A stretch of DNA of 64,000 nucleotides. Origin: Thioalkalivibrio paradoxus ARh 1. Its GTDB lineage: Bacteria; Pseudomonadota; Gammaproteobacteria; Ectothiorhodospirales; Ectothiorhodospiraceae. Location: contig NZ_CP007029.1 of the NCBI RefSeq assembly GCF_000227685.2, forward strand, positions 338,047 to 402,046. Direction: 5' to 3'. Below, piece after piece: positions 1 to 64,000 of the stretch. The notes beneath the pieces were generated by a model. It ran no database searches. It was given only the letters and a program-made list of their open reading frames with translations, and had not been told where the DNA came from. Position numbers and translations under genes: made by a program. Numbering within the stretch: position 1 is the first letter of the stretch; each line of letters begins with the position of its first letter.

Positions 1-803
1 GCTCGATGCACGGCATGGCGCACCATCGCGGCCAGCCGGACCAGTTCGGTTCCGGGCAGGGACCACGGCCCGCCGTCGTCGATTGCGCGCAGGCCGAAGG
101 CCTGCGACCGCAGCAATGGCGGTGCCAGCGGATCGAGATACGGAGTCAGCGTCGCCAGCGGTTCGCGTACCCCGCGCACGGCCCCGATACCGACGCGATC
201 GCGGGTGGCCCGGTAGGTGTGCTGAAGCCGTTCCACGTCTCCCGGTGCAGGCACCGGCAGCGCGGTCTCGCTCGTCGGGTCCGGCGCCCAGCGGTAACCG
301 GGAGCCGACGGGGTACCGCTGCACCAGTGGACCTCGGCCATCGCCAGGTCGGCACCCTGACCCAGCACGGTCAAGCCGGCAGCGAGGTCCTCAAAGGCTC
401 CGGTGTCCGGATCCGGTTCGGAAAACGTCCAGTGGTACTCGATCGGGTTCTCGACCCGCCAGCCGTTTCGGGTCCGCAGCGTACGTAGCTTGCTGATCTC
501 ATGGCGTGCCTGCCTGGGCCGGCCGGCAGCGTACTCGTGCATCACGCAATCGCCGTCGTTGTTCGGCACCGAGGATCGTACCGGCTCCATGCGCTCGGGC
601 GCCGGTGCGTGGATCGTCGGGGGCGGCAGCGCCTCGAGCCGTTTCAGGGCTGCCACGCCACGCGCCCCTGCACCGCCGGGCCGCTCGGCGCCCGCCAGCA
701 GGGCCCGGAACACGCGCGCGGGCGACGGCGGCCATTCGGCACCGTGATAGGCCGCACCCGCCCCCGAGGCCAGCCAGCGCACCCGCAGTTGCAGCACGGG
801 CAT
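1..803 (-). CDS. csb2: Type I-G CRISPR-associated protein Csb2 (Cas5-Cas6 type), 3' end outside the window
   Basis: The reading frame opens at an ATG at 803 and stays open to the left edge, so only about the first 267 residues are present. The N-terminus (MPVLQLRVRWLASG, then AYHGAEWPPSPARVFRALLAG) has the Csb2/GSU0054 signature: a ferredoxin-like first strand followed by the WPPSPARVFRALLA motif. In type I-G systems this protein is the Cas5-like Cascade subunit and usually carries the crRNA-processing Cas6 part at its C-terminus, which cannot be checked here. A strong ribosome binding site (AGGAGG, 8 bases upstream) overlaps the csb1 stop codon, so the two genes are translated from one message. 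The position after cas3-csb3-csb1 matches the Geobacter-type order. Confidence 0.85.
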   Translation of the reverse strand, partial: MPVLQLRVRWLASGAGAAYHGAEWPPSPARVFRALLAGAERPGGAGARGVAALKRLEALPPPTIHAPAPERMEPVRSSVPNNDGDCVMHEYAAGRPRQARHEISKLRTLRTRNGWRVENPIEYHWTFSEPDPDTGAFEDLAAGLTVLGQGADLAMAEVHWCSGTPSAPGYRWAPDPTSETALPVPAPGDVERLQHTYRATRDRVGIGAVRGVREPLATLTPYLDPLAPPLLRSQAFGLRAIDDGGPWSLPGTELVRLAAMVRHAVHR

Positions 804-814
804 GTCCGGGCCTC

Positions 815-1834
815 CTACGCCTTGTCCTTGGTCTTCAGCATCTTCTTGCCCGCAGCGGGATCGTACTCGACGGCCGCCGTTTCGCCGACAGGAATTCCGA
901 GACGCTCCTTCGCGACGGCCAGCTGTGCCTCGAGGAACGGCAGTGCCGGGTCGCGGTCGAGGGCCAGGGGTTCGCGGGCCCCGCCTCGGGTTACGACCTC
1001 AACGACCGGAGGCGCCGAAGGCAACAGCCAGCAGCCGGCGCGCAGGGTGTAGTCGCGCCCTCCAGTCCAGAACGCTCCCAGCGCAAGCCCGAGCAGGTAG
1101 TTGCCGAGACCCGCGGCTGCGTTGTCCAGCTGCCGCAGGGCGCCGAGATGGAGGCTGGCCGTCTGTCGAATCGGGCCATGCACGACGACACCGCCATGCT
1201 GATCGACCGAAGGTGTCGGCGCGAATCCGATATCGGCTCCCTGTTTCCATTCCTTGTCGTTGAAGCCGAGTTCCTCGCGCGTGAAGGCTCCCGAGAACTG
1301 CGCCGACCGGGTGAACACGTCGACGTCCCAGGCGTGGATTTCACTGCGGATCAGCCGGGGGATCTTGACCCGGGTGTCGCGCGAGTCCCAGGCACCGAAG
1401 ACCAGTGCGGTGGGACCGAGCTGTGCGATCGGCAGCGGATCGCCGTGATCGTAGGCCTCGAACGCGGCGTGAATGCGGGAGCCCAGCTTGCTTGCACGTA
1501 TCGCGGCATCGGCGATCCGATGCGCGAGTTCGGTGAGCGCGAGGGTGCGTGTTCCGGCGGTCAGCGTGATCCGCGGTACGGCATGCGCGAGCTCGCCGTG
1601 GAACGCGGCCTCCATCCGGTTCGCCTGCGACTGTACCGAGTCCAGCGTCGCGACGCGGCGGCCGTCCTTCAGCTGGTTGATGGTGTAGGGCGTGTCGTGC
1701 CGGTGTGTTCCGCGTTCGGGTGCCGGGTAGGTGGGCGGAAACAGCGGTACGTCGCGGCCTTCGATCGGCTCCAGTTCCTGAGCGACGCTCAGCGCCACGG
1801 CATCGGTGTTTGCAAGCAAGGATTCGAGGCTCAT
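815..1834 (-). CDS. csb1: Type I-G CRISPR-associated protein Csb1 (Cas7 family)
   Basis: A 339-residue protein that reads as Csb1/GSU0053, the Cas7-type backbone subunit that polymerises along crRNA in type I-G Cascade. Recognisable parts are the N-terminal VALSVAQELEPIEG segment, the PERGTHRHD and LDSVQSQANRMEAAF motifs typical of the family, and the TALVFGAWDSRDTRVKIPRL segment in the middle. The ATG at 1834 is preceded by GGAGTGAAAC and lies 3 bases after the csb3 stop. The downstream csb2 ribosome binding site overlaps its TAG. Length fits the family. The cytoplasmic interference role is inferred from homology. Confidence 0.9.
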   Translation of the reverse strand: MSLESLLANTDAVALSVAQELEPIEGRDVPLFPPTYPAPERGTHRHDTPYTINQLKDGRRVATLDSVQSQANRMEAAFHGELAHAVPRITLTAGTRTLALTELAHRIADAAIRASKLGSRIHAAFEAYDHGDPLPIAQLGPTALVFGAWDSRDTRVKIPRLIRSEIHAWDVDVFTRSAQFSGAFTREELGFNDKEWKQGADIGFAPTPSVDQHGGVVVHGPIRQTASLHLGALRQLDNAAAGLGNYLLGLALGAFWTGGRDYTLRAGCWLLPSAPPVVEVVTRGGAREPLALDRDPALPFLEAQLAVAKERLGIPVGETAAVEYDPAAGKKMLKTKDKA

Positions 1835-1837
1835 GTT

Positions 1838-2530
1838 TCACTCCTGAATGGGGACCGCCGGTTTCAGATAGGTGTTGCTGCCCGCCTTACCGGTCACGGT
1901 GCGCCAGCCGGGACCCGCATGGCGCCCGGCGTTGGCGTAGGCCAGCCGGGCGAGCGTCAGCGGTGCCGGATGCCAGAGGTGGTAGCGGAAACCCTCGGCC
2001 CGATCCCCCTGAACCGGGAACACCTGCAATCCGAGGAACGCGAACAGTTCGACGTAGGGACGGCACAGGATCTGGATGTCCGCATGTTCGTTGATCGACC
2101 AGCCCAGCGACAGCCCGTCCCAGCTGCCCAGCGGGTCGACGCCGAGGCGACCGGTGATGCGCGTCGCGAAACCCAGCCAGTCGCGCGCCTCGCCGTCGCG
2201 GGCGGCCTTCACCAAGTTGCCGAACACCGACCGCGCCGTCTGCTGGCCGGCCCAGAACTTGAGCGCAGGGTTCAGGCCCCAGCCCGGGTTCCACCAGTCG
2301 AGCACGATATCGCCGAGCTGCAGCCGGTCCTCTGTGAGTTCCGGCTCGTGACCGATCCACTGCTGGATGCCTGCGGGGTCGAAGGACGTCTCAAAGGACC
2401 AATCCTCCGCCGACAGCAGAAAGCCGGTCGAGCACCCCGGGTCGACCCGATCCGCGAGCCAGGCGAGTCCGGCGCAGGCGAGTACTTCGCCAGGGTTGGC
2501 CGGGTCGATCACGAAGTGTGCTCGGGTCAT
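1838..2530 (-). CDS. csb3: Type I-G CRISPR-associated protein Csb3 (Cas8-like position)
   Basis: I start this gene at the ATG at 2530, which overlaps the cas3 stop in an ATGA arrangement, giving 230 residues; the open frame continues upstream only as antisense to nothing and within cas3. The sequence MTRAHFVIDPANPGEVLACAGLAWLADR is the usual N-terminus of Csb3 proteins, where the PANPGEVLAC motif is conserved. It holds the position of the Cas8-like subunit (cas8u2) in Geobacter-type I-G loci, where it would help recognise target DNA. It is small for a large subunit, as is normal for this subtype. No catalytic motif is visible. Confidence 0.85.
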   Translation of the reverse strand: MTRAHFVIDPANPGEVLACAGLAWLADRVDPGCSTGFLLSAEDWSFETSFDPAGIQQWIGHEPELTEDRLQLGDIVLDWWNPGWGLNPALKFWAGQQTARSVFGNLVKAARDGEARDWLGFATRITGRLGVDPLGSWDGLSLGWSINEHADIQILCRPYVELFAFLGLQVFPVQGDRAEGFRYHLWHPAPLTLARLAYANAGRHAGPGWRTVTGKAGSNTYLKPAVPIQE

Positions 2531-5097
2531 GGCGCCTCCCCGATCGGCAACCCGCTGGAAACGCGCGCATCGGCGCATTTCAGGAGCGCTTCGAGCCAGG
2601 CCAGGCCCCAGGGGCCGAAACGGCGCTGCAGGTCGTCGTAGCGGCGTTCGACCTCCATCGCCAGGGCTGCGGCGGCCGCCACCGGCAGTTCCGGGTCCCA
2701 CTGGCGCGGTTCGGCAAACCCGGGGCGGGCATGGCCGTGGTGCGCCGCGATCAGGTGCAGCGTGAGGTCCCGGCGCAATGCGTCGTGTTCGTTGGTCGGC
2801 ACCGGGAACTCCCGGATCGCGTCGGCGAGCGACCCGAACTCGTGGCGGTAGCCACCGAGCAGGGCCGGTCGGAAAGATCCTCGTGCCGCCTTGGCGACAG
2901 GCTCGGAACGGCGATTGCCGGCGGCGCGCTGCCAGATGCGCCGGCCCTTGCCCGCATCGTGCCACGCGCCGGCGTCGTGCAGCGCGGCGACCATCCATTC
3001 CGGCAACCGCAGCGCCTGCCCGATCCGTTCGGCTGCGCAACCCACCGCCGCGTTATGCTCGGGAAGCCGTACCGCGGCGGGTCCGAGCCGGCTGAGGTCG
3101 GTGTCGGCGTCCAGAGCCAGCTCGCTCACCTGCCGACGCGCGTAGACCCACCATCGGGGTTCGGCGTCTTCGTCTTCGAGGTCGTGCAGCGGCAGCTCCC
3201 AGCGTGCGGCGGTGCGCACCCATTCCGGTGGCGTGCCCGGATCGCCTGCGGTGACTTCGAACCGGACGCCGTCATCGTCGTCGGCGAGATCCGCGACCGG
3301 CATTCCGGCGGCGTCGGGATCAAGGAATCCCGCCTCCGACAGCCCGCCGATGCGCGTGGGCAACACGACCGTCGCGTAGCGAAACCGGCGGTAGCCGGTC
3401 GGGTCCGCCGCTTCGGTCACCAGGTCGACATGCACCTGCCCCTGCAGGTCGATCCGGATCAGCGGGAACGGACCCGCACGCTCGGCGAGCGCCGCGATTG
3501 CCCTCGCGGCCTGCGCTGTGGGCAGCTTCAGCACCTCGCGCGGGCGCGGCCGCAGGAAGGTCAGGGCTTCCGCGCAGGCGCTGGCCCCGGCCGCGGTCAG
3601 GAGTTCGACGTCGTGGCGCCAGAGGATCTGGGTCTCGGCCCATTCCGGCTCGTCGGACAGGCCGCGGAGGAAGGGTTCGATGGGCGGCAGGTTCAGTCGA
3701 GCGCCGGTCGCGGCCAGCAGGGTGATGCGTTCGGCTGCGAGCGGGATATGGCGCGGGTCGGGTAGCGACGCCTGGGCCCGCAGTTCCGGACTCAGGGCGA
3801 GCAGGGCCATCGGGTTCAGGTTGCTGTGCCGGCGCAGAATCTCCAGCGTTGCGGCCTGTGCACGCACCGTCGCCTGTTCCCAACCTTCCTTCTTGCTCGC
3901 CTTCGGCTGGATATCCTCCGGGCTGTACACCAGGTGGACGGTTGCAAGGCTGCTCCGTCCGGAGCGATTGACCCGGCCGAGGCGCTGGATCAGCGAATCC
4001 AGCGGTACGAGATCCATCACCAGATGGTCGGCGTCGAGATCGACGCCGACCTCGGCCGCTGCCGTGGCGATCAGCCAGACCGGCGGCAGGGAATCGTCCT
4101 CTGGCCGTGGCTGGGCGAAGCGTCTCCAGAGCTCGGTACGGGTCAGGCGTTCGCGTTCGTGCCCCCGCAGGGTTCCGGTGAGGATCCCGACGCTGCCGGC
4201 ATGCGCCTTCCCGAGCCGCTTCGACAACCGGGAATGCAGCTTCTGCGCCTCCTGGGCCGAACGCACGAACGCGAGAATCGCCCCCTGCTCAAAGCCCGCG
4301 AGCAGCTCGACGATCTTCGGCAACCGCTCCGCGCGAGCCGCAACCTCGTGCCGATGCAGCCGTTTCACTGCCTGCAGACGCAGCCCCAGCACCGGGTGGC
4401 GGGTGTCGGCTTCCGCCAGGCTGCTGGCTGCGCCGCCGCGCGGCGTTGCCGACATCGTCAGGGTAGTGAACCGATGGCCCTCGAGCCCCGGGTTGCTCGC
4501 CTCGATCTGGCGCAGCGTCTGCGCGAACGGTTCGTTCAAATGGGCCTCGTCGAGGATGACCGTGGTGCCGACCCCCAGCAGCCCCGCATGCAGCGAACGG
4601 CGGTTGCGTCCGTCGCCGTAGCCGGAAAAGAGCAGCCGGGAGCCGATCATGTCCACGGTCCCGATCACCACGGTGGGCGCCGAGGGGTCCAGCCGCCATT
4701 GGCCCGTATCGGTCATCCCGCCCCGCAGCGTGCCAATGCGCACGGGCTGCTCCGGGTCCGGGAATGCGGCGAGCGCGCGGAATCGATTGGCCAGTTCGGG
4801 CAGTGCGCAAACTGCTTGGGTCCACTGCGCGACGGCATTGGTGGTCTGGTCGACGATCGCTCGCCGATCGACGATATACACGAGACGTCGCGGCAACGCC
4901 GCGCCGGCAGCGAGGGCCAGCAGGTAGATCAGCACGATGCTCGTCTTCCCGCTCGCGGTGGGAAGCGCTACCCCGCGCGGCAGTCGGCCTGCTATCAGTT
5001 GGTCAAAGAGCCGTTCCTGCCAGGGATACGGTGAAAACCCGCTGATGCGCTGGAACGTGCTGGCAAACTCCAGCACCGGCGGCCGCTCGACATCCAT
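2527..5097 (-). CDS. cas3: CRISPR-associated helicase-nuclease Cas3 (type I-G)
   Basis: An 856-residue Cas3 with the helicase first and the HD nuclease last, the order typical of type I-G. Visible motifs: Walker A (LPTASGKTS, about residue 46), motif II DEAH (TVILDEAHLNEPF), motif III MSATP, motif VI (LIQRLGRVNRSGR), and a C-terminal HD domain with ALHDAGAWHDAGK, GGYRHEFGSL and LIAAHHGHARPGF supplying metal ligands. It unwinds and degrades DNA after Cascade binding. The start is preceded by AAGGGAG. It is the first gene of the operon and its TGA overlaps the csb3 ATG. All key residues that I can check are present, so the protein looks active. Confidence 0.93.
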   Translation of the reverse strand: MDVERPPVLEFASTFQRISGFSPYPWQERLFDQLIAGRLPRGVALPTASGKTSIVLIYLLALAAGAALPRRLVYIVDRRAIVDQTTNAVAQWTQAVCALPELANRFRALAAFPDPEQPVRIGTLRGGMTDTGQWRLDPSAPTVVIGTVDMIGSRLLFSGYGDGRNRRSLHAGLLGVGTTVILDEAHLNEPFAQTLRQIEASNPGLEGHRFTTLTMSATPRGGAASSLAEADTRHPVLGLRLQAVKRLHRHEVAARAERLPKIVELLAGFEQGAILAFVRSAQEAQKLHSRLSKRLGKAHAGSVGILTGTLRGHERERLTRTELWRRFAQPRPEDDSLPPVWLIATAAAEVGVDLDADHLVMDLVPLDSLIQRLGRVNRSGRSSLATVHLVYSPEDIQPKASKKEGWEQATVRAQAATLEILRRHSNLNPMALLALSPELRAQASLPDPRHIPLAAERITLLAATGARLNLPPIEPFLRGLSDEPEWAETQILWRHDVELLTAAGASACAEALTFLRPRPREVLKLPTAQAARAIAALAERAGPFPLIRIDLQGQVHVDLVTEAADPTGYRRFRYATVVLPTRIGGLSEAGFLDPDAAGMPVADLADDDDGVRFEVTAGDPGTPPEWVRTAARWELPLHDLEDEDAEPRWWVYARRQVSELALDADTDLSRLGPAAVRLPEHNAAVGCAAERIGQALRLPEWMVAALHDAGAWHDAGKGRRIWQRAAGNRRSEPVAKAARGSFRPALLGGYRHEFGSLADAIREFPVPTNEHDALRRDLTLHLIAAHHGHARPGFAEPRQWDPELPVAAAAALAMEVERRYDDLQRRFGPWGLAWLEALLKCADARVSSGLPIGEAP

Positions 5098-5974
5098 TTG
5101 TCACTCCCTTCCAGACTACTCCCGGTGGCCGGGTTCGAGGCCGGGCCCATGCCGTGGCCCGCGCTCGTTTCCGCTGGACCTTAGCAGACTCCAGACTCAG
5201 AGAGTGAGCCTGCGGCAAACCAGCTTCGGCGCCGGGCCACTTCTGTTCGTCGTGCTCGATAGCGTCGGCCTGTCGTGGCGGACCACCGTTTCGATCAGTA
5301 ATGGCGCAACGGACGAGCACGAGGCCAGCCGCCGCGAGTTGGTTCTCGGGGCGAGTGCTTTCGACCCAGATCTGCCGCCTACACGCCGCTCGCGAACGAT
5401 CCTTTACCGACATACTGCGGACGCTCGAGAACCCTGACCCCGCTGCCGCGTTGTCCTTTGCCGAAGGCCGCAATCTAGGGGGCTCCAGACCCTTGCTGAA
5501 TGCCGGGAGTCTCGTGAATTATGGGGTACGCAGATGCCGTCGAGGTGCGTGGCGCGCGGTTTGCTCTTCGGCGTGCTGAGTCTTTCGGGCAACAACCGCC
5601 CACCGAACCAAGAATTAACTCGCCACATTCTGGCGGGCCGATCTCGGCTGCATAGGGTGCCGCCGCTGCTCCGAGTGGGCTTCCTTTGGAACTTGACAGG
5701 CCCCCGGGGCGAAGGGATATTGCGGTGAAGGTGGCCTCATGGTTCGGGTCGATACCTTCGGTCTCCGGAGGTGGCAGGAATTCGACGAGCATGTAGCGGA
5801 GATTCACGCGTGGGCTGGGGCAGTTGCCCGACCAGGTCGTGTAGCACGTTGCCTTTGCCAATGCGCAGCGTTTGTTCGTCGACTAGCATTCCCGGGGTTG
5901 ATCGTCACACCCGATGACTGCAACAGATCGGAGCTTGTACTTTTCGACACCCATTAGGAAACCGGAGTCCCTTC
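5098..5974. other. Intergenic region between divergent cas3 and amidohydrolase genes
   Basis: About 880 bases with several open frames of 60-160 codons on both strands, none of which shows a recognisable motif, a good ribosome binding site or a continuous domain. It should contain the promoters of the cas operon (leftward) and of the amidohydrolase gene (rightward), but I could not pick convincing boxes. No CRISPR repeat is present. Confidence 0.5.
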
Positions 5975-7771
5975 ATGCCGCGATTTTACTCCTCGGCCGG
6001 CATCTCGCGCCGGACCGTCATCAAGGCCACTGTTGCGGGGGCACTGTTCGCCGCAAGCGGTTTCGGTCTGGCGCGAACGCCTGGGGCAGGGGCCGATACC
6101 CCGGTCGCAAAGATCTTTCGCGGCGGCACCGTCGTGACGGTTGAGGAGGGGCAGCCGTTGGCTGAGGCCGTGGCCGTCGGTGGCGGCCGCATCCTCGCAG
6201 TCGGTTCAGAAGCCGAGATCATGGCGTTGGCCTCGCCCGGCACTGAGATCGTCGAACTCGACGGCGCAACCGTCCTACCCGGCTTCATTGACGCTCACGG
6301 CCACTTCATGAATGCGCCGCAGATCGTGGGCTGGGTAAACGTCTCAAGCCCGCCGGTCGGTCCCGTCACGTCCATCCCGGAGATCGTTACGACTATCCGC
6401 GCCTTTATGGACGAGCGCCGGCCCGCGTCGGGGGAATGGGTGATCGGCTATGGCTATGACCCGACCGTCCTGTCCGACGGGCGCGAACTGACACGCGACG
6501 ATCTCGACCCACATTTCCCTGACAACCCGGTCATGCTGATCCACGTGTCTGGCCACGGCTGTGTGCTCAACTCGGCCGGTTTCGGGATCGTCGGCATTGA
6601 TGAGAACACACCCACGCCCGAGGGCGGGGTGATCCTGCGCAAGGAGGGCAGCAACGAACCGGCCGGCCTGGTGATGGAGACGGCCTTCCTCCCGATTTTC
6701 GCCCACATGCCCCAGCCCAGCCAGGAGCAACTTCTCGGTGTGTTGGGAGACGCACAGGAAATCTACACTTCGCACGGGGTTACAACCGCGCAGGAGGGGG
6801 CCACAAACAAGGACGATCTCGAGTTCCTTTTGCGCGCTGCCGACGAGGGGCACCTCGTGATTGACGTGGTTTCGCTGCCCATCGTATTCGACGTTCCCGC
6901 GTTGTTGCGCGAATACGCTCCTGATTTCCGGGGCGGCCCGATGGAATTGCCCGACACCGCGGCTCAGAGCTTCGGGCGCTATCGCAACCGGCTCAAGCTC
7001 GCTGGCATCAAACTGGTGCTCGACGGCTCGCCACAGGGAAAGACCGCCTTCTGGAGCGAACCGCTGCTGACCGGCGGCCCCGAGGGTGAGGAGGATTACG
7101 TCGGCGCGCCGATGGTCCCACCCGAAATGGTGACTGCTGCGGTGGCTGAGTTCGTGGACAAGGGCATCCAGGTCTTCTCCCATGCCAATGGCGATGCCGC
7201 CATCGACATGATCATCGATGCCCTGCGTGCAGCAGGCGTGACCGCAGCCGATGGGCGGCGCGACTGCGTGATCCACTCGCAGTTCGTCCGGCCCGACCAA
7301 CTCGCTGCTTATGCCGAGCTCGGTATGACGCCGTCGTTTTTTACCGCTCATACTTTTTTCTGGGGAGATGTGCACCTGGAGAACACCGGCCCCGAGCGCG
7401 CCGCCTTCATTAGTCCGATGGCTGCGGCGTATGAGCGCGGTCTTCGCTGCTCGAACCATTCCGATTTCTCCGTGACGCCCATGGACCCGTTTCTGATGAT
7501 GCAGTCTGCCATGCTGCGCAGGTCGCGCTCGGGAGTGGTCCTCGGCCCCGACCAGAGGGTCGATGCACTGACGGCGCTGCGTTCGCTGACGATCGACGCG
7601 GCCTGGCAGATCTTCGAAGACGACACCAAAGGCTCCATTGCGCCCGGGAAACTGGCTGACCTGGTGATCGTCGATCGCAACCCACTGGACGTGGACCCTG
7701 AGCAGTTGCTTGCCCTTCAGGTGATCGAAACGTTCAAGGAGGGTGAGAGCGTCTATCGGAGGCCAGTGTGA
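5975..7771 (+). CDS. Tat-exported amidohydrolase, YtcJ-like (amidohydrolase 3 family)
   Basis: A 598-residue metal-dependent hydrolase. The N-terminus has a twin-arginine signal (SRRTVIKATVAGALFAASG, residues about 10-30), so the folded enzyme is probably exported with its metal already loaded. The mature part starts with the KIFRGGTVVTVE strand, followed by the metal-binding FIDAHGHF motif (about residue 105), a long TIM-barrel insertion, HANGDAAID, and the C-terminal SIAPGKLADLVIVD segment, all as in the YtcJ/amidohydrolase 3 family. The substrate is not predictable. The ATG follows GGAG at 8 bases. Its stop overlaps the start of a COG0523 GTPase, suggesting that the GTPase supplies or guards its metal. 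Confidence 0.85.
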   Translation: MPRFYSSAGISRRTVIKATVAGALFAASGFGLARTPGAGADTPVAKIFRGGTVVTVEEGQPLAEAVAVGGGRILAVGSEAEIMALASPGTEIVELDGATVLPGFIDAHGHFMNAPQIVGWVNVSSPPVGPVTSIPEIVTTIRAFMDERRPASGEWVIGYGYDPTVLSDGRELTRDDLDPHFPDNPVMLIHVSGHGCVLNSAGFGIVGIDENTPTPEGGVILRKEGSNEPAGLVMETAFLPIFAHMPQPSQEQLLGVLGDAQEIYTSHGVTTAQEGATNKDDLEFLLRAADEGHLVIDVVSLPIVFDVPALLREYAPDFRGGPMELPDTAAQSFGRYRNRLKLAGIKLVLDGSPQGKTAFWSEPLLTGGPEGEEDYVGAPMVPPEMVTAAVAEFVDKGIQVFSHANGDAAIDMIIDALRAAGVTAADGRRDCVIHSQFVRPDQLAAYAELGMTPSFFTAHTFFWGDVHLENTGPERAAFISPMAAAYERGLRCSNHSDFSVTPMDPFLMMQSAMLRRSRSGVVLGPDQRVDALTALRSLTIDAAWQIFEDDTKGSIAPGKLADLVIVDRNPLDVDPEQLLALQVIETFKEGESVYRRPV

Positions 7772-8652
7772 CCCTGCCGCTGACCATCATTGGGGGTTAT
7801 CTTGGAGCGGGCAAGACCACGCTGCTCAACCGGATCCTGACAGAGGAGCACGGCCGCCGGTTCGGGGTGATCGTCAATGATTTCGGCGCGGTAAACGTGG
7901 ACGCGAGCCTGATCGCGAACCATGAGGGCGACACGATCTCGTTGACGAACGGTTGCATCTGCTGTTCCGCGACCGACGGTACGGCCGAGGCCATCGCCCG
8001 CATCGTCAAACGCTCGGCCGACTTCGACCACCTCATTATCGAGACATCCGGGGTCGCCGAACCTGGCAAGGTCGCGCGCAACGCCGCCGGTTTTCGTTTG
8101 CCGCTCGACGGGGTGATCGTCCTGGCCGATGCCGAGCAGCTGCCGGAACAGGCTGCGAATCGCTACGCCGGGCGCTCGGTTGTGGCGCAACTGCGGCAGG
8201 CGGATCTGATCGTGCTCAATAAGGTGGACTTGCCCAGCCCGGCGCGGCTGGATGAAACCCGTGCCCTGATCGCCCGCCATGCCCCGGGCGTGCAGGTATT
8301 GGAGACTGAGCAGGCGAGGTTACCGCACGCGGTCCTGTTTGGTGTAGGCCACGGGACTGCGGTTGCTGAGTCGACTTCCGGGCCGGAAACCACGCATGAG
8401 CACACTGCCGGATACGTAGCAGACCTGGTCGAGCGCGGTCCGATCTGTCGGGCCACGTTCGAGGAGTTTGCGCAGGAGCAGATGGGGCAGGCGATCCGTG
8501 CCAAGGGATATGTCGCACTGAGCGAGGCGCTCGAGGTCCGTTATCTCTTCCAGAAGGTCGGTCGCCGCTGGACCTTGGTACCCGACGGCAGTTGGGGCGA
8601 TAAGCCTCCACGCACCCGGATCGTGAAGATACGCATCCGCGAGCATCAATAG
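7768..8652 (+). CDS. COG0523 (CobW/YeiR family) metallochaperone GTPase
   Basis: A 294-residue G3E GTPase. It begins at a GTG overlapping the preceding stop (GTGA). Visible are the P-loop (GYLGAGKTTLLN, residues about 8-19), the switch-like EE/ND region (VIVNDFGAVNVDASL), the signature metal site GCICCS (CxCC), the Walker B-like DHLIIETSGVAEP and the NKVD base-recognition motif (VLNKVDL). The C-terminal CobW domain is short, with only one weak histidine cluster, making the protein closer to YeiR/YjiA than to full-length ZigA. Translational coupling to the amidohydrolase suggests it delivers zinc or another metal to that enzyme; this is inference. Confidence 0.9.
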   Translation: MTLPLTIIGGYLGAGKTTLLNRILTEEHGRRFGVIVNDFGAVNVDASLIANHEGDTISLTNGCICCSATDGTAEAIARIVKRSADFDHLIIETSGVAEPGKVARNAAGFRLPLDGVIVLADAEQLPEQAANRYAGRSVVAQLRQADLIVLNKVDLPSPARLDETRALIARHAPGVQVLETEQARLPHAVLFGVGHGTAVAESTSGPETTHEHTAGYVADLVERGPICRATFEEFAQEQMGQAIRAKGYVALSEALEVRYLFQKVGRRWTLVPDGSWGDKPPRTRIVKIRIREHQ

Positions 8653-9003
8653 TGCCTGCACGAAAACCCAATAAACCCTGCATATACAATCAGGTGCGCA
8701 GTTTTAGCGGCGCGAAGCGGAAAATGGCAATAGTGCCTTGCACTTCGGCATGGATACGGTATTAATCCTTGCGAAAGTTCGCGCAGGTTAAATGATCGCC
8801 CGAGCGGATTACAAACAACTGATTGCACAGGGTATTTTCCTGGAGCGATCGACCATCGTATAACGCACCACCCTGCGGGCACTTACGCAAACATTGATAA
8901 CATGCTGATCAGTAAACGATCCCTGTTTGCGGGGTCAACACGAAAGGGGCGATCGCCTGTGTTCGGCTCGGTTTTCAGCCGAATCTTCCCCGGATGAAAT
9001 CAC
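8653..9003. other. Intergenic region, probably the left part of a decayed insertion sequence
   Basis: No gene recognised. The stretch is more A/T-rich than its surroundings and ends at the transposase fragment that begins at 9004, so it may be the 5' non-coding end of that element. I could not define a terminal inverted repeat. Confidence 0.3.
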
Positions 9004-9174
9004 GATGCGCAAGGTGATCGAACCGCAATGGGCTTGGGCGAGTTGCCCATCGGCATGATCGAGCTGAACCCCCGATCCCGCGATGACATTCCCAAGATCC
9101 TGCGTGGCCTGCAGCACATTTACACGACCCCGGAGGTGCGTGCAGAGGCCTTTGCCATCCTGGAGGCCAAGAGA
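9004..9174 (+). pseudogene. N-terminal fragment of an insertion-sequence transposase
   Basis: Starting at ATG 9004 the frame reads MRKVIEPQ; after a one-base shift it continues as GLGELPIGMIELNPRSRDD, then IPKILRGLQHIYTTPEVRAEAFAILE. This is the N-terminus shared by ISNCY/IS1182-like transposases (MRKVIEPQ..LGE..I..I.L..KSRDDIPQLLRGLQHIY). After about 57 codons the similarity stops and the sequence becomes antisense to an EAL-domain remnant. The gene is therefore both frameshifted and truncated. No downstream catalytic (DDE) part is present. Confidence 0.65.
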
Positions 9175-9189
9175 CCAGACTTCCCGACC

Positions 9190-9412
9190 TCCAGCTTGAC
9201 ATCCCACGCCCGCAGAAGCCGAACCTGCTCCTCGAGCGCAGGCCGCGAGAGCGCCCTGAGGTCGATTTTGATGATGTGCGCCAGTTCAATCAGCGGTCGC
9301 AGCGACTCGTCGAAGACGAAGTCGTCCAATGCCACCAGGTAGCCGTTCCGCACATAGGCGCTCAGCCCGGCAAGGACTTCCGCATCCGGGGGCACGGCTT
9401 CTTCAAGCGAAC
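9190..9412 (-). pseudogene. Remnant of an EAL/HDOD (YuxH-type) signalling protein
   Basis: On the minus strand the frame encodes PPDAEVLAGLSAYVRNGYLV, then ALDDFVFDESLRPLIELAHI and IKIDLRALSRPALEEQVRLL. This matches the middle of the EAL domain of EAL-HDOD proteins (COG3434), in which a GYxLALDDFVF segment is followed by a LAdIIKID strand. The expected continuation (LLAEKVET, the rest of the EAL domain and the HDOD domain) is missing because the transposase fragment abuts it, and the N-terminal part is replaced by a palindromic repeat. It is a dead fragment of about 75 codons. Confidence 0.6.
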
Positions 9413-9452
9413 TTTCATGGCCTATGTGGCCACCCCCGATGATGAAAGAGGC

Positions 9453-9565
9453 GTAGGGCGGAAAAGGCCGAAGGCCGTCATCCGCCATCCGGCGCCCGGG
9501 TTGCCGCAGGCGCCGGGGATGCGCGAACGCCGAGCGGCGGATGACGCTGCGCTTTTCCGCCCTAC
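9453..9565 (+). repeat. 113-bp palindrome-ended repeat, copy A1
   Basis: Unit beginning GTAGGGCGGAAAAGG and ending TTTTCCGCCCTAC, with internal inverted segments around GTCATCCGCC / GGCGGATGAC. The ends are reverse complements. It is preceded by CCACCCCCGATGATGAAAGA, which also precedes copy A2. Three more copies of exactly the same length occur at 9646, 17324 and 17518. It encodes no protein and looks like a MITE or large REP-like element. Confidence 0.8.
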
Positions 9566-9645
9566 AGGTCACCCCGGACGCGCGCGCGGGTTCTTTCACG
9601 CTAACTGTCATGGTGCGGGCAGCCACCCCCGATGATGAAAGAGGC

Positions 9646-9758
9646 GTAGGGCGGAAAAGGCCGAAGGCCGTCATCCGCCAGCTGGCGCCGGGGTTGCCGC
9701 AGGCACCTGGGCACTGCGAACGCCGTACGGCGGATGACGCTGCGCTCTTCCGCCCTAC
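9646..9758 (+). repeat. 113-bp palindrome-ended repeat, copy A2
   Basis: Second copy in the same orientation as A1, beginning 193 bases after it, with the same flanking block upstream. The internal segment differs at a few bases (for example CAGCTGGCGCC instead of CATCCGGCGCC). The remaining 246 bases up to the RND adaptor gene hold no recognisable gene. Confidence 0.8.
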
Positions 9759-10004
9759 GGGTCGCCCGGGACACGAGACAGGCCGTGACTTTCACGCTAA
9801 AGGCGCGCTCCTCGCGATGACGGACTAATCAGCGTTTCCCAAGAGGGCGAGGCCGCAGAGCAGGGCGTAGCGCCGAGCCTGATTGGACGTCACAACCGAC
9901 CTCGCCCCCGGGGGCATCTGTGCTTATATGAGTAGGGAGAGCGACGACCGGGAGACGTTCGCCGGTGTGCGCGGCAGCGCCGGGGATGACGAAGGAGGTG
10001 AGGC

Positions 10005-11141
10005 ATGGGAACGGAAGGCAGGTTCGCGTTTTTTGGCCGGTATGGTCGGCTGGCCGCGGCAGTGGTCATCCTCGTGCTGGTGGTGGCGTGGATTGCCTCC
10101 GGACTGATCGGGCGTGAGCCGCTGGAGGAGCCGGCCGAGGACGCGCCGCGACCGATGGCGGTGGCGGTGGCGGAACACCGGGCCGAGCCGGTGGAGCGGC
10201 TGCTGGTACTGCAGGGACGGGTGGAGCCGGACCAGCGCGTGAAGGTGCGCGCGGAGACGGCCGGTCAGGTGGCCGAATGGGCGGTCGAGCGCGGCGCGGA
10301 AGTGGAAGAGGGCGACCTGCTGGTGCGTCTGCGCATGGATGACCGCGAGGCGCGCCTGCGCCAGGCGATCGCCCGCGAGCGCGGGGCGGAGAACGAATTC
10401 GAGGCAACCCAGCGGCTGTTCGCCGAGCGACACGCCTCGCGCACGGCACTGGAGGCGCGTGAGGCGGAACTGGAGGCGGCCCGTGCCGAGCGCGAGGCAG
10501 TGGAACTGGACATCCGCAATACCCGGATCACCGCGCCGCTGATGGGGACGCTCAACCGCCGCGTGGCGGAGCGCGGGGAGTTTGTCGGGGTAGGCGATCC
10601 GGTGGCGGAGATCGTGGACAACGACCCGCTGCTGGCGGTGGTGTGGGTGCCGCAGCACCAGATCGGACGTGTGCGGCCGGGGCAGGAGGCGCGCATCCGC
10701 TTTCTCGACGGGCGCCGTGCCGAGGGCGAGGTACGTTTTGTTGCGGCTGTGGCCGAGCCGGGCACACAGACCTTTCGCACCGAGGTGCAGGTGCCCAACC
10801 CGGAGAGGGCGCTGCCCTCGGGTATCAGCGCGGGCGTCGATATCGTGACCGAGGAGGTCCGGGCGAACAAGCTTTCGCCGGCGGTGATGGCGCTGGATGA
10901 CGATGGCCGGGTCGGTGTGAAGGCTGTGGATGACGACGACCGCGTGGTCTTCCATCCGGTCGAGGTGGTGCGGACCGAGCGCGACGGGGTCTGGGTGACC
11001 GGGCTGCCCGATAAGGTGCGGGTGATTACGGTTGGTCACGGCTTCGTCACCGTTGGCGAGCGGGTGACGCCGCGGCCGCAGGAAGCGGTGGACGGTACCC
11101 TGGCGCCGGGCACGGCCCCGGCCGTGGAGGACACGCCGTGA
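10005..11141 (+). CDS. RND efflux periplasmic adaptor subunit (HlyD/MFP family)
   Basis: A 378-residue membrane fusion protein. One N-terminal membrane anchor (residues about 15-33, LAAAVVILVLVVAWIASGL) is followed by the lipoyl-type half motifs (VKVRAETAGQVAEWAVERGA and, after the hairpin, ITAPLMGTLNRRVAERGEFV), a coiled-coil hairpin rich in Glu/Arg/Ala (residues about 115-165), and the beta-barrel and membrane-proximal domains. It links the inner-membrane pump to an outer-membrane channel. The ATG has an excellent ribosome binding site (GGAGGTGAGGC). Its TGA overlaps the GTG start of the pump gene, so the two are co-translated. Confidence 0.9.
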   Translation: MGTEGRFAFFGRYGRLAAAVVILVLVVAWIASGLIGREPLEEPAEDAPRPMAVAVAEHRAEPVERLLVLQGRVEPDQRVKVRAETAGQVAEWAVERGAEVEEGDLLVRLRMDDREARLRQAIARERGAENEFEATQRLFAERHASRTALEAREAELEAARAEREAVELDIRNTRITAPLMGTLNRRVAERGEFVGVGDPVAEIVDNDPLLAVVWVPQHQIGRVRPGQEARIRFLDGRRAEGEVRFVAAVAEPGTQTFRTEVQVPNPERALPSGISAGVDIVTEEVRANKLSPAVMALDDDGRVGVKAVDDDDRVVFHPVEVVRTERDGVWVTGLPDKVRVITVGHGFVTVGERVTPRPQEAVDGTLAPGTAPAVEDTP

Positions 11142-14100
11142 AGGCGCTGATCGCCTGGGCCGTCGATCATGCCCGGACGGTCCTGCTGTTCCTGCTGCTG
11201 ATCCTGGTGCTGGGGGCCAGCGCCTGGTCGGTGATCCCGAAGGAGGCGGCGCCGGAGATCGACATCCCGATCTTCTTCGTGTCGGTGGTCTACCCCGGTG
11301 TCAGCCCGGAGGACGCCGAGCGCCTGATGCTGCGGCCGCTGGAGCGCGAGCTGCAGGGGGTGCCCGGGGTCGACGAGATGCAGTCCTGGGCCGGCGAGGG
11401 CTTTGCCCTGGTGCGGGTGGACTTCCTGCCCGGCTGGGACAACCGGCGTGCGCTGGCGGACCTGCGCGAGGAGGCGGAGCAGGTGCGCCCGGACCTGCCG
11501 GACGGGGCCGAGGATCCGGAGGTCATGGAGGTGGACCTGGCGCTGTTCCCGGTGCTGACCGTGACCCTTTCGGGGCCACTGGACGAGCGCACCCTGGTCA
11601 GCATGGCGCGCGAACTGCGCGACGAGATCGAGTCGCAGCCGGGCGTGCTGGAGGTGGACATCGGCGGCGACCGCGACGAGCAGATCGAGGTGCTGGTCGA
11701 CCCGCTGGTGCTGGAGACCTACGAACTCTCGTTCGATCAGCTGCACCGGGCCATCGAGCGCAACAACCGCCTGGTCGCGGCGGGTGCGGTGGACACCGGG
11801 GCCGGGCGTATCCCGCTGCGCGTGCCGGGCACCATCGACCATGTCGACGACATCCTGGATACCGCGGTGCGGGTGGAAAACGACACCGTGGTGCGGGTAC
11901 GCGACGTGGCCGACGTGCGCCAGACCTTCCGCGACCCGGAGGGGTTCGCGCGCATCGACGGCCAGCCGGCGGTGTCGCTGGAGATCCGCAAGCAGTCGGA
12001 GGCCAACATCCTCGAGGTGGCGGCGGCGGCGCGCGAGAGCGTGGAGGCGGCACGTGCCGGCTGGCCGGCCTCGGTGGAAGTCGTGTACGTGCAGGATATG
12101 GCGCGGGACGTGGCCGACCTGCTCGGGGACCTGGAGAACAACGTGATCACCGCGGTGCTGGTCGTGGCGCTGGTGATCCTGTTGCTGATGGGGGCCCGTG
12201 CGGCGCTGCTGGTGGGGCTGGCGATCCCCGGTGCCTTTCTGGGCGGCATCCTGGTGATCTACCTGATGGGCTTCACGCTGAACGTCGTGGTTCTGTTCGG
12301 CCTGATCCTGGTGGTCGGAATGCTGGTGGACGGCGCGGTGGTGGTAGCCGAGCTGGCAGACCGCTATGTGGCCGAGGGTCGGCCCCGGCGCGAGGCCTAC
12401 CGGGCGGCCGCGCAACGCATGGCGTGGCCGATCACCACCGCGATCGGCACGACCCTCGCGGTGTTCGCGCCGATGCTGCTGTGGCCCGGAATGGTGGGGG
12501 AGTTCATCGTCTACCTGCCGGCCACGGTGATCGTGACCCTGATCGCGTCGCTGGCGATGGCGCTGGTGTTCATCCCGGTGCTCGGTTCGGTGGCAGGCCA
12601 GACCCGGCCGGCCAATGCGGAGCAGACCCGCCAGGTGCGCGCCGCGGAGGAGGGCCGCTACGACGAGCTGCATGGGGTGACCGCCGCCTACATCCGCCTG
12701 TTGCAGCCCCTGGTGGACCACCCCGGGCGGACCCTGACGGGGACCCTGGTCTTTCTCCTGGCCGCCTATGCCCTGTATGCCGTTTTCGGCCGCGGGGTCG
12801 AGTTCTTCCCGCAAATCGAGCCGGAGTTCGTGCAGATCCAGGTACAGGCGCGGGGCAACCTGTCGGTGTGGGAGGCCGATGCGCTGGTGCGCGAGGTCGA
12901 GGCCGCCGTGCGCGACGTGCCCGAGGTGCGTCATGTCTACGGGCGCACCATCGGCACCCAGCTTGCGCGGCTGCTCGGCGATTATTCCGAGGATGTGGTC
13001 GGACTGGTACAGGTCGAACTGACCTCGTGGCGGGTGCGGCCTCCCGCCACCGAGGTGATCCAGACCCTGCGGGAACGCACCGCGGAACTGCCGGGCATCC
13101 GGCTGCAGGTGCGTGCGCAGGAACGCGGCGCGCGCGAGGGACGGCCGATCGTGATCCAGGCGAGCAGCGACGAGCCCGAACGGATCCCGCCGGTGATCCG
13201 GGCCATCCGCGAGGGCATGGACGAGATCGGGGGCTTCGTGGACGTGGCGGACGACCTGCCGCTGCCGGGGGTGGAGCTGGAGGTGCGCTTCGACCGGGCG
13301 CAGGCGGCGCGTTTCGGGGTCGACGTGCCGCTGCTGGGGGACGGGGTGCAGCTGCTGACCGACGGCATCCTGCTCGGTACCTATCGCCCGGCCCATGTCG
13401 ACGAGGAGGTGGACATCCGCCTGCGCCTGCCGCCGGAGCAGCGCCACCTGCAACATCTGGCCGGCCTCAGTCTGCCCACTGCGGTCGGACTGGTGCCGCT
13501 GGCGCATTTCGCCGAGCTGGTTCCGGTGCCGGCCACCGGCATGATCAAGCGCCGCGATGGCCAGCGCGCCTACACCATCGAGGCGGATGCCGCGCCCGGC
13601 TTGCTGGTGGACCGGCAGGTGCGCGAATTACAGGCCTGGCTGGAGCAGGCGCAGCCCGACCCGGAGGTCACCGTGCGTTTCCGCGGCGAGGCGGAGGAAC
13701 AGGAGGAGGCCGCGCGCTTTCTGCGACAGGCCTTCGCGCTGTCGCTGTTCCTGATGCTGGCGATGATGGTCACGCAGTTCAACCGCTTCTCCCAGGCCTT
13801 GCTGGTGATGTCGGCCATCGTGTTTTCCACCGCCGGGGTGCTGCTGGCGCTGCTGGCACGCGGTGAGCCGTTCGGTATTGTGATGAGCGGCATCGGTGTG
13901 CTGGCGCTGGCAGGGATCGTGGTCAACAACAATATCGTGCTGATCGACAACTACAACGAGCAGCGCAGACGCGGGCTGGATCCGCGCGAGGCCGCCCTGC
14001 GCGCCGCCGCCCAGCGCCTGCGACCGGTGGTGCTCACCGCGCTGACCACCATCCTCGGCCTGCTGCCGATGGTGCTGGCGCTGACGGTGGACTTCGCCGG

Positions 14101-14266
14101 CCGCGATGTCTACCTCGGCGCGCCGGTGACCAGTTTCTGGATACAGCTGGCCACGGTGATCGCCGGCGGGCTTGTGTTCGCCACGCCATTGACGCTGCTG
14201 TTCACCCCGACGATGCTCGCATGGCTCGACCGCCGCCACCGCGGCGCTGCGCAGGAGCCGGCGTGA
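11138..14266 (+). CDS. RND family efflux pump permease (AcrB-like, HAE/HME type)
   Basis: A 1042-residue inner-membrane proton-driven transporter with the usual RND layout: one membrane helix near residue 15, a large periplasmic loop (YPGVSPEDAERLMLRPLE near residue 55), helices 2-6 with GMLVDGAVVVAELADR, in which the acidic residue of helix 4 needed for proton relay is present, a second periplasmic loop, and helices 8-12 with MSGIGVLALAGIVVNNNIVLIDNYNE. Length is normal. It starts at GTG overlapping the adaptor stop. No outer-membrane factor gene follows, so it would borrow a TolC-like channel encoded elsewhere. The substrate cannot be told. Confidence 0.9.
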   Translation: MKALIAWAVDHARTVLLFLLLILVLGASAWSVIPKEAAPEIDIPIFFVSVVYPGVSPEDAERLMLRPLERELQGVPGVDEMQSWAGEGFALVRVDFLPGWDNRRALADLREEAEQVRPDLPDGAEDPEVMEVDLALFPVLTVTLSGPLDERTLVSMARELRDEIESQPGVLEVDIGGDRDEQIEVLVDPLVLETYELSFDQLHRAIERNNRLVAAGAVDTGAGRIPLRVPGTIDHVDDILDTAVRVENDTVVRVRDVADVRQTFRDPEGFARIDGQPAVSLEIRKQSEANILEVAAAARESVEAARAGWPASVEVVYVQDMARDVADLLGDLENNVITAVLVVALVILLLMGARAALLVGLAIPGAFLGGILVIYLMGFTLNVVVLFGLILVVGMLVDGAVVVAELADRYVAEGRPRREAYRAAAQRMAWPITTAIGTTLAVFAPMLLWPGMVGEFIVYLPATVIVTLIASLAMALVFIPVLGSVAGQTRPANAEQTRQVRAAEEGRYDELHGVTAAYIRLLQPLVDHPGRTLTGTLVFLLAAYALYAVFGRGVEFFPQIEPEFVQIQVQARGNLSVWEADALVREVEAAVRDVPEVRHVYGRTIGTQLARLLGDYSEDVVGLVQVELTSWRVRPPATEVIQTLRERTAELPGIRLQVRAQERGAREGRPIVIQASSDEPERIPPVIRAIREGMDEIGGFVDVADDLPLPGVELEVRFDRAQAARFGVDVPLLGDGVQLLTDGILLGTYRPAHVDEEVDIRLRLPPEQRHLQHLAGLSLPTAVGLVPLAHFAELVPVPATGMIKRRDGQRAYTIEADAAPGLLVDRQVRELQAWLEQAQPDPEVTVRFRGEAEEQEEAARFLRQAFALSLFLMLAMMVTQFNRFSQALLVMSAIVFSTAGVLLALLARGEPFGIVMSGIGVLALAGIVVNNNIVLIDNYNEQRRRGLDPREAALRAAAQRLRPVVLTALTTILGLLPMVLALTVDFAGRDVYLGAPVTSFWIQLATVIAGGLVFATPLTLLFTPTMLAWLDRRHRGAAQEPA

Positions 14267-14520
14267 TCCTGTCGCTGCCCGCCGTGCCCGGGTGGCGGGC
14301 GGCGTGGCTGTGCCGGCGCCCCGCCGCCGGAGCCACCCACCCCCGCGGATGCCGCGCCGCTGGAGCCACCCGCCACGGCGGCGGACGCAGTGGCCAGGGA
14401 GTCTGCCACCCCCGGGGACGAGATCCGCTGCTACCTGGAGCGCCTGTCGGATCGGGAATTCACCGAGACCAACGGAAACGCTGGTCAATCTACTGTATGC
14501 GGCGCTCGACTGGCTGCTAG
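14263..14520 (+). pseudogene. Decayed small lipoprotein-like gene after the RND pump
   Basis: A GTG overlapping the pump stop opens a frame (VILSLPAV...) that looks like the start of a signal peptide, but the frame then turns into arginine-rich nonsense. A +1 frame carries the likely continuation: GCAGAPPPEPPTPADA, then VARESATPGDEIRCYLERLS, resembling a proline-rich lipoprotein with a Cys after the signal and a YLERLS helix. A single frameshift near 14295 would explain this. No family is assigned. A sequencing error is an alternative to real decay. Confidence 0.35.
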
Positions 14521-14589
14521 GCGTTGGCATCCGGATCGAAACCTCTCCGGCCTGTCGCGGGCGGGTAGGGAACATCGTGCCTTTCGCGA

Positions 14590-15639
14590 TCATTCCTGCA
14601 GTCGGCAGGACGCGTTGGGGTGGTGATCGGGCCCGTCCGTGATTCGGCGTCGGTAGCTGAGTTGCGCCGGTGATCCCGGCGGCCATACCTGATCGAAGCG
14701 CCAGAGGAAGGCTTCGCGATCCCATGGCAGCAGGATGGCATCAACGTGTGCATCCCTTACCCGCGTTCCGCAGCTGCTCAGGTGGTCATCCGGCAGTACT
14801 GGAGGGTGCCTCGCAACGCGCGTGATCATCACGCGGTGGTCGCCCGCAAAGACCGGCATGCCGGCCGCACCGTTGTTGAACACGGCCCGGTTGCCGGGAA
14901 AATCCTGGGCGAAACAGCGGCAGGTGTGGCTGCTGGCCAGCAGGTCCACATCGGCATCCCGGAACCATGCTTCCAGCCTGGCAGCCTGTCGGGCTTGGGC
15001 TGCGCCTACCGCTCCTCCCACCGGCTCGCTATGGGCACCCAAGCCCGACAGGCTGCCAGGATCGCTGTTGCCGATGGGCGGCATCGCATCGAGTTCAAGG
15101 CCCCAGCCGGCGAGGCTGTCCGGGTCCCCATGGACCACGCCGATGCGGCAGTCTCCAACCTGCAGGCGCAGTTGCGGGGGCAGGGAACGGAGATCAGCCA
15201 CGAGGCTGCCCGTAGCGCGCGCCGCCTCCTGCAGTCGCGCGATGATCGCGTTCGACCATGCCACGGTCTGTTCCGGGGTCGACGGCGGGTAGGCGCAGCC
15301 GCAGCCGGCGTCAGGTTGCGGATCGACCAGTTCGGCCTCGACGTTGCCCCGGCTCGCGCTGTGGGCGCCGACGCGGTGCTGTACCTCCGCGAACCACGCC
15401 GGTTCCGCATCGAACCAGTGAAAGTCGCCATTGAACACCAGTCGGGGTCGCGGCAACCCCATCGCGACTTCGTGCTCCGCCAGCGCCTCGATTGCATCCA
15501 GCGCTTCGAGATTTCCGTAAAGACCGCCGACGATGAAGAAACTCTGCGCGCGCAGGGGCGTCAGCTGCGCAATGGTCGATGCCCGTGTCCGGTAGGTGAC
15601 CGGGCAACTGCGGCCAGGTGATGCACTCGAACTGGCCAT
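14590..15639 (-). CDS. Calcineurin-like metallophosphoesterase
   Basis: A 349-residue protein whose conserved part begins around residue 32 (SFFIVGGLYGNLEALDAIEAL), the GxYGNxxAL motif replacing the usual GDxHG in this subgroup, followed by RLVFNGDFHWFD (GDxH metal site), SRGNVEAEL (GNH-equivalent), GVVHGDPDSL and SSHTCRCFAQDF with a terminal FNNGAAGMPVFAG. The first 30 residues are Ser/Arg-rich and may be upstream of the true start. It probably hydrolyses a phosphoester in the cytoplasm; the substrate is unknown. It begins 5 bases after the symporter stop, so the two probably share a transcript. The gene contains a perfect 23-bp inverted repeat. Confidence 0.75.
   Translation of the reverse strand: MASSSASPGRSCPVTYRTRASTIAQLTPLRAQSFFIVGGLYGNLEALDAIEALAEHEVAMGLPRPRLVFNGDFHWFDAEPAWFAEVQHRVGAHSASRGNVEAELVDPQPDAGCGCAYPPSTPEQTVAWSNAIIARLQEAARATGSLVADLRSLPPQLRLQVGDCRIGVVHGDPDSLAGWGLELDAMPPIGNSDPGSLSGLGAHSEPVGGAVGAAQARQAARLEAWFRDADVDLLASSHTCRCFAQDFPGNRAVFNNGAAGMPVFAGDHRVMITRVARHPPVLPDDHLSSCGTRVRDAHVDAILLPWDREAFLWRFDQVWPPGSPAQLSYRRRITDGPDHHPNASCRLQE
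14977..15060. repeat. Perfect 23-bp inverted repeat inside the phosphoesterase gene
   Basis: Positions 14977-14999 and 15038-15060 are exact reverse complements (core AGCCTGTCGGGCTTGG / CCAAGCCCGACAGGCT), separated by 38 bases. Both arms are read in frame as part of the phosphoesterase (GSLSGLG and AQARQAARLE). It could extrude as a strong hairpin in mRNA or DNA. Confidence 0.85.
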
Positions 15640-15644
15640 CGGGT

Positions 15645-17033
15645 TCAGCCCGGCGCGTCCATCGGGCCACGATCGCCCAACGCGAAAGCAGTCAGGCCAA
15701 TCCCGAGCGCGATGACGTTCAGGAGCAGCAATTTGCTGTAGTCGTGGCTGATCCCTGTGAGCGCACCGACCCAGCCCAGGTAGCCCGAGGTCTCGAGAAA
15801 ATAGAGGATGGCAGCACCGACGGCGGCCACAACGGCCACCCCGAGCGCCGCAGGGGCGACGCGTCGGTTCAGACCGATGCTCCAGATGATCACCGGGGTC
15901 AAGAACATCGCCGCGGTACCGCTCACCGCGACGGCGGCGAACAGGTCCTGGGTGCCGAAGAACACCATCACCAGTCCAAGCAGCGCGAACACGGCCATCG
16001 CGATGCGTCCGTGTGCGGGCGATCCCCGACCAATCCCCATGTCGACCACGGCGAGCTTGGCCGTGCTGGAAAAGGTCGAATCCATCGTCGAGGCCGCGGA
16101 GATCACCAGCGCCACGCCCAGCAGCAGCGCGGCCGGCTGCCCCATCATGCGCGTCAGCGTATCGAGAAAGGCTTCTTCGCCGCTGCGGTGCAGGCCGGTG
16201 AATACACCGATCATCCCGAAGGCCAGGATCAGCAGGGACGAAATCCAGAAGGCATGCACGAAGCTGCGTCGCGTGGTTTCCCGGTCGGCCAGGAACCCCC
16301 GGTCGGTCATCACCGGGTCGTGCAGCGGATAGCTCAGCACCTGCAGGAATGCGACCAGCAGCAGGATCCAGCCGGGGCTGACCGGATCCGGACTGCTTGC
16401 GAGGATTGCCCCACCGTCGAATTCGGGGGCGAACAGCATCATCACGAACAGCACCGCGAGCAGTACCCCGAGGGCCGCGAACTGCAGCACGTCGGTCCGC
16501 AGCGAGGCGTGCAGTCCGCCGAGCATCGAGTACCCCAGCGTGACGCCGGCCACCGCGAGGATGGCGACGGCATACGCGAGGCTGCCGGTCGCACCGAACA
16601 CGATGCCGACGACCAGAAGATTGGCGAACACCTCGGAGACCAGCCGAACGCCGATCAGCAGGTTGAAGCTGCCGGTTCCCAGGCGCCCGAAGCGGGCCTG
16701 CATGAAGCTCTGGATGTTGTGCGCCCCGTGGCGGAAACGGAGCTGGTCGACGATCCAGCCGCCGGTCAGAAACGACAGGTAGTAGGCGGTATAGGCCAGT
16801 GCCCCTGCGATGCCGAAGAAATAGCCCAGGATCGCGGCGTTCAGCAGCGAGCGGGCGAAGATCCAGGTGGTCACCTGGGAGAAGGTCAGGGTCCAGACAC
16901 CGGGCCTCGCGCCCGCCGGGCTGGAACCGAAGAAGAAGCCGTCCGCGGTTCGGGCGCGCGGGACCAGAGCGAAGCTGGCGGCAGCGAAGGCGACCAGAAT
17001 CCCGGAAAGGAGGACGAGCGAAAGATCGGTCAT
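15645..17033 (-). CDS. Sodium:solute symporter family transporter
   Basis: A 462-residue, strongly hydrophobic protein of the SSS family (COG0591). It has about a dozen predicted membrane segments, starting with LVLLSGILVAFAAASFALVP. The conserved RTADGFFFG segment after the first helix corresponds to the R-x-x-x-[DE]-[FY]-[FL] hallmark of these carriers, and GYSMLGGLHASLRTDVLQF corresponds to the GGLxAVxxTDxxQ motif in the fifth or sixth helix. STMDSTFSSTAKLAVVDMG resembles the sodium-site helix 8. The solute cannot be predicted. It lies upstream of the phosphoesterase in the same direction. Confidence 0.88.
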   Translation of the reverse strand: MTDLSLVLLSGILVAFAAASFALVPRARTADGFFFGSSPAGARPGVWTLTFSQVTTWIFARSLLNAAILGYFFGIAGALAYTAYYLSFLTGGWIVDQLRFRHGAHNIQSFMQARFGRLGTGSFNLLIGVRLVSEVFANLLVVGIVFGATGSLAYAVAILAVAGVTLGYSMLGGLHASLRTDVLQFAALGVLLAVLFVMMLFAPEFDGGAILASSPDPVSPGWILLLVAFLQVLSYPLHDPVMTDRGFLADRETTRRSFVHAFWISSLLILAFGMIGVFTGLHRSGEEAFLDTLTRMMGQPAALLLGVALVISAASTMDSTFSSTAKLAVVDMGIGRGSPAHGRIAMAVFALLGLVMVFFGTQDLFAAVAVSGTAAMFLTPVIIWSIGLNRRVAPAALGVAVVAAVGAAILYFLETSGYLGWVGALTGISHDYSKLLLLNVIALGIGLTAFALGDRGPMDAPG

Positions 17034-17323
17034 GGTTCAGGCGTCTCCGGGCGGTTCATGGGCGCAGCGGGCGAGCGAGCCGAAGGAGGTTAGATGGCGG
17101 AGCTGTGCGTATCAATAGGGGTTTTCCGAAGTGGATCGGAGGGCGGCTGCCACTGGGCAATGGCTGTCTCTTGGGGACTCTGAGCGAGCATTCAGCAGCA
17201 GCTCAAGTCTGACAGGCTCCCATTGGGTGTGATGCTGAAGGGGGTAGTGCGCCTTCGGCATCCATGCCGTGCGAGGTGCGATTCGGCGGGATTGCTCGGC
17301 CTGTCTCGTGTCCCTGGCGACCC

Positions 17324-17436
17324 GTAGGGCGGAAAAGCGCAGCGTCATCCGCCGTAGGGCGTTCGCGGTGCCCAGGCGCCCGCGGCAATCCGGGCGCCAG
17401 CTGGCGGATGACGGCCTTCGGCCTCTTCCGCCCTAC
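17324..17436 (-). repeat. 113-bp palindrome-ended repeat, copy B1
   Basis: Same unit as at 9453 but inverted relative to it: here it starts GTAGGGCGGAAAAGCGCAG and ends TCTTCCGCCCTAC, followed by GCCTCTTTCATCATCGGGGG, the reverse complement of the block preceding the A copies. Confidence 0.8.
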
Positions 17437-17517
17437 GCCTCTTTCATCATCGGGGGTGGCCGCTGGCCATGGTAGTTAGCGTGAAAGTCACGGCCTGTCT
17501 CGTGTCCCTGGCGACCC

Positions 17518-17630
17518 GTAGGGCGGAAAAGCGCAGCGTCATCCGCCGCTCGGCGTTCGCGCCTCCCCGGCGCCTGCGGCAATCCGGGCGCCGGATGGCG
17601 GATGACGGCCTTCGGCCTCTTCCGCCCTAC
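17518..17630 (-). repeat. 113-bp palindrome-ended repeat, copy B2
   Basis: Second inverted copy, starting 194 bases after B1, with the same flanking sequence (GACCCGTAGGG on one side, GCCTCTTTCACCATCGGGGG on the other). Spacing and flank match the A pair, so a unit of about 193 bases seems to have been duplicated in tandem. Confidence 0.8.
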
Positions 17631-17823
17631 GCCTCTTTCACCATCGGGGGTGCTCCCCCCGAGGGCATGAAAGGTAGCAGGGAACGGTTTCGGCAGTGGA
17701 GGTGCCGGATCGGACGGCGTGGCCGCAACGGCAGGATCGCTCGGCGCTGTGGTCCCCGGCTGGCGGGATGGATCTGCTATGTTCGAGGGGAAAAGGATTC
17801 TGTGGTCGCCCTGGAGGATGCCG

Positions 17824-20274
17824 ATGTCTGATGCACGCCGAGATCGGTTCTTGCCGGACTCGCCCGTTGCCGAGAAGCTCGGGCCCGATGCCTTGCGCCT
17901 CGCGTGTCCGCCGGACGCTCTCGATTTCGAGACCACGGAGGATCTGGAAGACCTGGACCGGGTGCTAGGACAGGATCGCGCGTTGGAGGCGCTGAACCTG
18001 GGGATCGAGATCCCGCACCAGGGGTACAACCTCTATGTGCTCGGTTCGACCGGGCTCGGCCGGCGCACGCTGGTCAACCGCATGCTGCGCGAGGCGGCAC
18101 AAGGCCGGCCGGTGCCCAGCGATTGGTGCTACATCAACGATTTTGAAGCACCGCACCGGCCCCGGGCCCTGCGTTTGCCGCCGGGGCTGGGCCAGGCTCT
18201 GCGCCGGGACATGCAGCAGGTGATGGAGGCGATCATCACGGCGCTGGCCACGGCGTTCCAGAGCGAGGCCTACCGTGCCCAGGCGCAGGAGATCCACGAC
18301 GACCTGAAGGAGCGGGATGAGCGTGCGTTTGCCGCGCTTCGGGAGAAGGCCGAGGCGCGCAACGTGGCGTTGTTGCGCACTCCAGGCGGCTACACCCTGG
18401 CACCGATGCGTGACGGCGAGATCCTGAGCGCGGAGGAATTCGGCAAGCTCCCGGAAAGCGAACAGAAGGCCACCGAGGAGGCGGTCGAGGAGTTGAAGCA
18501 GGACCTCAGGCAGCTGATCGCCCAGGTCCCGCGCTGGCAGCGCGAGGTGCGGGAACGTCAGAAGGAATTGAACCTGAGCGTATCCAGCCTGACGCTCGAT
18601 CAGCACCTGGGCGAACTGCGGCGCAAGTACCAGGAACTGCCCGAGGTGCAGCGTTTCATCGACGCGGTGCGCGAGGATCTGCTGGAGAACTCGGAACAGA
18701 TCCGCAGTCTCGGCGAGGACGAGCAGGGTGGGCCGAACCCGGCCGGGCAGGCCGCCCGGCAGCTCAACCGGTACAAGGTAAACGTGCTCGTGGATCATGC
18801 CCACCACCAGGGCGCCCCGGTGATCTACGAGGACAACCCGACCTACCAGAACCTGGTCGGGCGCGTGGAGCACACGGTGCAGTATGGCACCCTGGTCACC
18901 GATTTCACGCTGATCAAGGCGGGCGCGCTGGCACGGGCCAACGGTGGCTACCTGATCCTGGATGTGGATCGGCTGCTGGGTCACCCGTTCGCCTGGCAGG
19001 CGCTCAAGCGGGCGTTGCGCGCCCACGAACTTCGGGTCGAGTCGCTCGAGACCATGCTGAGTCTCGCGAGCACGACGACCCTGGAGCCCGAGCCGATCCC
19101 GCTCGACCTGAAAGTGGTACTGGTCGGCGACCGGCTGCTGTACTACCTGCTGCAGGAATACGATCCCGAGTTCGGCCGCCTGTTCAAGGTGGCGGCGGAT
19201 TTCTCGGAAGATGTCCGCCGCGATGCCGATGCCACTCGGCTCTATGCCCGCCTGATCGCGACCCAGCAACGCGCCGGTGGGTTGCGGCCGCTGACCCGGG
19301 ACGCGGTGGCACGTGTGATCGAGCAGGCCGCGCGGCGGATCTCCGATGGCGAGCGCCTGTCGCTGCACCTGGGTTCGCTCGACGACCTGCTGCGGGAAGC
19401 CGATTACTGGGCCGGGAAAGCCGACTCGAAACGGGTGGACGAGGCGCATGTGGATCGGGCCGTGGATGCCCGAATCCGGCGTCTGAGCCGAATCCGCGAG
19501 GACGTGCACGAGGCAATCACGCGCGGCATCCAGTTGGTCGACCTCGATGGCGACGCGGTCGGGCAGGTCAATGGGCTTTCGGTGATCGGCCTCGGCGAGT
19601 TCAGCTTTGGGCGCCCGTCGCGCATCACGGCCACCGCCCGCCTGGGCGAGGGCGAGGTGGTCGATGTCGAGCGCGAGGTCGAATTGGGCGGTGCAATCCA
19701 CTCCAAGGGTGTGTTGATCCTGTCCTCCTACCTTGCCTGGCGTTACAGCACCGACCAGCCGCTCTCGCTGTCCGCGAGCCTGGTTTTCGAGCAGTCCTAT
19801 GGTCTGGTGGAAGGCGATAGCGCATCGGTCGCTGAACTCTGCGCGCTGTTGTCGGTGCTTGCGGCTGCGCCGGTGCGGCAGTCGCTGGCGGTCACCGGCT
19901 CGGTGAACCAGCACGGCGTGGTACAGGCCATCGGCGGCATCAACGAGAAGATCGAGGGCTTCTTCGATGTCTGTTCCCGGCGCGGCTTGACGGGCCACCA
20001 GGGCGTGGTGATGCCGGCCAGCAATCGGCCGCACCTGATGCTGCGCCGGGACGTGGTCGACGCGGTGCGCGATGGCCGGTTCCATGTCCACGCGGTACAC
20101 CACGTCGACCAGGCGGCGGAGCTGTTGACGGGGCTTCCCGCTGGCGAGCCGGATGAGGAAGGCCGCTGGCCGGCCGGCAGCCTCCATGCGCGGGTGCATG
20201 CCCGGCTCGACGAACTCGCGCGCCTGCGTCAGGCGTTCTCGGCGCGCGGCGGTGGCGGAGATGACAGCGCCTGA
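17824..20274 (+). CDS. Lon-related ATP-dependent protease (COG1067)
   Basis: I choose the ATG at 17824 because GGAGG ends 7 bases before it; this gives 816 residues. The order is an N-terminal AAA+ segment with the P-loop variant GSTGLGRRT (residues 74-82, Arg instead of the usual Lys, as is common in this family), a helical Glu/Gln-rich insertion (about 150-310), a Walker B/sensor region (GGYLILDVDRLLG), and a C-terminal Lon protease domain with the catalytic serine in EGDSASVAELCALLS and the lysine in GGINEKIEGFFDVC. It would degrade damaged or regulatory proteins in the cytoplasm. It overlaps the next gene by 14 bases. Confidence 0.9.
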   Translation: MSDARRDRFLPDSPVAEKLGPDALRLACPPDALDFETTEDLEDLDRVLGQDRALEALNLGIEIPHQGYNLYVLGSTGLGRRTLVNRMLREAAQGRPVPSDWCYINDFEAPHRPRALRLPPGLGQALRRDMQQVMEAIITALATAFQSEAYRAQAQEIHDDLKERDERAFAALREKAEARNVALLRTPGGYTLAPMRDGEILSAEEFGKLPESEQKATEEAVEELKQDLRQLIAQVPRWQREVRERQKELNLSVSSLTLDQHLGELRRKYQELPEVQRFIDAVREDLLENSEQIRSLGEDEQGGPNPAGQAARQLNRYKVNVLVDHAHHQGAPVIYEDNPTYQNLVGRVEHTVQYGTLVTDFTLIKAGALARANGGYLILDVDRLLGHPFAWQALKRALRAHELRVESLETMLSLASTTTLEPEPIPLDLKVVLVGDRLLYYLLQEYDPEFGRLFKVAADFSEDVRRDADATRLYARLIATQQRAGGLRPLTRDAVARVIEQAARRISDGERLSLHLGSLDDLLREADYWAGKADSKRVDEAHVDRAVDARIRRLSRIREDVHEAITRGIQLVDLDGDAVGQVNGLSVIGLGEFSFGRPSRITATARLGEGEVVDVEREVELGGAIHSKGVLILSSYLAWRYSTDQPLSLSASLVFEQSYGLVEGDSASVAELCALLSVLAAAPVRQSLAVTGSVNQHGVVQAIGGINEKIEGFFDVCSRRGLTGHQGVVMPASNRPHLMLRRDVVDAVRDGRFHVHAVHHVDQAAELLTGLPAGEPDEEGRWPAGSLHARVHARLDELARLRQAFSARGGGGDDSA

Positions 20275-20962
20275 GTTGCGCCTGCGCCGCATCCTGCTGG
20301 CGCTGGATGCCGGAGGCGCGGTGCCATCCGCACTGTCGCTGGCCGTGACCATCGCTTCGCGCTTTGGCGGACAACTGGAGGCGATGCTGCTGGCGCAGGC
20401 CGAGCTGACCCGGGCCGCGGAGTTTCCCTTTGCGAGCGAGGTCAGTCTGCCGTTCGGGCTGGAGCGCCCGCTGAGCGCGCCGATCATGCGGCGCAGCCTT
20501 GAAACACTGGCGGCGCGGGTGCAGTCGATGATGACCCAGCTCGCCGATCCGGCGCGGATTCCCTGGTCGCTGCAGGTTGCCGAGCGCAGCCAGTGGGAAG
20601 GGCTTCTGGCTGCGCCCGGCGAAGGCAGCCTGCTGGTGCTCACCCACGCGGGCCATTACCTGTTGCCTTCCCTGAGCTTGGCACCGGGCGGGCTGTACCT
20701 GCTGTACGACCACAGCCCGGCTGGCCGCGCGGCGCAGGCGCTGGCGGTCGCGCTCGATCCGCAGTGCGCGCAGACGCGCTGGCCCGGTTCTGCCGGTGCC
20801 GCGTCGCCGCCGGACGCGAATGCGGTCGCGCGCCTGCTCGACGTGCTGCGGCGGCTTCGGCCCGGAACCCTGATCCTGCCTGCAGCCCGGTACCGGGAGC
20901 TCGAAGGCGTATTGCGGCCGCTGATCGCACGGCTGGAATGCACCGTGCTGCTGGTGGGCTGA
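20261..20962 (+). CDS. Universal stress protein-like protein
   Basis: A 233-residue protein starting at ATG 20261 within the end of the protease gene. The N-terminus RLRRILLALDAGGAVPSALSLAVTIASRFGGQLEAMLL resembles the first strand and helix of the Usp fold (ILLALD, then a helix of small residues, then a second strand). The nucleotide-binding GxxG-9x-G motif of Usp proteins is not evident, and the second half (LRPGTLILPAARYRELEGVL, LECTVLLVG) only loosely matches. Overlap implies joint expression with the Lon-like protease, so a role in protein quality or stress is a guess. Confidence 0.6.
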   Translation: MTAPELRLRRILLALDAGGAVPSALSLAVTIASRFGGQLEAMLLAQAELTRAAEFPFASEVSLPFGLERPLSAPIMRRSLETLAARVQSMMTQLADPARIPWSLQVAERSQWEGLLAAPGEGSLLVLTHAGHYLLPSLSLAPGGLYLLYDHSPAGRAAQALAVALDPQCAQTRWPGSAGAASPPDANAVARLLDVLRRLRPGTLILPAARYRELEGVLRPLIARLECTVLLVG

Positions 20963-21045
20963 GGCCATCGCGCTTTGCCGGGATCCAGCGCCCGTGCGGG
21001 CTGGGCCGACGCCGCCGAGCGCGGTGCCGGCGTGACCGGGGCGAT

Positions 21046-21909
21046 TCAGGATTCGACGAGCTGCGGTGTGCTGGGATCGGGAAGCGCGGCACCGGTGCGC
21101 GACAGGATGCGCCCGCCGGCGATCGCCAGTACTTCGCCCGCCGCGACGGGCTCCCAGCGTTCCGCGGTCAGCGGGACGCTGGCCACCAGCGTCACGCGCT
21201 GGTGTGCCTCGGTGAGACCGAGGGTCAGTCCCTCGATCGGTTTCGGCGTGCGGCCCTCCTTCTTGGTCGGGCAGGTCCGGCAAAGCGTGAACAGCCCTGG
21301 CGGCTCGATGCGGCCGCAGGATTCCTGAGTCCGCTCGTGCCCGTGCACGAACAGGTATTCGCTGTCGGAGTAGAGGAAGTTGGCCGGGCCGAAGGGCCTT
21401 AGCAGCGCCGCAAAACGGCGAACCACTTCCAGGCGCAGTTCCAGCGCAGGGGGTTCCGGAGCATCCCACAGCGCGGCCAGGCGCGCCAGCAGCAGGCAGA
21501 ACGCGTGCTCGGAGTCGGTGTCGCCGATTGGCCGGAAACGCCCGAGGTCGGGCGCGGTGGCGTCTTCGATTCCGATCAGGTCGCCGTTATGGGCGAACAC
21601 ATGCATGCGCCCGCCGAGTTCGCGCGCAAACGGCTGCGTGTTCTCCAGAGAAACGGCGCCCTTCGTGGCCTGGCGCACATGGGCGAGAACGAGCCGGCTG
21701 CGGTACTTCTGCTCGCTCAGAAAGCGGATTCCGCTGCTCTGGCTGGCGGCCCCGGTGTCGCGCAGCCTGCGCACGTCGCGCCCCGAATAAAAGGCCGCAC
21801 CCCATCCATCCTTGTGCGGCGCACGCAGCCCGCCGCGTTCCGAGAACGCCTCCAGCGAGATCGACAGCGTCGCCGGTTCAAGGCTGGACATCGCGAGCAG
21901 CTCACACAT
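21046..21909 (-). CDS. Class II glutamine amidotransferase (YafJ-like)
   Basis: A 287-residue type 2 (Ntn) glutamine amidotransferase. The nucleophile is Cys2, exposed after Met removal (MCELLAMSS). Other features are HKDGWGAAFYSG, the conserved HVRQATKGAVSLENTQPF segment that binds glutamine, MHVFAHNGDLIG, and DTDSEHAFCLLLARL. The protein has no synthase domain, matching YafJ and related stand-alone enzymes whose acceptor is often ergothioneine-like or unknown. It is convergent with the USP-like gene. Reaction: glutamine to glutamate plus ammonia transferred to an unknown acceptor. Confidence 0.88.
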   Translation of the reverse strand: MCELLAMSSLEPATLSISLEAFSERGGLRAPHKDGWGAAFYSGRDVRRLRDTGAASQSSGIRFLSEQKYRSRLVLAHVRQATKGAVSLENTQPFARELGGRMHVFAHNGDLIGIEDATAPDLGRFRPIGDTDSEHAFCLLLARLAALWDAPEPPALELRLEVVRRFAALLRPFGPANFLYSDSEYLFVHGHERTQESCGRIEPPGLFTLCRTCPTKKEGRTPKPIEGLTLGLTEAHQRVTLVASVPLTAERWEPVAAGEVLAIAGGRILSRTGAALPDPSTPQLVES

Positions 21910-22113
21910 GCGGGAACCTCATCGGGAACCGCTGTGCAGGGTCGCACGGGGCGGCCGGCATCGGGAACTCTCGGACGCGAACAAGCATGGAAAAAGTATC
22001 AGCGGCAGCCGGCTCGGGGTCAAACTCACCACTCGACCCGTTTGCCCGTGCGGGACAGCAGGCCCGCGCGGACGGCGCGGTGCAAAGGGTCCGGATCGGC
22101 GCGCTGCGCGGGT

Positions 22114-22773
22114 TCAGCGCGGGCCGTAATGCTGCATTTTCCGGACTACCCGGTCGATTTCGGCATCGGGAAGCAGGCGCGGGCCGCCGAGGCCCAGGCT
22201 CAGGATGTACTGGTGTGCCAGGGTCTCCACTTCTCCCGCAAGCCAGAGCGCGCGCTCGAGCCCGGGCCCGGTCGCGACGACGCCGTGATTGGCCAGCAGG
22301 CATGCGCTGCGATCCTGCAATGCCTCGACCACGTTTCGGGACAGCGCCTCGGTTCCGAACGTCGCATAGGGAGCGCAGCGGATGGTCGGCCCGCCCGCGG
22401 CCGCGATCATGTAGTGGAGCGCCGGGATCTCCATGCCGCAGATCGCAAGAGCCGTGGCATGGAGGGAATGAGTGTGGACCACTGCGCCGATTTCGGGGCG
22501 CGAATCCAGAATCGCCAGGTGGAAGCGCCACTCGCTGGACGGCCGCTGACCGGCGTCGTGCTCGCCGCGAGGGCCGACGAAGACCATGTCCTCGGGGCGA
22601 AGCGCATCGTAGGGAATTCCGGAAGGCGTGATCAGCATGCCGTCGCGCCAGCGTGCGCTGACGTTGCCCGACGTGCCCTGGTTGATGCCCTCGCGGTTCA
22701 TGCGCAGGCAGATGTCGATCATGCCTTCGCGCAGCAACCGCTCCGATTGGTCCATGCTGGCTTTGCGCACCAT
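22114..22773 (-). CDS. Class II aldolase/adducin family protein
   Basis: A 219-residue protein if started at ATG 22773 (GGGAAG 4-9 bases upstream); the ATG at 22755 (MDQSERLLREG) is an alternative. Family motifs: NQGTSGNVSARWRDGMLITPSGIPYD near the N-terminus (substrate phosphate site), SSEWRFHLAILDSRPEIGAVVHTHSLHATALA with two metal-binding histidines, and CLLANHGVVATG with the third. The size and motifs fit L-fuculose-phosphate-type aldolases or decarboxylases such as MtnB-like proteins. The exact substrate is open. It begins 14 bases after the GGDEF-EAL gene stop. Confidence 0.85.
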   Translation of the reverse strand: MVRKASMDQSERLLREGMIDICLRMNREGINQGTSGNVSARWRDGMLITPSGIPYDALRPEDMVFVGPRGEHDAGQRPSSEWRFHLAILDSRPEIGAVVHTHSLHATALAICGMEIPALHYMIAAAGGPTIRCAPYATFGTEALSRNVVEALQDRSACLLANHGVVATGPGLERALWLAGEVETLAHQYILSLGLGGPRLLPDAEIDRVVRKMQHYGPR

Positions 22774-22786
22774 CGGCTTCCCGCTG

Positions 22787-25741
22787 CTACTTCGATCCGC
22801 CGCGGCGCGGCGATCTGGAACCGCCGTGCGAGGGCAGGCGAATGACGTCGGACTTTTGCCGTTCGCCGGCAGCGAGGATCGGACCGAAGGCTTCGGAAAT
22901 CGGCATCGGGTGGCTGATGAAGAAGCCCTGCGCATAGGTCACGCCGTATTCCCTAAGCAGTTCCAGTACCTCGGCGCTGCCGACATACTCGGCCACCGTT
23001 TGCTTGCCGAACCCGTGCGCGATGTTGACCATCGCCTGCACCAGCAGGCGATCGTCGGAATTGCGTTCCAGGTCACGGATGAACAGCCCGTCGATCTTCA
23101 CGAAACTCGCGGGCAATTGGCGCAGGTAATGGAACGAGCTGAAACCCACACCGAAGTCGTCCAGAGAGAAATGACACCCCAGTTCGCGGATGCGGGAGAT
23201 CATGCCCTTGGCCTTTACGAAATCGGTGACTGCGGCCGTTTCCGTGATTTCCAGTGTCAGATGCGAGGCGTCGATGCCAAGGCGCCGGAGTTCTCCCGCC
23301 AGCATGTCGTAGAGATCTTCGGAATGCAGCGAGTGGGCCGACAGATTGACTGCCAGGTGCAGATCCGGGCGGGATCGGTGCAGCCGGTGCATCAGTTCGA
23401 GCGCCTTGCGTAGAACCCAGCGATCCAGTTCGACGATCTGCCGGCTGTGCTCGGCAATTGGGATGAAGCGCCCAGGGGAGACCAGCTCCCCGTTCGGGCC
23501 GCGCATCCGTACCAGCAGTTCGTAGTGGTTCACATGGTCGTCGGCCAGGCGCAGCAGGGGCTGCGCAAACAGTTCGAACTTTTCTTCGACCAGCGCATCC
23601 CGCAGGTACTCGACCCAGTAGACGCGTTCCTGGACCGCCTCCCGGACCTTGTTCGCGGTGGGCAGGATATGCCAGTGCCCCGGGCCGGCGTCCTTGGCCT
23701 GGTACATCGCGAGATCGGCGCTGGCCATCAGATCGAGGGGGTTGTCGCCGTGGCGCGGGAACAGCGCCACGCCCACGCTGGCCGTGGTGCGGTGGCGCAG
23801 CCCCCCCACAGGAAGCGCGACGCGTTCGAGGCGCCGGGCCACGCGCTCGGCGAGGGCGGTAGCCTGGGCTTCCTCTGCATCCCGCAGCAGGATGCCGAAC
23901 TCGTCCCCACCCAATCGGGCGACTATCCCGTCGGTACCGACCACTTCCTCCAGCGCCTCGGCGACCAGGTTGAGCAGCTGATCCCCCGACTGATGACCGC
24001 TGAAGTCGTTGATATCCTTGAACTGATCAAGGTCCAGGAACAGGATGGCGCCGCGCGCGGATGGGCGTTCGAACGCCTGCTCCATCGCCAACTGGAAGGC
24101 CCGTCTATTTGGAAGGTTGGTCAGCGGGTCGTGGCTGGCGAGCCAGCTCAAACGCTCCTCGGCGGCCTTGCGCGCAGTCACGTCGAGTCCGACCGAGATC
24201 ACCGTGGCGTTGCCAGTTTCGGCGTTGTGCAGTGGGGCGTGGTACCAGGCGATCGTACGCGATTCGCCGTCGTTGCCGATGAGTGCGGTTTCCTCCTGGG
24301 ATAGAAGCTCCTCGGTCGGCCGGTCCCCGCCGCCGTTCATGAAGACGTCCCGGAAGTGCTGGCCCCGGATCTCGTCCCCCGATTGCCCGACCAGGCTCTG
24401 GCCATAGGCGTTCACCAGGCTGACACGGCCGCCCGCGTCATGGGTCACAATGATCACCCGCGCCGTGTCGAGCAGCCGGTTCACGAAATCGCGTTGGCGA
24501 CCGAGTTCGACCATCCGCGCCGAGAGTTCCCGGTCGCGGGCCTTCACACGTTCCTCCAGCGCCTCGAGCTGCGACGACAGATCCAGGGTGACCACGTCGA
24601 TCAGGTCGATCTCGTCAGCGAGCTGTTTGCGCGGTTGCCCCACTGCGCGCCGTACTGCCTGGAACTCCCCGCGGGCCAGCAAGGGAAGCTGTTCCGACAG
24701 CCTGCGCAGACGGTCCATTGGCCCCCAGAGGATGCCCAGCAGCAGCAGTTCGGCGGCCAGCCAGCCGCTCAGTGCGACTGCGAGGGCGGTCCGCGTGTCT
24801 TGCCGGATGGCGTGCATCTGTTCGGTAATGTCCGAGATCAGCAGCAGGTGTCCCGCGCGACTGCCGGGAGTCACCTCGAGCGGCAGGGCAGTCAGTTCGT
24901 AGTGCTGATCCTGCCAATCGAGTTGCCGCGGGCTATGCACCAGCGTCTCCAGCGTCCAAAGGCTGCTCGCCGCGTGCAGGACAGGCCGGGTGTGGAGTTC
25001 CCCGGTCAGAATGGCCACGTTACCCGACCAGGGCTCGAGATGCCGGTCGGGAACGAGATCGGGGTCCGGCTGGGCACGATCGATCAGCAGCCCGATATCG
25101 CTTCCCGAGATCCGCTGGGCGTTCAGCGCGACCTCCGCGAGGGAGCGTGACAGAACCACCGCGCCTCCGAGCATGCCGTCCACCAGCAACGGTACCACCG
25201 CATACTGGCGGCATCGGTTCTCGCACCAGAGTGCATGGCGAGGGGTCTGCTGGTCCAGCGCCTCGCGGATCCAGTCGGTGATCGGCGGCGCTGCACCGCG
25301 TTCGGGATTGCCCAGCGGTTCGCCCCAGGCGCCCAGTTGCTCGGCTTCGCTCGAGAAGATCAGGACCTCATCGACGCCCACCTCGAGCTGGATCACTGGC
25401 CACTGCGGGTCGAACGAGGCTGCAACCGCCGATCGATCGCGGCGCTGCAGCGCTGGACCCATGCCGCTGAGCGACGGGAGCAGGGAGCCCAGCTGTTGCA
25501 GATGCTCTTGGGAGCTTGCCATCGCCAGTTTGCTTTCGCGTGCCTGCCGCTCGTGGATCACCTCGCGATGCTGTTCGAACTGCAGGTTCAGGTTTGCGTG
25601 GCTGAGCAGTGTGTACATTGCCGCGAGACCGAGCAGCACCAGACTGGTCAGCAACAGCGCCCGCCACTTCAGGCTCAGAAACGGCCGTCGGGAGCGGCGG
25701 GCGCGGGTCGGCCGCGTCGAGGGATAGGCAGCAACGGGCAT
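22787..25741 (-). CDS. Membrane-bound GGDEF-EAL protein with periplasmic sensor and PAS domain
   Basis: A 984-residue c-di-GMP enzyme. One membrane helix at about 26-46, a periplasmic double-Cache-like sensor (about 47-305), a second helix near 325, a HAMP/coiled-coil linker, a PAS domain (about 425-535), a GGDEF domain with intact LGGDEFGILL (about residue 612), and an EAL domain in which the signature reads YELLVRM (about 740) with the later SLDDFGVGFSSFHYLR and FVKIDGLFI motifs intact. The ELL variant is common in active phosphodiesterases; the DDFG loop argues for activity. It lies downstream of a PstS-like protein and a porin in the same direction, so it may sense a ligand delivered by them. 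Confidence 0.92.
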   Translation of the reverse strand: MPVAAYPSTRPTRARRSRRPFLSLKWRALLLTSLVLLGLAAMYTLLSHANLNLQFEQHREVIHERQARESKLAMASSQEHLQQLGSLLPSLSGMGPALQRRDRSAVAASFDPQWPVIQLEVGVDEVLIFSSEAEQLGAWGEPLGNPERGAAPPITDWIREALDQQTPRHALWCENRCRQYAVVPLLVDGMLGGAVVLSRSLAEVALNAQRISGSDIGLLIDRAQPDPDLVPDRHLEPWSGNVAILTGELHTRPVLHAASSLWTLETLVHSPRQLDWQDQHYELTALPLEVTPGSRAGHLLLISDITEQMHAIRQDTRTALAVALSGWLAAELLLLGILWGPMDRLRRLSEQLPLLARGEFQAVRRAVGQPRKQLADEIDLIDVVTLDLSSQLEALEERVKARDRELSARMVELGRQRDFVNRLLDTARVIIVTHDAGGRVSLVNAYGQSLVGQSGDEIRGQHFRDVFMNGGGDRPTEELLSQEETALIGNDGESRTIAWYHAPLHNAETGNATVISVGLDVTARKAAEERLSWLASHDPLTNLPNRRAFQLAMEQAFERPSARGAILFLDLDQFKDINDFSGHQSGDQLLNLVAEALEEVVGTDGIVARLGGDEFGILLRDAEEAQATALAERVARRLERVALPVGGLRHRTTASVGVALFPRHGDNPLDLMASADLAMYQAKDAGPGHWHILPTANKVREAVQERVYWVEYLRDALVEEKFELFAQPLLRLADDHVNHYELLVRMRGPNGELVSPGRFIPIAEHSRQIVELDRWVLRKALELMHRLHRSRPDLHLAVNLSAHSLHSEDLYDMLAGELRRLGIDASHLTLEITETAAVTDFVKAKGMISRIRELGCHFSLDDFGVGFSSFHYLRQLPASFVKIDGLFIRDLERNSDDRLLVQAMVNIAHGFGKQTVAEYVGSAEVLELLREYGVTYAQGFFISHPMPISEAFGPILAAGERQKSDVIRLPSHGGSRSPRRGGSK

Positions 25742-25753
25742 CGTGGCCGCCGT

Positions 25754-26965
25754 TCAAAAGCGCAGGGACATCTGACCCAGCAGCATGTCCCAGCGCCGCG
25801 AGGTCGATGTCGGATCGGGGTTGTCCGGGCCGGGCAGCCAGCCGGTGCCATCCACCCGGTGGTACTCCGCCGCGAGCATCAGATTCGGGTTCACCTGCCA
25901 CTGCACGCCGGTGCTCCAGTCCTTGGCGAAGCGGGTGTGGGCGGGCAGCCCGGTAGCCTGCGCGAACCGCTGCCCGGACCGGTCGTTGTGGTCGGCATAG
26001 AGGACGTCGTAACGCACTCTCCAGGTCCACTCGTGGTTCAGGCGCCGCGAGTACTCCAGGTATGCGCTTTCACCAGTCACGTCGAAATCCCTGAACGGCG
26101 CATCGAATCCGGTCAGGCTGGAAGGCCGGCGAGCGTATTCTCCGGTGAGACTCCATTGCTCTGCGTTGTACTGCAGCGAAAGGATCCAGGGAGTGAAACT
26201 GAACTCGACGTTGCCAGGCCCCCCAGGACCAGAGCGGAACCGGGCGCCGGTATCCGCAGCGCTCAGCGCTGCGACGATACGTCCGCCATCGTGTTCGTAC
26301 AGTGCCTGCCCGATCACCGATGTCTTGCCCCGGAACGATCCCGGTTGTTTGCTGCCCATTGCGACCCACTCCAGATCTTCCCCGGTCTGCGGTCTGCCGA
26401 CCCCAAGGTGCATCCGTACGTCGCCTGCCGGAAGATTCCTTTCTGCGTAGACCGCGAGGCCGTCACTGGACAAGGCCAGCGACCGGGTGCGGTCGAAGTA
26501 GATGGACTGCGGAAGCAGAATCCCCGGTCGGGTGAATGCGACATCCCGGGTCTCGTTGAACAGCCCGAAAGGGTTCTTGGCGCGTCCGAGCCGAATACCC
26601 CAGTGACCGTCAGGCCCCGCGTGCATCTGCCGGTCGACCAGCAGGTAATCGATTGCCGGCTGGGCATCGCTGCGTTCTCCGCCGGCGCGGCGGCTGATCA
26701 CCTGGCCGGCAATCAGCGTATCCGGCCGCGGCCGCAGCGAGGCATTGAGCCCCAGCTCGATGAATTGAAAGCTCGGGCGATCGCTGCTGGGACCGAAGAA
26801 ATTGTTCTTGTCGGTCACCACCACCCCTTGGGTCGCGAACCCGTGCAACTGCAGATTCGTTGGGCGCGGAGCGCTCTCGCCGGCCCCGGCCTGCAGAGGC
26901 TGGAGCAGCAGGATCCCGGCGATCGCAGCGGCCTTACTCCACCGGGATGATTCGTACGCGCGCAT
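25754..26965 (-). CDS. Outer-membrane beta-barrel (porin-like) protein
   Basis: A 403-residue protein with a signal peptide (residues 1-29, ending LQAGAG) and a mature part of alternating short strands with aromatic ends (LQLHGFATQGVVVTDKNN, FQFIELGLNASLRPRPDTLI, WTWRVRYDVLYADHND) and a terminal phenylalanine (MSLRF), the outer-membrane insertion signal. No TonB plug is present. It overlaps the upstream PstS-like gene by 32 bases and is followed 12 bases later by the GGDEF-EAL gene, so the three form an operon. The transported solute is unknown. Confidence 0.75.
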   Translation of the reverse strand: MRAYESSRWSKAAAIAGILLLQPLQAGAGESAPRPTNLQLHGFATQGVVVTDKNNFFGPSSDRPSFQFIELGLNASLRPRPDTLIAGQVISRRAGGERSDAQPAIDYLLVDRQMHAGPDGHWGIRLGRAKNPFGLFNETRDVAFTRPGILLPQSIYFDRTRSLALSSDGLAVYAERNLPAGDVRMHLGVGRPQTGEDLEWVAMGSKQPGSFRGKTSVIGQALYEHDGGRIVAALSAADTGARFRSGPGGPGNVEFSFTPWILSLQYNAEQWSLTGEYARRPSSLTGFDAPFRDFDVTGESAYLEYSRRLNHEWTWRVRYDVLYADHNDRSGQRFAQATGLPAHTRFAKDWSTGVQWQVNPNLMLAAEYHRVDGTGWLPGPDNPDPTSTSRRWDMLLGQMSLRF

Positions 26966-27356
26966 TGATTGCCCCCCTTGTGGCGTAGCCGACGGCGCCC
27001 GGCGTTGAGGCTACCCGTTCCACCATTTCGGACTCGCTGTTAACCCGTTGCGGCGCCTGGCCGGACCCGGAAAAGATCTGGCGGTCCCAAGCCAGCCGAA
27101 GCTGGTGCGGGAAGACACCCAGCACCGCCTTCGTGAACTCGACATGTACCGGATGGTCGTCCGGAAGAACGAAAACCCGCGCGGCCTGGCCATCCGGCCA
27201 ACTGCGCTGGCGCATCGCGAAGATGGCCCGAGCCGAGTGCGCTGCCAGCGCCTCGGCCGGCAGATCGGCATGCCCTACCAGCAGCACGTCCTCGGACGCA
27301 GACGCCGCCGGCATCAGCAGTACGAGAATCGTGCCTAACAGGATTGTCGCCAGCAT
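26934..27356 (-). CDS. Small periplasmic PstS-like substrate-binding protein
   Basis: A 140-residue secreted protein if started at ATG 27356 with a signal peptide (MLATILLGTILVLLMPAASA). The mature part, with the segments LPAEALAAHSARAIFAMRQRSWPDG and VHVEFTKAVLGVFPHQLRLAWDRQIFSGSG followed by STPGAVGYA, is the single-lobe phosphate-ABC-like domain seen in short PstS-related proteins; the STPGAVGYA motif is typical. It is far too short to be a full PstS and has no transporter beside it. With the porin and GGDEF-EAL gene it forms a three-gene cassette. Confidence 0.75.
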   Translation of the reverse strand: MLATILLGTILVLLMPAASASEDVLLVGHADLPAEALAAHSARAIFAMRQRSWPDGQAARVFVLPDDHPVHVEFTKAVLGVFPHQLRLAWDRQIFSGSGQAPQRVNSESEMVERVASTPGAVGYATRGAINARVRIIPVE

Positions 27357-28219
27357 GCGCGCCTCGGCCGTTTGGGCATTGGCCACCGCCTTTTCCAACG
27401 GGATGCTGTCGGACCGGATCCGTGCAGCGCCCATGAGCCTTCCGCTGATCGGGTGTGCAGTTTCTGGTGCAGCAGTACTCGCCACCCTGGATGCGACAAG
27501 CGGCATGTCCCGATACGCTGCTTCATGGACTATACGGGTGCATCGCAGGGCCTGCAAAGAGGGGTTTCAGGAAACGAGGCGCGATCGATCCGTTGGCTGC
27601 GGAAAGGGCTCGCGGGCGACGCCGGTTCTGGGCTTTCCGGAGCCGGGTCCATCATCGGCGGTGCGGGATGAGCCGACATGTCCAAGCCTCTCCCCCTGTG
27701 TATGGGTACGATCGCGTAAGACGTCCCAGCAGGCTGACTATTCCCCAACGCGCCTGGATATGGCAAGCTGCAGTGGCAATGGATCGCGTTTGGAGCCGAA
27801 TGTCAAGAGAATGCGATCTGCGTGGGCGGGCGTTGGCGGTCCCAGCGAGGCCAATATGCAGATCGGGCAGTCGTTGCAACGGACGCGGCCGGGGCGAGTC
27901 ATGTGTTGTTGATGTTCCGCGTGCCGCCTTCCTGGCAACGTTTGATTTGCAAGGGCGAGTTCTTGTCGACCGCGCGTTCAAGATGCGGTTGTGATGTTCC
28001 GGGCTTGCAATGGTTTGCCCGCATGAACATGGGTGGAAATGCATTCCGTCTGCGTTCTTCGATGCGGGCGACATGCGCAGGGGTACCCCGGCAGGGATGG
28101 CAGGCGGATAGTGCGCACCGAATTGACTGCGACCGGCGCAGCGTGCCGGCACCCGAGATGCAGGTCCATGGATATTGCGCAGGGCGTGGGTGGGCAGCCA
28201 CGACGAAAAGGGGGTTGGC
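27357..28219. other. Intergenic region
   Basis: About 860 bases between divergent genes. Several open frames exist on both strands but none shows a family motif, plausible composition or ribosome binding site. The sequence is less GC-rich than neighbouring genes, consistent with regulatory DNA for both flanking operons. Nothing further is identified. Confidence 0.5.
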
Positions 28220-28981
28220 GTGAACGATGTAGCCCTGGTCCAGGCTTTCAGCAAGTACTTCGATCTGGTGGTTCCCGCCGAGGGTTCCGAGGAGATGAAC
28301 GAGATCTTCCGGATGCGCTATGAAGTCTATTGCCGCGAATTCCGTTACGAGCGCGAGGAGGATTGTCCCGGGGGAATGGAAACCGACGGATATGACGCCC
28401 GGTCCTGGCATTGCATGGTTCGCCACCGTCCCTCCAGGTATGCTGCGGGTTGTGTCCGGCTGATCCACTGCGAACCGGAGGATCCCTCGAGTCTCCTGCC
28501 ATTGGAGAGCAAGTTCGGCGAGAGTCTCTTTCACCCGGAGCTGCGCCCGGAGCTGCTGGACCGCGGCACGATCTGCGAGATCTCCCGACTGGCGGTTCAT
28601 TCGACCTTCCGGCGGCGTGTCGGAGAGTTGAGTACGCCGCTCGGGAACCTGGCCTCGTTCAACTTTGCTCCCGACCAGATCCGGACCTTTCCCTTGGTTA
28701 CGATCTGCCTGTTCATGGCGGTGCTGATCGTCGGTGGGGCGCGGGGCAAGGAGCATGGTTTTGCGATGATGGAGCCGCGCCTCGCACGATTGCTGAAACT
28801 CAGCGGCTTCCAGTTCACTCAGGTGGGCGAGAGCGTCGACTACCATGGTGCGCGGGCCGCGTATTACATGGACCTCACGCACGCCCTGCGGGTGGTCCGG
28901 GCTTCGCGTGTGCTTGGCAAGCTTTACAGTACCGCGCAGCACCGGCTGGAGGAAACGACGGGCTGGCGAGAAACGGCATGA
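28220..28981 (+). CDS. PEP-CTERM/exosortase system-associated acyltransferase
   Basis: A 253-residue protein if begun at GTG 28220, which has a purine-rich AAGGGGG upstream; an upstream TTG at 28175 is less likely. The family (TIGR03694-like, related to autoinducer synthase/GNAT folds) is recognised from FRMRYEVYCREFRYERE near the N-terminus, DARSWHCMVRHRPSRYAAGCVRLI, and CEISRLAVHSTFRRR with the long helix after it (LFMAVLIVGGARGKEHGFAMMEPRLARLLKLSGF). Such enzymes usually lie in exosortase/EPS clusters; no exosortase, PEP-CTERM protein or polysaccharide gene is visible nearby except a phosphohexomutase just downstream. Confidence 0.85.
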   Translation: MNDVALVQAFSKYFDLVVPAEGSEEMNEIFRMRYEVYCREFRYEREEDCPGGMETDGYDARSWHCMVRHRPSRYAAGCVRLIHCEPEDPSSLLPLESKFGESLFHPELRPELLDRGTICEISRLAVHSTFRRRVGELSTPLGNLASFNFAPDQIRTFPLVTICLFMAVLIVGGARGKEHGFAMMEPRLARLLKLSGFQFTQVGESVDYHGARAAYYMDLTHALRVVRASRVLGKLYSTAQHRLEETTGWRETA

Positions 28982-29102
28982 GCGGACACGCGGCCGGAGC
29001 ATTCGCTGTGTTTGCGATTGCGCGGTTTCGGGAATCCGCTGGCAGACCGTTGCGGGGGATCCAGCGCTGTCGGCCGTGTCCATCGGCCGGCTGAGCGCGA
29101 TC

Positions 29103-30629
29103 ATGGACTGGAAGGCGCTGCAGAACGGTTCGGATATCCGCGGCATTGCGATGGGCCCGCGTGCCGAATTGACTCCCGAGGTGGCGCACCGGCTGGGCAG
29201 GGCGTTTGCCGCCTGGCTCGCCCGCTCGCTCGGTCGGGCGCCCGAGCGGCTGACCGTCGCGGTCGGTCGCGACAGTCGCCTGACGGGCCCGGAGTTGATG
29301 GCGTCGCTGATGCAGGGACTGGCCCGTGACGGCCTGCGGGTCTTCGACCTGGGGCTGGCTTCGACACCGGCCATGTTCATGAGCACCGTGACGCCAGGCT
29401 GCGCCTGCGACGGAGCCGTGATGCTGACCGCGAGCCACCTCCCCCCGGACCGCAACGGCTGCAAGTTCTTTACACGCCAGGGCGGCCTGAACCGGGACGA
29501 TGTCAGCGTACTGCTGGAACTGGCGGAGTCCGGCGACTTCCTGCCGACCCCCGGCACGGGATTGATCATGCCGGTCGATTTCATGACGGTGTACGCGCGC
29601 CAGCTGGTCGAGCGTATCCGCAGCGGAGTCGACCATCCGGAGCATCCTGAACGGCCGCTGCAGGGGCTGCGCATCGTCGTCGACGCCGGAAACGGCGCGG
29701 GCGGCTTCTTCGTCGACCGCGTGCTGCAGCCGCTGGGCGCGGACACCACCGGAAGCCAATACCTCGAACCCGACGGCAGCTTCCCCAACCACGTCCCGAA
29801 CCCGGAACATCCGGATGCGATGGCGGCGCTGCGCCGAGCGGTGACGGCGCAGCGTGCCAATTTCGGAATCGTGTTCGATCCCGATGTCGATCGCGCGGCC
29901 GCGGTGGAGGCCGACGGCCGCGCGATCAACCGGAACCGGCTGGTCGCACTGGCAGCGGCGATGGTGCTGCGCGAGCATCCGGGTTCCACCGTGGTGACCG
30001 ATTCGATCACGTCGGACGGGCTGACCGACTTCATCGAGCGTGAACTCGGGGGCGTGCATCGCCGGTTCAAGCGCGGCTACCGCAACGTGATCAACGAGGC
30101 GCTGCGATTGAACGCCGCGGGGCAGGAGTGTTGGCTTGCGATCGAGACTTCAGGGCACGCGGCATTGAAGGAGAATCATTTTCTGGATGATGGCGCCTAC
30201 CTGATGGCGATGCTGCTGATCGAACTGGCCCGGGCCCGGAGCGAGGGCCGAAGCCTGGGCACGCTGATCGCGACGCTGCGTGAACCGGCAGAGAGCGCCG
30301 AGATCCGGATCAGGAACGACGACGCTGATTTCCGCGCCAGCGGCAACCAGGTGATCGACGCGCTGCGTGCCCGAGCCGGCGTCGAGCCCGACTGGAAGCT
30401 GGTGCCCGACAACCACGAGGGTGTGCGGGTCGCGTGCCGGGGTGCCGGCGAGCGGGGCTGGTTCCTGCTGCGCCTCTCGCTGCACGATCCGGTGCTGGCG
30501 CTGAACATCGAGTCCGAAACCCCCGGTGGGGTCGGCCGGATCGCGCACCGCCTGCTGCCGCTGCTGCAGGGGTTCGACGCACTCGAACTGTCCGCGCTCG
30601 AAACGGCGGCGAAGGGTCCGGGCGGCTGA
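29103..30629 (+). CDS. Phosphomannomutase/phosphoglucomutase family protein
   Basis: A 508-residue alpha-D-phosphohexomutase. Four-domain layout: N-terminal NGSDIRGIA (substrate phosphate loop), active-site phosphoserine in MLTASHLPPDRNGCKFF, magnesium loop FDPDVDRAAAVE, and the sugar loop ETSGHAALKENHFLDDGAYL (the GEMSGH-type loop, here ETSGH). It interconverts hexose 1- and 6-phosphates, feeding cell-surface polysaccharide synthesis. The glycan connection is supported by the neighbouring exosortase-associated acyltransferase. An alternative GTG start at 29076 would add 9 residues. Longer than the usual 450-470 residues because of loops in the C-terminal half. Confidence 0.88.
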   Translation: MDWKALQNGSDIRGIAMGPRAELTPEVAHRLGRAFAAWLARSLGRAPERLTVAVGRDSRLTGPELMASLMQGLARDGLRVFDLGLASTPAMFMSTVTPGCACDGAVMLTASHLPPDRNGCKFFTRQGGLNRDDVSVLLELAESGDFLPTPGTGLIMPVDFMTVYARQLVERIRSGVDHPEHPERPLQGLRIVVDAGNGAGGFFVDRVLQPLGADTTGSQYLEPDGSFPNHVPNPEHPDAMAALRRAVTAQRANFGIVFDPDVDRAAAVEADGRAINRNRLVALAAAMVLREHPGSTVVTDSITSDGLTDFIERELGGVHRRFKRGYRNVINEALRLNAAGQECWLAIETSGHAALKENHFLDDGAYLMAMLLIELARARSEGRSLGTLIATLREPAESAEIRIRNDDADFRASGNQVIDALRARAGVEPDWKLVPDNHEGVRVACRGAGERGWFLLRLSLHDPVLALNIESETPGGVGRIAHRLLPLLQGFDALELSALETAAKGPGG

Positions 30630-30971
30630 ATATCCCCGCGGAAATCCGTAGGCTGCTGCGGCGGTCTTGGCGATCCTGAATGTGCCCGGAGTGGGTGCCG
30701 GCATCGAGGCCCCGGCTCGGGATCCGGTGGCCCGGTCGTTCGGTTTCGGGATCGGCCTGTTCACCGCGGCAGGCGTTTGCGGCGCCCGAGCGCTGACCGG
30801 CACCGATGCGGTCCCGGACGGACTCGAGCGAAACGTTGGTTCTGGGCCGGTCCGGGCCGTCGGCGCATCCAGCGGAAGGAACTGCCGCATCCCTGCGTCC
30901 TGATTGTTCAGGGGGCGTCGGAGTCGTGGCGCCTCCGATCAAGACCCGCATCTACCCGGATAGGAGGCAAT
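30630..30971. other. Intergenic region
   Basis: No gene recognised in these 340 bases; it should carry the promoter of the GlcG-like gene, whose ribosome binding site TAGGAGGCAAT lies at its end. Confidence 0.45.
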
Positions 30972-31481
30972 ATGCAGATTCTGCGTGGTTTCGTATTGTT
31001 GGGAGCCGTCACGCTCGTGTTCCCGATGGCCCCGGTGACCGCCGAGGAAGAGTTCCCGCTGGCGATCAACGTGCGCCAGATGCACATGGAGACGGCGCTG
31101 ACCGCCGCGCGCGCGGCGATGGCGGCCTGCCGTGCCGAGGGAATCCAGGTCGGCGTGACCGTGGTCGACCGACGGGGGACCGAACAGGTCGTGCTGCGTG
31201 ATGTCGTTGCACCCCACCTGACCCTGGCCGTCAGCCGCATGAAAGCCTATACCGCCAACGAAATGAGCGTTGCCACTTCAGTCCTCGAAGAGGATGGCCC
31301 CGACAGCCCGCTGGCACATGTTCCCGGGCTGTTTCTGGGAGCCGGTGGCGTGCCGATCGAGGCTGGGGGCGTCTATTACGGTGCGATCGGCGTCAGTGGA
31401 GCGAGCACGGGCCTGCAGGACGAGGCCTGCGCCCGGGCCGGCGCCGAGGCCGTGCAGATCGAGCTCGAAATGAGCCTGTAG
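30972..31481 (+). CDS. Secreted GlcG/HbpS family heme-binding-like protein
   Basis: A 169-residue protein with a strong ribosome binding site (AGGAGG) and a signal peptide (residues 1-23, ending PVTA). The mature part shows the DUF336 layout: METALTAARAAMAACRAEGIQVGVTVVDRRGTEQVVLR, then LTLAVSRMKAYTANEM, a GLFLGAGGVPIEAGGVYYGAIGVSGA glycine-rich turn, and the DEACARAGAEAV end helix. Members bind heme or small corrinoid-like ligands or act as oligomeric redox sensors. It precedes the B12-dependent reductase gene but with a gap of about 270 bases, so a link is not shown. Confidence 0.8.
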   Translation: MQILRGFVLLGAVTLVFPMAPVTAEEEFPLAINVRQMHMETALTAARAAMAACRAEGIQVGVTVVDRRGTEQVVLRDVVAPHLTLAVSRMKAYTANEMSVATSVLEEDGPDSPLAHVPGLFLGAGGVPIEAGGVYYGAIGVSGASTGLQDEACARAGAEAVQIELEMSL

Positions 31482-31754
31482 GCAACACGGTTCCGGAACC
31501 CGACGCGGGCGGCAAAGGCGCGCGCGGGTTTCGGCGGCCGCCCAGGCGGTGTCCCGGTGGCCGCGGACTTGCACGGGGCAGGGCCGCATTGACCGTGGCG
31601 AGTCGGCGGTCTAGTCTTGAATGCACGGCCCTACAATATGTAGTGCTTTCTCTTTTCGCTTCCCCCCACTGATTGTGGAACCTGGAGGAGTGCAGCTCGC
31701 ATGCAAGGCAGCAGCCCGTTGCAGACCGCTTCGTCCTTGGCCCCGGAGGTTCCG

Positions 31755-34700
31755 ATGCAGCCCGCGTCCATCGAGATCTGGGATCAGAAATACCGGCTGA
31801 AGGCCCAGGACGGCACCCTTTTGGACCGCGATATCGACGGGACCTGGAAACGCGTCGCGCGGGCGCTGGCCGACCTCGAGGCCACCCCGCAATTGCGCGA
31901 ACACTGGTACGAGCGATTCCTCTGGGCGCTGCGTCAGGGCGCGATCCCCGCCGGGCGGATCATCGCCAATGCCGGTGCGCAGGAGCACAAGCCGGCGACA
32001 TCGACCATCAACTGCACGGTTTCCGGCAGCATCGACGACTCGATGGACGCCATCCTGCAGAAGCTGCACGAGGCCGGGATGACGTTGAAGGCCGGGTGCG
32101 GGATTGGCTATGAATTCAGCACGTTGCGGCCACGCGGTGCCTACGTGTCCGGGGCCGGCGCCTATACTTCCGGGCCGCTGTCGTTCATGGATATCTACGA
32201 CAAGATGTGTTTCACGATCTCCTCGGCGGGTGGCCGCCGCGGGGCGCAGATGGCGACCTTCGATATCGGGCATCCGGACGTGCTCGACTTCATCCGTGCC
32301 AAGCGCGCGCCGGGGGCATTGCGCCAGTTCAACCTGTCGTTGCTGATCACCGCCGATTTCATGGCGGCGGTGCAGAACGACGCCCGCTGGCCGCTTGCCT
32401 TCCCGCTGACCGATGTCGAGGCGGCGCAGGGGGTTGTCGACCTCGACGATCCGGAACAGGTGCTGTGGCGGGACTGGCCGGTCACCGAGGGGTACATCAC
32501 CAATGCAGCCGGGCAGGTCGCCTGCCGCATCTACCGCAGGATTCCGGCGCGCCGGCTGTGGGACGTGATCATGGCGTCCACCTACGACTTCGCCGAGCCG
32601 GGGTTCATCCTGATCGACAAGGTCAACGAGATGAACAACAACTGGTGGTGCGAGGAGATCCGCGCGACCAACCCCTGCGTGACGGCGGATACGCGGCTGC
32701 ATACGCAGCACGGGATGATTCCGATCGGCGATCTGTACGCACGCGGTCTCCCGATCGAGGCGACCGTCGACCGGCGTTCCCTGGGGCTCGGCGCGCGCGG
32801 CACGGCCTCGCGTCCGGCCACGCCGGCCTTCATGACCGCGCGCGAGGCCGACGTCTTCCGCGTCGTGACCGAGGACGGCTACGAGATCAAGGCGACCGAG
32901 TGGCACGATTTCTATACCCAACGGGGCAAGATCAAGCTGCGCGATCTCCGTCCCGGCGACGAGATCCTCGTGCAGTCAGGGAAGGGACAGTTCGGCCGCG
33001 AGGGCAGCGAAAAGCTGGGTGTGCTGCTTGGCCTGATCGCCGGGGACGGCCGTTGCGCGAATCGTGGCAACGGCCAGGAGGCCCCCCAAGTCCACCTTCG
33101 GCACGGGGAGCATGCTCTGGCAGAAGAGATCGCCGAGGGAATCCAGGCCCTGATCGCGGGCGTCGCGACTGCGTCCCAGCGGTACCGGGCTCCCGTCGCC
33201 GTTCCGGAACGCAATCTCCTGTTTTTCCGCTCGGTGTGGCTTGCGCGCGTGCTGGAGCATCACGGATTTACCCGCGAGGGCAGGCTGCGGGTGCCGGAAG
33301 TCATCTGGCGCGGCACGGAGGCCTGCGTGAAGGGCTACCTGCGTGCCCTGTTCCAGGCCAACGGCAGCGCCCACGGTTCGGATGACAGCCAGCGCTGCTC
33401 CATCAGGCTGGCCTCGAACCATTCAGGTCTGCTCCGTGACGTGCAGATGCTGCTGGCGAACTTCGGCGTGTTTTCCAGGGTCCGGCTGCGGCGCACGGCC
33501 GCCAGCCGCGCCGACCATGAGCTGAGCATCGATGGGGAGTCCGGTGCTGTGTTCATGGACGAGATCGGATTCCTGCTCGACAACAAGGGCGAGCCGCACG
33601 GCGCCTGGGCGGCCGGCAGGGTATTCCGAAAGCTGCAGCGTTTCGCCACGAAGGTGAAAGCCATCGACCCTGCGGGACGCGAGGCGGTGTTCGACACGAC
33701 GCAGCCCGATGGCAATGCCGTAATCTTCAACGGGCTGGTGACCGGGCAGTGCGGCGAACAGCCGCTACCGCCTTATGGCGCCTGCCTGCTCGGATCGATC
33801 AACCTGACGCGTTTCGTGGAAGAGCCGTTCAGCGAGCAGGCGCGGTTCGACTGGGAGACCTTCCGCGAGACGGCGGCGGTGTTCACGCGGATGCTCGACA
33901 ACGTCGTCGAGATCAATGGTCTGCCGCTGCCGCGGCAGCGCGACGAGATTCTGCGCAAGCGCCGCCACGGCATGGGCTACCTCGGACTTGGTTCGGCGCT
34001 GACGATGCTGCGCATGAAATACGGGTCCGATGAGTCGCTGCGCTTCACCGAGGAAGTGACGCGGGAGATGGCGCTCGCCGGCTGGCGTGCGGGGCTCGAA
34101 CTCGCGCGCGAGAAGGGTCCGGCGCCGATCATGGACGAGGTGTTCACGGTTACCGAAAAGATGCTGCGCCAGCGGCCGGAGATGCTGCGGGACGGGGTGA
34201 ACGCGGGCGATCGGCTGCCGGGGCGGGTGCTGCATGCGCGCTACAGCCGCTACATGCAGCGAATCGCCGAGGTCGACCCGGAACTGGTCGAGCAACTGGC
34301 GCAACGCGGCTGCCGCTTCACCCACCACAGTTCGATTGCCCCGACCGGCACGATCTCGCTGTCGCTCGCGAACAACGCAAGCAATGGCATCGAGCCGAGT
34401 TTCGCGCACCACTATACGCGCAACGTGATCCGCTCCGGAAAGAAATCCAAGGAGAGGATGGATGTGGTGTCGTTCGAACTGCTGGCCTACCGCGAGCGGG
34501 TGAACCCGCGTGCCATGCCGGGTTCCGAGTCCGAGGACGAATGCCTGCCGGACTACTTCGTGACCGCCGACGACATCGCGCCGAAGCAACACGTGGACGT
34601 GCAGGCCGCGGCGCAGCGATGGGTCGACTCGTCGATCTCCAAGACGGCCAACGTGCCGACCGACTTCCCGTTCGAGGCGTTCAAGGATATCTACCTCTAT

Positions 34701-34931
34701 GCCTGGCAGCAGGGCCTGAAGGGGTGCACGACCTTCCGCTTCAACCCCGAGGCGTTCCAGGGGGTGCTGGTGAAGGAGAAGGATCTCGCGACGACGGCGT
34801 ACCGATTCATGCTCGACGACGGGACTTTCGTCGAGGCCAAGGGCAACGAGGAGATCGAGTACGATGGCGAGGTTCATACCGCAGCGAACCTCTACGATGC
34901 GCTGAAGGAAGGGTATTACGGCAAGTTCTGA
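31755..34931 (+). CDS. nrdJ: Adenosylcobalamin-dependent ribonucleotide reductase (class II), intein-containing
   Basis: Begins at ATG 31755, preceded by GGAGG at 5 bases; an ATG at 31701 would add 18 residues. The precursor is 1058 residues; removing the 358-residue intein leaves about 700, normal for the catalytic NrdJa part. Extein motifs: CTVSGSIDDSMDAI, AGCGIGYEFSTLRP, GRRGAQMATFDIGHPDVLDFI, active-site NP-C-GEQPLPPYGACLLGSINL split by the intein, and HHSSIAPTGTISLSLANNASNGIEPSF. It reduces ribonucleotides to deoxyribonucleotides using coenzyme B12, independent of oxygen. The remaining C-terminal portion is encoded separately by the next gene, 14 bases downstream. Confidence 0.92.
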   Translation: MQPASIEIWDQKYRLKAQDGTLLDRDIDGTWKRVARALADLEATPQLREHWYERFLWALRQGAIPAGRIIANAGAQEHKPATSTINCTVSGSIDDSMDAILQKLHEAGMTLKAGCGIGYEFSTLRPRGAYVSGAGAYTSGPLSFMDIYDKMCFTISSAGGRRGAQMATFDIGHPDVLDFIRAKRAPGALRQFNLSLLITADFMAAVQNDARWPLAFPLTDVEAAQGVVDLDDPEQVLWRDWPVTEGYITNAAGQVACRIYRRIPARRLWDVIMASTYDFAEPGFILIDKVNEMNNNWWCEEIRATNPCVTADTRLHTQHGMIPIGDLYARGLPIEATVDRRSLGLGARGTASRPATPAFMTAREADVFRVVTEDGYEIKATEWHDFYTQRGKIKLRDLRPGDEILVQSGKGQFGREGSEKLGVLLGLIAGDGRCANRGNGQEAPQVHLRHGEHALAEEIAEGIQALIAGVATASQRYRAPVAVPERNLLFFRSVWLARVLEHHGFTREGRLRVPEVIWRGTEACVKGYLRALFQANGSAHGSDDSQRCSIRLASNHSGLLRDVQMLLANFGVFSRVRLRRTAASRADHELSIDGESGAVFMDEIGFLLDNKGEPHGAWAAGRVFRKLQRFATKVKAIDPAGREAVFDTTQPDGNAVIFNGLVTGQCGEQPLPPYGACLLGSINLTRFVEEPFSEQARFDWETFRETAAVFTRMLDNVVEINGLPLPRQRDEILRKRRHGMGYLGLGSALTMLRMKYGSDESLRFTEEVTREMALAGWRAGLELAREKGPAPIMDEVFTVTEKMLRQRPEMLRDGVNAGDRLPGRVLHARYSRYMQRIAEVDPELVEQLAQRGCRFTHHSSIAPTGTISLSLANNASNGIEPSFAHHYTRNVIRSGKKSKERMDVVSFELLAYRERVNPRAMPGSESEDECLPDYFVTADDIAPKQHVDVQAAAQRWVDSSISKTANVPTDFPFEAFKDIYLYAWQQGLKGCTTFRFNPEAFQGVLVKEKDLATTAYRFMLDDGTFVEAKGNEEIEYDGEVHTAANLYDALKEGYYGKF
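32676..33749 (+). other. Intein with LAGLIDADG endonuclease domain inside NrdJ
   Basis: In-frame insertion of 358 residues between ATNP and CGEQPL. It starts with Cys1 (CVTADTRLHT, block A), has block B ATEWHDFYT (TxxH retained), two LAGLIDADG-like helices (LLGLIAGDG with the acidic residue; LRALFQANG with Asn in place of the second Asp), and ends FNGLVTGQ directly before the +1 Cys. The last residue is therefore Gln rather than Asn and the penultimate one Gly rather than His. The insertion site is the most conserved loop of the reductase active site, the usual location of RIR1 inteins. Confidence 0.93.
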
Positions 34932-34945
34932 CGCGGAGCGAGACG

Positions 34946-35656
34946 ATGGCGATCCGGATCGACAGAAAGATCGTGGGTTACGAAGTGGCGCGCGAGGAGC
35001 CGCAGGCGGCGCAGTCGGGGGCGGCTCCTGCGGTGGCCCCGGAGCCGGCGAGCAAGGTCGTGCAGATGCACGAGAAGCTCGAGCGGCCCGAGATGCTGAT
35101 GGGCTCCACCTACAAGATCAAGACGCCACTGTCCGAGCACGCGCTGTACGTGACCATCAACGATATCGTGCTGAACCCGGGTACCGAGCACGAACTGCGC
35201 CGGCCGTTCGAGATTTTCATCAACTCGAAGAACATGGACCACTTCCAGTGGATCGTCGCGCTGACGCGCATCATCTCGGCGGTGTTCCGAAAAGGTGGCG
35301 ATGTGACCTTCCTGGTCGAGGAGCTGCGTTCGGTCTTCGATCCGCGCGGCGGCTATTTCAAGAAGGGGGGGAAATACATGCCGTCGCTGGTGGCCGAGAT
35401 CGGCGACGCCATCGAGGGCCACCTGCGCATGATCGGCCTGATCCAGGACGATGGTCTCGATGAACACCAGCGCCGGCACCTGGACGAGAAACGCGCCCAG
35501 TTCGAGGCCAGTCGCAACCTGGCGCAGACCGAGACCGACCCTGGCGATCCGTTTCCACCCGGTGCGCAGCTTTGCAGCAAGTGCAACACGCGCGCCGTGG
35601 TCTCGATCGACAACTGCATGACTTGCCTCAATTGCGGCGAGAGCAAGTGCGGCTGA
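34946..35656 (+). CDS. NrdJb, C-terminal part of class II ribonucleotide reductase (TSCPD domain)
   Basis: A 236-residue protein starting at ATG 34946, 14 bases after the nrdJ stop. It contains the TSCPD-type region (YVTINDIVLNPGTEHELRRPFEIFINSKN, ISAVFRKGGDVTFLVEELRSVFDPRGGYF) and a C-terminal cysteine cluster (CSKCNTRAVVSIDNCMTCLNCGESKCG) that matches the mobile redox tail of class II reductases that passes electrons from thioredoxin or binds zinc. In Pseudomonas the same split into NrdJa and NrdJb is known. It should work with the NrdJ protein as one enzyme. The Lys/Ala/Pro-rich residues 20-45 look like a linker. Confidence 0.85.
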   Translation: MAIRIDRKIVGYEVAREEPQAAQSGAAPAVAPEPASKVVQMHEKLERPEMLMGSTYKIKTPLSEHALYVTINDIVLNPGTEHELRRPFEIFINSKNMDHFQWIVALTRIISAVFRKGGDVTFLVEELRSVFDPRGGYFKKGGKYMPSLVAEIGDAIEGHLRMIGLIQDDGLDEHQRRHLDEKRAQFEASRNLAQTETDPGDPFPPGAQLCSKCNTRAVVSIDNCMTCLNCGESKCG

Positions 35657-35809
35657 ACCGGAGCAGGGGTCGCCGTGGCGCGTCGCGAGGCAGATGACTG
35701 CCGCGCCCGGGTCGTGCAGAGCGATGGCGACACGGCGTGGCTGATCGCTAGACTGGATCGCGGCGACGGCGCCTGCATTGTTTGAGACCGAGCCGCATCC
35801 GGAGAATCC

Positions 35810-36460
35810 ATGATGACGAATCCCGCCCATGCCGATTCCGTTGACCGCCAGCCGGCCATCGACGAACTGGCCCGCATCGCGGTTGCCGGCGAACGGAGGC
35901 TGCAGCGGCTCGAGCGGCTGTTCCGCTGGACTGCGCTGCTGTTCGTGACCACTCTGGCGCTGGGATCCTATGCCATGGTGCAGCTGTTCAGTGCCGGGTC
36001 GGCCCAGGCCCAGCTCGGCTGGCCTTACGCGGCTCCGCCTCCGGCGCCGGAGGCAATCGCGCCCCCGCTGCGCTCGGAACCGCTCGACGCGCCAGCGCAG
36101 CCGGCCGCGCCCGACCTGCACTCGCGGATCCTAGCGCTGCGCGAGCAGCTTGCCGGCGTCGAGGACCATGCGTTCGATTCCGGGCACCTGCTGGCGGTGA
36201 TCCTGTATGAAATCCGGGAAGTGCTGCATGACACGCGGCTCGCGCTGGAAGTGATGCCGCAAATGGGCGACGACGTCCGGCAGATGCGGGCCGACATGGG
36301 GCGCATCGCAGCAACGATGGGCACGATGGACCAGAAGATGACCGGGGTGCCGCTGATGGCCGAAGAGATGCGGCGACTCAACACCAACATCGACATCATG
36401 ACGACCTCGATCGATTCCACCATGGGGCGCATGGGGCGGATGATGCCGTATTTCTGGTGA
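35810..36460 (+). CDS. Hypothetical membrane-anchored protein
   Basis: A 216-residue protein starting at ATG 35810 after GGAGA. It has a cytoplasmic Arg-rich helix (ERRLQRLERLF), one membrane segment (about residues 41-63, TALLFVTTLALGSYAMVQLF), a Pro/Ala-rich linker (about 70-105), and a long helical C-terminus in which Met occurs at regular intervals (MPQMGDDVRQMRADMGRIAATMGTMDQKM), suggesting a coiled coil. I do not recognise a family. It ends 4 bases before the TonB-dependent receptor gene and may be co-transcribed. Confidence 0.7.
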   Translation: MMTNPAHADSVDRQPAIDELARIAVAGERRLQRLERLFRWTALLFVTTLALGSYAMVQLFSAGSAQAQLGWPYAAPPPAPEAIAPPLRSEPLDAPAQPAAPDLHSRILALREQLAGVEDHAFDSGHLLAVILYEIREVLHDTRLALEVMPQMGDDVRQMRADMGRIAATMGTMDQKMTGVPLMAEEMRRLNTNIDIMTTSIDSTMGRMGRMMPYFW

Positions 36461-36464
36461 TCCA

Positions 36465-38576
36465 ATGGCTACGCGATCCTGGAAACCGCGCGGTTGCAGC
36501 CGGCTCGCGGTCACCGGTGCCGGCTCGGTCGCGATTGCTGCGGTAATCCTTCATCCCGGCGCCACGGCCGGGGCCGAAGAACCGGACACCCTCGACCCGA
36601 TCACCGTCACCGTGACCGCGCCGCGATGGGAGATGCCGCTCAGCGATCTCCCGGCCGCGGTGGACCGGATCGATCGGGAGGACGCGACCCGGGCACGCCA
36701 GGGATTGCAGCTCGACGAGGCGCTGAACCGTGTCCCCGGCGTGTTCGCGCAGAACCGGTACAATTTTGCGCAGGACCTGCGCTTGTCCATACGCGGATTC
36801 GGGGCCCGCGCGCCCTTCGGAATCCGCGGCCTGCGGCTGCTGCAGGACGGAATCCCCGAGACCACCCCGGACGGCCAGTCGCAGGTGGATGCGATCGATC
36901 TGCTGAACATCGATTCGATCGAGGTAGTCCGGGGTCCGAACGCGGCACTGTACGGCAATGCCGCCGGCGGCGTGATTGCGATCGGAACGCTCGATGGCAG
37001 CGACCCGCGCGGGCATGGCGCAGGCCTGATGGCAGGCAGCCATGGGTTCCGGCGCATCGATGGCGTCAGCGAGGGTGCGGCGCAAGGCGGTTCCTGGTCG
37101 CTGACCGGGCATGACCTGCGCTATCCCGGCTACCGTGAGCAGGCCCGTGCAGAGAAGCGCCTGTTGCGGCTGCATGCACAGCATGCGCTGGATGCGGGCG
37201 ATCTGCGGCTGCACCTGCGCGTGCTTGACGCCCCGCTGACCGAAGATCCGGGTGCGCTGACCCGACCGGAGCTCGACGCCGACCGCCGCGCCGCGGCGCC
37301 GCTCGCACGAACGCTCGACAGCCGTCAGTCCGCCGAGCAGGCCACGCTGGGTGCCCAGTGGCGGCAGCGGGCGGGGGTGGGCGAGCTGCGGCTCGGTGCC
37401 TTCGTCACGCGCCGGGACTATGCCCAGCAATTGCCGTTCTTCGGCAGCAGCCAGGTTGCCTACGAACGTCGGTTCGAGGGGGTTCATATCGGCTACGAGC
37501 GGGATTTCGGTGCCACGCGCGCGCTGCTGGGTTTCGATCTCGAGGGTCAGCGTGACGACCGCACCCGTCACTGCATCAATGCCGCGCTCGAGCCGTCCTG
37601 TGCGCCGCCCGGTCAGACCGAAACCGGGCCACTCGCGCTGGACCAACGAGAACGGGCCCGGTCCCGCGGGTGGTTCGTGCAAACCGACACGCTGCTTGGT
37701 TCGGACTGGAATCTGGCACTGGGAGCGCGGCACGACCGGATCCGGTTCGGCATCGACGATCACTTGCGTGCCGGTGGCGAGGATCTCTCGGGCAGCCGTG
37801 TCTTCGACGAAACCAGCCTCAGCACCGGGCTGGTCTGGCATTGGCGTCCGGGACACCGGGCGTTCGTGAACGCTGCCTCCGCGTTCGAGACGCCCACTTT
37901 CACAGAGTTCGCGAACCCGGCCGGAACCGGGGGATTCAACCCTGATCTGGATCCCCAGCAGGCGCGCAACATGGAACTGGGCCTGCGCGGCGACGTTGGG
38001 CAGCTCTCGTACGATCTCACGCTGTACAGTGCGCGGGTGCGCGACGAACTGGTGCCGTTCGAGCTGGAAACGGACGACGGGCGTACCTATTACCGCAACG
38101 CGGGGCGGACCGCGCGCGACGGGCTCGAAGTCGGGCTGCAGTGGCAGTCGCCGGGCCCATGGAGATTGCGTTCGGCGTTGGCGCTGAACGACTTCCGCTA
38201 CCGCGAGTTCACCGACGCGGCCGGTGTGGACCAGAGCGGCCATCGGCTGCCCGGGCTGCCCCGGCAGCAGGGGTTCCTCGAGGCCGCTTGGGATAAGGGA
38301 CCGGCCTTTTTCGCCGCCGACGCGCTGTATACCGGACGCCGCTATGCCGACGACGCGAACCGCGTTCCGGTCGGATCGCAGACGACGGTGAATCTTCGCG
38401 CTGGCAGGCACTGGGACCGCGGGGCGTTGCGCGCGGAGGGCGTCCTGGCAGTGAACAACGTGTTCGATGCGCGCAATATCGACAATGTCCGAATCAATGC
38501 AGGCTTCGGGCGGTATTTCGAACCTGCGCCTGGGCGTACCCTGCTGGCCGGTCTGCGGGTATACGTCCGGCCCTGA
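36465..38576 (+). CDS. TonB-dependent outer-membrane receptor
   Basis: A 703-residue receptor. A signal peptide covers about residues 1-37; the TonB box region may be the DPITVTVTAPR segment that follows. The plug domain contains LDEALNRVPGVFAQNRYNFAQDLRLSIRGFG and IEVVRGPNAALYGNAAGGVI, both hallmark motifs. The rest is barrel strands, including AASAFETPTFTEFANPAGTGGFNPDLDPQQARNMELG typical of siderophore or cobalamin-type receptors. It ends VYVRP rather than in a phenylalanine. The ligand is unknown; no siderophore genes are nearby. Convergent with the glycosylase gene, 22 bases away. Confidence 0.9.
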   Translation: MATRSWKPRGCSRLAVTGAGSVAIAAVILHPGATAGAEEPDTLDPITVTVTAPRWEMPLSDLPAAVDRIDREDATRARQGLQLDEALNRVPGVFAQNRYNFAQDLRLSIRGFGARAPFGIRGLRLLQDGIPETTPDGQSQVDAIDLLNIDSIEVVRGPNAALYGNAAGGVIAIGTLDGSDPRGHGAGLMAGSHGFRRIDGVSEGAAQGGSWSLTGHDLRYPGYREQARAEKRLLRLHAQHALDAGDLRLHLRVLDAPLTEDPGALTRPELDADRRAAAPLARTLDSRQSAEQATLGAQWRQRAGVGELRLGAFVTRRDYAQQLPFFGSSQVAYERRFEGVHIGYERDFGATRALLGFDLEGQRDDRTRHCINAALEPSCAPPGQTETGPLALDQRERARSRGWFVQTDTLLGSDWNLALGARHDRIRFGIDDHLRAGGEDLSGSRVFDETSLSTGLVWHWRPGHRAFVNAASAFETPTFTEFANPAGTGGFNPDLDPQQARNMELGLRGDVGQLSYDLTLYSARVRDELVPFELETDDGRTYYRNAGRTARDGLEVGLQWQSPGPWRLRSALALNDFRYREFTDAAGVDQSGHRLPGLPRQQGFLEAAWDKGPAFFAADALYTGRRYADDANRVPVGSQTTVNLRAGRHWDRGALRAEGVLAVNNVFDARNIDNVRINAGFGRYFEPAPGRTLLAGLRVYVRP

Positions 38577-38598
38577 GCCCGCGGCACGGCCTGGTGGG

Positions 38599-39141
38599 TC
38601 AGGATTCCCGCGGCAGCACGCCGGCCGCGTCCAACGCTTCGCGCCACAGCGAGCATTTGCTGTGGTACCCGAGCCGCGCATTGGCGGGGCTGGTGGAAGG
38701 CAGGCGCCGCGCCCGGATTCCCAGTGCCTGTACCTCCCGCATCCGGCGCGCGCTCTCGGCACCGTTATGGACGACCATGCGCAGCTCGGGCGCCTGTCGT
38801 AGCAGCGTGCCCAGGTCGTTGGGTACCGCGTCGCGTATCGACGAGTCCAGGCTGCCCGGGCGCACGCAGCTCGCGTAGACGTCCCAGAGGCCGATGCGAT
38901 GTTCGAGCAGGCAGCCGATCCGCTCGGAGTAGTCCCGCTCGTGCAGCGGCGACCCGAGCAGATCGCCGAGGATCCGCCAGAACTGGTTGCGTGGGTGGGC
39001 GTAGTACTGGCCGGCCTGCAACGATGCGACACTTGGGAAACTGCCGAGGATCAGCAGCCGCGTGTTGGCCCGCAGCACCGGCGGCAGCGAGGTCAGTACC
39101 GGGCCGGCGCCGGATCGTCGCGCTGCGCTGTTACCGGGCAT
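38599..39141 (-). CDS. Mug-type G/U mismatch (hypoxanthine) DNA glycosylase
   Basis: A 180-residue protein started at ATG 39141; the frame is open further upstream but only as antisense to the regulator gene. Core motifs: LLILGSFPSVASLQAGQYYAHPRNQFWRIL, the GSFPS-x(n)-YYAHPRNQFW signature of the deoxyinosine/uracil DNA glycosylases of family 6 or 2, GLWDVYASCVRPGSLDSSI, and VVHNG plus LPSTSPANARL at the C-terminus. It removes deaminated bases during base excision repair. It overlaps the Zur-like gene by 11 bases and is transcribed after it. Confidence 0.82.
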   Translation of the reverse strand: MPGNSAARRSGAGPVLTSLPPVLRANTRLLILGSFPSVASLQAGQYYAHPRNQFWRILGDLLGSPLHERDYSERIGCLLEHRIGLWDVYASCVRPGSLDSSIRDAVPNDLGTLLRQAPELRMVVHNGAESARRMREVQALGIRARRLPSTSPANARLGYHSKCSLWREALDAAGVLPRES

Positions 39142-39598
39142 CGCCCGCCGCCGGGCGGCGTTGGCAGTCGCGGCAGACTCCGTGCAGTTCCACGACCTTT
39201 CCGGTGATTGCGAACCCCTGGTCTTGTGCCGCGTGTTCCAGTGTCTCGCGCAGGTTTTCGGGTTCCATCTCGTGGATGCGGCCGCAGTCATCGCAGATCA
39301 TCAGCAGCGTTTCGTGGGCCTCGCCCGGGTGGTCGCAGGCGACGAAACCGTTCAGGCTCTCGATCCGGTGGATGAGACCCTGCTCGAGGAGAAACGCGAG
39401 GCTCCGATAAACCGTCGGGGGCTTGATGCTGCGGTCGGCGGAGCTCAGCGCGTGAATCAGGTCGTACGCCTTGATCACCCCGCCGGTCTTCAGGATCTGT
39501 TCGAGTACCCGCCTGCGCAGCGAGGTCAGGCGTACACCGCGCTGCGCGCAGACGCGCTCCGCGGTATCCAATGCCTCCAGCGGCTGCGTCGATGCCAT
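39131..39598 (-). CDS. zur: Fur family transcriptional regulator, Zur-like
   Basis: A 155-residue metalloregulator: N-terminal winged helix (RLTSLRRRVLEQILKTGGVIKAYDLIHAL, IKPPTVYRSLAFLLEQGLIHRIES), then metal-sensing and dimerisation parts with CDHPGEAHETLLMICDDCGRIHEME and a C-terminal GVCRDCQRR cysteine pair (CxxC...CxxC structural zinc). This pattern and the missing Fur HHDHxxC motif indicate Zur. The nearby zinc-transport region at 46.3-50.2 kb has a candidate Zur box, so it is probably its target. No upstream operator was recognised. Confidence 0.85.
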   Translation of the reverse strand: MASTQPLEALDTAERVCAQRGVRLTSLRRRVLEQILKTGGVIKAYDLIHALSSADRSIKPPTVYRSLAFLLEQGLIHRIESLNGFVACDHPGEAHETLLMICDDCGRIHEMEPENLRETLEHAAQDQGFAITGKVVELHGVCRDCQRRPAAGDAR

Positions 39599-39893
39599 CT
39601 CGATCTACCCCGATTGTTTCGGAAACGCTGCAAATATACTGGAAACATCGATTCCGCCGTGCATTTTCCGGGGGCAGCAGGATCGCTGGGCGGGATCGGC
39701 CCAGGCGTTGATCTGGATCATCTTTCGCAGACGCAGCGCCGGTAGACTCGGTGCCGGTGGGGTGCGCGGGCCGTTGTATCTGCACTGGGATCCGGTGCCA
39801 TGCCCATGTTCGACATCGGGATGCGTGTGCGGTACCCTCGGTGACACGCGCTTGTAACCCATAAGCTGGCGTCTGGCTGGATTGGAGAGAGCC

Positions 39894-40007
39894 TTGAAGA
39901 AGTTCCGGTCTGAGCGGTTGAAAGACTGCACCGTATGCGTAGTCACCCTGGCGGTGGTGGCGGGTGTGCCGATCATGACCTCGCTGGGCGTGTTGCTGTT
40001 CTTCTGA
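39894..40007 (+). CDS. Putative 37-residue membrane protein
   Basis: A TTG start with GGAGAGAGCC immediately upstream opens a 37-codon frame: a short basic N-terminus (LKKFRSERLKDC) followed by a hydrophobic helix of about 20 residues (VCVVTLAVVAGVPIMTSLGV) and LLFF. The ribosome binding site and amphipathic layout suggest a real small membrane protein; no homologue is known to me. It lies alone in the 740-base gap between the Zur-like gene and the lytic transglycosylase. Confidence 0.35.
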   Translation: MKKFRSERLKDCTVCVVTLAVVAGVPIMTSLGVLLFF

Positions 40008-40350
40008 TGCCGTCCGCGGACAGCGGCACACGGTGCCGGCTGTCCTTCGCATCTCCCCGCGTCGAGGTCAACCCGGATCCAGCACCGTCGGATCCGTGTG
40101 AGCGGCGGGGGAATCGCCACCATCGCTTGCCGGGGCGCTGCCTGCGCCTGCCCAGCGTGCGTCCATATTTGCCGCGCTGGCGCGAGGATTCGAGCGGCCT
40201 CCCTTGGCTCCGGTACGTTGGCGGAGCCGCTCGCCGTTTCTCCCGTCTGGTCCGGGTTCGGGCCCGTGATTGCGCGTTCCGCCGTCGCATTGGCCGTGAG
40301 ATCGACTATAAGGGGGAACTGTTTCCCTTTTCTGCGTGCCTCTGGATGCG
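40008..40350. other. Intergenic region upstream of the MltF-like gene
   Basis: No gene or repeat recognised. The last part (ACTATAAGGGGGAACTG near 40310) is locally A/T-rich and could hold the promoter of the following gene. Confidence 0.4.
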
Positions 40351-42480
40351 ATGCTGATACGCTGGCTGATTTCATTCGCGCTGCTCGTGCTTCCGCTCGT
40401 CGGCTGTGGTGCCCCTGCTGTCGACGACATCGAGACCGGCGATCTCGATGCTTTGCTCGAACGCGGCAGCCTTCGGGTGGTCGTTCCCGGAACCGCGCTC
40501 GGAGAGCCGTCGTTGCCCCGCCAGGGGTCGCCGATGGCGCAGCAGAGAGAGCTGGCCGAATCGTTTGCCGCATCCCTCGGGCTGGATCTGGAACTGGTTC
40601 CGGTATTCCGTCTCGGCGAGATGCTGCCGCTGCTCGAGCAGGGCCGCGCCGATCTGGTCGCGGCGAATCTGACCGTGACCGCAAGCCGCCAGGAGCGGGT
40701 CGATTTCTCGCTGCCGATCGATCACGTATACGAGACCGTGCTGGTGTCCGCCGCCGACGACAGCATTGAATCGATCGAGGATCTGCAGGGGCGCCGCATC
40801 ATGGCCGATCCTGCGACCTCGTTCTGGGAAACGTTGTCCGCGCTGCGCGAGGAGTATCCCGATCTGCACCTGCTCCCCACCCCGGATCACCTCGACGACG
40901 AAGCGCCGCTCGACATGATTGCGGCCGGAGACATCGACGCGACGGTTCGAGACAGCAATATCGCGGAGATGTATCTCGGGTACCGCAGCGACCTGCGCCA
41001 GGCGTTCGCGCTGGGCGAGCGGCAGGCGATTGCCTGGGCCGTGCGCCGAGGCACGCCCGACCTGCTGGCCGCGCTGAACCGCTTTCTGACCACCGAGCAG
41101 CTGACGCGCCCGCGCGAGGCGCAGTACCTTGGGGATCTGCCCGAACTGAAGGAACGCCGGGTGTTGCGAATCCTTCTGCCGAATACCGCGGCCTCGTACT
41201 TCCTCTGGCGGGGCGAACTGGTCGGTTTCGAATACGAGATGGCCAAGCGGTTCGCGGAGCAGCAGGGCATGCGTCTGGAGGTCGTGGTGCCGCCCCGGCC
41301 GGAGCTGGTCTTCGAATGGCTGGAGACCGGGCGTGCCGACATCGCCGGGGGCTTCCTCGAGATCAGCGACCTCGACGAGTCACGCCCGGTCTCCTACACC
41401 CGGCCCTGGCATTTCGCCCAGCCCTACCTGGTCAGCCGGGCCGGGGCCGGTGAACTCGACGACTGGGATGCGCTGCATGGCAGTACCGTTGCTGCAGCCG
41501 CCGACAGCCAGCTCTGGGCCGAACTGAGTCCGCTTGCCGTGGAGCACGGGGTTACGCTGGTGCCGCTGTCCATCGTGGGCGATGCAGAAGAGGTGATCCT
41601 GCGGCTGGTGGCGGGCGAGTTCGACTATGCAGTGCTCGAGGAACACCTGCTCGCGGTGGAACTGGCGCAGCGTGACGACATCCTGAAGCAGTTTCCCGTT
41701 GGAGAACCGATCGAGCATGCCTGGGCCGTGCGCCTGACCGATCAGGCGCTGCGCGAGGCGCTGAACGAGTTTTTCCGGGTCGAGTATCGCGGCAAGATCT
41801 ACAACATCCTCTACCGGCGCTATTTCCAGGATGAGCGGAATATCCGGCGCCACCAGGACGAGCGCGTACGCGGCGTCGGGCAGCTCTCGCCCTGGGACGA
41901 CCTGGTACGCGAACACGCGGCGCCATTCGATTTCGACTGGCGGTTGATCATTGCCCAGATGTACCAGGAAAGCCGTTTCGACGCGCAGGCCCGTTCGCCC
42001 TATGGGGCGACTGGCCTGATGCAGCTGATGCCGCGCACCGCGGCTGAACTGGGGGTGCGGGATCTGACCGACCCTGAAGCCAACGTTCGCGGCGGAATCC
42101 AGTATTTGCACAACATGCGCGAGCGCGTGTCCGGTGATCTGTCGGTCGCCGATCGTGTCTGGTTCGCGCTGGCTGCCTACAATGCCGGTCTCGGCCATGT
42201 GATCGACGCGCGCCGGCTGGCCGCACAGAAGGGCTGGGACCGGGACCGCTGGTTCGACAACGTCGAGAATGCGATGCTGCTGCTGTCGCAGCGGCGCTAC
42301 TTCTCGCAGGCCCGTCATGGCTACGTGCGCGGCAGTGAACCGGTCGCCTACGTCGATCGCATCAGCGCACGCTACAAGGCATACGTGCAGTTGACCGAAG
42401 AACAGCTGGTGCAAATCCCCGAGTCCGTGACCGGCGAGGCCGACCAGCCTCCCGGCCGCTTGGCACCGCTTCCGAATTGA
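40351..42480 (+). CDS. MltF-like lytic transglycosylase with two solute-binding domains
   Basis: Started at ATG 40351 because the result is a lipoprotein signal ([19 protein letters not shown], lipobox LVGC); 709 residues. The protein has two tandem family 3 solute-binding-like domains: the first about 35-270 ([11 protein letters not shown]..., [20 protein letters not shown]), the second about 270-490 ([15 protein letters not shown]..., [14 protein letters not shown]). An SLT domain follows (about 530-660): [32 protein letters not shown], with catalytic Glu, and [11 protein letters not shown]. coli MltF has only one binding domain, so this is an expanded form. It cleaves peptidoglycan glycan strands in the periplasm, possibly controlled by muropeptide binding. 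Confidence 0.87.
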
Positions 42481-42502
42481 ACATCCTCCAAGGAGACAGG
42501 AC

Positions 42503-44857
42503 ATGAGTTGGGTAATCGACCTCGCCGAACTGACCATGGGTGACGTCGCCCAGGTGGGCGGCAAGAACGCCTCGCTGGGCGAGCTTTTGGGCAACCTCGC
42601 CGAGGCGGGGGTCCAGGTGCCCGGAGGCTTCGCGACGACCGCGGACGCCTTCCGGGCCCACTTGGCGCAGAACGGCCTGGATCAGCGCATTCGGGACCGT
42701 CTCGACGGCCTGGACATCGACGACATCCAGGCGCTGCAGTCGGCGGGCCGGGAAGTGCGCGACTGGATCGAGCAGACGCCGCTGCTGCCGGAACTCGAGG
42801 CCCAGGTCCGCGAACACTATGCGCGTCTGGGTGAGGACGTGCCGGTCGCGGTGCGATCCTCCGCAACCGCGGAGGACCTGCCCGAGGCCTCGTTCGCCGG
42901 TCAGCAGGAGACCTACCTGAACGTCCGCGGCATCGATGCGGTGCTGCGCGCGCTGCGCCAGGTCTTCGCGAGTCTCTACAACGACCGCGCGATCGCCTAC
43001 CGCGAGCACCAGGGCTTCGCGCACGACGAGGTGGCATTGTCGGCCGGCGTGCAGCGCATGGTGCGTTCCGACATCGGCTGCAGTGGCGTGGTGTTCACGC
43101 TGGATACCGAGACCGGTTTCCGCGACGCGGTGTTCATCACCGGTGCCTGGGGGCTCGGCGAGACGGTGGTGCAGGGTGCGGTGAATCCCGATGAATACCA
43201 GCTGTACAAGCCGGCACTGCGTTCGGGCAAGCATGCGATCATCGGCCGGACGCTGGGCAGCAAGGCAATCCGCATGGTGCTCACCGACAGCGGCGGCACG
43301 CGCGTCGAGGACACGCCGGAGGAACTGCGTACCCGCTTCTGCCTGAGCGACGAGCAGGCGCAGACGCTCGGCCGGTACGCGGTGGCGATCGAGGATCACT
43401 ACGGGCGCCCGATGGACATCGAATGGGCCGAGGACGGCGAGACCGGGGAACTGATGATCGTGCAGGCTCGGCCCGAGACGGTCGAAAGTCGCGTCGACGT
43501 CGGTGTCAGTGAGAGCTACCGCCTCGCAGCGCACGACAGCGAGCCGGTGGTGGTGGGCCGCGCGATCGGCGCGCGGATCGGCGCCGGGCGCATTCGCGTC
43601 GTCGAATCCCCCGACGCCATGCACGCGGTCGAACCGGGTGACATTCTGGTCGCAGACATGACCGACCCGGATTGGGAGCCGATCATGAAGCGCGCCTCTG
43701 CGATCGTGACCAACCGCGGGGGGCGCACCTGTCACGCCGCAATCATCGCGCGCGAAATGGGCATTCCCGCGGTCGTCGGCTGCGGCAACGCCACCGAGGC
43801 GCTGACCGATGGCATGGAGGCCACCGTGTCCTGCGCCGAGGGCGACGACGGCTACGTCTACCAGGAGCGGATCCCATTCGAGGTGCAGCGCACCTCCGCC
43901 GGCGATCTGCCGCCGCTGCCGGTCAAGCTGATGCTGAACGTCGCGAACCCGGGACGTGCCTACGCGTTCTCGCGCCTTCCCCACGCCGGTATCGGGCTGG
44001 CACGGCTCGAATTCATCATCAACAGCCACATCGGCATCCATCCGCTGGCCCTGCTCGACTATCCCAAGGTGCCGGAGGACGTGCGGGCCGAGATCGCGAC
44101 ACGCATCGCCGGATTCGAAAATCCCGAAGACTTCTTCGTGCGCCGCCTCAGCGAAGGCATCGGCACGCTCGCGGCCGCCTTCGCGCCGCACCCGGTGATC
44201 GTCCGGCTGTCGGATTTTAAGAGCAACGAATACGCGCACCTGCTCGGCGGTCGCGCCTACGAACCCGACGAAGAGAACCCCATGCTGGGATTCCGGGGCG
44301 CGTCCCGGTACCTTGCCGACTCGTTCCGGCCCGCGTTCTCGATGGAGTGCCGCGCGCTCAAGCGCGTGCGCGAGGACATGGGGCTCGACAACGTGCAGGT
44401 GATGGTGCCGTTCGTGCGCACGCTGGACGAGGCGCGCGGCGTGCTGTCGGTGCTGGAAGAGGAAGGCCTCAAGCGCGGCGAAAACGGGCTCAAGGTGGTC
44501 ATGATGTGCGAGATCCCCTCGAATGCCCTGTTGGCCGACCGCTTCCTCGATCTGTTCGACGGTTTCTCCATCGGTTCCAACGACCTCACCCAGCTGACGT
44601 TGGGTCTGGACCGCGACTCGGCACTGGTGGCCGGGGGCTTCGACGAGCGGGACGACGCCGTGAAGGCGCTGCTGTCGATGGCCATCCGTACCGCACGCGA
44701 GCAGGGCAAGTACGTCGGCATCTGCGGCCAGGGTCCGTCGGACCACATGGACCTGGCCGAGTGGCTGGTCGCGGAGGGCATTGAGAGCATGTCGCTGAAT
44801 CCGGACTCGCTGATTCCAACCTGGGAGCGGCTGGCCGAAGTCGTCGCGAGTGGTTGA
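42503..44857 (+). CDS. ppsA: Phosphoenolpyruvate synthase
   Basis: A 784-residue enzyme converting pyruvate, ATP and water to phosphoenolpyruvate, AMP and phosphate. Domains in order: N-terminal nucleotide-binding part ([53 protein letters not shown]), central phosphohistidine domain with the catalytic H411 in [23 protein letters not shown], and the C-terminal TIM barrel ending in [10 protein letters not shown] with the catalytic C741. All key residues are present. ATG 42503 has AAGGAGA upstream. It overlaps ppsR by 8 bases, so enzyme and regulator are made together; gluconeogenesis is the pathway. Confidence 0.97.
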
Positions 44858-45653
44858 CGCCGTGCAACCCCAGATCTACCTGCTCTCCGACGGGACCGGG
44901 ATTACCGCGGAGACATTGGCCAGGACCCTGATCACCCAGTTTGAAGGCCTGCATCCCGGCTGGCACCTGCGCCCGTTCGTGCGCGGACCGCAACAGCTCG
45001 ACGAGCTGTTCGAACGGATGCGCGCGGGGCCTCAGCCGGCCTTGGCTGTGGCCACGTTTGCGGATGCCGAGCTGCGCCAGCAGCTCAGGCAGTGCCCGAT
45101 CCCGGTACTGGACATCTTCTCGGATCACCTCGAACAGCTCGAGCAGGTGTTCGGGCGCAAGGCCGAGTCGGTGTCCGGTCGGGCGCATGGCATCGGCGAC
45201 ATCGCGCGCTACGATCGGCGCATCGAGGCGCTGAACTTCACCCTCGCGCACGACGATGGCCTGGCCACCGGCGACGTTGGGCACGCCGAGGTGGTCCTGA
45301 TGGGTGTGTCGCGATCCGGCAAGACGCCGACCTGCCTCTATCTGGCGATGAACTACGGGATGTTTGCGGCCAATTATCCGCTGATTCCCGAGGATCTGCG
45401 TGGGGACACCCGGCTTCCCGGGTCGCTGCGCGGGTTGCGCAATCGCCTGCTGGGGCTGGTGATCTCCCCCGAGCGGCTGGCCGACATCCGGGAAGGGCGG
45501 CGGCCTGGAAGTCGCTACGCGAGCCTGCCGCAGTGCCGGGCCGAGTGCCTCGCGATCGACGAATTCCTGTTCCGCGAGCGCATCCCGCGGCTCGACGTCA
45601 CGCATCTTTCGGTCGAGGAAATCGCCACACGCGTCCGCGCCGAGCTCGCCTGA
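44850..45653 (+). CDS. ppsR: Phosphoenolpyruvate synthase regulatory protein (kinase/pyrophosphorylase)
   Basis: A 267-residue DUF299 protein started at GTG 44850, inside the end of ppsA. Features: [22 protein letters not shown] at the N-terminus, [19 protein letters not shown] in the middle, the P-loop [19 protein letters not shown] at about 148-166, and the conserved [20 protein letters not shown] near the C-terminus. It inactivates PEP synthase by ADP-dependent threonine phosphorylation and reactivates it by phosphate-dependent dephosphorylation. The overlap with ppsA is the common bacterial arrangement. Confidence 0.95.
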
Positions 45654-45693
45654 TCCGGGTGCATCCGGCCCGGAACCGGGGTTGGGAGGCTCG

Positions 45694-45894
45694 CTATTGC
45701 GCGTGCTCCGCAAATCGGAACGGGCCGCCTTCGCGGACCAGCGCCGCGTCGGCATTGACTTCGCTCATGTCGTTCACGATCACCGCGACCCGGCGACCCT
45801 CGCGATTGTTCAGAATGTGGTTGAGTACCGTGGTCTTGCCGGCGCCGAGGAAACCGGAGAGCACGGTCACCGGCAGGCGATGGTCGTCATTCAT
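45694..45894 (-). pseudogene. Truncated CobW/ZigA-type GTPase
   Basis: The 66-codon frame begins perfectly as a ZigA-like metallochaperone ([46 protein letters not shown], the P-loop and first switch) and then ends abruptly in [10 protein letters not shown] and a stop. The following segment with the CxCC metal site, NKxD motif and CobW domain (some 330 residues in intact proteins) is absent downstream. It is a remnant of a Zur-regulated GTPase gene, lying beside another decayed gene and an intact zinc uptake operon. Confidence 0.75.
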
Positions 45895-46110
45895 TCGATA
45901 ACACCTCTCTTGAGAAACAAACGGCCGCCCGGGCGTGAAATCCGTCGGTTACCGGAGCTCCAGCGTGCCGCACCGCAGTCCCGTTTCTCCGTGAACGCCT
46001 GCACCGGTTTGGGGCCGGGGTTGGGAAGCTGAATACAATGTGCGTGGAATACCGAGCCAACCAGGCAGACGCGACTCGTCAGTCTTCCCAGATCGCGTAG
46101 AGCGACAGCA

Positions 46111-46320
46111 TTACCCGTGGCGCACCGGGCAGGATCGGCCGGCAGCCAGCCCGCGCGCCGCGGCCTGGAGGTATTCGGTAATCGTCGGGACCGGTGTGCG
46201 ATCGAACCATGCGATCTGCACGCCGGGCTCGAAGATCCGGACCAGCGCACCCAACGAGCTGCCGATGGCGGTATGCGGGGCATCCGCATCCGCATTCCAA
46301 AGCCTTAATCCAGCAGACAA
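46111..46320 (-). pseudogene. Remnant of a DUF1826-like gene of the zinc regulon
   Basis: From a TTG at 46320 (GGAGG a few bases upstream) the frame reads LSAGLRLWNADADAPHTAI, then GALVRIFEPGVQIAWFDRTP and ITEYLQAAARGL. The order of a terminal strand, EPGVxIAWxxR and a helix resembles DUF1826 proteins, which are commonly found beside ZigA-type GTPases under Zur control. The frame stops after about 70 codons, whereas DUF1826 proteins have about 200; a different frame just downstream (GAPRVMLSLYAIWED) may be a shifted continuation. Family assignment is tentative. Confidence 0.4.
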
Positions 46321-46355
46321 GGCTCCACCTCCGTTCACGGCTGGCGCCACCTAAA

Positions 46356-46370
46356 CGTTATGTTATAGCA
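46356..46370. promoter_or_regulatory. Candidate Zur box
   Basis: CGTTATGTTATAGCA matches the gammaproteobacterial Zur operator TGTTATAATATAACA at 11 of 15 positions. It lies between the decayed GTPase/DUF1826 remnants (leftward) and the His-rich outer-membrane protein gene starting 69 bases to the right, where a divergent Zur-controlled promoter is expected. Confidence 0.55.
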
Positions 46371-46438
46371 TCGCCCGTCGTGAGCGAAGCTTCAAGGGCT
46401 CGTTCGTCCACTCGACCCCAAACCACGGAGAAGAAACC

Positions 46439-47743
46439 ATGCAAACCCGCAGAATCATCCGCCGCACAGGGGCCGGGCTGCTTTCCGCCGCCTTGCTGTT
46501 TCCCACCTTGGCCGCCAGTCAGTGGCAGATGGGAGACGACGACCTGGGCGTCAGCGTCTCGGTGATTCTCGAAGGCGTGTACTTCAACACGGTCACCGAA
46601 GGCAACGAGGATCCGGCTGGCTTCGGCGGCGGCCACCATCACGGGCATGGTCATGGGCATGGCCATGGTCACGGACACAGCCACGGGTTCGACGAGGGAT
46701 TCAACCTCGGACACTCGGAGCTCGTCTTCGAAGCCCGTCTCGGCGACCTGCTCGACGGCACGCTGATGATCGGCTTTGACGACGACCACATCGAAGTGGA
46801 GGAGGCCTATCTCACCACGCGCGCGCTGCCCGCGGGCCTGCAGATCAAGGCCGGGAAATTCCTCTCCGACATCGGATACATCAACAGCCGGCATCCGCAC
46901 GACTGGGACTTCGTCGATCGGCCGTTGGTGAACGAATACTTGTTCGGCGACCACGGACTGCAGGAAACCGGAGTGCAGGCGACCTGGCTCGCCCCGACCG
47001 AGAGCTATACCCTGTTCGGAGTCGAACTCCTCCAGGGCACCAACGAGAACATCGCCAACTACGAGGGGCGGCAATCCGCGCTGAACGGCCAGAACCGCAT
47101 TCTCAGCGATGCCTCGGGTCCGCGCCTGATCACCGCCTTCGCCAAGTTCGGGCCGGATCTCGGACCCGACCAGGCGCTGCAACTCGGCGTATCGGGCGGC
47201 TACGCAAGAACCTTCCAGAAGACCGACGAACACTCGACTCGCTTCGAGGACTGGGACGGCTCGGCCTGGTTCGCCGGATTGGACGCCGTGTACAAGTACG
47301 AGTCGGGGCGCGCGTACGGTCACGGCAACTGGCGCCTGCAGGGCGAATACTTCTACCGGGAAATCGACGTCGACCGGCGCGATGTGAATTTCGCGGATGA
47401 TGCCCGCGGTCCAGTCGGCCATGTCCGCAACGAGCAATCGTTCAAGAACAAGCAGGACGGCATCTATCTGCAGGGCGTCTACGGGTTCGCGCCCCGCTGG
47501 GAGGCGGGCCTGCGCCTCGAAGCCCTGGGCCTGACCAACGAACTCGGCCGCGGGAGCGGCACCAAGGAAGACACGTCCTATCGCCACGGCGCGCAGCTCA
47601 CGTTCCGCCCGACCGAGCCGGTGTTCCTGCGTGCCCAGCTGAACCAGACCGACTTCGCCGGCGATCACGGACGTGACCGGGGTCTCGAGTTCCTGTTCCA
47701 GGTCAACGTCGCCCTTGGCGCACACGGCGCCCACCGTTTTTGA
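46439..47743 (+). CDS. His-rich outer-membrane protein, probable zinc-uptake porin
   Basis: A 434-residue protein with a signal peptide (residues 1-26, ending LAAS), an early strand (VSVILEGVYFNTV), then a histidine/glycine tract with more than ten histidines (about residues 62-82, GHHHGHGHGHGHGHGHSHG) in what would be an outer loop, and many beta strands with a C-terminal VNVALGAHGAHRF ending in phenylalanine. The candidate Zur box just upstream and the znuACB operon downstream support zinc capture at the outer membrane. The family has no name that I can give. TonB plug motifs are absent. Confidence 0.75.
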   Translation: MQTRRIIRRTGAGLLSAALLFPTLAASQWQMGDDDLGVSVSVILEGVYFNTVTEGNEDPAGFGGGHHHGHGHGHGHGHGHSHGFDEGFNLGHSELVFEARLGDLLDGTLMIGFDDDHIEVEEAYLTTRALPAGLQIKAGKFLSDIGYINSRHPHDWDFVDRPLVNEYLFGDHGLQETGVQATWLAPTESYTLFGVELLQGTNENIANYEGRQSALNGQNRILSDASGPRLITAFAKFGPDLGPDQALQLGVSGGYARTFQKTDEHSTRFEDWDGSAWFAGLDAVYKYESGRAYGHGNWRLQGEYFYREIDVDRRDVNFADDARGPVGHVRNEQSFKNKQDGIYLQGVYGFAPRWEAGLRLEALGLTNELGRGSGTKEDTSYRHGAQLTFRPTEPVFLRAQLNQTDFAGDHGRDRGLEFLFQVNVALGAHGAHRF

Positions 47744-47761
47744 CGGACGCCAACTCCAGGC

Positions 47762-47788
47762 CGGCCGGGCGGACCCCACGCCCGGCCG
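47762..47788 (+). terminator. GC-rich hairpin between the outer-membrane protein gene and znuA
   Basis: CGGCCGGGCG and CGCCCGGCCG form a perfect 10-bp stem with a 7-base loop, 19 bases after the stop of the His-rich protein gene. No T-tract follows, so it may be a processing or attenuation hairpin instead of a full terminator; it would let the first gene be expressed more than znuACB. Confidence 0.5.
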
Positions 47789-47842
47789 TGCTTCCAGGGA
47801 ACGGCGGTCCAGCGGTTCCCCGATTTTTGCAAGGAGTCCCTT

Positions 47843-48766
47843 ATGCAACCTACATTCTGGATTCGCTCGTCATCGAGATTCGCCCGATGGCTTGCCATCG
47901 CCACTCTTCTACTTTTAGTCTCGTTTTCCCACCCGGCGGCGGGAGAACTCAACGTGGTCGCGACCACATCGAGCCTCGGCGCCCTCGCACGCGAAATCGG
48001 CGGCGATCACGTTTCGGTGCGCGTATTGGCGCCGCCCGACCGCGACGCGCACTACCTGGACGCACGACCGTCGTTCATGGCGGCACTCCGTCGCGCCGAC
48101 CTGCTGCTGGAAATGGGCGCAGGCCTGGAGGAAGGCTGGCTGCCCGCCGCGGCGCGCGGGGCCGCGAACCCGGCGATCAACATCGGGCGTCCGGGCCGGT
48201 TCATTGCGGCGGAGTTCCTGCATCTACGCCGCTCCGTCACCATGGACGAACCCGGGATGGGTCATGTGCATGCCGAGGGCAATCCGCATTTCAACAGCGA
48301 CCCGCTGCGCATGGCCGAGGTCGCGGTCGCGCTCGGCGAGCGCCTGGGCCAATTGAAGCCCGAGCGGGCCGAGGACTTCGACACCCGCGCCCGACAAACC
48401 GCCGACCGGCTCAGGCAGCACGCGGGAGAACTGGCCGCACAACTGCAGGAGCGGCGCATCGTCGTCTACCACGAAGACCTGGACTACCTGGAGGAGTGGC
48501 TGCCGGTCACCGTCGTCGGCTATCTCGAGCCGAGTCCGGGAGTGCCACCGACCGCGCGGCACCTGCAACGGCTGGTCGACGAACTGCAGAACACCGAGGG
48601 AGTCGTGCTGCATGCCGGCTTCCAGCCCGACCGCGGCGCGCGGTTCCTGGAACGCCATCTCGGCTGGCCGCGCGCCGCCGTACCCCTGGACCCGCCGGCC
48701 GACGCCGCGCTGGACGGTTATCTCGAACTGATGTCGACCTGGGTGGGCGCCTTGCAGTCGCAGTGA
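47843..48766 (+). CDS. znuA: Zinc ABC transporter substrate-binding protein
   Basis: A 307-residue cluster A-I periplasmic binding protein with a signal peptide (ending HPAAG at about residue 34). The mature part starts LNVVATTSSLGALAREIGGDHVSV, followed by the metal ligands in RDAHYLDARPSFMAALRRADLLLEMGAGLEEGWLP, GNPHFNSDPLRM, YHEDLDYLEEWLPVTVVGYLEPSPGVPPTARHLQRL and HAGFQPDRGARFLERHLG. Only two histidines plus acidic residues are placed as in zinc proteins, and no His-rich loop is present. The context (Zur box, ABC genes behind) supports zinc; manganese cannot be excluded. Confidence 0.85.
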   Translation: MQPTFWIRSSSRFARWLAIATLLLLVSFSHPAAGELNVVATTSSLGALAREIGGDHVSVRVLAPPDRDAHYLDARPSFMAALRRADLLLEMGAGLEEGWLPAAARGAANPAINIGRPGRFIAAEFLHLRRSVTMDEPGMGHVHAEGNPHFNSDPLRMAEVAVALGERLGQLKPERAEDFDTRARQTADRLRQHAGELAAQLQERRIVVYHEDLDYLEEWLPVTVVGYLEPSPGVPPTARHLQRLVDELQNTEGVVLHAGFQPDRGARFLERHLGWPRAAVPLDPPADAALDGYLELMSTWVGALQSQ

Positions 48767-48783
48767 TCGCGGACCGTCCCTCA

Positions 48784-49398
48784 ATGGCATCTCCTGAAAC
48801 GCTGGTCGAATTCCGCGCCGCCTGGATCGGTTTCGATCAGCCGGTGCTGGGTCCGCTGGACGTCCGTATCCCGGCCGGCGCGCGTTGGGCACTGACCGGT
48901 CCGAACGGGTCGGGCAAGTCGCTGTTGCTGCGCGCGCTGGTCGGTCAGGCCTCGCTCCACGCGGGCTCGGTCCGGCTCGCGCCCGCCACACGCACCACGC
49001 TGCTGGCGCAGGATCATCCGCGGCGGCATCCCTGGCCGCTCTCCGGGTTCGACTGGTTCGATGCGATGAACACCACACCGCCGGAGCGGCCACGGATTCG
49101 TGTCCTGCTGCCACGGCGGCTGGATCGGCTGAGCGGTGGGCAATGGCAACTGCTGCGCCTGGCGTCCGCGCTGGCAACCCCGGTTGCAGTTGACCCTCCC
49201 GCAGGCGACGATGCACCGCGGTTGGTCCTGCTGGACGAACCTGCGAACCACCTCGACACCGAGGTCCGCCAGGATGCGGTGGAACTCATCCGCGCCGTCC
49301 CCGACGGGACCACCCTGGTGATCACCAGTCACGATCCGGCGTTCCTGTCCGAACTCGGGCTGGAGGTCCGTCCGCTGGCCACCCTGCTCCAGCGCTGA
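48784..49398 (+). CDS. znuC: Zinc ABC transporter ATP-binding protein
   Basis: A 204-residue ABC ATPase with Walker A GPNGSGKSLLLR, Q-loop LLAQDHPRRHPWPLSG, signature LSGGQWQLLRLASAL and Walker B PRLVLLDEPANHLD, then the H-loop ITSHDPAFLSE. It powers uptake through the adjacent permease. Start at ATG 48784; a GTG at 48763 overlapping the znuA stop is an alternative and would be translationally coupled. It is shorter than the usual 230-250 residues of ZnuC, lacking the C-terminal extension. Confidence 0.85.
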   Translation: MASPETLVEFRAAWIGFDQPVLGPLDVRIPAGARWALTGPNGSGKSLLLRALVGQASLHAGSVRLAPATRTTLLAQDHPRRHPWPLSGFDWFDAMNTTPPERPRIRVLLPRRLDRLSGGQWQLLRLASALATPVAVDPPAGDDAPRLVLLDEPANHLDTEVRQDAVELIRAVPDGTTLVITSHDPAFLSELGLEVRPLATLLQR

Positions 49399-49401
49399 AC
49401 C

Positions 49402-50217
49402 ATGCTTGAACTCCTGGCACTACCCTTCTCCTCGGGCATCCTGATTACCGCCGTCCTCGCCCTCGCCGGTGCGGGTCTGTTCCTGCACGGTTCGGTCTGG
49501 CAGGCGCTCGCAGTGAGCCAGTGGGCCGCTGCGGGTGGCGTACTGGCATCGGTATTCGCGCTGCCGGTACTTCCGGTGGCTATTGCCGTCGCCGGTGCCG
49601 CGATGGCCGTGATCAGCCGAACGCGCGATGCCGAACGTCTGCCACTGGCCGCGTTCCTCGCCGGACTCGCGCTGGTAACACTGCTGGCTGCCAACTTCGC
49701 TCAGGCCAGTCTGGCCGCGGCATCGTGGGCCGAAGGCCAGTTGTACTTCGTCGGGCCGACCGAATTCCGCGCGATCGCCGTCGCCGCACTGGCCAGCCTG
49801 ATATTTTGGCCGGTCCTGCTGAAGCTCTGGCTGCACCACCAGTTGTTTCCCGACGTTCCCGCCCATTCCGGTCCGGCACGCTGGCACCGTGTGCTCGGGG
49901 CCGCCTGGCTGCTCGGCGCGATCGTCCTCGGCAGCATGGCGCTCGGCGTTCCGGCGGCGCTGGCGACGCTGCTGTTGCCCGCATGGGGCGCCAGTTTCCT
50001 CGCGCGCGACGCCAGGGGCCTGCTCGGCTGGTCACTCGGCCTTGCTCTCGCGGGGTTTCTGCTCGCGTGGAGCGCGAGCCTTGCGCTCGATCAACCGTTC
50101 GCGCCGGTGCTGGTACTCGTGCACCTCGTCCTCGCGCTGCTCGCCCACGGACTCACCGCAGGCGCACGGAGCCGGCATTCTCCAACCGCCTCGACGAGCC
50201 GAAAGGCCTCGCGCTGA
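49402..50217 (+). CDS. znuB: Zinc ABC transporter permease (ZnuB type)
   Basis: A 271-residue membrane protein with about eight hydrophobic segments, starting LELLALPFSSGILITAVLALAGAGLFLHG and containing ALAVSQWAAAGGVLASVFALP, the family's early motif for cluster ABC-3 permeases. It begins 3 bases after the znuC stop. The last 20 residues (GARSRHSPTASTSRKASR) are hydrophilic and Ser/Arg-rich, unlike the rest, and end at the 348-bp direct repeat, so the natural C-terminus may have been replaced by junction sequence. Confidence 0.85.
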   Translation: MLELLALPFSSGILITAVLALAGAGLFLHGSVWQALAVSQWAAAGGVLASVFALPVLPVAIAVAGAAMAVISRTRDAERLPLAAFLAGLALVTLLAANFAQASLAAASWAEGQLYFVGPTEFRAIAVAALASLIFWPVLLKLWLHHQLFPDVPAHSGPARWHRVLGAAWLLGAIVLGSMALGVPAALATLLLPAWGASFLARDARGLLGWSLGLALAGFLLAWSASLALDQPFAPVLVLVHLVLALLAHGLTAGARSRHSPTASTSRKASR

Positions 50218-50231
50218 CGGTTCCACCAAAG

Positions 50232-50494
50232 AGGTGCGACTCACCACTGATGTACTGCCGTGCCGGAGCCCGCAGGCGATAGCCATCGAACTCAGCCAAT
50301 TGCCGGCTGATCCAGCGGGCGCGTTTCCGCACACGCTCGGCGATCACAGATGGTGAACAACCCATCGGGGCACACACCAGCACGCGGCTGTCCGGATGAA
50401 CTTCGATGGACAGAGTCTTTCGGGATTCCAGGAAACACACCTCGTAGCGGATGGTGTCGCGACCATACGTCAAGCTCCCGACCATGTGCTTCAT
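50232..50494 (-). pseudogene. Truncated copy of the YgjP-like metallohydrolase gene
   Basis: Reads MKHMVGSLTYGRDTIRYEVC onward, the same as the first 87 codons of the intact gene at 61383, then leaves homology after GESHL at 50232 and runs into unrelated codons (FGGTVSARPFG...). The HExxH active site is missing. A fragment of the preceding hsdR 3' end (about 90 bases, 50491-50579) is attached to it. Confidence 0.8.
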
Positions 50495-50579
50495 CCCGCG
50501 ATGCGGTGGCGGGCCAACTGCATCGTCTTGTCGATGATCCCGTGCATCTCGTCGGTCGAGAGCGCGATACCCCGCGCGC
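50232..50579. repeat. 348-bp direct repeat, left copy (partner at 61121-61468)
   Basis: This segment is almost identical to 61121-61468 in the same orientation; I see about a dozen substitutions. It contains the last codons of an hsdR gene and the beginning of the YgjP-like metallohydrolase gene. The two copies flank the SIR2-Argonaute island and are about 10.9 kb apart. Confidence 0.9.
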
Positions 50580-50764
50580 TTGGTCTTGACGGGGGTCGGG
50601 GTCGCAGGCCCTTAAACAGAAAGGGAAGCGCCAGCCGTCAGGGTGGCCGGAATTTCTGGCGCGAGGGATCGTTACCGGATGGCCGAGACGGTTATGCGGC
50701 TCCGTGAGCGAGGCAGCAGGCGGCGCGAGTAGAGCCTCGTCCGGCAATGCCGGACGAGAAACTC

Positions 50765-53071
50765 TCAGTCGGTGTGGAGAATGTCGCACCGTACCTCGAA
50801 CCGCTTCCTTTCATTCTCCTGCGGCAGAAAGCTTGCCTGAATCGGCGGGGGCACAGGAATGAAGATACGGTTTTTCATTACGATGGTGCATGTCTCGAAC
50901 GAGCCCCCACCCGAGATATCGCTAATCAGGTTTTGCGTTTGCAAATCGTAGTAGAGCCCAAAATCGCCGGAATGGTGCTCGAATATGAACAGCGCTTTCT
51001 GGCCTCCCCAGACAACCGAAGTGCTGTGAGGCTGTAAGAAAAAGTCACCCTTCTCTTCTTGGATGCGGCTCGTTATGGCGAGAAAGCAGCGATAGCCCTT
51101 GAGTGGAGGCTCACCGTCCTCGATGGTCAGCAGCTTCTTGTCCGTGTTCATATCCAGCCGCTGAATCGGGGGCAGCGCGCCATGCTGTGGTCCGTCAAGA
51201 TGCTCCGTCGCCGCCGCATTGTTGATGACATCCGGAACAACGTCGCGCACGGCTCCAGCCGCGGATCGGTCGAGAACCTGATAGCTTCGCTGGGCTACCC
51301 TGGTGGAGCGCTCTGTCGCCTGTTGGAATGTCAGTTTTCCCCCGAGATAGTCGGTCCATAGAGACGTCAGGCTTTCCAGATCGTTCGTCTCGTACTCGAA
51401 AACCTCGCGGGTCCGATGAATGGATTTGAGAAATGCCTCCGCGCCTTGGCGGGTGGCGCTTGGCACAAGGTCGGAAACCCGTGGGAAAACCATGTTTCGC
51501 ACGAAATCCTTGGCCATGTGGCCGAACGCACTGTACTCCCTGTCGTATAACTCCAGTAGCAGGCGGACGGTTGTTCCCTGAGGATCAAGGAATAGCTCGA
51601 TCGGCGGCTCTTGACTGGTGACAAGGACGGGCAGGCCGTGCGAGATCGTGCCATAACGGACCTGTGCTTCGAGAAAATAATCACCCGATAAGATTGATCC
51701 AACCCTGAAGGCGAGCGCCTTCTGGGCAATGCTGATCTCACTCTCGGGCGATATTACCAAAACCTTCGGATCATCGGACAGCTCCTCGATCTTACAAAAG
51801 TGTCGCAAATAGCTGATCTCGCAGTCGCGGCGTGGCGAGACCTTTGTCAACAAAATGATCGGCTTGTCCTCCGATGCGTGCTTGACGGTCGCGCTGTCCG
51901 TACCGGAATAGACGAGCACCGGCGACTTCTCCGAGCGCGCGCGGACTTCGCTAAGCGAGACGCTGTCGCCGGGCTCAATACGGACCCTAAGATGGCCGCA
52001 CAAGTCGTACCGGCGCTTCCTTGCCGCCCACGCAACGAAGAATGAGTTGGCGTTGCTTTCCGGGCGGTTTGCAAGCTGCAGAGATATGAACTCGTCTACG
52101 TGCGTAAGGAGGCTTTGGAGAAGCTGCAGACTCTCGGTGGTAAGCGCTTCGCGCCCGGCCGTCGGCTGCAAGAAGAGGAAATCCGCAACCCCTCCGAGAC
52201 GATACGCCGAAGCAACGCTCGCCGTTGCGAGACCAAAACCGCTTCGGAACGTGCGCAGGCTGCCTTCTCCCTGCCGGAGCACCATCCGCCCCGGAAGCCT
52301 CTGGAAGCCCGATTCGATGTTTTGCAAGTCGATCCGAACCTCGCCACTCAGAGCACCGGTGAGTTCGACGTTTGCCTTAAAACCGCCTCCTAGATCGACG
52401 CCGTTCTGCTCCCAGGTCCATGTGGCTTTCAGGCTGGGAACGGACTCTTGGATAAGCTGCCCGCTCACATTCCTCCCGTTAATCTCCACCTGGATGGGGA
52501 GGTATGCAACAAACTGTCCTATGTAGGTTTCCGCTTCCGCGACATCGATCAGCTTATCTGGCTGCATTATCGCGGTGACCGTGGTGCCGGGGCTTCCCGT
52601 TGCGGGAAGCGTATCGAACGAGATGCAGTCCTCGGTCACGGAGAGCGTTGAGCGCGCCGCCTTGCACAGCGTCCGCTCCGCTGTGCGGCCGCTCTCAGTC
52701 TCCACCGTCAGTTCCTCGGCCAAGCCGAAGTTCGCCATAGCGCCGATGCCGAAGGTCCCCACAACCCCGGCCGCGCGAGCCTCAGGCGTATTCTTGCTAC
52801 TGGACCCCGCGCGCCAGAAATGTTGACGCAAATCCTCCCGCGACATGCCAATGCCATTATCGGACACCACGACGCGTCTGGGCTCGATGATCACGTTAAT
52901 GCAAGGCGTGAACGCCGGGGCCAGATGCCTGCGGAGCAAAAGCGCATCGAAGGAATTTTGTACGTTCTCACGCAACAGGGCGAAGGGCGTCGGGTAAATC
53001 TGAGCCGCGAGAACTTCGATCATGCGGCTGATCTCTACGGCAAATGGAATTTTCTCTGACGCTTCGCTCAT
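50765..53071 (-). CDS. HSP90-like GHKL ATPase of the SIR2-Argonaute island
   Basis: A 768-residue protein with a Bergerat-fold ATPase at its N-terminus: N box FALLRENVQNSFDALLLR (E35, N36/N39), G1 box VVVSDNGIGMSRED (D71), lid and G2 box GVVGTFGIGAMANFGLAEEL (about 103-120), and GTTVTAIMQ. The arrangement is that of HSP90/HtpG ATPase domains, with a middle domain-like region to about 350, but the rest does not resemble the HSP90 client-binding end and is unassigned. Its ATG overlaps the phosphoesterase stop in ATGA, so it is the last gene of the operon. Codon composition is visibly less GC-rich than in the flanking zinc genes. Confidence 0.8.
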   Translation of the reverse strand: MSEASEKIPFAVEISRMIEVLAAQIYPTPFALLRENVQNSFDALLLRRHLAPAFTPCINVIIEPRRVVVSDNGIGMSREDLRQHFWRAGSSSKNTPEARAAGVVGTFGIGAMANFGLAEELTVETESGRTAERTLCKAARSTLSVTEDCISFDTLPATGSPGTTVTAIMQPDKLIDVAEAETYIGQFVAYLPIQVEINGRNVSGQLIQESVPSLKATWTWEQNGVDLGGGFKANVELTGALSGEVRIDLQNIESGFQRLPGRMVLRQGEGSLRTFRSGFGLATASVASAYRLGGVADFLFLQPTAGREALTTESLQLLQSLLTHVDEFISLQLANRPESNANSFFVAWAARKRRYDLCGHLRVRIEPGDSVSLSEVRARSEKSPVLVYSGTDSATVKHASEDKPIILLTKVSPRRDCEISYLRHFCKIEELSDDPKVLVISPESEISIAQKALAFRVGSILSGDYFLEAQVRYGTISHGLPVLVTSQEPPIELFLDPQGTTVRLLLELYDREYSAFGHMAKDFVRNMVFPRVSDLVPSATRQGAEAFLKSIHRTREVFEYETNDLESLTSLWTDYLGGKLTFQQATERSTRVAQRSYQVLDRSAAGAVRDVVPDVINNAAATEHLDGPQHGALPPIQRLDMNTDKKLLTIEDGEPPLKGYRCFLAITSRIQEEKGDFFLQPHSTSVVWGGQKALFIFEHHSGDFGLYYDLQTQNLISDISGGGSFETCTIVMKNRIFIPVPPPIQASFLPQENERKRFEVRCDILHTD

Positions 53072-54543
53072 TTCTTCATAGCCTTCTGTGCTTTGATCCG
53101 CCTGCGCAACTCCGAAGCCATCGCCTCCGGGAATTGTAGATGAGCCGCAAACCGGTCCAGGGCATCTGCCGCACTCTCCTGGTCGCCTGATCGGTCAAAA
53201 GCCTCAACACGCTGTATCAGCTCCTGAATGCTCGCGGGTGGGTCGGTGACCTTGATTATGACGCCCCAGTCCTGCGCATCCGAAGCGGCAGTTAAGAGAA
53301 GCTCTCGCTGATAGCTGCCCGTTGGAAGGGGCATGTCTTTTAGAAGATCTATCGCCCGTGGCGGATCGCCAGTCTTTGCCGCCGCCTCGGCTTTCTCTAT
53401 CGCCTGCCGGGTACGCGCTGCATCGGCATCGACACTGACCCCAGCGGCGTTGTTCGGCCGCTTCCAGTCAAGATCGGCGAAGCTTGTGCCGCCAAACTCC
53501 ATCAGATGGCCTCGCGAAAATAAGTTCGCGACAGTCATGGCGCGCACATGGATGCGCGCACTTTGGAAATCTGGAGCAATTTCGATGACGTTGTACTGAC
53601 GATGAACTCCCGTGGGTAGCTCGTATGCCCCGGCGCAGAGGGAACCAGCGCTAACGACCGCCATACGTTCGCGGTCAGGAAGCCATACCTGGTGCGGCGT
53701 GATCTGCGCCTTGTGCTGGTGGCCGTAAAGCCCGAGACGGAACTCCCTGCCGATCATTCCCCGGACGATGTCCACGTCCATGTAATCCGTACGGTAAGGC
53801 GGGCCTTCGATGCTGTGATGCCAGACAGCGATCCGAAGGTTGAACGGCATTCCTATATCGTTGAGTTCGAGATGGCTCCGGGCAACGACTTCCTTCCGGA
53901 TCAGTCCGTGGAAAGCGAAGCAATCATTGCCGTGACAGGAATTGAAGGCTGCAAGCCCTATCCGACCGTCGCAAAGGCTAAACAGATTGGCGTCAGCATT
54001 CGGCATGACCTTGAGCAGACCGGGAACGCCCGCATAGAACCTCTCGCAGAACGTCCAGAACGCCTCTAGCCGCCGGGCATACAAAGCGGGATCAGCGATG
54101 CGGTACAGCGTTAACGTTTTCCAGTCCCAGCGGTACTTGGAATCCTCCGCGTAAATAAACGCAGCAAGGTTTGACGGAAAGTCCTTCCGCTCGACCGGCT
54201 CAAGCGCAGCGAACGCGGTATTCCAGTCGATGTCATGGTTGCCGGGAATGAGGATCAGCCTTGAGCGGTCGCCGTTCAAAAATCGGCGTACCAGTTCGTC
54301 CAGAAATTCTTCCGCCGTAGAATACTGCCGGGCGAGTTCGGCTTCATAGTCGGCAGTATTGAGCGGAACGCCCTGAATGAGGTCGCCGCTAACGACTACG
54401 GCTTCCGGGACAGGGACAGCCGGATCCTCGTGGATGTAGCGATCACGGTCGCCGACAAGTGCTGAGATAAGCTCATCATTCGTGATCGGATCACGAGGCG
54501 ACCGATGAAGATCAGATATGTGAAGTATGGAAAAGGGCTTCAT
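53068..54543 (-). CDS. Calcineurin-like phosphoesterase with helical C-terminus
   Basis: A 491-residue metallophosphoesterase with all five metal motifs: D11-L-H13, SGD54, GNHD (101-104), WHH (241-243) and GHQH (274-277). The catalytic part ends near residue 340. The C-terminal 130 residues are helical with repeated small amphipathic units (ARTRQAIEKAEAAAKTGDPPRAIDLLKDM; AFDRSGDQESAADALDRFAAHLQ), like degenerate TPR repeats. It may hydrolyse nucleic acid or a nucleotide signal. The start lies 11 bases after the Argonaute stop and the stop overlaps the ATPase start. This active-looking enzyme could be an effector or a shut-off factor for the SIR2-Argonaute protein. Confidence 0.85.
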   Translation of the reverse strand: MKPFSILHISDLHRSPRDPITNDELISALVGDRDRYIHEDPAVPVPEAVVVSGDLIQGVPLNTADYEAELARQYSTAEEFLDELVRRFLNGDRSRLILIPGNHDIDWNTAFAALEPVERKDFPSNLAAFIYAEDSKYRWDWKTLTLYRIADPALYARRLEAFWTFCERFYAGVPGLLKVMPNADANLFSLCDGRIGLAAFNSCHGNDCFAFHGLIRKEVVARSHLELNDIGMPFNLRIAVWHHSIEGPPYRTDYMDVDIVRGMIGREFRLGLYGHQHKAQITPHQVWLPDRERMAVVSAGSLCAGAYELPTGVHRQYNVIEIAPDFQSARIHVRAMTVANLFSRGHLMEFGGTSFADLDWKRPNNAAGVSVDADAARTRQAIEKAEAAAKTGDPPRAIDLLKDMPLPTGSYQRELLLTAASDAQDWGVIIKVTDPPASIQELIQRVEAFDRSGDQESAADALDRFAAHLQFPEAMASELRRRIKAQKAMKK

Positions 54544-54554
54544 GCGAGCTTCGC

Positions 54555-57500
54555 CTAAATAAATAAACGGTAGTCGTATGAGGAAGCCCCGAAGCGCTGA
54601 AGCAGGGAGCCGATGCGGGCAATTTCGCCGGAGGACTGAAGGGTCGCCGGAAATTTGGTATAGAGGCCGAACGTGTTCCAGTTCATTTTGGAAAGGCCGA
54701 GTATCTCCCCCGCTAACTGGTCGAGCGCCGTTGCCCCGGCGTGCCGCCGCAGCGTGAGCGGCGCGGGAATCCGCCTCTTGCCTTGAAAATACTTGAGGCT
54801 CGGATTAACGGCGGCGGTCGCGCCGTGGACCCACAGCAAGGCCGTGAAGTCGTCTAGCTTCATGACGGTGCCGCGTCGCACCGGGTAATTGTCTTCGTCG
54901 ATGGTGCCATCACGGCCCGGCATCGACGCGACGTAGCGCAGGGCGTGATCTTCGACAATTTCTAGCATGTCGATGGCGGCGACGCCGCCGAGGCCGTCGC
55001 GCAAGCCTTCGCGCTCGTCCCTCAAGAACGGCGTGCGCTTGTGTAGCACGACGCGCCGGGGGAGCTTCATGCGCGTATCGAAGAAGAGCTGCCGGATTGT
55101 CTCTCCGGCGCGCCGCGCATCATCCCGCGACATGAAGGGGTTCTTGCCCCGCATGATCGGGTTCTCGACCTTGCTGAGCCGGTATTGCAGGCCCTCGCCG
55201 CGCGCGCTGTAGATGTGGCTGCAACCCAGGACGACGTGATTGCCCTTTGCGGCGTTGCGGTCGATGCTGAAGCCAAGCCCGACATAGGCCGCGTCTTCGT
55301 CAAGGCCGCTCAGGACCCAGGGGGTGCGTATCCCTTTGACATAGAGGGCAAGCGAGAGCCACCACCACACCCGGCACTGCTGGGTATCCGAGAGCGTATC
55401 TTCGGTCAGGAACTGCGTCGCGACCCCGCGCTGGACAGCGTAGGCCTTCACGAAATCATGCACGTCGAAGCGCTCGTGCTCGTCCCGGTAGCCGCGCAGA
55501 TGATCCCAGCGGCGCGGGAAGAAAGCGAGCACGACATGCGGTGCATAGGAGGAACGCAGCGCCTCAATAGCGCCGGTGATATGCTGCGCGACGGACAGCG
55601 GCCCCTGCCCCGTGTGCCCGCCGGTGTTGGACGGCTCGGCGCAGAGAGCCCAGCCCAGCGCGCCGGGCTCGGGAATCTCGATGGGCAGGCCGTAGGCCTG
55701 CTGGAACCCCGGAAAGTCAACAAGGTAATCGCGCTCTGAATCGGCGGGACGATGCCCCTGATTGGCCTTCTGAAGGTAGCCGCGCACCAGCCGGGCTTCG
55801 GAGCGCGGACAGATGACGCCGACGCGCAGCGACGGAGCAAGCCCCTTGAGCGTGAGCGGGTAATCAAAAGGACGGTTCGCCGCGAGGCCGCGCACGGGAT
55901 GCGTGTCGGTGTTCGTCCCTGTTCCCTGCTTGTCGCAGAACAGAAGCGTCGGCTCCGCCAGCTGAAGCCCCTTGTACTTGATGAGGGATTGCAGGTTCTG
56001 CGTGATGTTGGCTGAAGGGCCGCCGTGCGGCAGGCCGATCTGCGCGAAGACCGGCGCACGTCGGGCGCGAAACTTGAAGCTCGATCCCGCGTCAGTCGGG
56101 AACTCGAAAGAGCACGGCTTGTCTTTGGGAAAAAGTAAGCGGCGCCATTTATTCATGGCAGTGTTGAACGGTTTGTTGTGCTGGTAGCCGAGAATTCTAA
56201 GCTTCACGGGTCCGGCAACCTCATAGGGCACTTCCGCTCCGCTCTGGTCTAGAACCCTGATTGACGGCTTGAGGACGACGTACTGCGTACCGCCGACGCG
56301 GCGCAGGAAAATGATAACGGATTCATGCGCATGACACTGAACATTGTCCTGCCGCACCCTCTTGAGCGGCGCTTTCAGCCAAAGCTCGGACTGGCCGTCC
56401 GTCTCGACCCCGGCGGCATTCGCCATAGAGCGCACGAGAGCCTCGCGCATCAGACCGACAATTGCGCCGTCCTCGTAGCGCAGCTCGTAGGGCGTGACCG
56501 GCGTTCTCTCTACCGGCCCCTTGATGTTTTCGCCGAAGCAATCCTTGATATCGTCCACCGTGCCTAGAGCGAGGATCTTCCCCTTGAAGGGCACGGCGAC
56601 GACCGGGCGCGCGCCGGTCTGCTCCCGTACCCATGACCAGACTTTCTCTGACGGCCAAGCCTTGAGGTCGAACGAAAGCACCTCCGCCGGGCAATCGATC
56701 TCGAAGGCGTTACTCTTGATGAGGGTATTCGCGCGATGCTCCGCCACCTGAAACGGCTGGCGAGCGAGAAGATCGTTGGGGGCAAGCGCGGCAACGTCCT
56801 TGCGCGCGGCCTCGCGCCGCTCACCCTCAAGGCAATAGAGAGCAAGCCGGGTCATCAAGTCATCGAAGCCGAGCGTGGGAACATAAAAGACTTGCCTGCC
56901 GTGCGCTCTCGCGTGAGCGATCAGGCGGGCCACCGGCTCGGGAACCTCGCCGTCGCCGAAGCCGCACCAGTACAGTGCGCCCGTACCCGGCTCTGCGCAG
57001 GCAGCCTGAAGCGCCTCCATGATGGAGTGGTCGCGCCCGCTGTAGCCACAGACGATAAGCGTCCTCTGTCGCAGCTCGTCGATCAGCGCGGCCCGCAAGG
57101 CTGCTTCCTGCCGCTGTAGTTCGTCTGGTGTGTTCTTGAGGTCATCGTAGCGGTAGTCGCCATGCAGCGAGACGCACAGCAACTCGCCTGCGTTCGCGGG
57201 ACGGGCAGCGCGGCCCTGAGTGTCGATCCCGACCTCGAACGGCGTGAGACTGAAATTCGCGGCGGCGCGTGCGGGCAGCCCGTCGAAATTTGTGGACCAG
57301 ACCGAGCGGATCAGGTCGGCCTTGGCGAGATGGCAAAGAAGCCGATAGCCGATATGCGGCTGCGCCCCGCGCACCTTCTCCTGAAAGAAGGCGCGGCGGT
57401 CGTCGGGAATCGGAAAACAGGCGCGGATATAGAAGCCGTATTCATTGTCCGCGCCTTCCTGCGGATAGGTGCCTTGCGTGTCCAGCCACTGCTGGATGTG

Positions 57501-57749
57501 CCGCTGCACGCCGGGCAGCGATAGCTCCGTGAACTGCTCTTCAAGGCCCGGATTGTTGGTGAGGAAGAGGTCGCGTTTCCATTCCCAGATACATGCCTGC
57601 GCGGACGGGATGCCTGAGCTGACCGATGCTCCCGCCCCTAGGAAGAGCGCATGCTGTGCCGCCCGCCTGACGCCGATTGACCGGACGAACGCATCGAGCG
57701 AGAGGCTCAGCTCGTCCGTCTCCAGCGCTTTGGCGGGGGCAGAAACCAT
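54555..57749 (-). CDS. SIR2-APAZ-PIWI fusion, short prokaryotic Argonaute (SPARSA-like)
   Basis: A 1064-residue single-chain protein. N-terminal SIR2 domain (about 1-290): ALFLGAGASVSSGIPSA (GAGxS at 38-42), STNFDG (153-156), SLHGD (195-198) and CGYSGRD (235-240), residues used by NADases. A middle region (about 300-570) fits the APAZ domain, and the C-terminal MID-PIWI-like part (about 590-1064) includes GWALCAEPSNTGG, YAPHVVLAFFPRRWDHLRGY, ending YDYRLFI. The catalytic DEDX tetrad is not visible, as expected in short pAgos. Known relatives bind guide RNA, detect foreign DNA and deplete NAD. It has a GGTGGGG ribosome site and lies 2 bases after a 53-residue gene. Confidence 0.88.
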   Translation of the reverse strand: MVSAPAKALETDELSLSLDAFVRSIGVRRAAQHALFLGAGASVSSGIPSAQACIWEWKRDLFLTNNPGLEEQFTELSLPGVQRHIQQWLDTQGTYPQEGADNEYGFYIRACFPIPDDRRAFFQEKVRGAQPHIGYRLLCHLAKADLIRSVWSTNFDGLPARAAANFSLTPFEVGIDTQGRAARPANAGELLCVSLHGDYRYDDLKNTPDELQRQEAALRAALIDELRQRTLIVCGYSGRDHSIMEALQAACAEPGTGALYWCGFGDGEVPEPVARLIAHARAHGRQVFYVPTLGFDDLMTRLALYCLEGERREAARKDVAALAPNDLLARQPFQVAEHRANTLIKSNAFEIDCPAEVLSFDLKAWPSEKVWSWVREQTGARPVVAVPFKGKILALGTVDDIKDCFGENIKGPVERTPVTPYELRYEDGAIVGLMREALVRSMANAAGVETDGQSELWLKAPLKRVRQDNVQCHAHESVIIFLRRVGGTQYVVLKPSIRVLDQSGAEVPYEVAGPVKLRILGYQHNKPFNTAMNKWRRLLFPKDKPCSFEFPTDAGSSFKFRARRAPVFAQIGLPHGGPSANITQNLQSLIKYKGLQLAEPTLLFCDKQGTGTNTDTHPVRGLAANRPFDYPLTLKGLAPSLRVGVICPRSEARLVRGYLQKANQGHRPADSERDYLVDFPGFQQAYGLPIEIPEPGALGWALCAEPSNTGGHTGQGPLSVAQHITGAIEALRSSYAPHVVLAFFPRRWDHLRGYRDEHERFDVHDFVKAYAVQRGVATQFLTEDTLSDTQQCRVWWWLSLALYVKGIRTPWVLSGLDEDAAYVGLGFSIDRNAAKGNHVVLGCSHIYSARGEGLQYRLSKVENPIMRGKNPFMSRDDARRAGETIRQLFFDTRMKLPRRVVLHKRTPFLRDEREGLRDGLGGVAAIDMLEIVEDHALRYVASMPGRDGTIDEDNYPVRRGTVMKLDDFTALLWVHGATAAVNPSLKYFQGKRRIPAPLTLRRHAGATALDQLAGEILGLSKMNWNTFGLYTKFPATLQSSGEIARIGSLLQRFGASSYDYRLFI

Positions 57750-57751
57750 AC

Positions 57752-57913
57752 TTACACCCCACCGCTCGGTGACTGGCTCGCGTTGGTGACCACACGATAA
57801 CTCACGTCCAGCGTATCCGTGGAATGCCGCCGGGCCAGCAGCTCTTCCCGCAAGTCTGGGCTCTGAGTCTCTACACGCTCGATCGGCGCTTCGTTTTTGA
57901 TGGGTTTTCCCAT
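57752..57913 (-). CDS. 53-residue protein of the SIR2-Argonaute operon
   Basis: The ATG at 57913 opens a 53-codon frame (MGKPIKNEAPIERVETQSPD, LREELLARRHSTDTLDVSYR, VVTNASQSPSGGV) ending with TAA at 57752, 2 bases before the Argonaute ATG. It is hydrophilic, with alternating charged and beta-prone stretches and no signal or membrane segment. I do not recognise a family. Its close packing (7 bases after the regulator stop) suggests a fourth component; alternatively it might be a leader that couples translation. Confidence 0.5.
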   Translation of the reverse strand: MGKPIKNEAPIERVETQSPDLREELLARRHSTDTLDVSYRVVTNASQSPSGGV

Positions 57914-57920
57914 AGCTACG

Positions 57921-58115
57921 TCAGCGGCCCTTTGTTATTGTTTCGGGCGGGAACAAACTCGGCTGCTTGTCAGCGTTGTGCTCGGCGACATACGTCCGCA
58001 TGAACTCCCGGAGCACCTGAGCAGCTGGCCGGTCCTGTAACCGGCACGCTTCCAGGAACTCGTCTCGGAGATCGCGCTCGACGCGAATCCGCAGTCCCAC
58101 ATCCTTGGTTTTCAT
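57921..58115 (-). CDS. Ribbon-helix-helix transcriptional regulator (antitoxin-like)
   Basis: Started at ATG 58115, giving 64 residues; a GTG at 58139 would lie inside the palindrome. The sequence KTKDVGLRIRVERDLRDEFLEACRLQDRPAAQVLREFMRTYV is a ribbon-helix-helix fold: a DNA-binding strand (VGLRIRVE), helix A (RDEFLEACRLQ) and helix B (AAQVLREFMRTYV), as in ParD/CopG-type antitoxins and autorepressors. The tail (HNADKQPSLFPPETITKGR) is short and disordered. It is the first gene of the five-gene operon and probably represses it through the 20-bp palindrome just upstream. Confidence 0.75.
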   Translation of the reverse strand: MKTKDVGLRIRVERDLRDEFLEACRLQDRPAAQVLREFMRTYVAEHNADKQPSLFPPETITKGR

Positions 58116-58133
58116 AACAGGAGTGTAGCCAAG

Positions 58134-58153
58134 GGACACACGAATGTGTATCC
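58134..58153. promoter_or_regulatory. 20-bp palindromic operator candidate for the RHH regulator
   Basis: GGACACACGAATGTGTATCC has arms of 8 bases (one mismatch) around a 4-base center and ends 18 bases upstream of the regulator ATG at 58115. This is the expected place and size for an RHH autoregulatory site. It overlaps the likely promoter region of the whole operon. Confidence 0.6.
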
Positions 58154-58635
58154 ATTTTTGCTTTTGTCCACGAACTCAGCGGCTTCAGCGCCGACGCGCT
58201 GGCGGCATCCAATCGACGCAGGGTTGGTCGATGGGAAGTCCATGGAGGGAAAGCGGAAGTGTCACTCCTGGTCAAGGTTCCAATGGGCACGAAGGCTCCT
58301 GGTCGATGGGATGGGACCATGGCAAGGGAAGCGCGAGAGCTCCCTTCCCGGCCTCGATGAAGTCGTCGCCATGGAATGGTCAGGGGTCTTGGGGGCAGGA
58401 ACGCCCGCCAAGTCGGGGGGTATGGAGAGCGCGGACACCCGCGAGTGATGGAACGGCGATACGTTCCACTGGCTCCGCAACGGGCTCAATGTCCTGAAGG
58501 AGCTACAGGCAGGGGATGCAACGGGGGCGCGCAGCGGGCCCCCTTGTCAAGATGGTTTCGTACTACAAAACACATCTTGCGGTTCGTCGAAACGCATAAG
58601 CCCCGATGCTCAGTCTGTAGTACAAAGGCCGCCCC
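58154..58635. other. Intergenic region upstream of the SIR2-Argonaute operon
   Basis: No gene recognised. Several open frames up to about 125 codons exist on the plus strand but have no family motif. The DNA contains repeated GGTCGATGGGA-type words (58225-58320), so it may be decayed repeat or phage-derived sequence. Confidence 0.35.
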
Positions 58636-58866
58636 CTACCTTGAGATCCCCAGAGCCGCAAGCGTCTCGGGACCAAGGCGTGGGTCGGTTGGCTCCACGA
58701 TACCGGTCTCGATCTCGGCAAACGGCGTCACTGTTCGGATCCCTACGAACGGGTAGCCAGAATGCTGCTTCCGGCCTGCTACGCCGACCATCGTGCCGGT
58801 CAGACGAGTCACAGGCAGCGGTCCGTTCAGAGCGTCGTGCAAGCTGTCGGCCACGAAGGACTTCAC
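58636..58866 (-). CDS. Hypothetical protein, possibly a fragment of a larger gene
   Basis: A 76-codon frame reading MKSFVADSLHDALNGPLPVT, TGTMVGVAGRKQHSGYPFVG and TVTPFAEIETGIVEPTDPRLGPETLAALG. Composition is protein-like (balanced hydrophobic and charged residues), and the coding run continues upstream of this methionine in a frame lacking a good start (DPADAERV...). I cannot name the family. It may be the end of a truncated gene brought in with the island. Confidence 0.35.
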   Translation of the reverse strand: MKSFVADSLHDALNGPLPVTRLTGTMVGVAGRKQHSGYPFVGIRTVTPFAEIETGIVEPTDPRLGPETLAALGISR

Positions 58867-59111
58867 GCGCTCGGCATCGGCTGGGTCGAAGAGTCACCAG
58901 CCCGCCCTGGATAGTCACCAGCCCCAGATGACTACCCCTCGAGTTGGCGGAGCGAATCCCACCGGCCGGCAAGCCTGTCGCGGCGGGACATCCTATGCGC
59001 GTTGATCACCGATCTATGCGGCGGCACGCCCTGATTGCCAGGGACGGAGCTTCTTGAACACATCGATTTATCGACAATGGCTTTGAACAACGGCAGGTGT
59101 TCGGCATGGAT

Positions 59112-59132
59112 CGCGCCAAAACAAGTGGCGCG
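59112..59132. promoter_or_regulatory. First inverted half-site pair upstream of the Fic gene
   Basis: CGCGCCA and TGGCGCG are separated by 7 bases. The motif is built from the same TGGCGCG half-site that occurs in the larger palindrome 36 bases to the right, so a second operator for the same regulator is likely. Confidence 0.4.
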
Positions 59133-59167
59133 CAAATAGACATATCGCGTCATTACGAGGTATTTTA

Positions 59168-59194
59168 TTGGCGCGAATACCCTATTCGCGCCAA
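59168..59194. promoter_or_regulatory. 27-bp palindromic operator upstream of the Fic gene
   Basis: TTGGCGCGAATA and TATTCGCGCCAA are exact reverse complements around CCC, ending 14 bases before the ATG at 59209. A winged-helix domain at the N-terminus of the Fic-fold protein is the obvious candidate binder, hence autoregulation. Confidence 0.65.
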
Positions 59195-59208
59195 CACTCA
59201 GGTGAGTC

Positions 59209-60612
59209 ATGCCGAAAAAACTTTCTGAGGATTTGGTTGCGCGGATAGTGGAAGAGATCGCCCGACATCCGGAGGGGGTCGGCATCGACGATCTGCATGC
59301 CGCTCTGGCCGACGTTGTGAGCCGCCGCACCTTGCAGCGCCGCCTGGCCTCGCTGGTTGAACAGCAACGTCTGCACACACTGGGCGAAGGCCGCGCGCTC
59401 AAGTACCGACTCGCTCCAATAACGGGAACGATGGCGGCCCAGGAAGAAGGGTCGGATGTGGTGGCGGTCAGAATCGAGGTCTATGTTCCCACAACCACCG
59501 AAGGCGAAGAGATCAGGGACTACGTCCGCCAACCGATCCAGCACCGCACCCCGGTGGGCTACGAACGCGGATTGCTGGAGGCGTATCGGCCCAACAAGAC
59601 CCGCTATCTGGCGCCGGAACTCCTCACACACCTGCACCAGATCGGCCGTTCGCCCGACGGCGAGCGCCCGGCAGGCACTTATGCGCGCGACATCCTGGGG
59701 CGACTGCTGATCGACCTGTCCTGGGCTTCGAGCCGTCTCGAGGGCAACACCTATTCCCGGCTCGATACGCAAAACCTGCTCGAGCGCGGCCAGGTTGCGG
59801 AAGGCAAGGACCGCCGTGAAGCGCAGATGATCATCAACCACAAGGCGGCCATCGAACTGCTGGTGGAGCAGGCCGAGGACATCGGTTTCAACACCTTCAC
59901 GTTCTACAACCTGCATGCGCTGCTGTCGGAGAACCTGCTCGCCGATCCCAGTGAGAGCGGGCGGCTCCGGAGCCGGATCGTCGAGGTCAGCGGCACGGTG
60001 TTCCACCCGCTGGCCATCCCGCAACAGATCGAAACCTATTTCCGCATGATCCTGGCAAAGGCCGATGCCATCGACGACCCTTTCGAGCAGACTTTTTTCA
60101 TCATGGTCCACATCCCGTACCTGCAACCCTTCGTGGACGTGAACAAGCGGGTCTCCCGGTTGGGCGCCAACATTCCGCTCATCCGGCACAACCTCTGCCC
60201 CTTGTCTTTCATCGATGTACCGGAACGGGCTTATGTCGAAGGCACGCTCGGCGTCTACGAGATGCAGCGGGTGGAGCTGCTGCGCGACGTGTTCCTGTGG
60301 GCCTACGAGCGCTCCTGCCGGCGTTACATGGTGATCCGCGATACCACAGCCGAGCCGGATCCCGTACGTCTGCGCCACCGCGAGGCGCTGATCGCGATCG
60401 TGGCCGAAATCGTGCGCGGGCAGCAGCAGCCCGGCGAGGCAGCGGTACGCAGAGTAGCAGCATCCCTGGTCCCAGCAGAGGACCTGGACGCGGTCGTGAT
60501 CTTGGCGATGGACGATCTGCGCAACCTGCACGAGGGGAACGTGACCCGGTATCGTCTGCGATTGTCCGAGTACCGGGCCTGGCAGCCAATGCAACAGCCC
60601 AAAGAAGGATGA
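59209..60612 (+). CDS. Fic-fold protein with N-terminal winged helix; catalytic His replaced by Gln
   Basis: A 467-residue protein: winged-helix DNA-binding domain (about 1-70, VARIVEEIARHPEGVGIDDLHAALADVVSRRTLQRRLASLVEQQRL), a linker with the inhibitory-type motif SSRLEGNTYS (about 179-186), and a Fic domain whose active loop reads HIPYLQPFVDVNKR (residues 301-314). Compared with canonical HPFxDGNGR, the loop has Q306 where the catalytic histidine stands, and D310 and NKR remain. Such QPF-NKR loops form a known subgroup whose AMP-transfer activity is doubtful. It may act as a repressor that senses a ligand or nucleotide. ATG 59209 follows GGTGAG. It is convergent with the metallohydrolase gene of the restriction locus. 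Confidence 0.78.
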   Translation: MPKKLSEDLVARIVEEIARHPEGVGIDDLHAALADVVSRRTLQRRLASLVEQQRLHTLGEGRALKYRLAPITGTMAAQEEGSDVVAVRIEVYVPTTTEGEEIRDYVRQPIQHRTPVGYERGLLEAYRPNKTRYLAPELLTHLHQIGRSPDGERPAGTYARDILGRLLIDLSWASSRLEGNTYSRLDTQNLLERGQVAEGKDRREAQMIINHKAAIELLVEQAEDIGFNTFTFYNLHALLSENLLADPSESGRLRSRIVEVSGTVFHPLAIPQQIETYFRMILAKADAIDDPFEQTFFIMVHIPYLQPFVDVNKRVSRLGANIPLIRHNLCPLSFIDVPERAYVEGTLGVYEMQRVELLRDVFLWAYERSCRRYMVIRDTTAEPDPVRLRHREALIAIVAEIVRGQQQPGEAAVRRVAASLVPAEDLDAVVILAMDDLRNLHEGNVTRYRLRLSEYRAWQPMQQPKEG

Positions 60613-60619
60613 AGGGGAC

Positions 60620-60660
60620 GAGCACCAAACCCGGCGAACTCCGAGTGAAGTTGGGTGCTC
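60620..60660. terminator. Hairpin between convergent Fic and metallohydrolase genes
   Basis: GAGCACCAAAC and GTTGGGTGCTC pair over 10 of 11 positions with a 19-base loop. It sits 7 bases after the Fic stop and 12 before the metallohydrolase stop, so it could work as a bidirectional terminator; no T-tract is present on either side. Confidence 0.4.
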
Positions 60661-60672
60661 CTCGCTAGATCA

Positions 60673-61383
60673 TCAAAGCAACGCGGTTTCCAGCCTCCGC
60701 TTGCGTTGTTCCCAGTCGGGCATCATCTGCTCCAGCAACGTGTAGAACTGCGCGTCATGATCGCGATGCTGGATGTGACACAGCTCATGGGTGATCACGT
60801 ACTCGATACACGGGCGCGGTGCGCGAATCAGTTTGACATTCAAGGTCATGGTGCCGGCCCGTGACAGACTACCCCAGCGGGACTGCATGGTCCGTACAAT
60901 CAGCCGCGGACGCTGGGCACTCTTGAAGCGGCGCAGACAGCCTTCCAGCACCTCGCCGAAGACCACCTGGGCGCGGTCGAGATACCAGCGGTGCAGCACC
61001 GCCTTGGCGCGCTCCGGATCCGGTTCGCCAGGCAGGCTGACCAGCAACTGGCCCCGTGCGCATTTCACACCAGCTTTATCGCCCGCCAGGAGCTTCAGCC
61101 GGTACTGCCGGCCAAGGTACAGGTGCGACTCGCCACTGATGTATTGCCGTGCCGGAGTCCGCGGGCGATAGCCATCGAACTCAGCCAATTGCCGGCTGAT
61201 CCAGCGGGCGCGTTTCCGCACCCGCTCGGCGATCACAGATGGTGAACAACCCATCGGGGCACGCACCAGCACGCGGCTGTCCGGATGAACTTCGATGGAC
61301 AGAGTCTTTCGGGATTCCAGGAAACACACCTCATAGCGGATGGTGTCGCGACCATACGTCAAGCTTCCGACCATGTGCTTCAT
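60673..61383 (-). CDS. YgjP/SprT-like M48 family metal-dependent hydrolase
   Basis: A 236-residue protein with MKHMVGSLTYGRDTIRYEVC at the N-terminus and the catalytic zinc motif ITHELCHIQHRDHDAQFYTLLEQMMP (HExxH plus distant His) typical of the YgjP/DUF45 family. Members are commonly encoded next to type I restriction genes. Its ATG overlaps the hsdR stop (ATGA), so it is co-translated. The first 87 codons are duplicated at 50494. Function is unknown but may relate to proteolysis or control of the restriction enzyme. Confidence 0.85.
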   Translation of the reverse strand: MKHMVGSLTYGRDTIRYEVCFLESRKTLSIEVHPDSRVLVRAPMGCSPSVIAERVRKRARWISRQLAEFDGYRPRTPARQYISGESHLYLGRQYRLKLLAGDKAGVKCARGQLLVSLPGEPDPERAKAVLHRWYLDRAQVVFGEVLEGCLRRFKSAQRPRLIVRTMQSRWGSLSRAGTMTLNVKLIRAPRPCIEYVITHELCHIQHRDHDAQFYTLLEQMMPDWEQRKRRLETALL

Positions 61384-61468
61384 CCCGCGATGCGGTGGCG
61401 GGCCAACTGCATCGTCTTGTCGATGATCCCGTCCATCTCGTCGGTCGAGAGCGCGATACCCCGCGCGC
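61121..61468. repeat. 348-bp direct repeat, right copy (partner at 50232-50579)
   Basis: Right-hand member of the repeat described at 50232. Here it spans the intact junction of hsdR and the metallohydrolase gene, so this copy is the complete, probably original one. Confidence 0.9.
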
Positions 61469-64000
61469 CCTTCACCTCGTCATAGAGGTAGTCGTCGATC
61501 TCGTTCATCGTGCGGCGCTGGGCGTCGAGGTCGTCCCAGTAACCTACTTTGCGGTTACGCTGGAAGATGTCCCACAGCGCGATCGCCGCCTCTGCGGCGG
61601 TCGTCTGCGCCTGGTCGGCGTCGCTCAGATGGTTCGCGACAAACGGGCGGAGCAGGCCATAAACAGCGGCTGCGTCCGCGTTACCACTCAGCACGGACGG
61701 CAGGTCATCGTCCTTGCGCGAAACCACGGCATTCCTGATCTCCGTGACCCGTTGCAGGTACTCCAAATCCGTCAGACGCCTGGCGCGGTAGTCGTCGATG
61801 GCCTGCTGGATCAGCTTCGAAAACTTCTCGTAGAAGGCGGGGTCCTGCTCCAGCCGCTCGTGAATGGCGCGCTTGGTGGCGTGCGCGATGGTATCGGCCT
61901 TCGCGCCCAGGCTCTTCTCGCCTCCCCCTCCCTGTTCCTCGACGACCTTCTGGAACGCGGCGTCGTCGAAGATATTGACCGGCGCGTTGAGCTGCACCAC
62001 CTCGGAGGCCGAGATATGGGTGTCCAGCAGCTTCTGGATACGCGGCTCGAAATCGCGATAATCCACCGACTCGGCGTAGCGCAGTTTCACCGCCGCCTTC
62101 AGGTTGACAAAGCGTTTCAGGTCGTTCTTATAGACGCGCAGCTTCTGCTCGGGCGTGTCGGTGATGAAGCGTTCGCTGGACAGCGCAATCCCCAAGGTCT
62201 TGGCGTAGGCCGACAACCGCTCGTAGAAATCGGCGCGCAGCTTTTCGTCGGCCAGCAACTGTTCGAAGGCTTCCTCGTCCTGCCGGTTCTTCACCGTCTT
62301 GAACAGGTCCCACAGTTCGGCATGGCGCTGCGGCAGCACCCGGGTCTGTTCATGGATCGAGGCCAGCGCACCCTTGAGGTCGGCCTCCTCGAAGCCCTCC
62401 AGGGCACTGTACGTGGTCAGCGCCTCGTCGAGTTCGCCCAGCACGCCCACATAGTCGATCACATAGCCGAACTCCTTGGTCCGGCCGCCGCCACCCGTGT
62501 CACCCGCGTCCTCGTAGAGGCGATTGACCCGGGCGATGGCCTGCAACAGCGTGTGGTTCTTCAGCCGGCGGGTCAGGTAGAGCACCGTGTTGCGCGGCGC
62601 ATCGAAGCCGGTCAACAGCTTGTCCACCACGATCAGGATCTCGGGTTCGTCGCCGAACTTGAAGGCGTTGACAATGTGTTTGTTGTAGTCCTCCTCCGAG
62701 CCGTAGCGCTTCATCATGCGCTGCCAGAAGGCGACCACCGCATCGGTGGATTCCTCGGCATCGATGTCGTCGAAGCCCTCGCGCTCGTCGGGCGGCGAGA
62801 TGACGACCTCGCTCGTGACCGAGCCGAGCTCGTCCAGGAACGCCTTGTAGCGCAGCGCCGCCGCCTTGTTCGGGGCCACCAACTGCGCCTTGAAGCCGGT
62901 GCCCTGCCAGTTCTGGCGGTAATGCTCGCTGATGTCAAAGGCGCGCATGTAGATCACCTGCTCCGCCTTGTTCAGCATCTCGGCACGGGCGTATTTCTTC
63001 TTCAGGTCGGCCTTCTGTTGGTCCGTCAGCCCCTGGGTATGGCGCTCGAACCAGATGTCGATGGCGGCCTGATTCTGCTCCAGCTCGACCATGCGCCCTT
63101 CGTAGAGCAGCGGCACGATGGCGCCGTCGGCCACTGCCTGGTCGATGGCGTAGGTGTGGATCACACCGCCGAACTTGGCCACGTCGCTCTTCTCGCGGGT
63201 CAATAGCGGCGTGCCGGTGAAACCGATGTAGCAGGCATTGGGAAACATCTGGCGCATGCGGGCCGAGTAACTGCCTAGCTGGGTACGCTGGGTCTCGTCC
63301 ACCAGCACGAAGATGTCGGGCGAGGCATCGCTGAATTTCTTGTAGGCCAACGCCTTGTCGAACTTGTGCACCAGGGTGGTAACGATGTGCGCGTTGCCGT
63401 CGGCCACCAGTTCCACTAGGTGTCGGCCGCTCTCGGCCCGGTCGGGCGAGAGGCCGCAGGCAGCGAAGGTGTTGCCAAGCTGCTTGTCCAGATCCACCCG
63501 ATCGGTCACCAACACGATGCGCGGATTACGGATGGCTGGCTCCAGCGCCAGGGCGCGGGCCAGCATCACCATGGTCAGCGACTTGCCCGATCCTTGCGTG
63601 TGCCAGACGATGCCGCCCCGCCGTTTGCCACTGTCGTCGGTCTGCGTGACGCGGGCGAGCACCTCGCGGATGGCGAATACCTGCTGGTAGCGAGCGATCT
63701 TGCGGACACCGCCGTCGAACACCGTAAAAGCCCACGCCATTTCCAGCAGGCGCTCGGGCCGGCACAAGGCATAGAGCGCCCGATCCTGTTCGGTCGGCAT
63801 CCGGTGCGCGAGATAGGCTCCGGCATCATCACCCACTCCCAGCCCGCCAAGCACCAGATCGAACAGCGAGGCCTTCACCGATTCCGGTAGTGGCCGTTCC
63901 AGCAGTGGCGCCAGTTCTGCGTCCGTCACATCCTCCCTCCACTTCGACCAGAACTTCGCCGGCGTCCCGGTGGTGGCGTAGCGGGCCTCGTTCTTATTCA
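61380..64000 (-). CDS. hsdR: Type I restriction endonuclease subunit R (HsdR), 5' end outside the window
   Basis: The frame enters at the right edge and stops at 61380; 872 residues are inside. The visible part lacks the N-terminal nuclease domain, which lies beyond the edge. It contains the helicase: Walker A GGIVWHTQGSGKSLTMVMLA, motif Ia RIVLVTDRVDLDKQL, motif II-like FVLVDETQRTQLG (DETQ instead of DEAH/DECH), ACYIGFTGTPLL, LLTGFDAPRNTVLYL and LQAIARVNRLYE. It translocates DNA and cuts unmodified DNA together with HsdM and HsdS, not seen here. The ATGA overlap with the metallohydrolase gene shows an operon. Confidence 0.9.
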   Translation of the reverse strand, partial: NKNEARYATTGTPAKFWSKWREDVTDAELAPLLERPLPESVKASLFDLVLGGLGVGDDAGAYLAHRMPTEQDRALYALCRPERLLEMAWAFTVFDGGVRKIARYQQVFAIREVLARVTQTDDSGKRRGGIVWHTQGSGKSLTMVMLARALALEPAIRNPRIVLVTDRVDLDKQLGNTFAACGLSPDRAESGRHLVELVADGNAHIVTTLVHKFDKALAYKKFSDASPDIFVLVDETQRTQLGSYSARMRQMFPNACYIGFTGTPLLTREKSDVAKFGGVIHTYAIDQAVADGAIVPLLYEGRMVELEQNQAAIDIWFERHTQGLTDQQKADLKKKYARAEMLNKAEQVIYMRAFDISEHYRQNWQGTGFKAQLVAPNKAAALRYKAFLDELGSVTSEVVISPPDEREGFDDIDAEESTDAVVAFWQRMMKRYGSEEDYNKHIVNAFKFGDEPEILIVVDKLLTGFDAPRNTVLYLTRRLKNHTLLQAIARVNRLYEDAGDTGGGGRTKEFGYVIDYVGVLGELDEALTTYSALEGFEEADLKGALASIHEQTRVLPQRHAELWDLFKTVKNRQDEEAFEQLLADEKLRADFYERLSAYAKTLGIALSSERFITDTPEQKLRVYKNDLKRFVNLKAAVKLRYAESVDYRDFEPRIQKLLDTHISASEVVQLNAPVNIFDDAAFQKVVEEQGGGGEKSLGAKADTIAHATKRAIHERLEQDPAFYEKFSKLIQQAIDDYRARRLTDLEYLQRVTEIRNAVVSRKDDDLPSVLSGNADAAAVYGLLRPFVANHLSDADQAQTTAAEAAIALWDIFQRNRKVGYWDDLDAQRRTMNEIDDYLYDEVKGARGIALSTDEMDGIIDKTMQLARHRIAG

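Follow-up and report, generated by a model that had tools for sequence, protein, structure and literature searches.

The locus and its surroundings

The stretch of DNA analysed here, termed the window, comprises 64,000 nt of the genome of Thioalkalivibrio paradoxus ARh 1 (GCF_000227685.2, NZ_CP007029.1, positions 338,047–402,046). It contains an open reading frame of 467 aa in which a predicted winged helix precedes a Fic domain (the wHTH-Fic gene), and the DNA in front of this gene carries a series of inverted half-sites. The features discussed below are collected in Table 1.

The gene is part of a 10.9 kb island that is bracketed by a 300-nt direct repeat, the two copies of which are identical at 292 of 300 positions. 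Apart from the Fic gene, the island holds genes for an HSP90-like ATPase, a phosphoesterase, and a SIR2-pAgo fusion. The phosphoesterase and ATPase genes perhaps form one operon with the pAgo gene. Just to the right of the window (L218:1158–6070, genome G000) lies a restriction operon with the order hsdM, rhuM, hsdS, fic, hsdR, and ygjP, whose Fic protein of 289 aa has an intact HPFDDGNGR motif. The genome as a whole gives five Fic-domain matches, presumably including the wHTH-Fic gene.

Table 1. Features of the window, with positions counted from its first nucleotide
Feature	Position	Strand	Remarks
Inverted repeat with perfect 12-nt arms	4026..4051		loop of at most 8 nt
300-nt direct repeat, first copy	50232..50531		hsdR 3' end and ygjP 5' end
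Calcineurin-like phosphoesterase gene, then HSP90-like ATPase gene	50765..54543	-	behind the pAgo gene; ends overlapping
SIR2-pAgo fusion gene	54555..57749		1064 aa; PADLOC pAgo, 1356.8 bits; divergent from the Fic gene
Half-site 1	59112..59118	-	exact TGGCGCG core (top strand CGCGCCA); 97 nt before ATG
Half-site 2	59126..59132	+	exact TGGCGCG core; 83 nt before ATG
Additional half-site, one mismatch	59129..59135	-	overlaps half-site 2
Promoter-like TAGACA-18-TATTTT	59137..59166	+	between two operator blocks; 9/12 matches, weak
Half-site 3	59146..59152	-	TGACGCG, one mismatch; 63 nt before ATG
Perfect palindrome 12+3+12, putative main operator	59168..59194	.	half-sites 4 and 5; shortly downstream of the predicted -10
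wHTH-Fic gene	59209..60612	+	ORF, 467 aa
Predicted winged helix	59209..59418	+	aa 1-70; recognition helix aa 39-51
Inhibitory-helix motif S-S-R-L-E-G	59728..59745	+	aa 174-179; class II position
Fic loop PYLQPFVDVNKRVSR	60115..60159	+	aa 303-317; Gln306 replaces His
300-nt direct repeat, second copy	61121..61420		hsdR 3' end and ygjP 5' end

A predicted three-part protein with a glutamine in the active site

The Fic domain is recognised by the Pfam profile PF02661 over aa 232–322 (E 3.5e-8, 34.6 bits against a cut-off of 24), and an NCBIfam scan gave no match at E 0.01. An AlphaFold2 model built from 77 aligned sequences (mean pLDDT 89.2, pTM 0.66) divides the protein into a winged helix (aa 1–70), a Fic core (approximately aa 97–380), and a helical C-terminal domain (aa 385–462), with a linker of low confidence at aa 72–89. 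The core matches the FICD fold (Z 25.1, rmsd 2.5 Å over 233 aa). No alternative fold for the Fic part occurs among the matches listed by VIA-align, where absence excludes nothing. By both profile and fold, the protein belongs to the Fic/Fido family, as an earlier note on this DNA had proposed.

The same note described a fusion with a winged helix, and this holds as a confident prediction. The Pfam match is weak (20.8 bits, under the cut-off of 27), and the AlphaFold2 model places helices at aa 9–18, 26–33, and 39–51, with a wing at 55–58/65–68. When modelled in isolation (pLDDT 82.9), the domain has operator-bound TtgV as its best match among solved structures (Z 11.5, rmsd 1.3 Å over 65 aa), and several further winged-helix proteins equal or nearly equal this match. 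A DNA-binding domain is thus predicted to share a chain with the Fic core.

In class II Fic proteins, a clamp is formed between an inhibitory Glu and the final Arg of the Fic motif. The class II motif, (S/T)xxxE(G/N) in a position N-terminal to the Fic motif (PMC9755527), is present here as SSRLEG and is invariant in the family. The Fic motif itself, YLQPFVDVNKRVSR, departs from the canonical AMPylating motif HxFx[DE]GN[GK]R: in an alignment with FICD homologues, Gln306 stands on the column of the catalytic His. Asp310, Asn312, Lys313, Arg314, and Arg317 are retained, and roles for the metal-binding Asp and the phosphate-binding last Arg have been set out in PMC4454073. All 90 parsed family members have Ser174, Glu178, Gly179, Gln306, Phe308, Asp310, Asn312, Arg314, and Arg317, and 89 of them have Lys313. 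The earlier observation of a Gln at the place of the essential His, with Asp and Asn-Lys-Arg kept, was therefore correct and extends to the whole parsed family, which rules out a one-off mutation or a sequencing error.

Judged by its sequence, the pocket still has its inhibitory Glu, its metal-binding Asp, and the Arg that binds phosphate, and has lost the base. The loss of the catalytic His argues against ordinary AMPylation. The Fic core does not have the look of decay, since it is better conserved (mean majority frequency of 0.76 for aa 161–330) than the winged helix, the least conserved part of the protein (0.49 for aa 1–70).

Sampling, descent, and spread of the Gln-type clade

Relatives were drawn from a genome collection, where at least 570 were found and the best 80 of 570 were kept, and from plasmid and phage sequences. 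Uniformity of Gln in the first set has to be read with an ascertainment bias, as one of the two search patterns includes Gln and the parser required the remaining motif; L032, L039, and L082 were left out of the parsed set. The plasmid and phage tblastn lists (66 records in total, 20 fetched) are free of this bias. Plasmids contributed 64 records, 24 of them spanning at least 80% of the protein, and phages gave two partial matches. In this unbiased set, Gln is found in all 12 plasmid homologues (L002–L013) and in the more distant L110–L115. L116 is disrupted, with Gln readable in one frame, and L117, at 25.9% identity, has His.

In a tree of 61 Fic domains, a single branch with support of 100/95 separates 42 Gln rows from 19 His rows; this tree was rooted at its midpoint and made without a Doc sequence, and several of its long branches were flagged. 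Given the single split, the change from His to Gln looks old and single. A group of short Gln-type Fic proteins (L194–L196, L198, L199, and L201; 215–245 aa) has the motif QFFYD[VG]NKR, and neither the inhibitory motif nor a promoter array was found in this group.

These observations bear on the possibility that the Gln-type protein is a working enzyme of altered chemistry, which transfers phosphate or another group from an NKR-type, Doc-like pocket and whose winged helix limits its dose. Fixed pocket residues beside a less conserved winged helix speak for such an enzyme, as does the single, well-supported His-to-Gln split, and according to PMC4454073 the clade is not necessarily dead. The general base is nevertheless lost, the toxicity of Campylobacter fetus Fic2 and Fic3 requires His (PMC5651007), and no activity of a Gln-type Fic protein was found in the literature searched. 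We regard this as a serious candidate that is nonetheless rather unlikely.

The gene itself is patchily distributed. Among the 29 other genomes of the genus there is no full-length homologue, with partial matches in two (G011 and G015). Five of 58 relatives overall have one, the window's own genome counted. Across the class, 27 of 276 genomes have a match covering at least 400 of 459 positions, a few of these matches containing an internal stop. No DNA match to the gene was found in E. coli. This patchy occurrence fits horizontal movement of the gene.

One of the partial matches is a remnant in the same genus (L107:12–176, G015). An open frame of 62 aa matches the family over its 55 C-terminal residues and adjoins what appears by eye to be a YgjP fragment. 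The two may descend from an earlier copy of the arrangement in the window that has since decayed.

A putative operator at the gene's own promoter

Five half-sites of the type TGGCGCG precede the gene on alternating strands (-, +, -, +, -), four of them exact and one with a mismatch. The most prominent element is the palindrome TTGGCGCGAATA-CCC-TATTCGCGCCAA, which contributes half-sites 4 and 5 at 40 and 22 nt before the ATG. The earlier note had placed a 12+12 palindrome 14 nt before the start, and this is exactly what the sequence holds. Two inverted repeats whose perfect 12-nt arms are separated by no more than 8 nt occur in the 64 kb window, against 0.07 expected from 15 random replicates; the other lies far from the gene (Table 1).

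The note had also pointed to a second half-site pair upstream. The pair exists (half-sites 1 and 2), but a divergent pair of this kind (gap of 4–26) has 10 occurrences in the genome and a reversed control has 13, and since it is not rarer than that control, no weight is placed on it alone. Single half-sites with up to two mismatches are only slightly more frequent in the window than expected (29 compared with 19.8, a number reached by 1 of 100 shuffles).

One promoter-like sequence was found, against a mean of 0.5 per shuffle, which makes it a weak candidate. No RNA family was found at the gathering threshold between positions 50000 and 64000. The gene thus has inverted repeats at its own promoter, as does the autorepressor CccR discussed below.

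Half-site arrays across the family

To describe such arrays in other genomes, copies of a 9-mer with at most one mismatch were counted on both strands of the 150 nt upstream of each gene, the start codons of family members being guessed by script. At least three copies were present in 78 of 86 family promoters, compared with 119 of 567 other genes of the same loci, and at least four copies in 54 of 86 compared with 14 of 567. Among shuffles of the 86 family upstream regions, 75 of 860 reached three copies and 5 of 860 reached four. The remaining 8 of the 86 promoters have fewer than three. The enrichment is also seen in 16 representatives that share less than 60% identity, 14 with at least three copies and 11 with at least four.

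The half-sites of an array tend to lie on the same face of the helix. Spacings between copies on the same strand (202 distances) cluster at 19–21, 31–33, and 40–42 bp, the vector strength being 0.47 at 10.5 bp and highest, 0.485, at 10 bp, whereas arrays of control genes have a vector strength of 0.11 at 10.5 bp (168 distances). The shortest same-strand spacings, at 12–14 bp, are off the helical phase. As the family rows are related, p-values for enrichment and for phasing are not independent.

The array persists while the sequence of the half-site varies between subgroups. Eighty-eight members have at least 120 nt of upstream sequence; in these the core is TGGCGC in 42, TGTCGC in 27, TTGCGC[CG]T in 5, and unassigned in 14. 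No other of the 459 columns separates the two main classes as well as residue 38, which adjoins the recognition helix: it predicts TGGCGC or TGTCGC in 65 of 69 members, with a residue grouping fitted on those same data. Along the Fic-domain tree, operator class changes 9 times and residue 38 changes 5 times; the joint state also changes 9 times, so the changes at residue 38 coincide with changes of class.

The enrichment, the phasing, and the covariation of half-site and recognition helix bear out what the earlier note suggested, a putative DNA-binding Fic protein with matching sites at its own promoter. By sequence comparison, the proposed binding sites and their specificity are well supported. 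The arrays suggest a binding site and are silent on the sign of regulation.

Could the palindromes be terminators, recombination sites, or chance occurrences instead? The divergent pair, taken alone, would allow this, being as common as its reversed control. No terminator-like site was found, however, and arrays in 78 of 86 promoters, in which the sequence changes and the helical phase is kept, make such an origin very improbable.

The gene itself as the probable target

The earlier note suspected a transcription factor proper, with the Fic fold as its ligand sensor and, possibly, restriction or defence genes in the vicinity as its targets. The restriction operon and the SIR2-pAgo gene are indeed close by, and clusters of HsdR-, HsdS-, and HsdM-like proteins occur near family members in 6, 5, and 4 loci, respectively (HsdS and HsdM assigned by eye). 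The distribution of the operator speaks against this role. The note had proposed a search for the palindrome elsewhere in the genome, and the exact convergent operator occurs once in 3.76 Mb, at the wHTH-Fic gene, while its reversed control occurs five times. Half-sites with up to two mismatches and at most 60 bp apart are found in the window only at the promoter and start of this gene. None are found in L218, a 19.9 kb stretch that starts 0.5 kb inside the right end of the window, extends beyond it, and holds hsdM and hsdS.

The other loci of the family give a similar picture. A second half-site cluster is present in 3 of 54 loci with a strong array of their own. Clustering of 813 ORFs of at least 80 aa revealed no conserved neighbour, the most frequent family occurring in 6 loci. 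Likewise, Pfam and PADLOC scans of 137 of the 159 nearest neighbours (those above 900 aa or below 100 aa were dropped) gave no recurring family, with at most 5 of 137 for any of the top 25 families listed. A divergent neighbour lies within 300 nt in 27 of 90 loci and could be co-regulated. Searches for operator patterns across the genome, the window, and its right flank pointed to the gene's own promoter alone. On this ground we rejected neighbour regulation as the principal function, and a transcription factor proper now appears improbable.

Absence of a constant neighbour also bears on two ideas that involve a partner. A two-gene toxin–antitoxin system would have a conserved partner, and there is none among ORFs of at least 80 aa, a size limit that a very small antitoxin could escape. 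Alternatively, the Gln-type protein might be an antagonist that pairs with a His-type Fic protein and holds it inactive, as in the Fic1/Fic2 pair of Campylobacter fetus. Neutralisation of one Fic protein by another has been published (PMC5651007), and the genome offers possible partners among its Fic-domain matches, one of them the intact Fic of the restriction operon next door. Yet a SoFic match (E 1e-10) occurs in only 2 of 137 neighbours, and no Fic partner is constant, which leaves an antagonist with a slimmer chance still than a transcription factor proper.

The best reading of these patterns is a dedicated autorepressor, not a regulator of neighbouring restriction genes. As the sole visible target is the gene itself, the rest of the protein is best understood as the effector.

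Related winged helices and His-type Fic genes

The winged helix and its operator are not confined to Gln-type Fic proteins. Three genomes (L102, L103, and L106) encode, beside a HepT/HEPN gene, an MNT nucleotidyltransferase whose fused winged helix falls in the same family (E 3e-11 to 6e-11); L102, scanned as the sole representative, matched NTP_transf_2 (1.8e-16) and HepT-like (4e-26). Upstream of all three MNT genes is GTGGCGC-N12-GCGCCAC, with the same TGGCGC core as the operator in the window, as a single palindrome without an array. Being near relatives of each other, the three loci count as one case. Their shared TGGCGC core indicates that the operator travels with the winged helix, here in a recognised toxin–antitoxin setting.

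In four proteins (L183, L184, L185, and L187), a winged helix of this kind is combined with a Fic domain that contains His. Inspection by eye shows short half-sites close to the start of these genes, but a count of exact 7-mers reaches three in one of the four, and the best score of L184 and L185 is equalled by 4 of 200 shuffles. Having failed the 7-mer count, these promoters were not counted as arrays.

Eleven further His-type Fic genes of approximately 450 aa (L202–L212) were compared in the same way. At least three exact 7-mers are present in 8 of 11 and at least four in 4 of 11, against 40 and 5 of 567 control genes. These promoters are AT-rich, and dinucleotide shuffles of each promoter were used as a stricter control. 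By this measure, five of the 11 are clear (L202, L209, L210, L211, and L212, with at most 2 of 200 shuffles reaching the 7-mer or 9-mer score), L205 and L207 are borderline, and the remaining four are unsupported. L186, L190, and L200 were excluded for want of a usable gene or upstream region. Of the Fic genes without an evident winged helix, none of 8 on chromosomes and 1 of 4 on plasmids or prophages reached three copies; this count omits L110 and L111, which each reach three and whose N-terminal part is ambiguous.

L209, L210, and L211 hold class II Fic genes that have the His, and the half-site arrays across the promoters of these genes are striking, with sites of the TTGATAGAT type; TTGATAGAT is repeated upstream of the L209 gene. 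The alignment of the L209 protein to CbFic2 of Coxiella covers most of the latter's HTH.

Because some His-containing Fic genes also have arrays, autoregulation does not depend on the loss of His, and a regulatory role does not imply a dead enzyme. Self-regulation appears, from these promoter sequences, to be common to HTH-bearing Fic proteins more widely.

A proposed self-repressing switch

We consider the wHTH-Fic gene to encode, more likely than not, a one-component, self-repressing Fic protein in which the Gln pocket is a switch and the Fic part is the effector. The N-terminal winged helix would bind about five alternating half-sites with a TGGCGCG core that flank and overlap the gene's own promoter. 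Binding would be co-operative, cover approximately -97 to -15, and repress the gene. As the palindrome sits just behind the predicted -10, its occupation would block transcription; repression is suggested by this position and by analogy with CccR. The Gln pocket, with its Glu-Arg clamp, would bind a nucleotide or a modified target as a switch, and not carry out ordinary AMPylation. The response of the pocket would alter the state of the protein, lift repression, and so yield more Fic protein, itself the effector. Such a design may act as a one-gene toxin–antitoxin or defence switch, the resulting unit resembling a single-gene toxin–antitoxin or abortive-defence unit.

Architecture (as a predicted fold), the fixed Gln, phased arrays, switching of specificity, and an exact convergent operator confined, in this genome, to its own promoter are read from the sequence, and from them we infer binding, repression, a ligand, the function of the pocket, and the effector role. 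In its odds, the self-repressing switch overlaps with a working enzyme of altered chemistry because autorepression is common to both, and they differ in the pocket.

A broader and more tentative proposal, somewhat less probable than the working enzyme, concerns the His-less Fic clade as a whole. Each member would be a one-gene switch in which recognition of a nucleotide or an AMPylated target by the pocket, with its fixed Gln, Glu, and Arg, makes the protein bind co-operatively, and in helical phase, to the array at its own promoter. Winged helix and operator code would shuttle among Gln-type Fic proteins, His-type Fic proteins, and MNT antitoxins, with re-targeting at the start of the recognition helix.

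The self-repressing switch would give part of the Gln-for-His clade a testable role. From sequence, its DNA target can be identified in dozens of genomes, and a specificity residue is proposed. Furthermore, the half-site arrays suggested at other HTH-bearing Fic genes mean that Fic dose may be controlled at the level of transcription beyond CccR, the one proven case in the literature searched.

Comparison with known systems

Helix-turn-helix domains fused to Fic were hypothesised to regulate fic by Kinch in 2009 (PMC2686095). The closest experimental parallel is CccR of Yersinia pseudotuberculosis, which binds inverted repeats at its own promoter, as established by footprinting, a reporter, and mutation of the palindrome (PMC9755527, 2022). 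Like the window's protein, for which this is a prediction, CccR combines Fic and a DNA-binding domain in one chain. Its autorepression acts through inverted repeats near its own -35/-10 and is separable from AMPylation (PMC9755527), in likeness to what is proposed for the gene described here. CccR differs in having a C-terminal HTH and an active FIC motif that is required for growth inhibition (PMC9755527), in contrast to the predicted N-terminal winged helix and the Gln of the window's protein. Its operator is one pair of 10-bp repeats, 26 bp apart, instead of an alternating array of half-sites.

The Gln motif was described in silico by Khater and Mohanty in 2015 as clade D2, Qx[FY]x[DE][GV]NKR, of a function yet unidentified at that time (PMC4454073). 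QPFVDVNKR conforms to this motif, with Gln at the catalytic His and an NKR loop. Clade D2 was, however, described as 45 usually single-domain proteins grouped with Doc, and the section of PMC4454073 on D2 does not describe their regulation. The window's protein has three parts and departs from that description in its class II inhibitory motif, last Arg, and fused winged helix.

By sequence and fold, FICD and class II Fic proteins are the closest solved relatives, sharing the inhibitory Glu and the last Arg. FICD has a TPR part. The protein studied here has a winged helix in its place, lacks the catalytic His, and has NKR for NGR. The PADLOC profiles PDC-S04 and SoFic match 77 and 75 of 77 members, respectively (E 1e-5), in partial matches to the Fic part. 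Sofic differs in that it is a toxin that AMPylates, carries a C-terminal domain, and has a small antitoxin encoded downstream (PMC12249575). CbFic2 is a DNA-binding Fic protein whose fold matches the Fic part at Z 20.9; it differs in its C-terminal HTH and its activity, and the passages of PMC10628234 on it use random DNA and report no specific operator. The HEPN/MNT loci share the winged-helix family and have a TGGCGC-core palindrome before the MNT gene beside HepT, as the wHTH-Fic gene has at its own start, but they form a two-gene module in which the fused domain is a nucleotidyltransferase and not Fic.

In the literature searched, with subscription papers mostly outside its scope, no report of arrays at Gln-type Fic genes or of a test of the clade was found, nor one that describes the array code, its phasing, or its switching, or that connects the Gln clade with a winged helix. 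Fic-HTH fusions (2009), the Gln motif (2015), and CccR (2022) were thus known, and what is new here is the regulation: the arrays, their phasing, the switching of specificity, and the union of the Gln clade with a winged helix.
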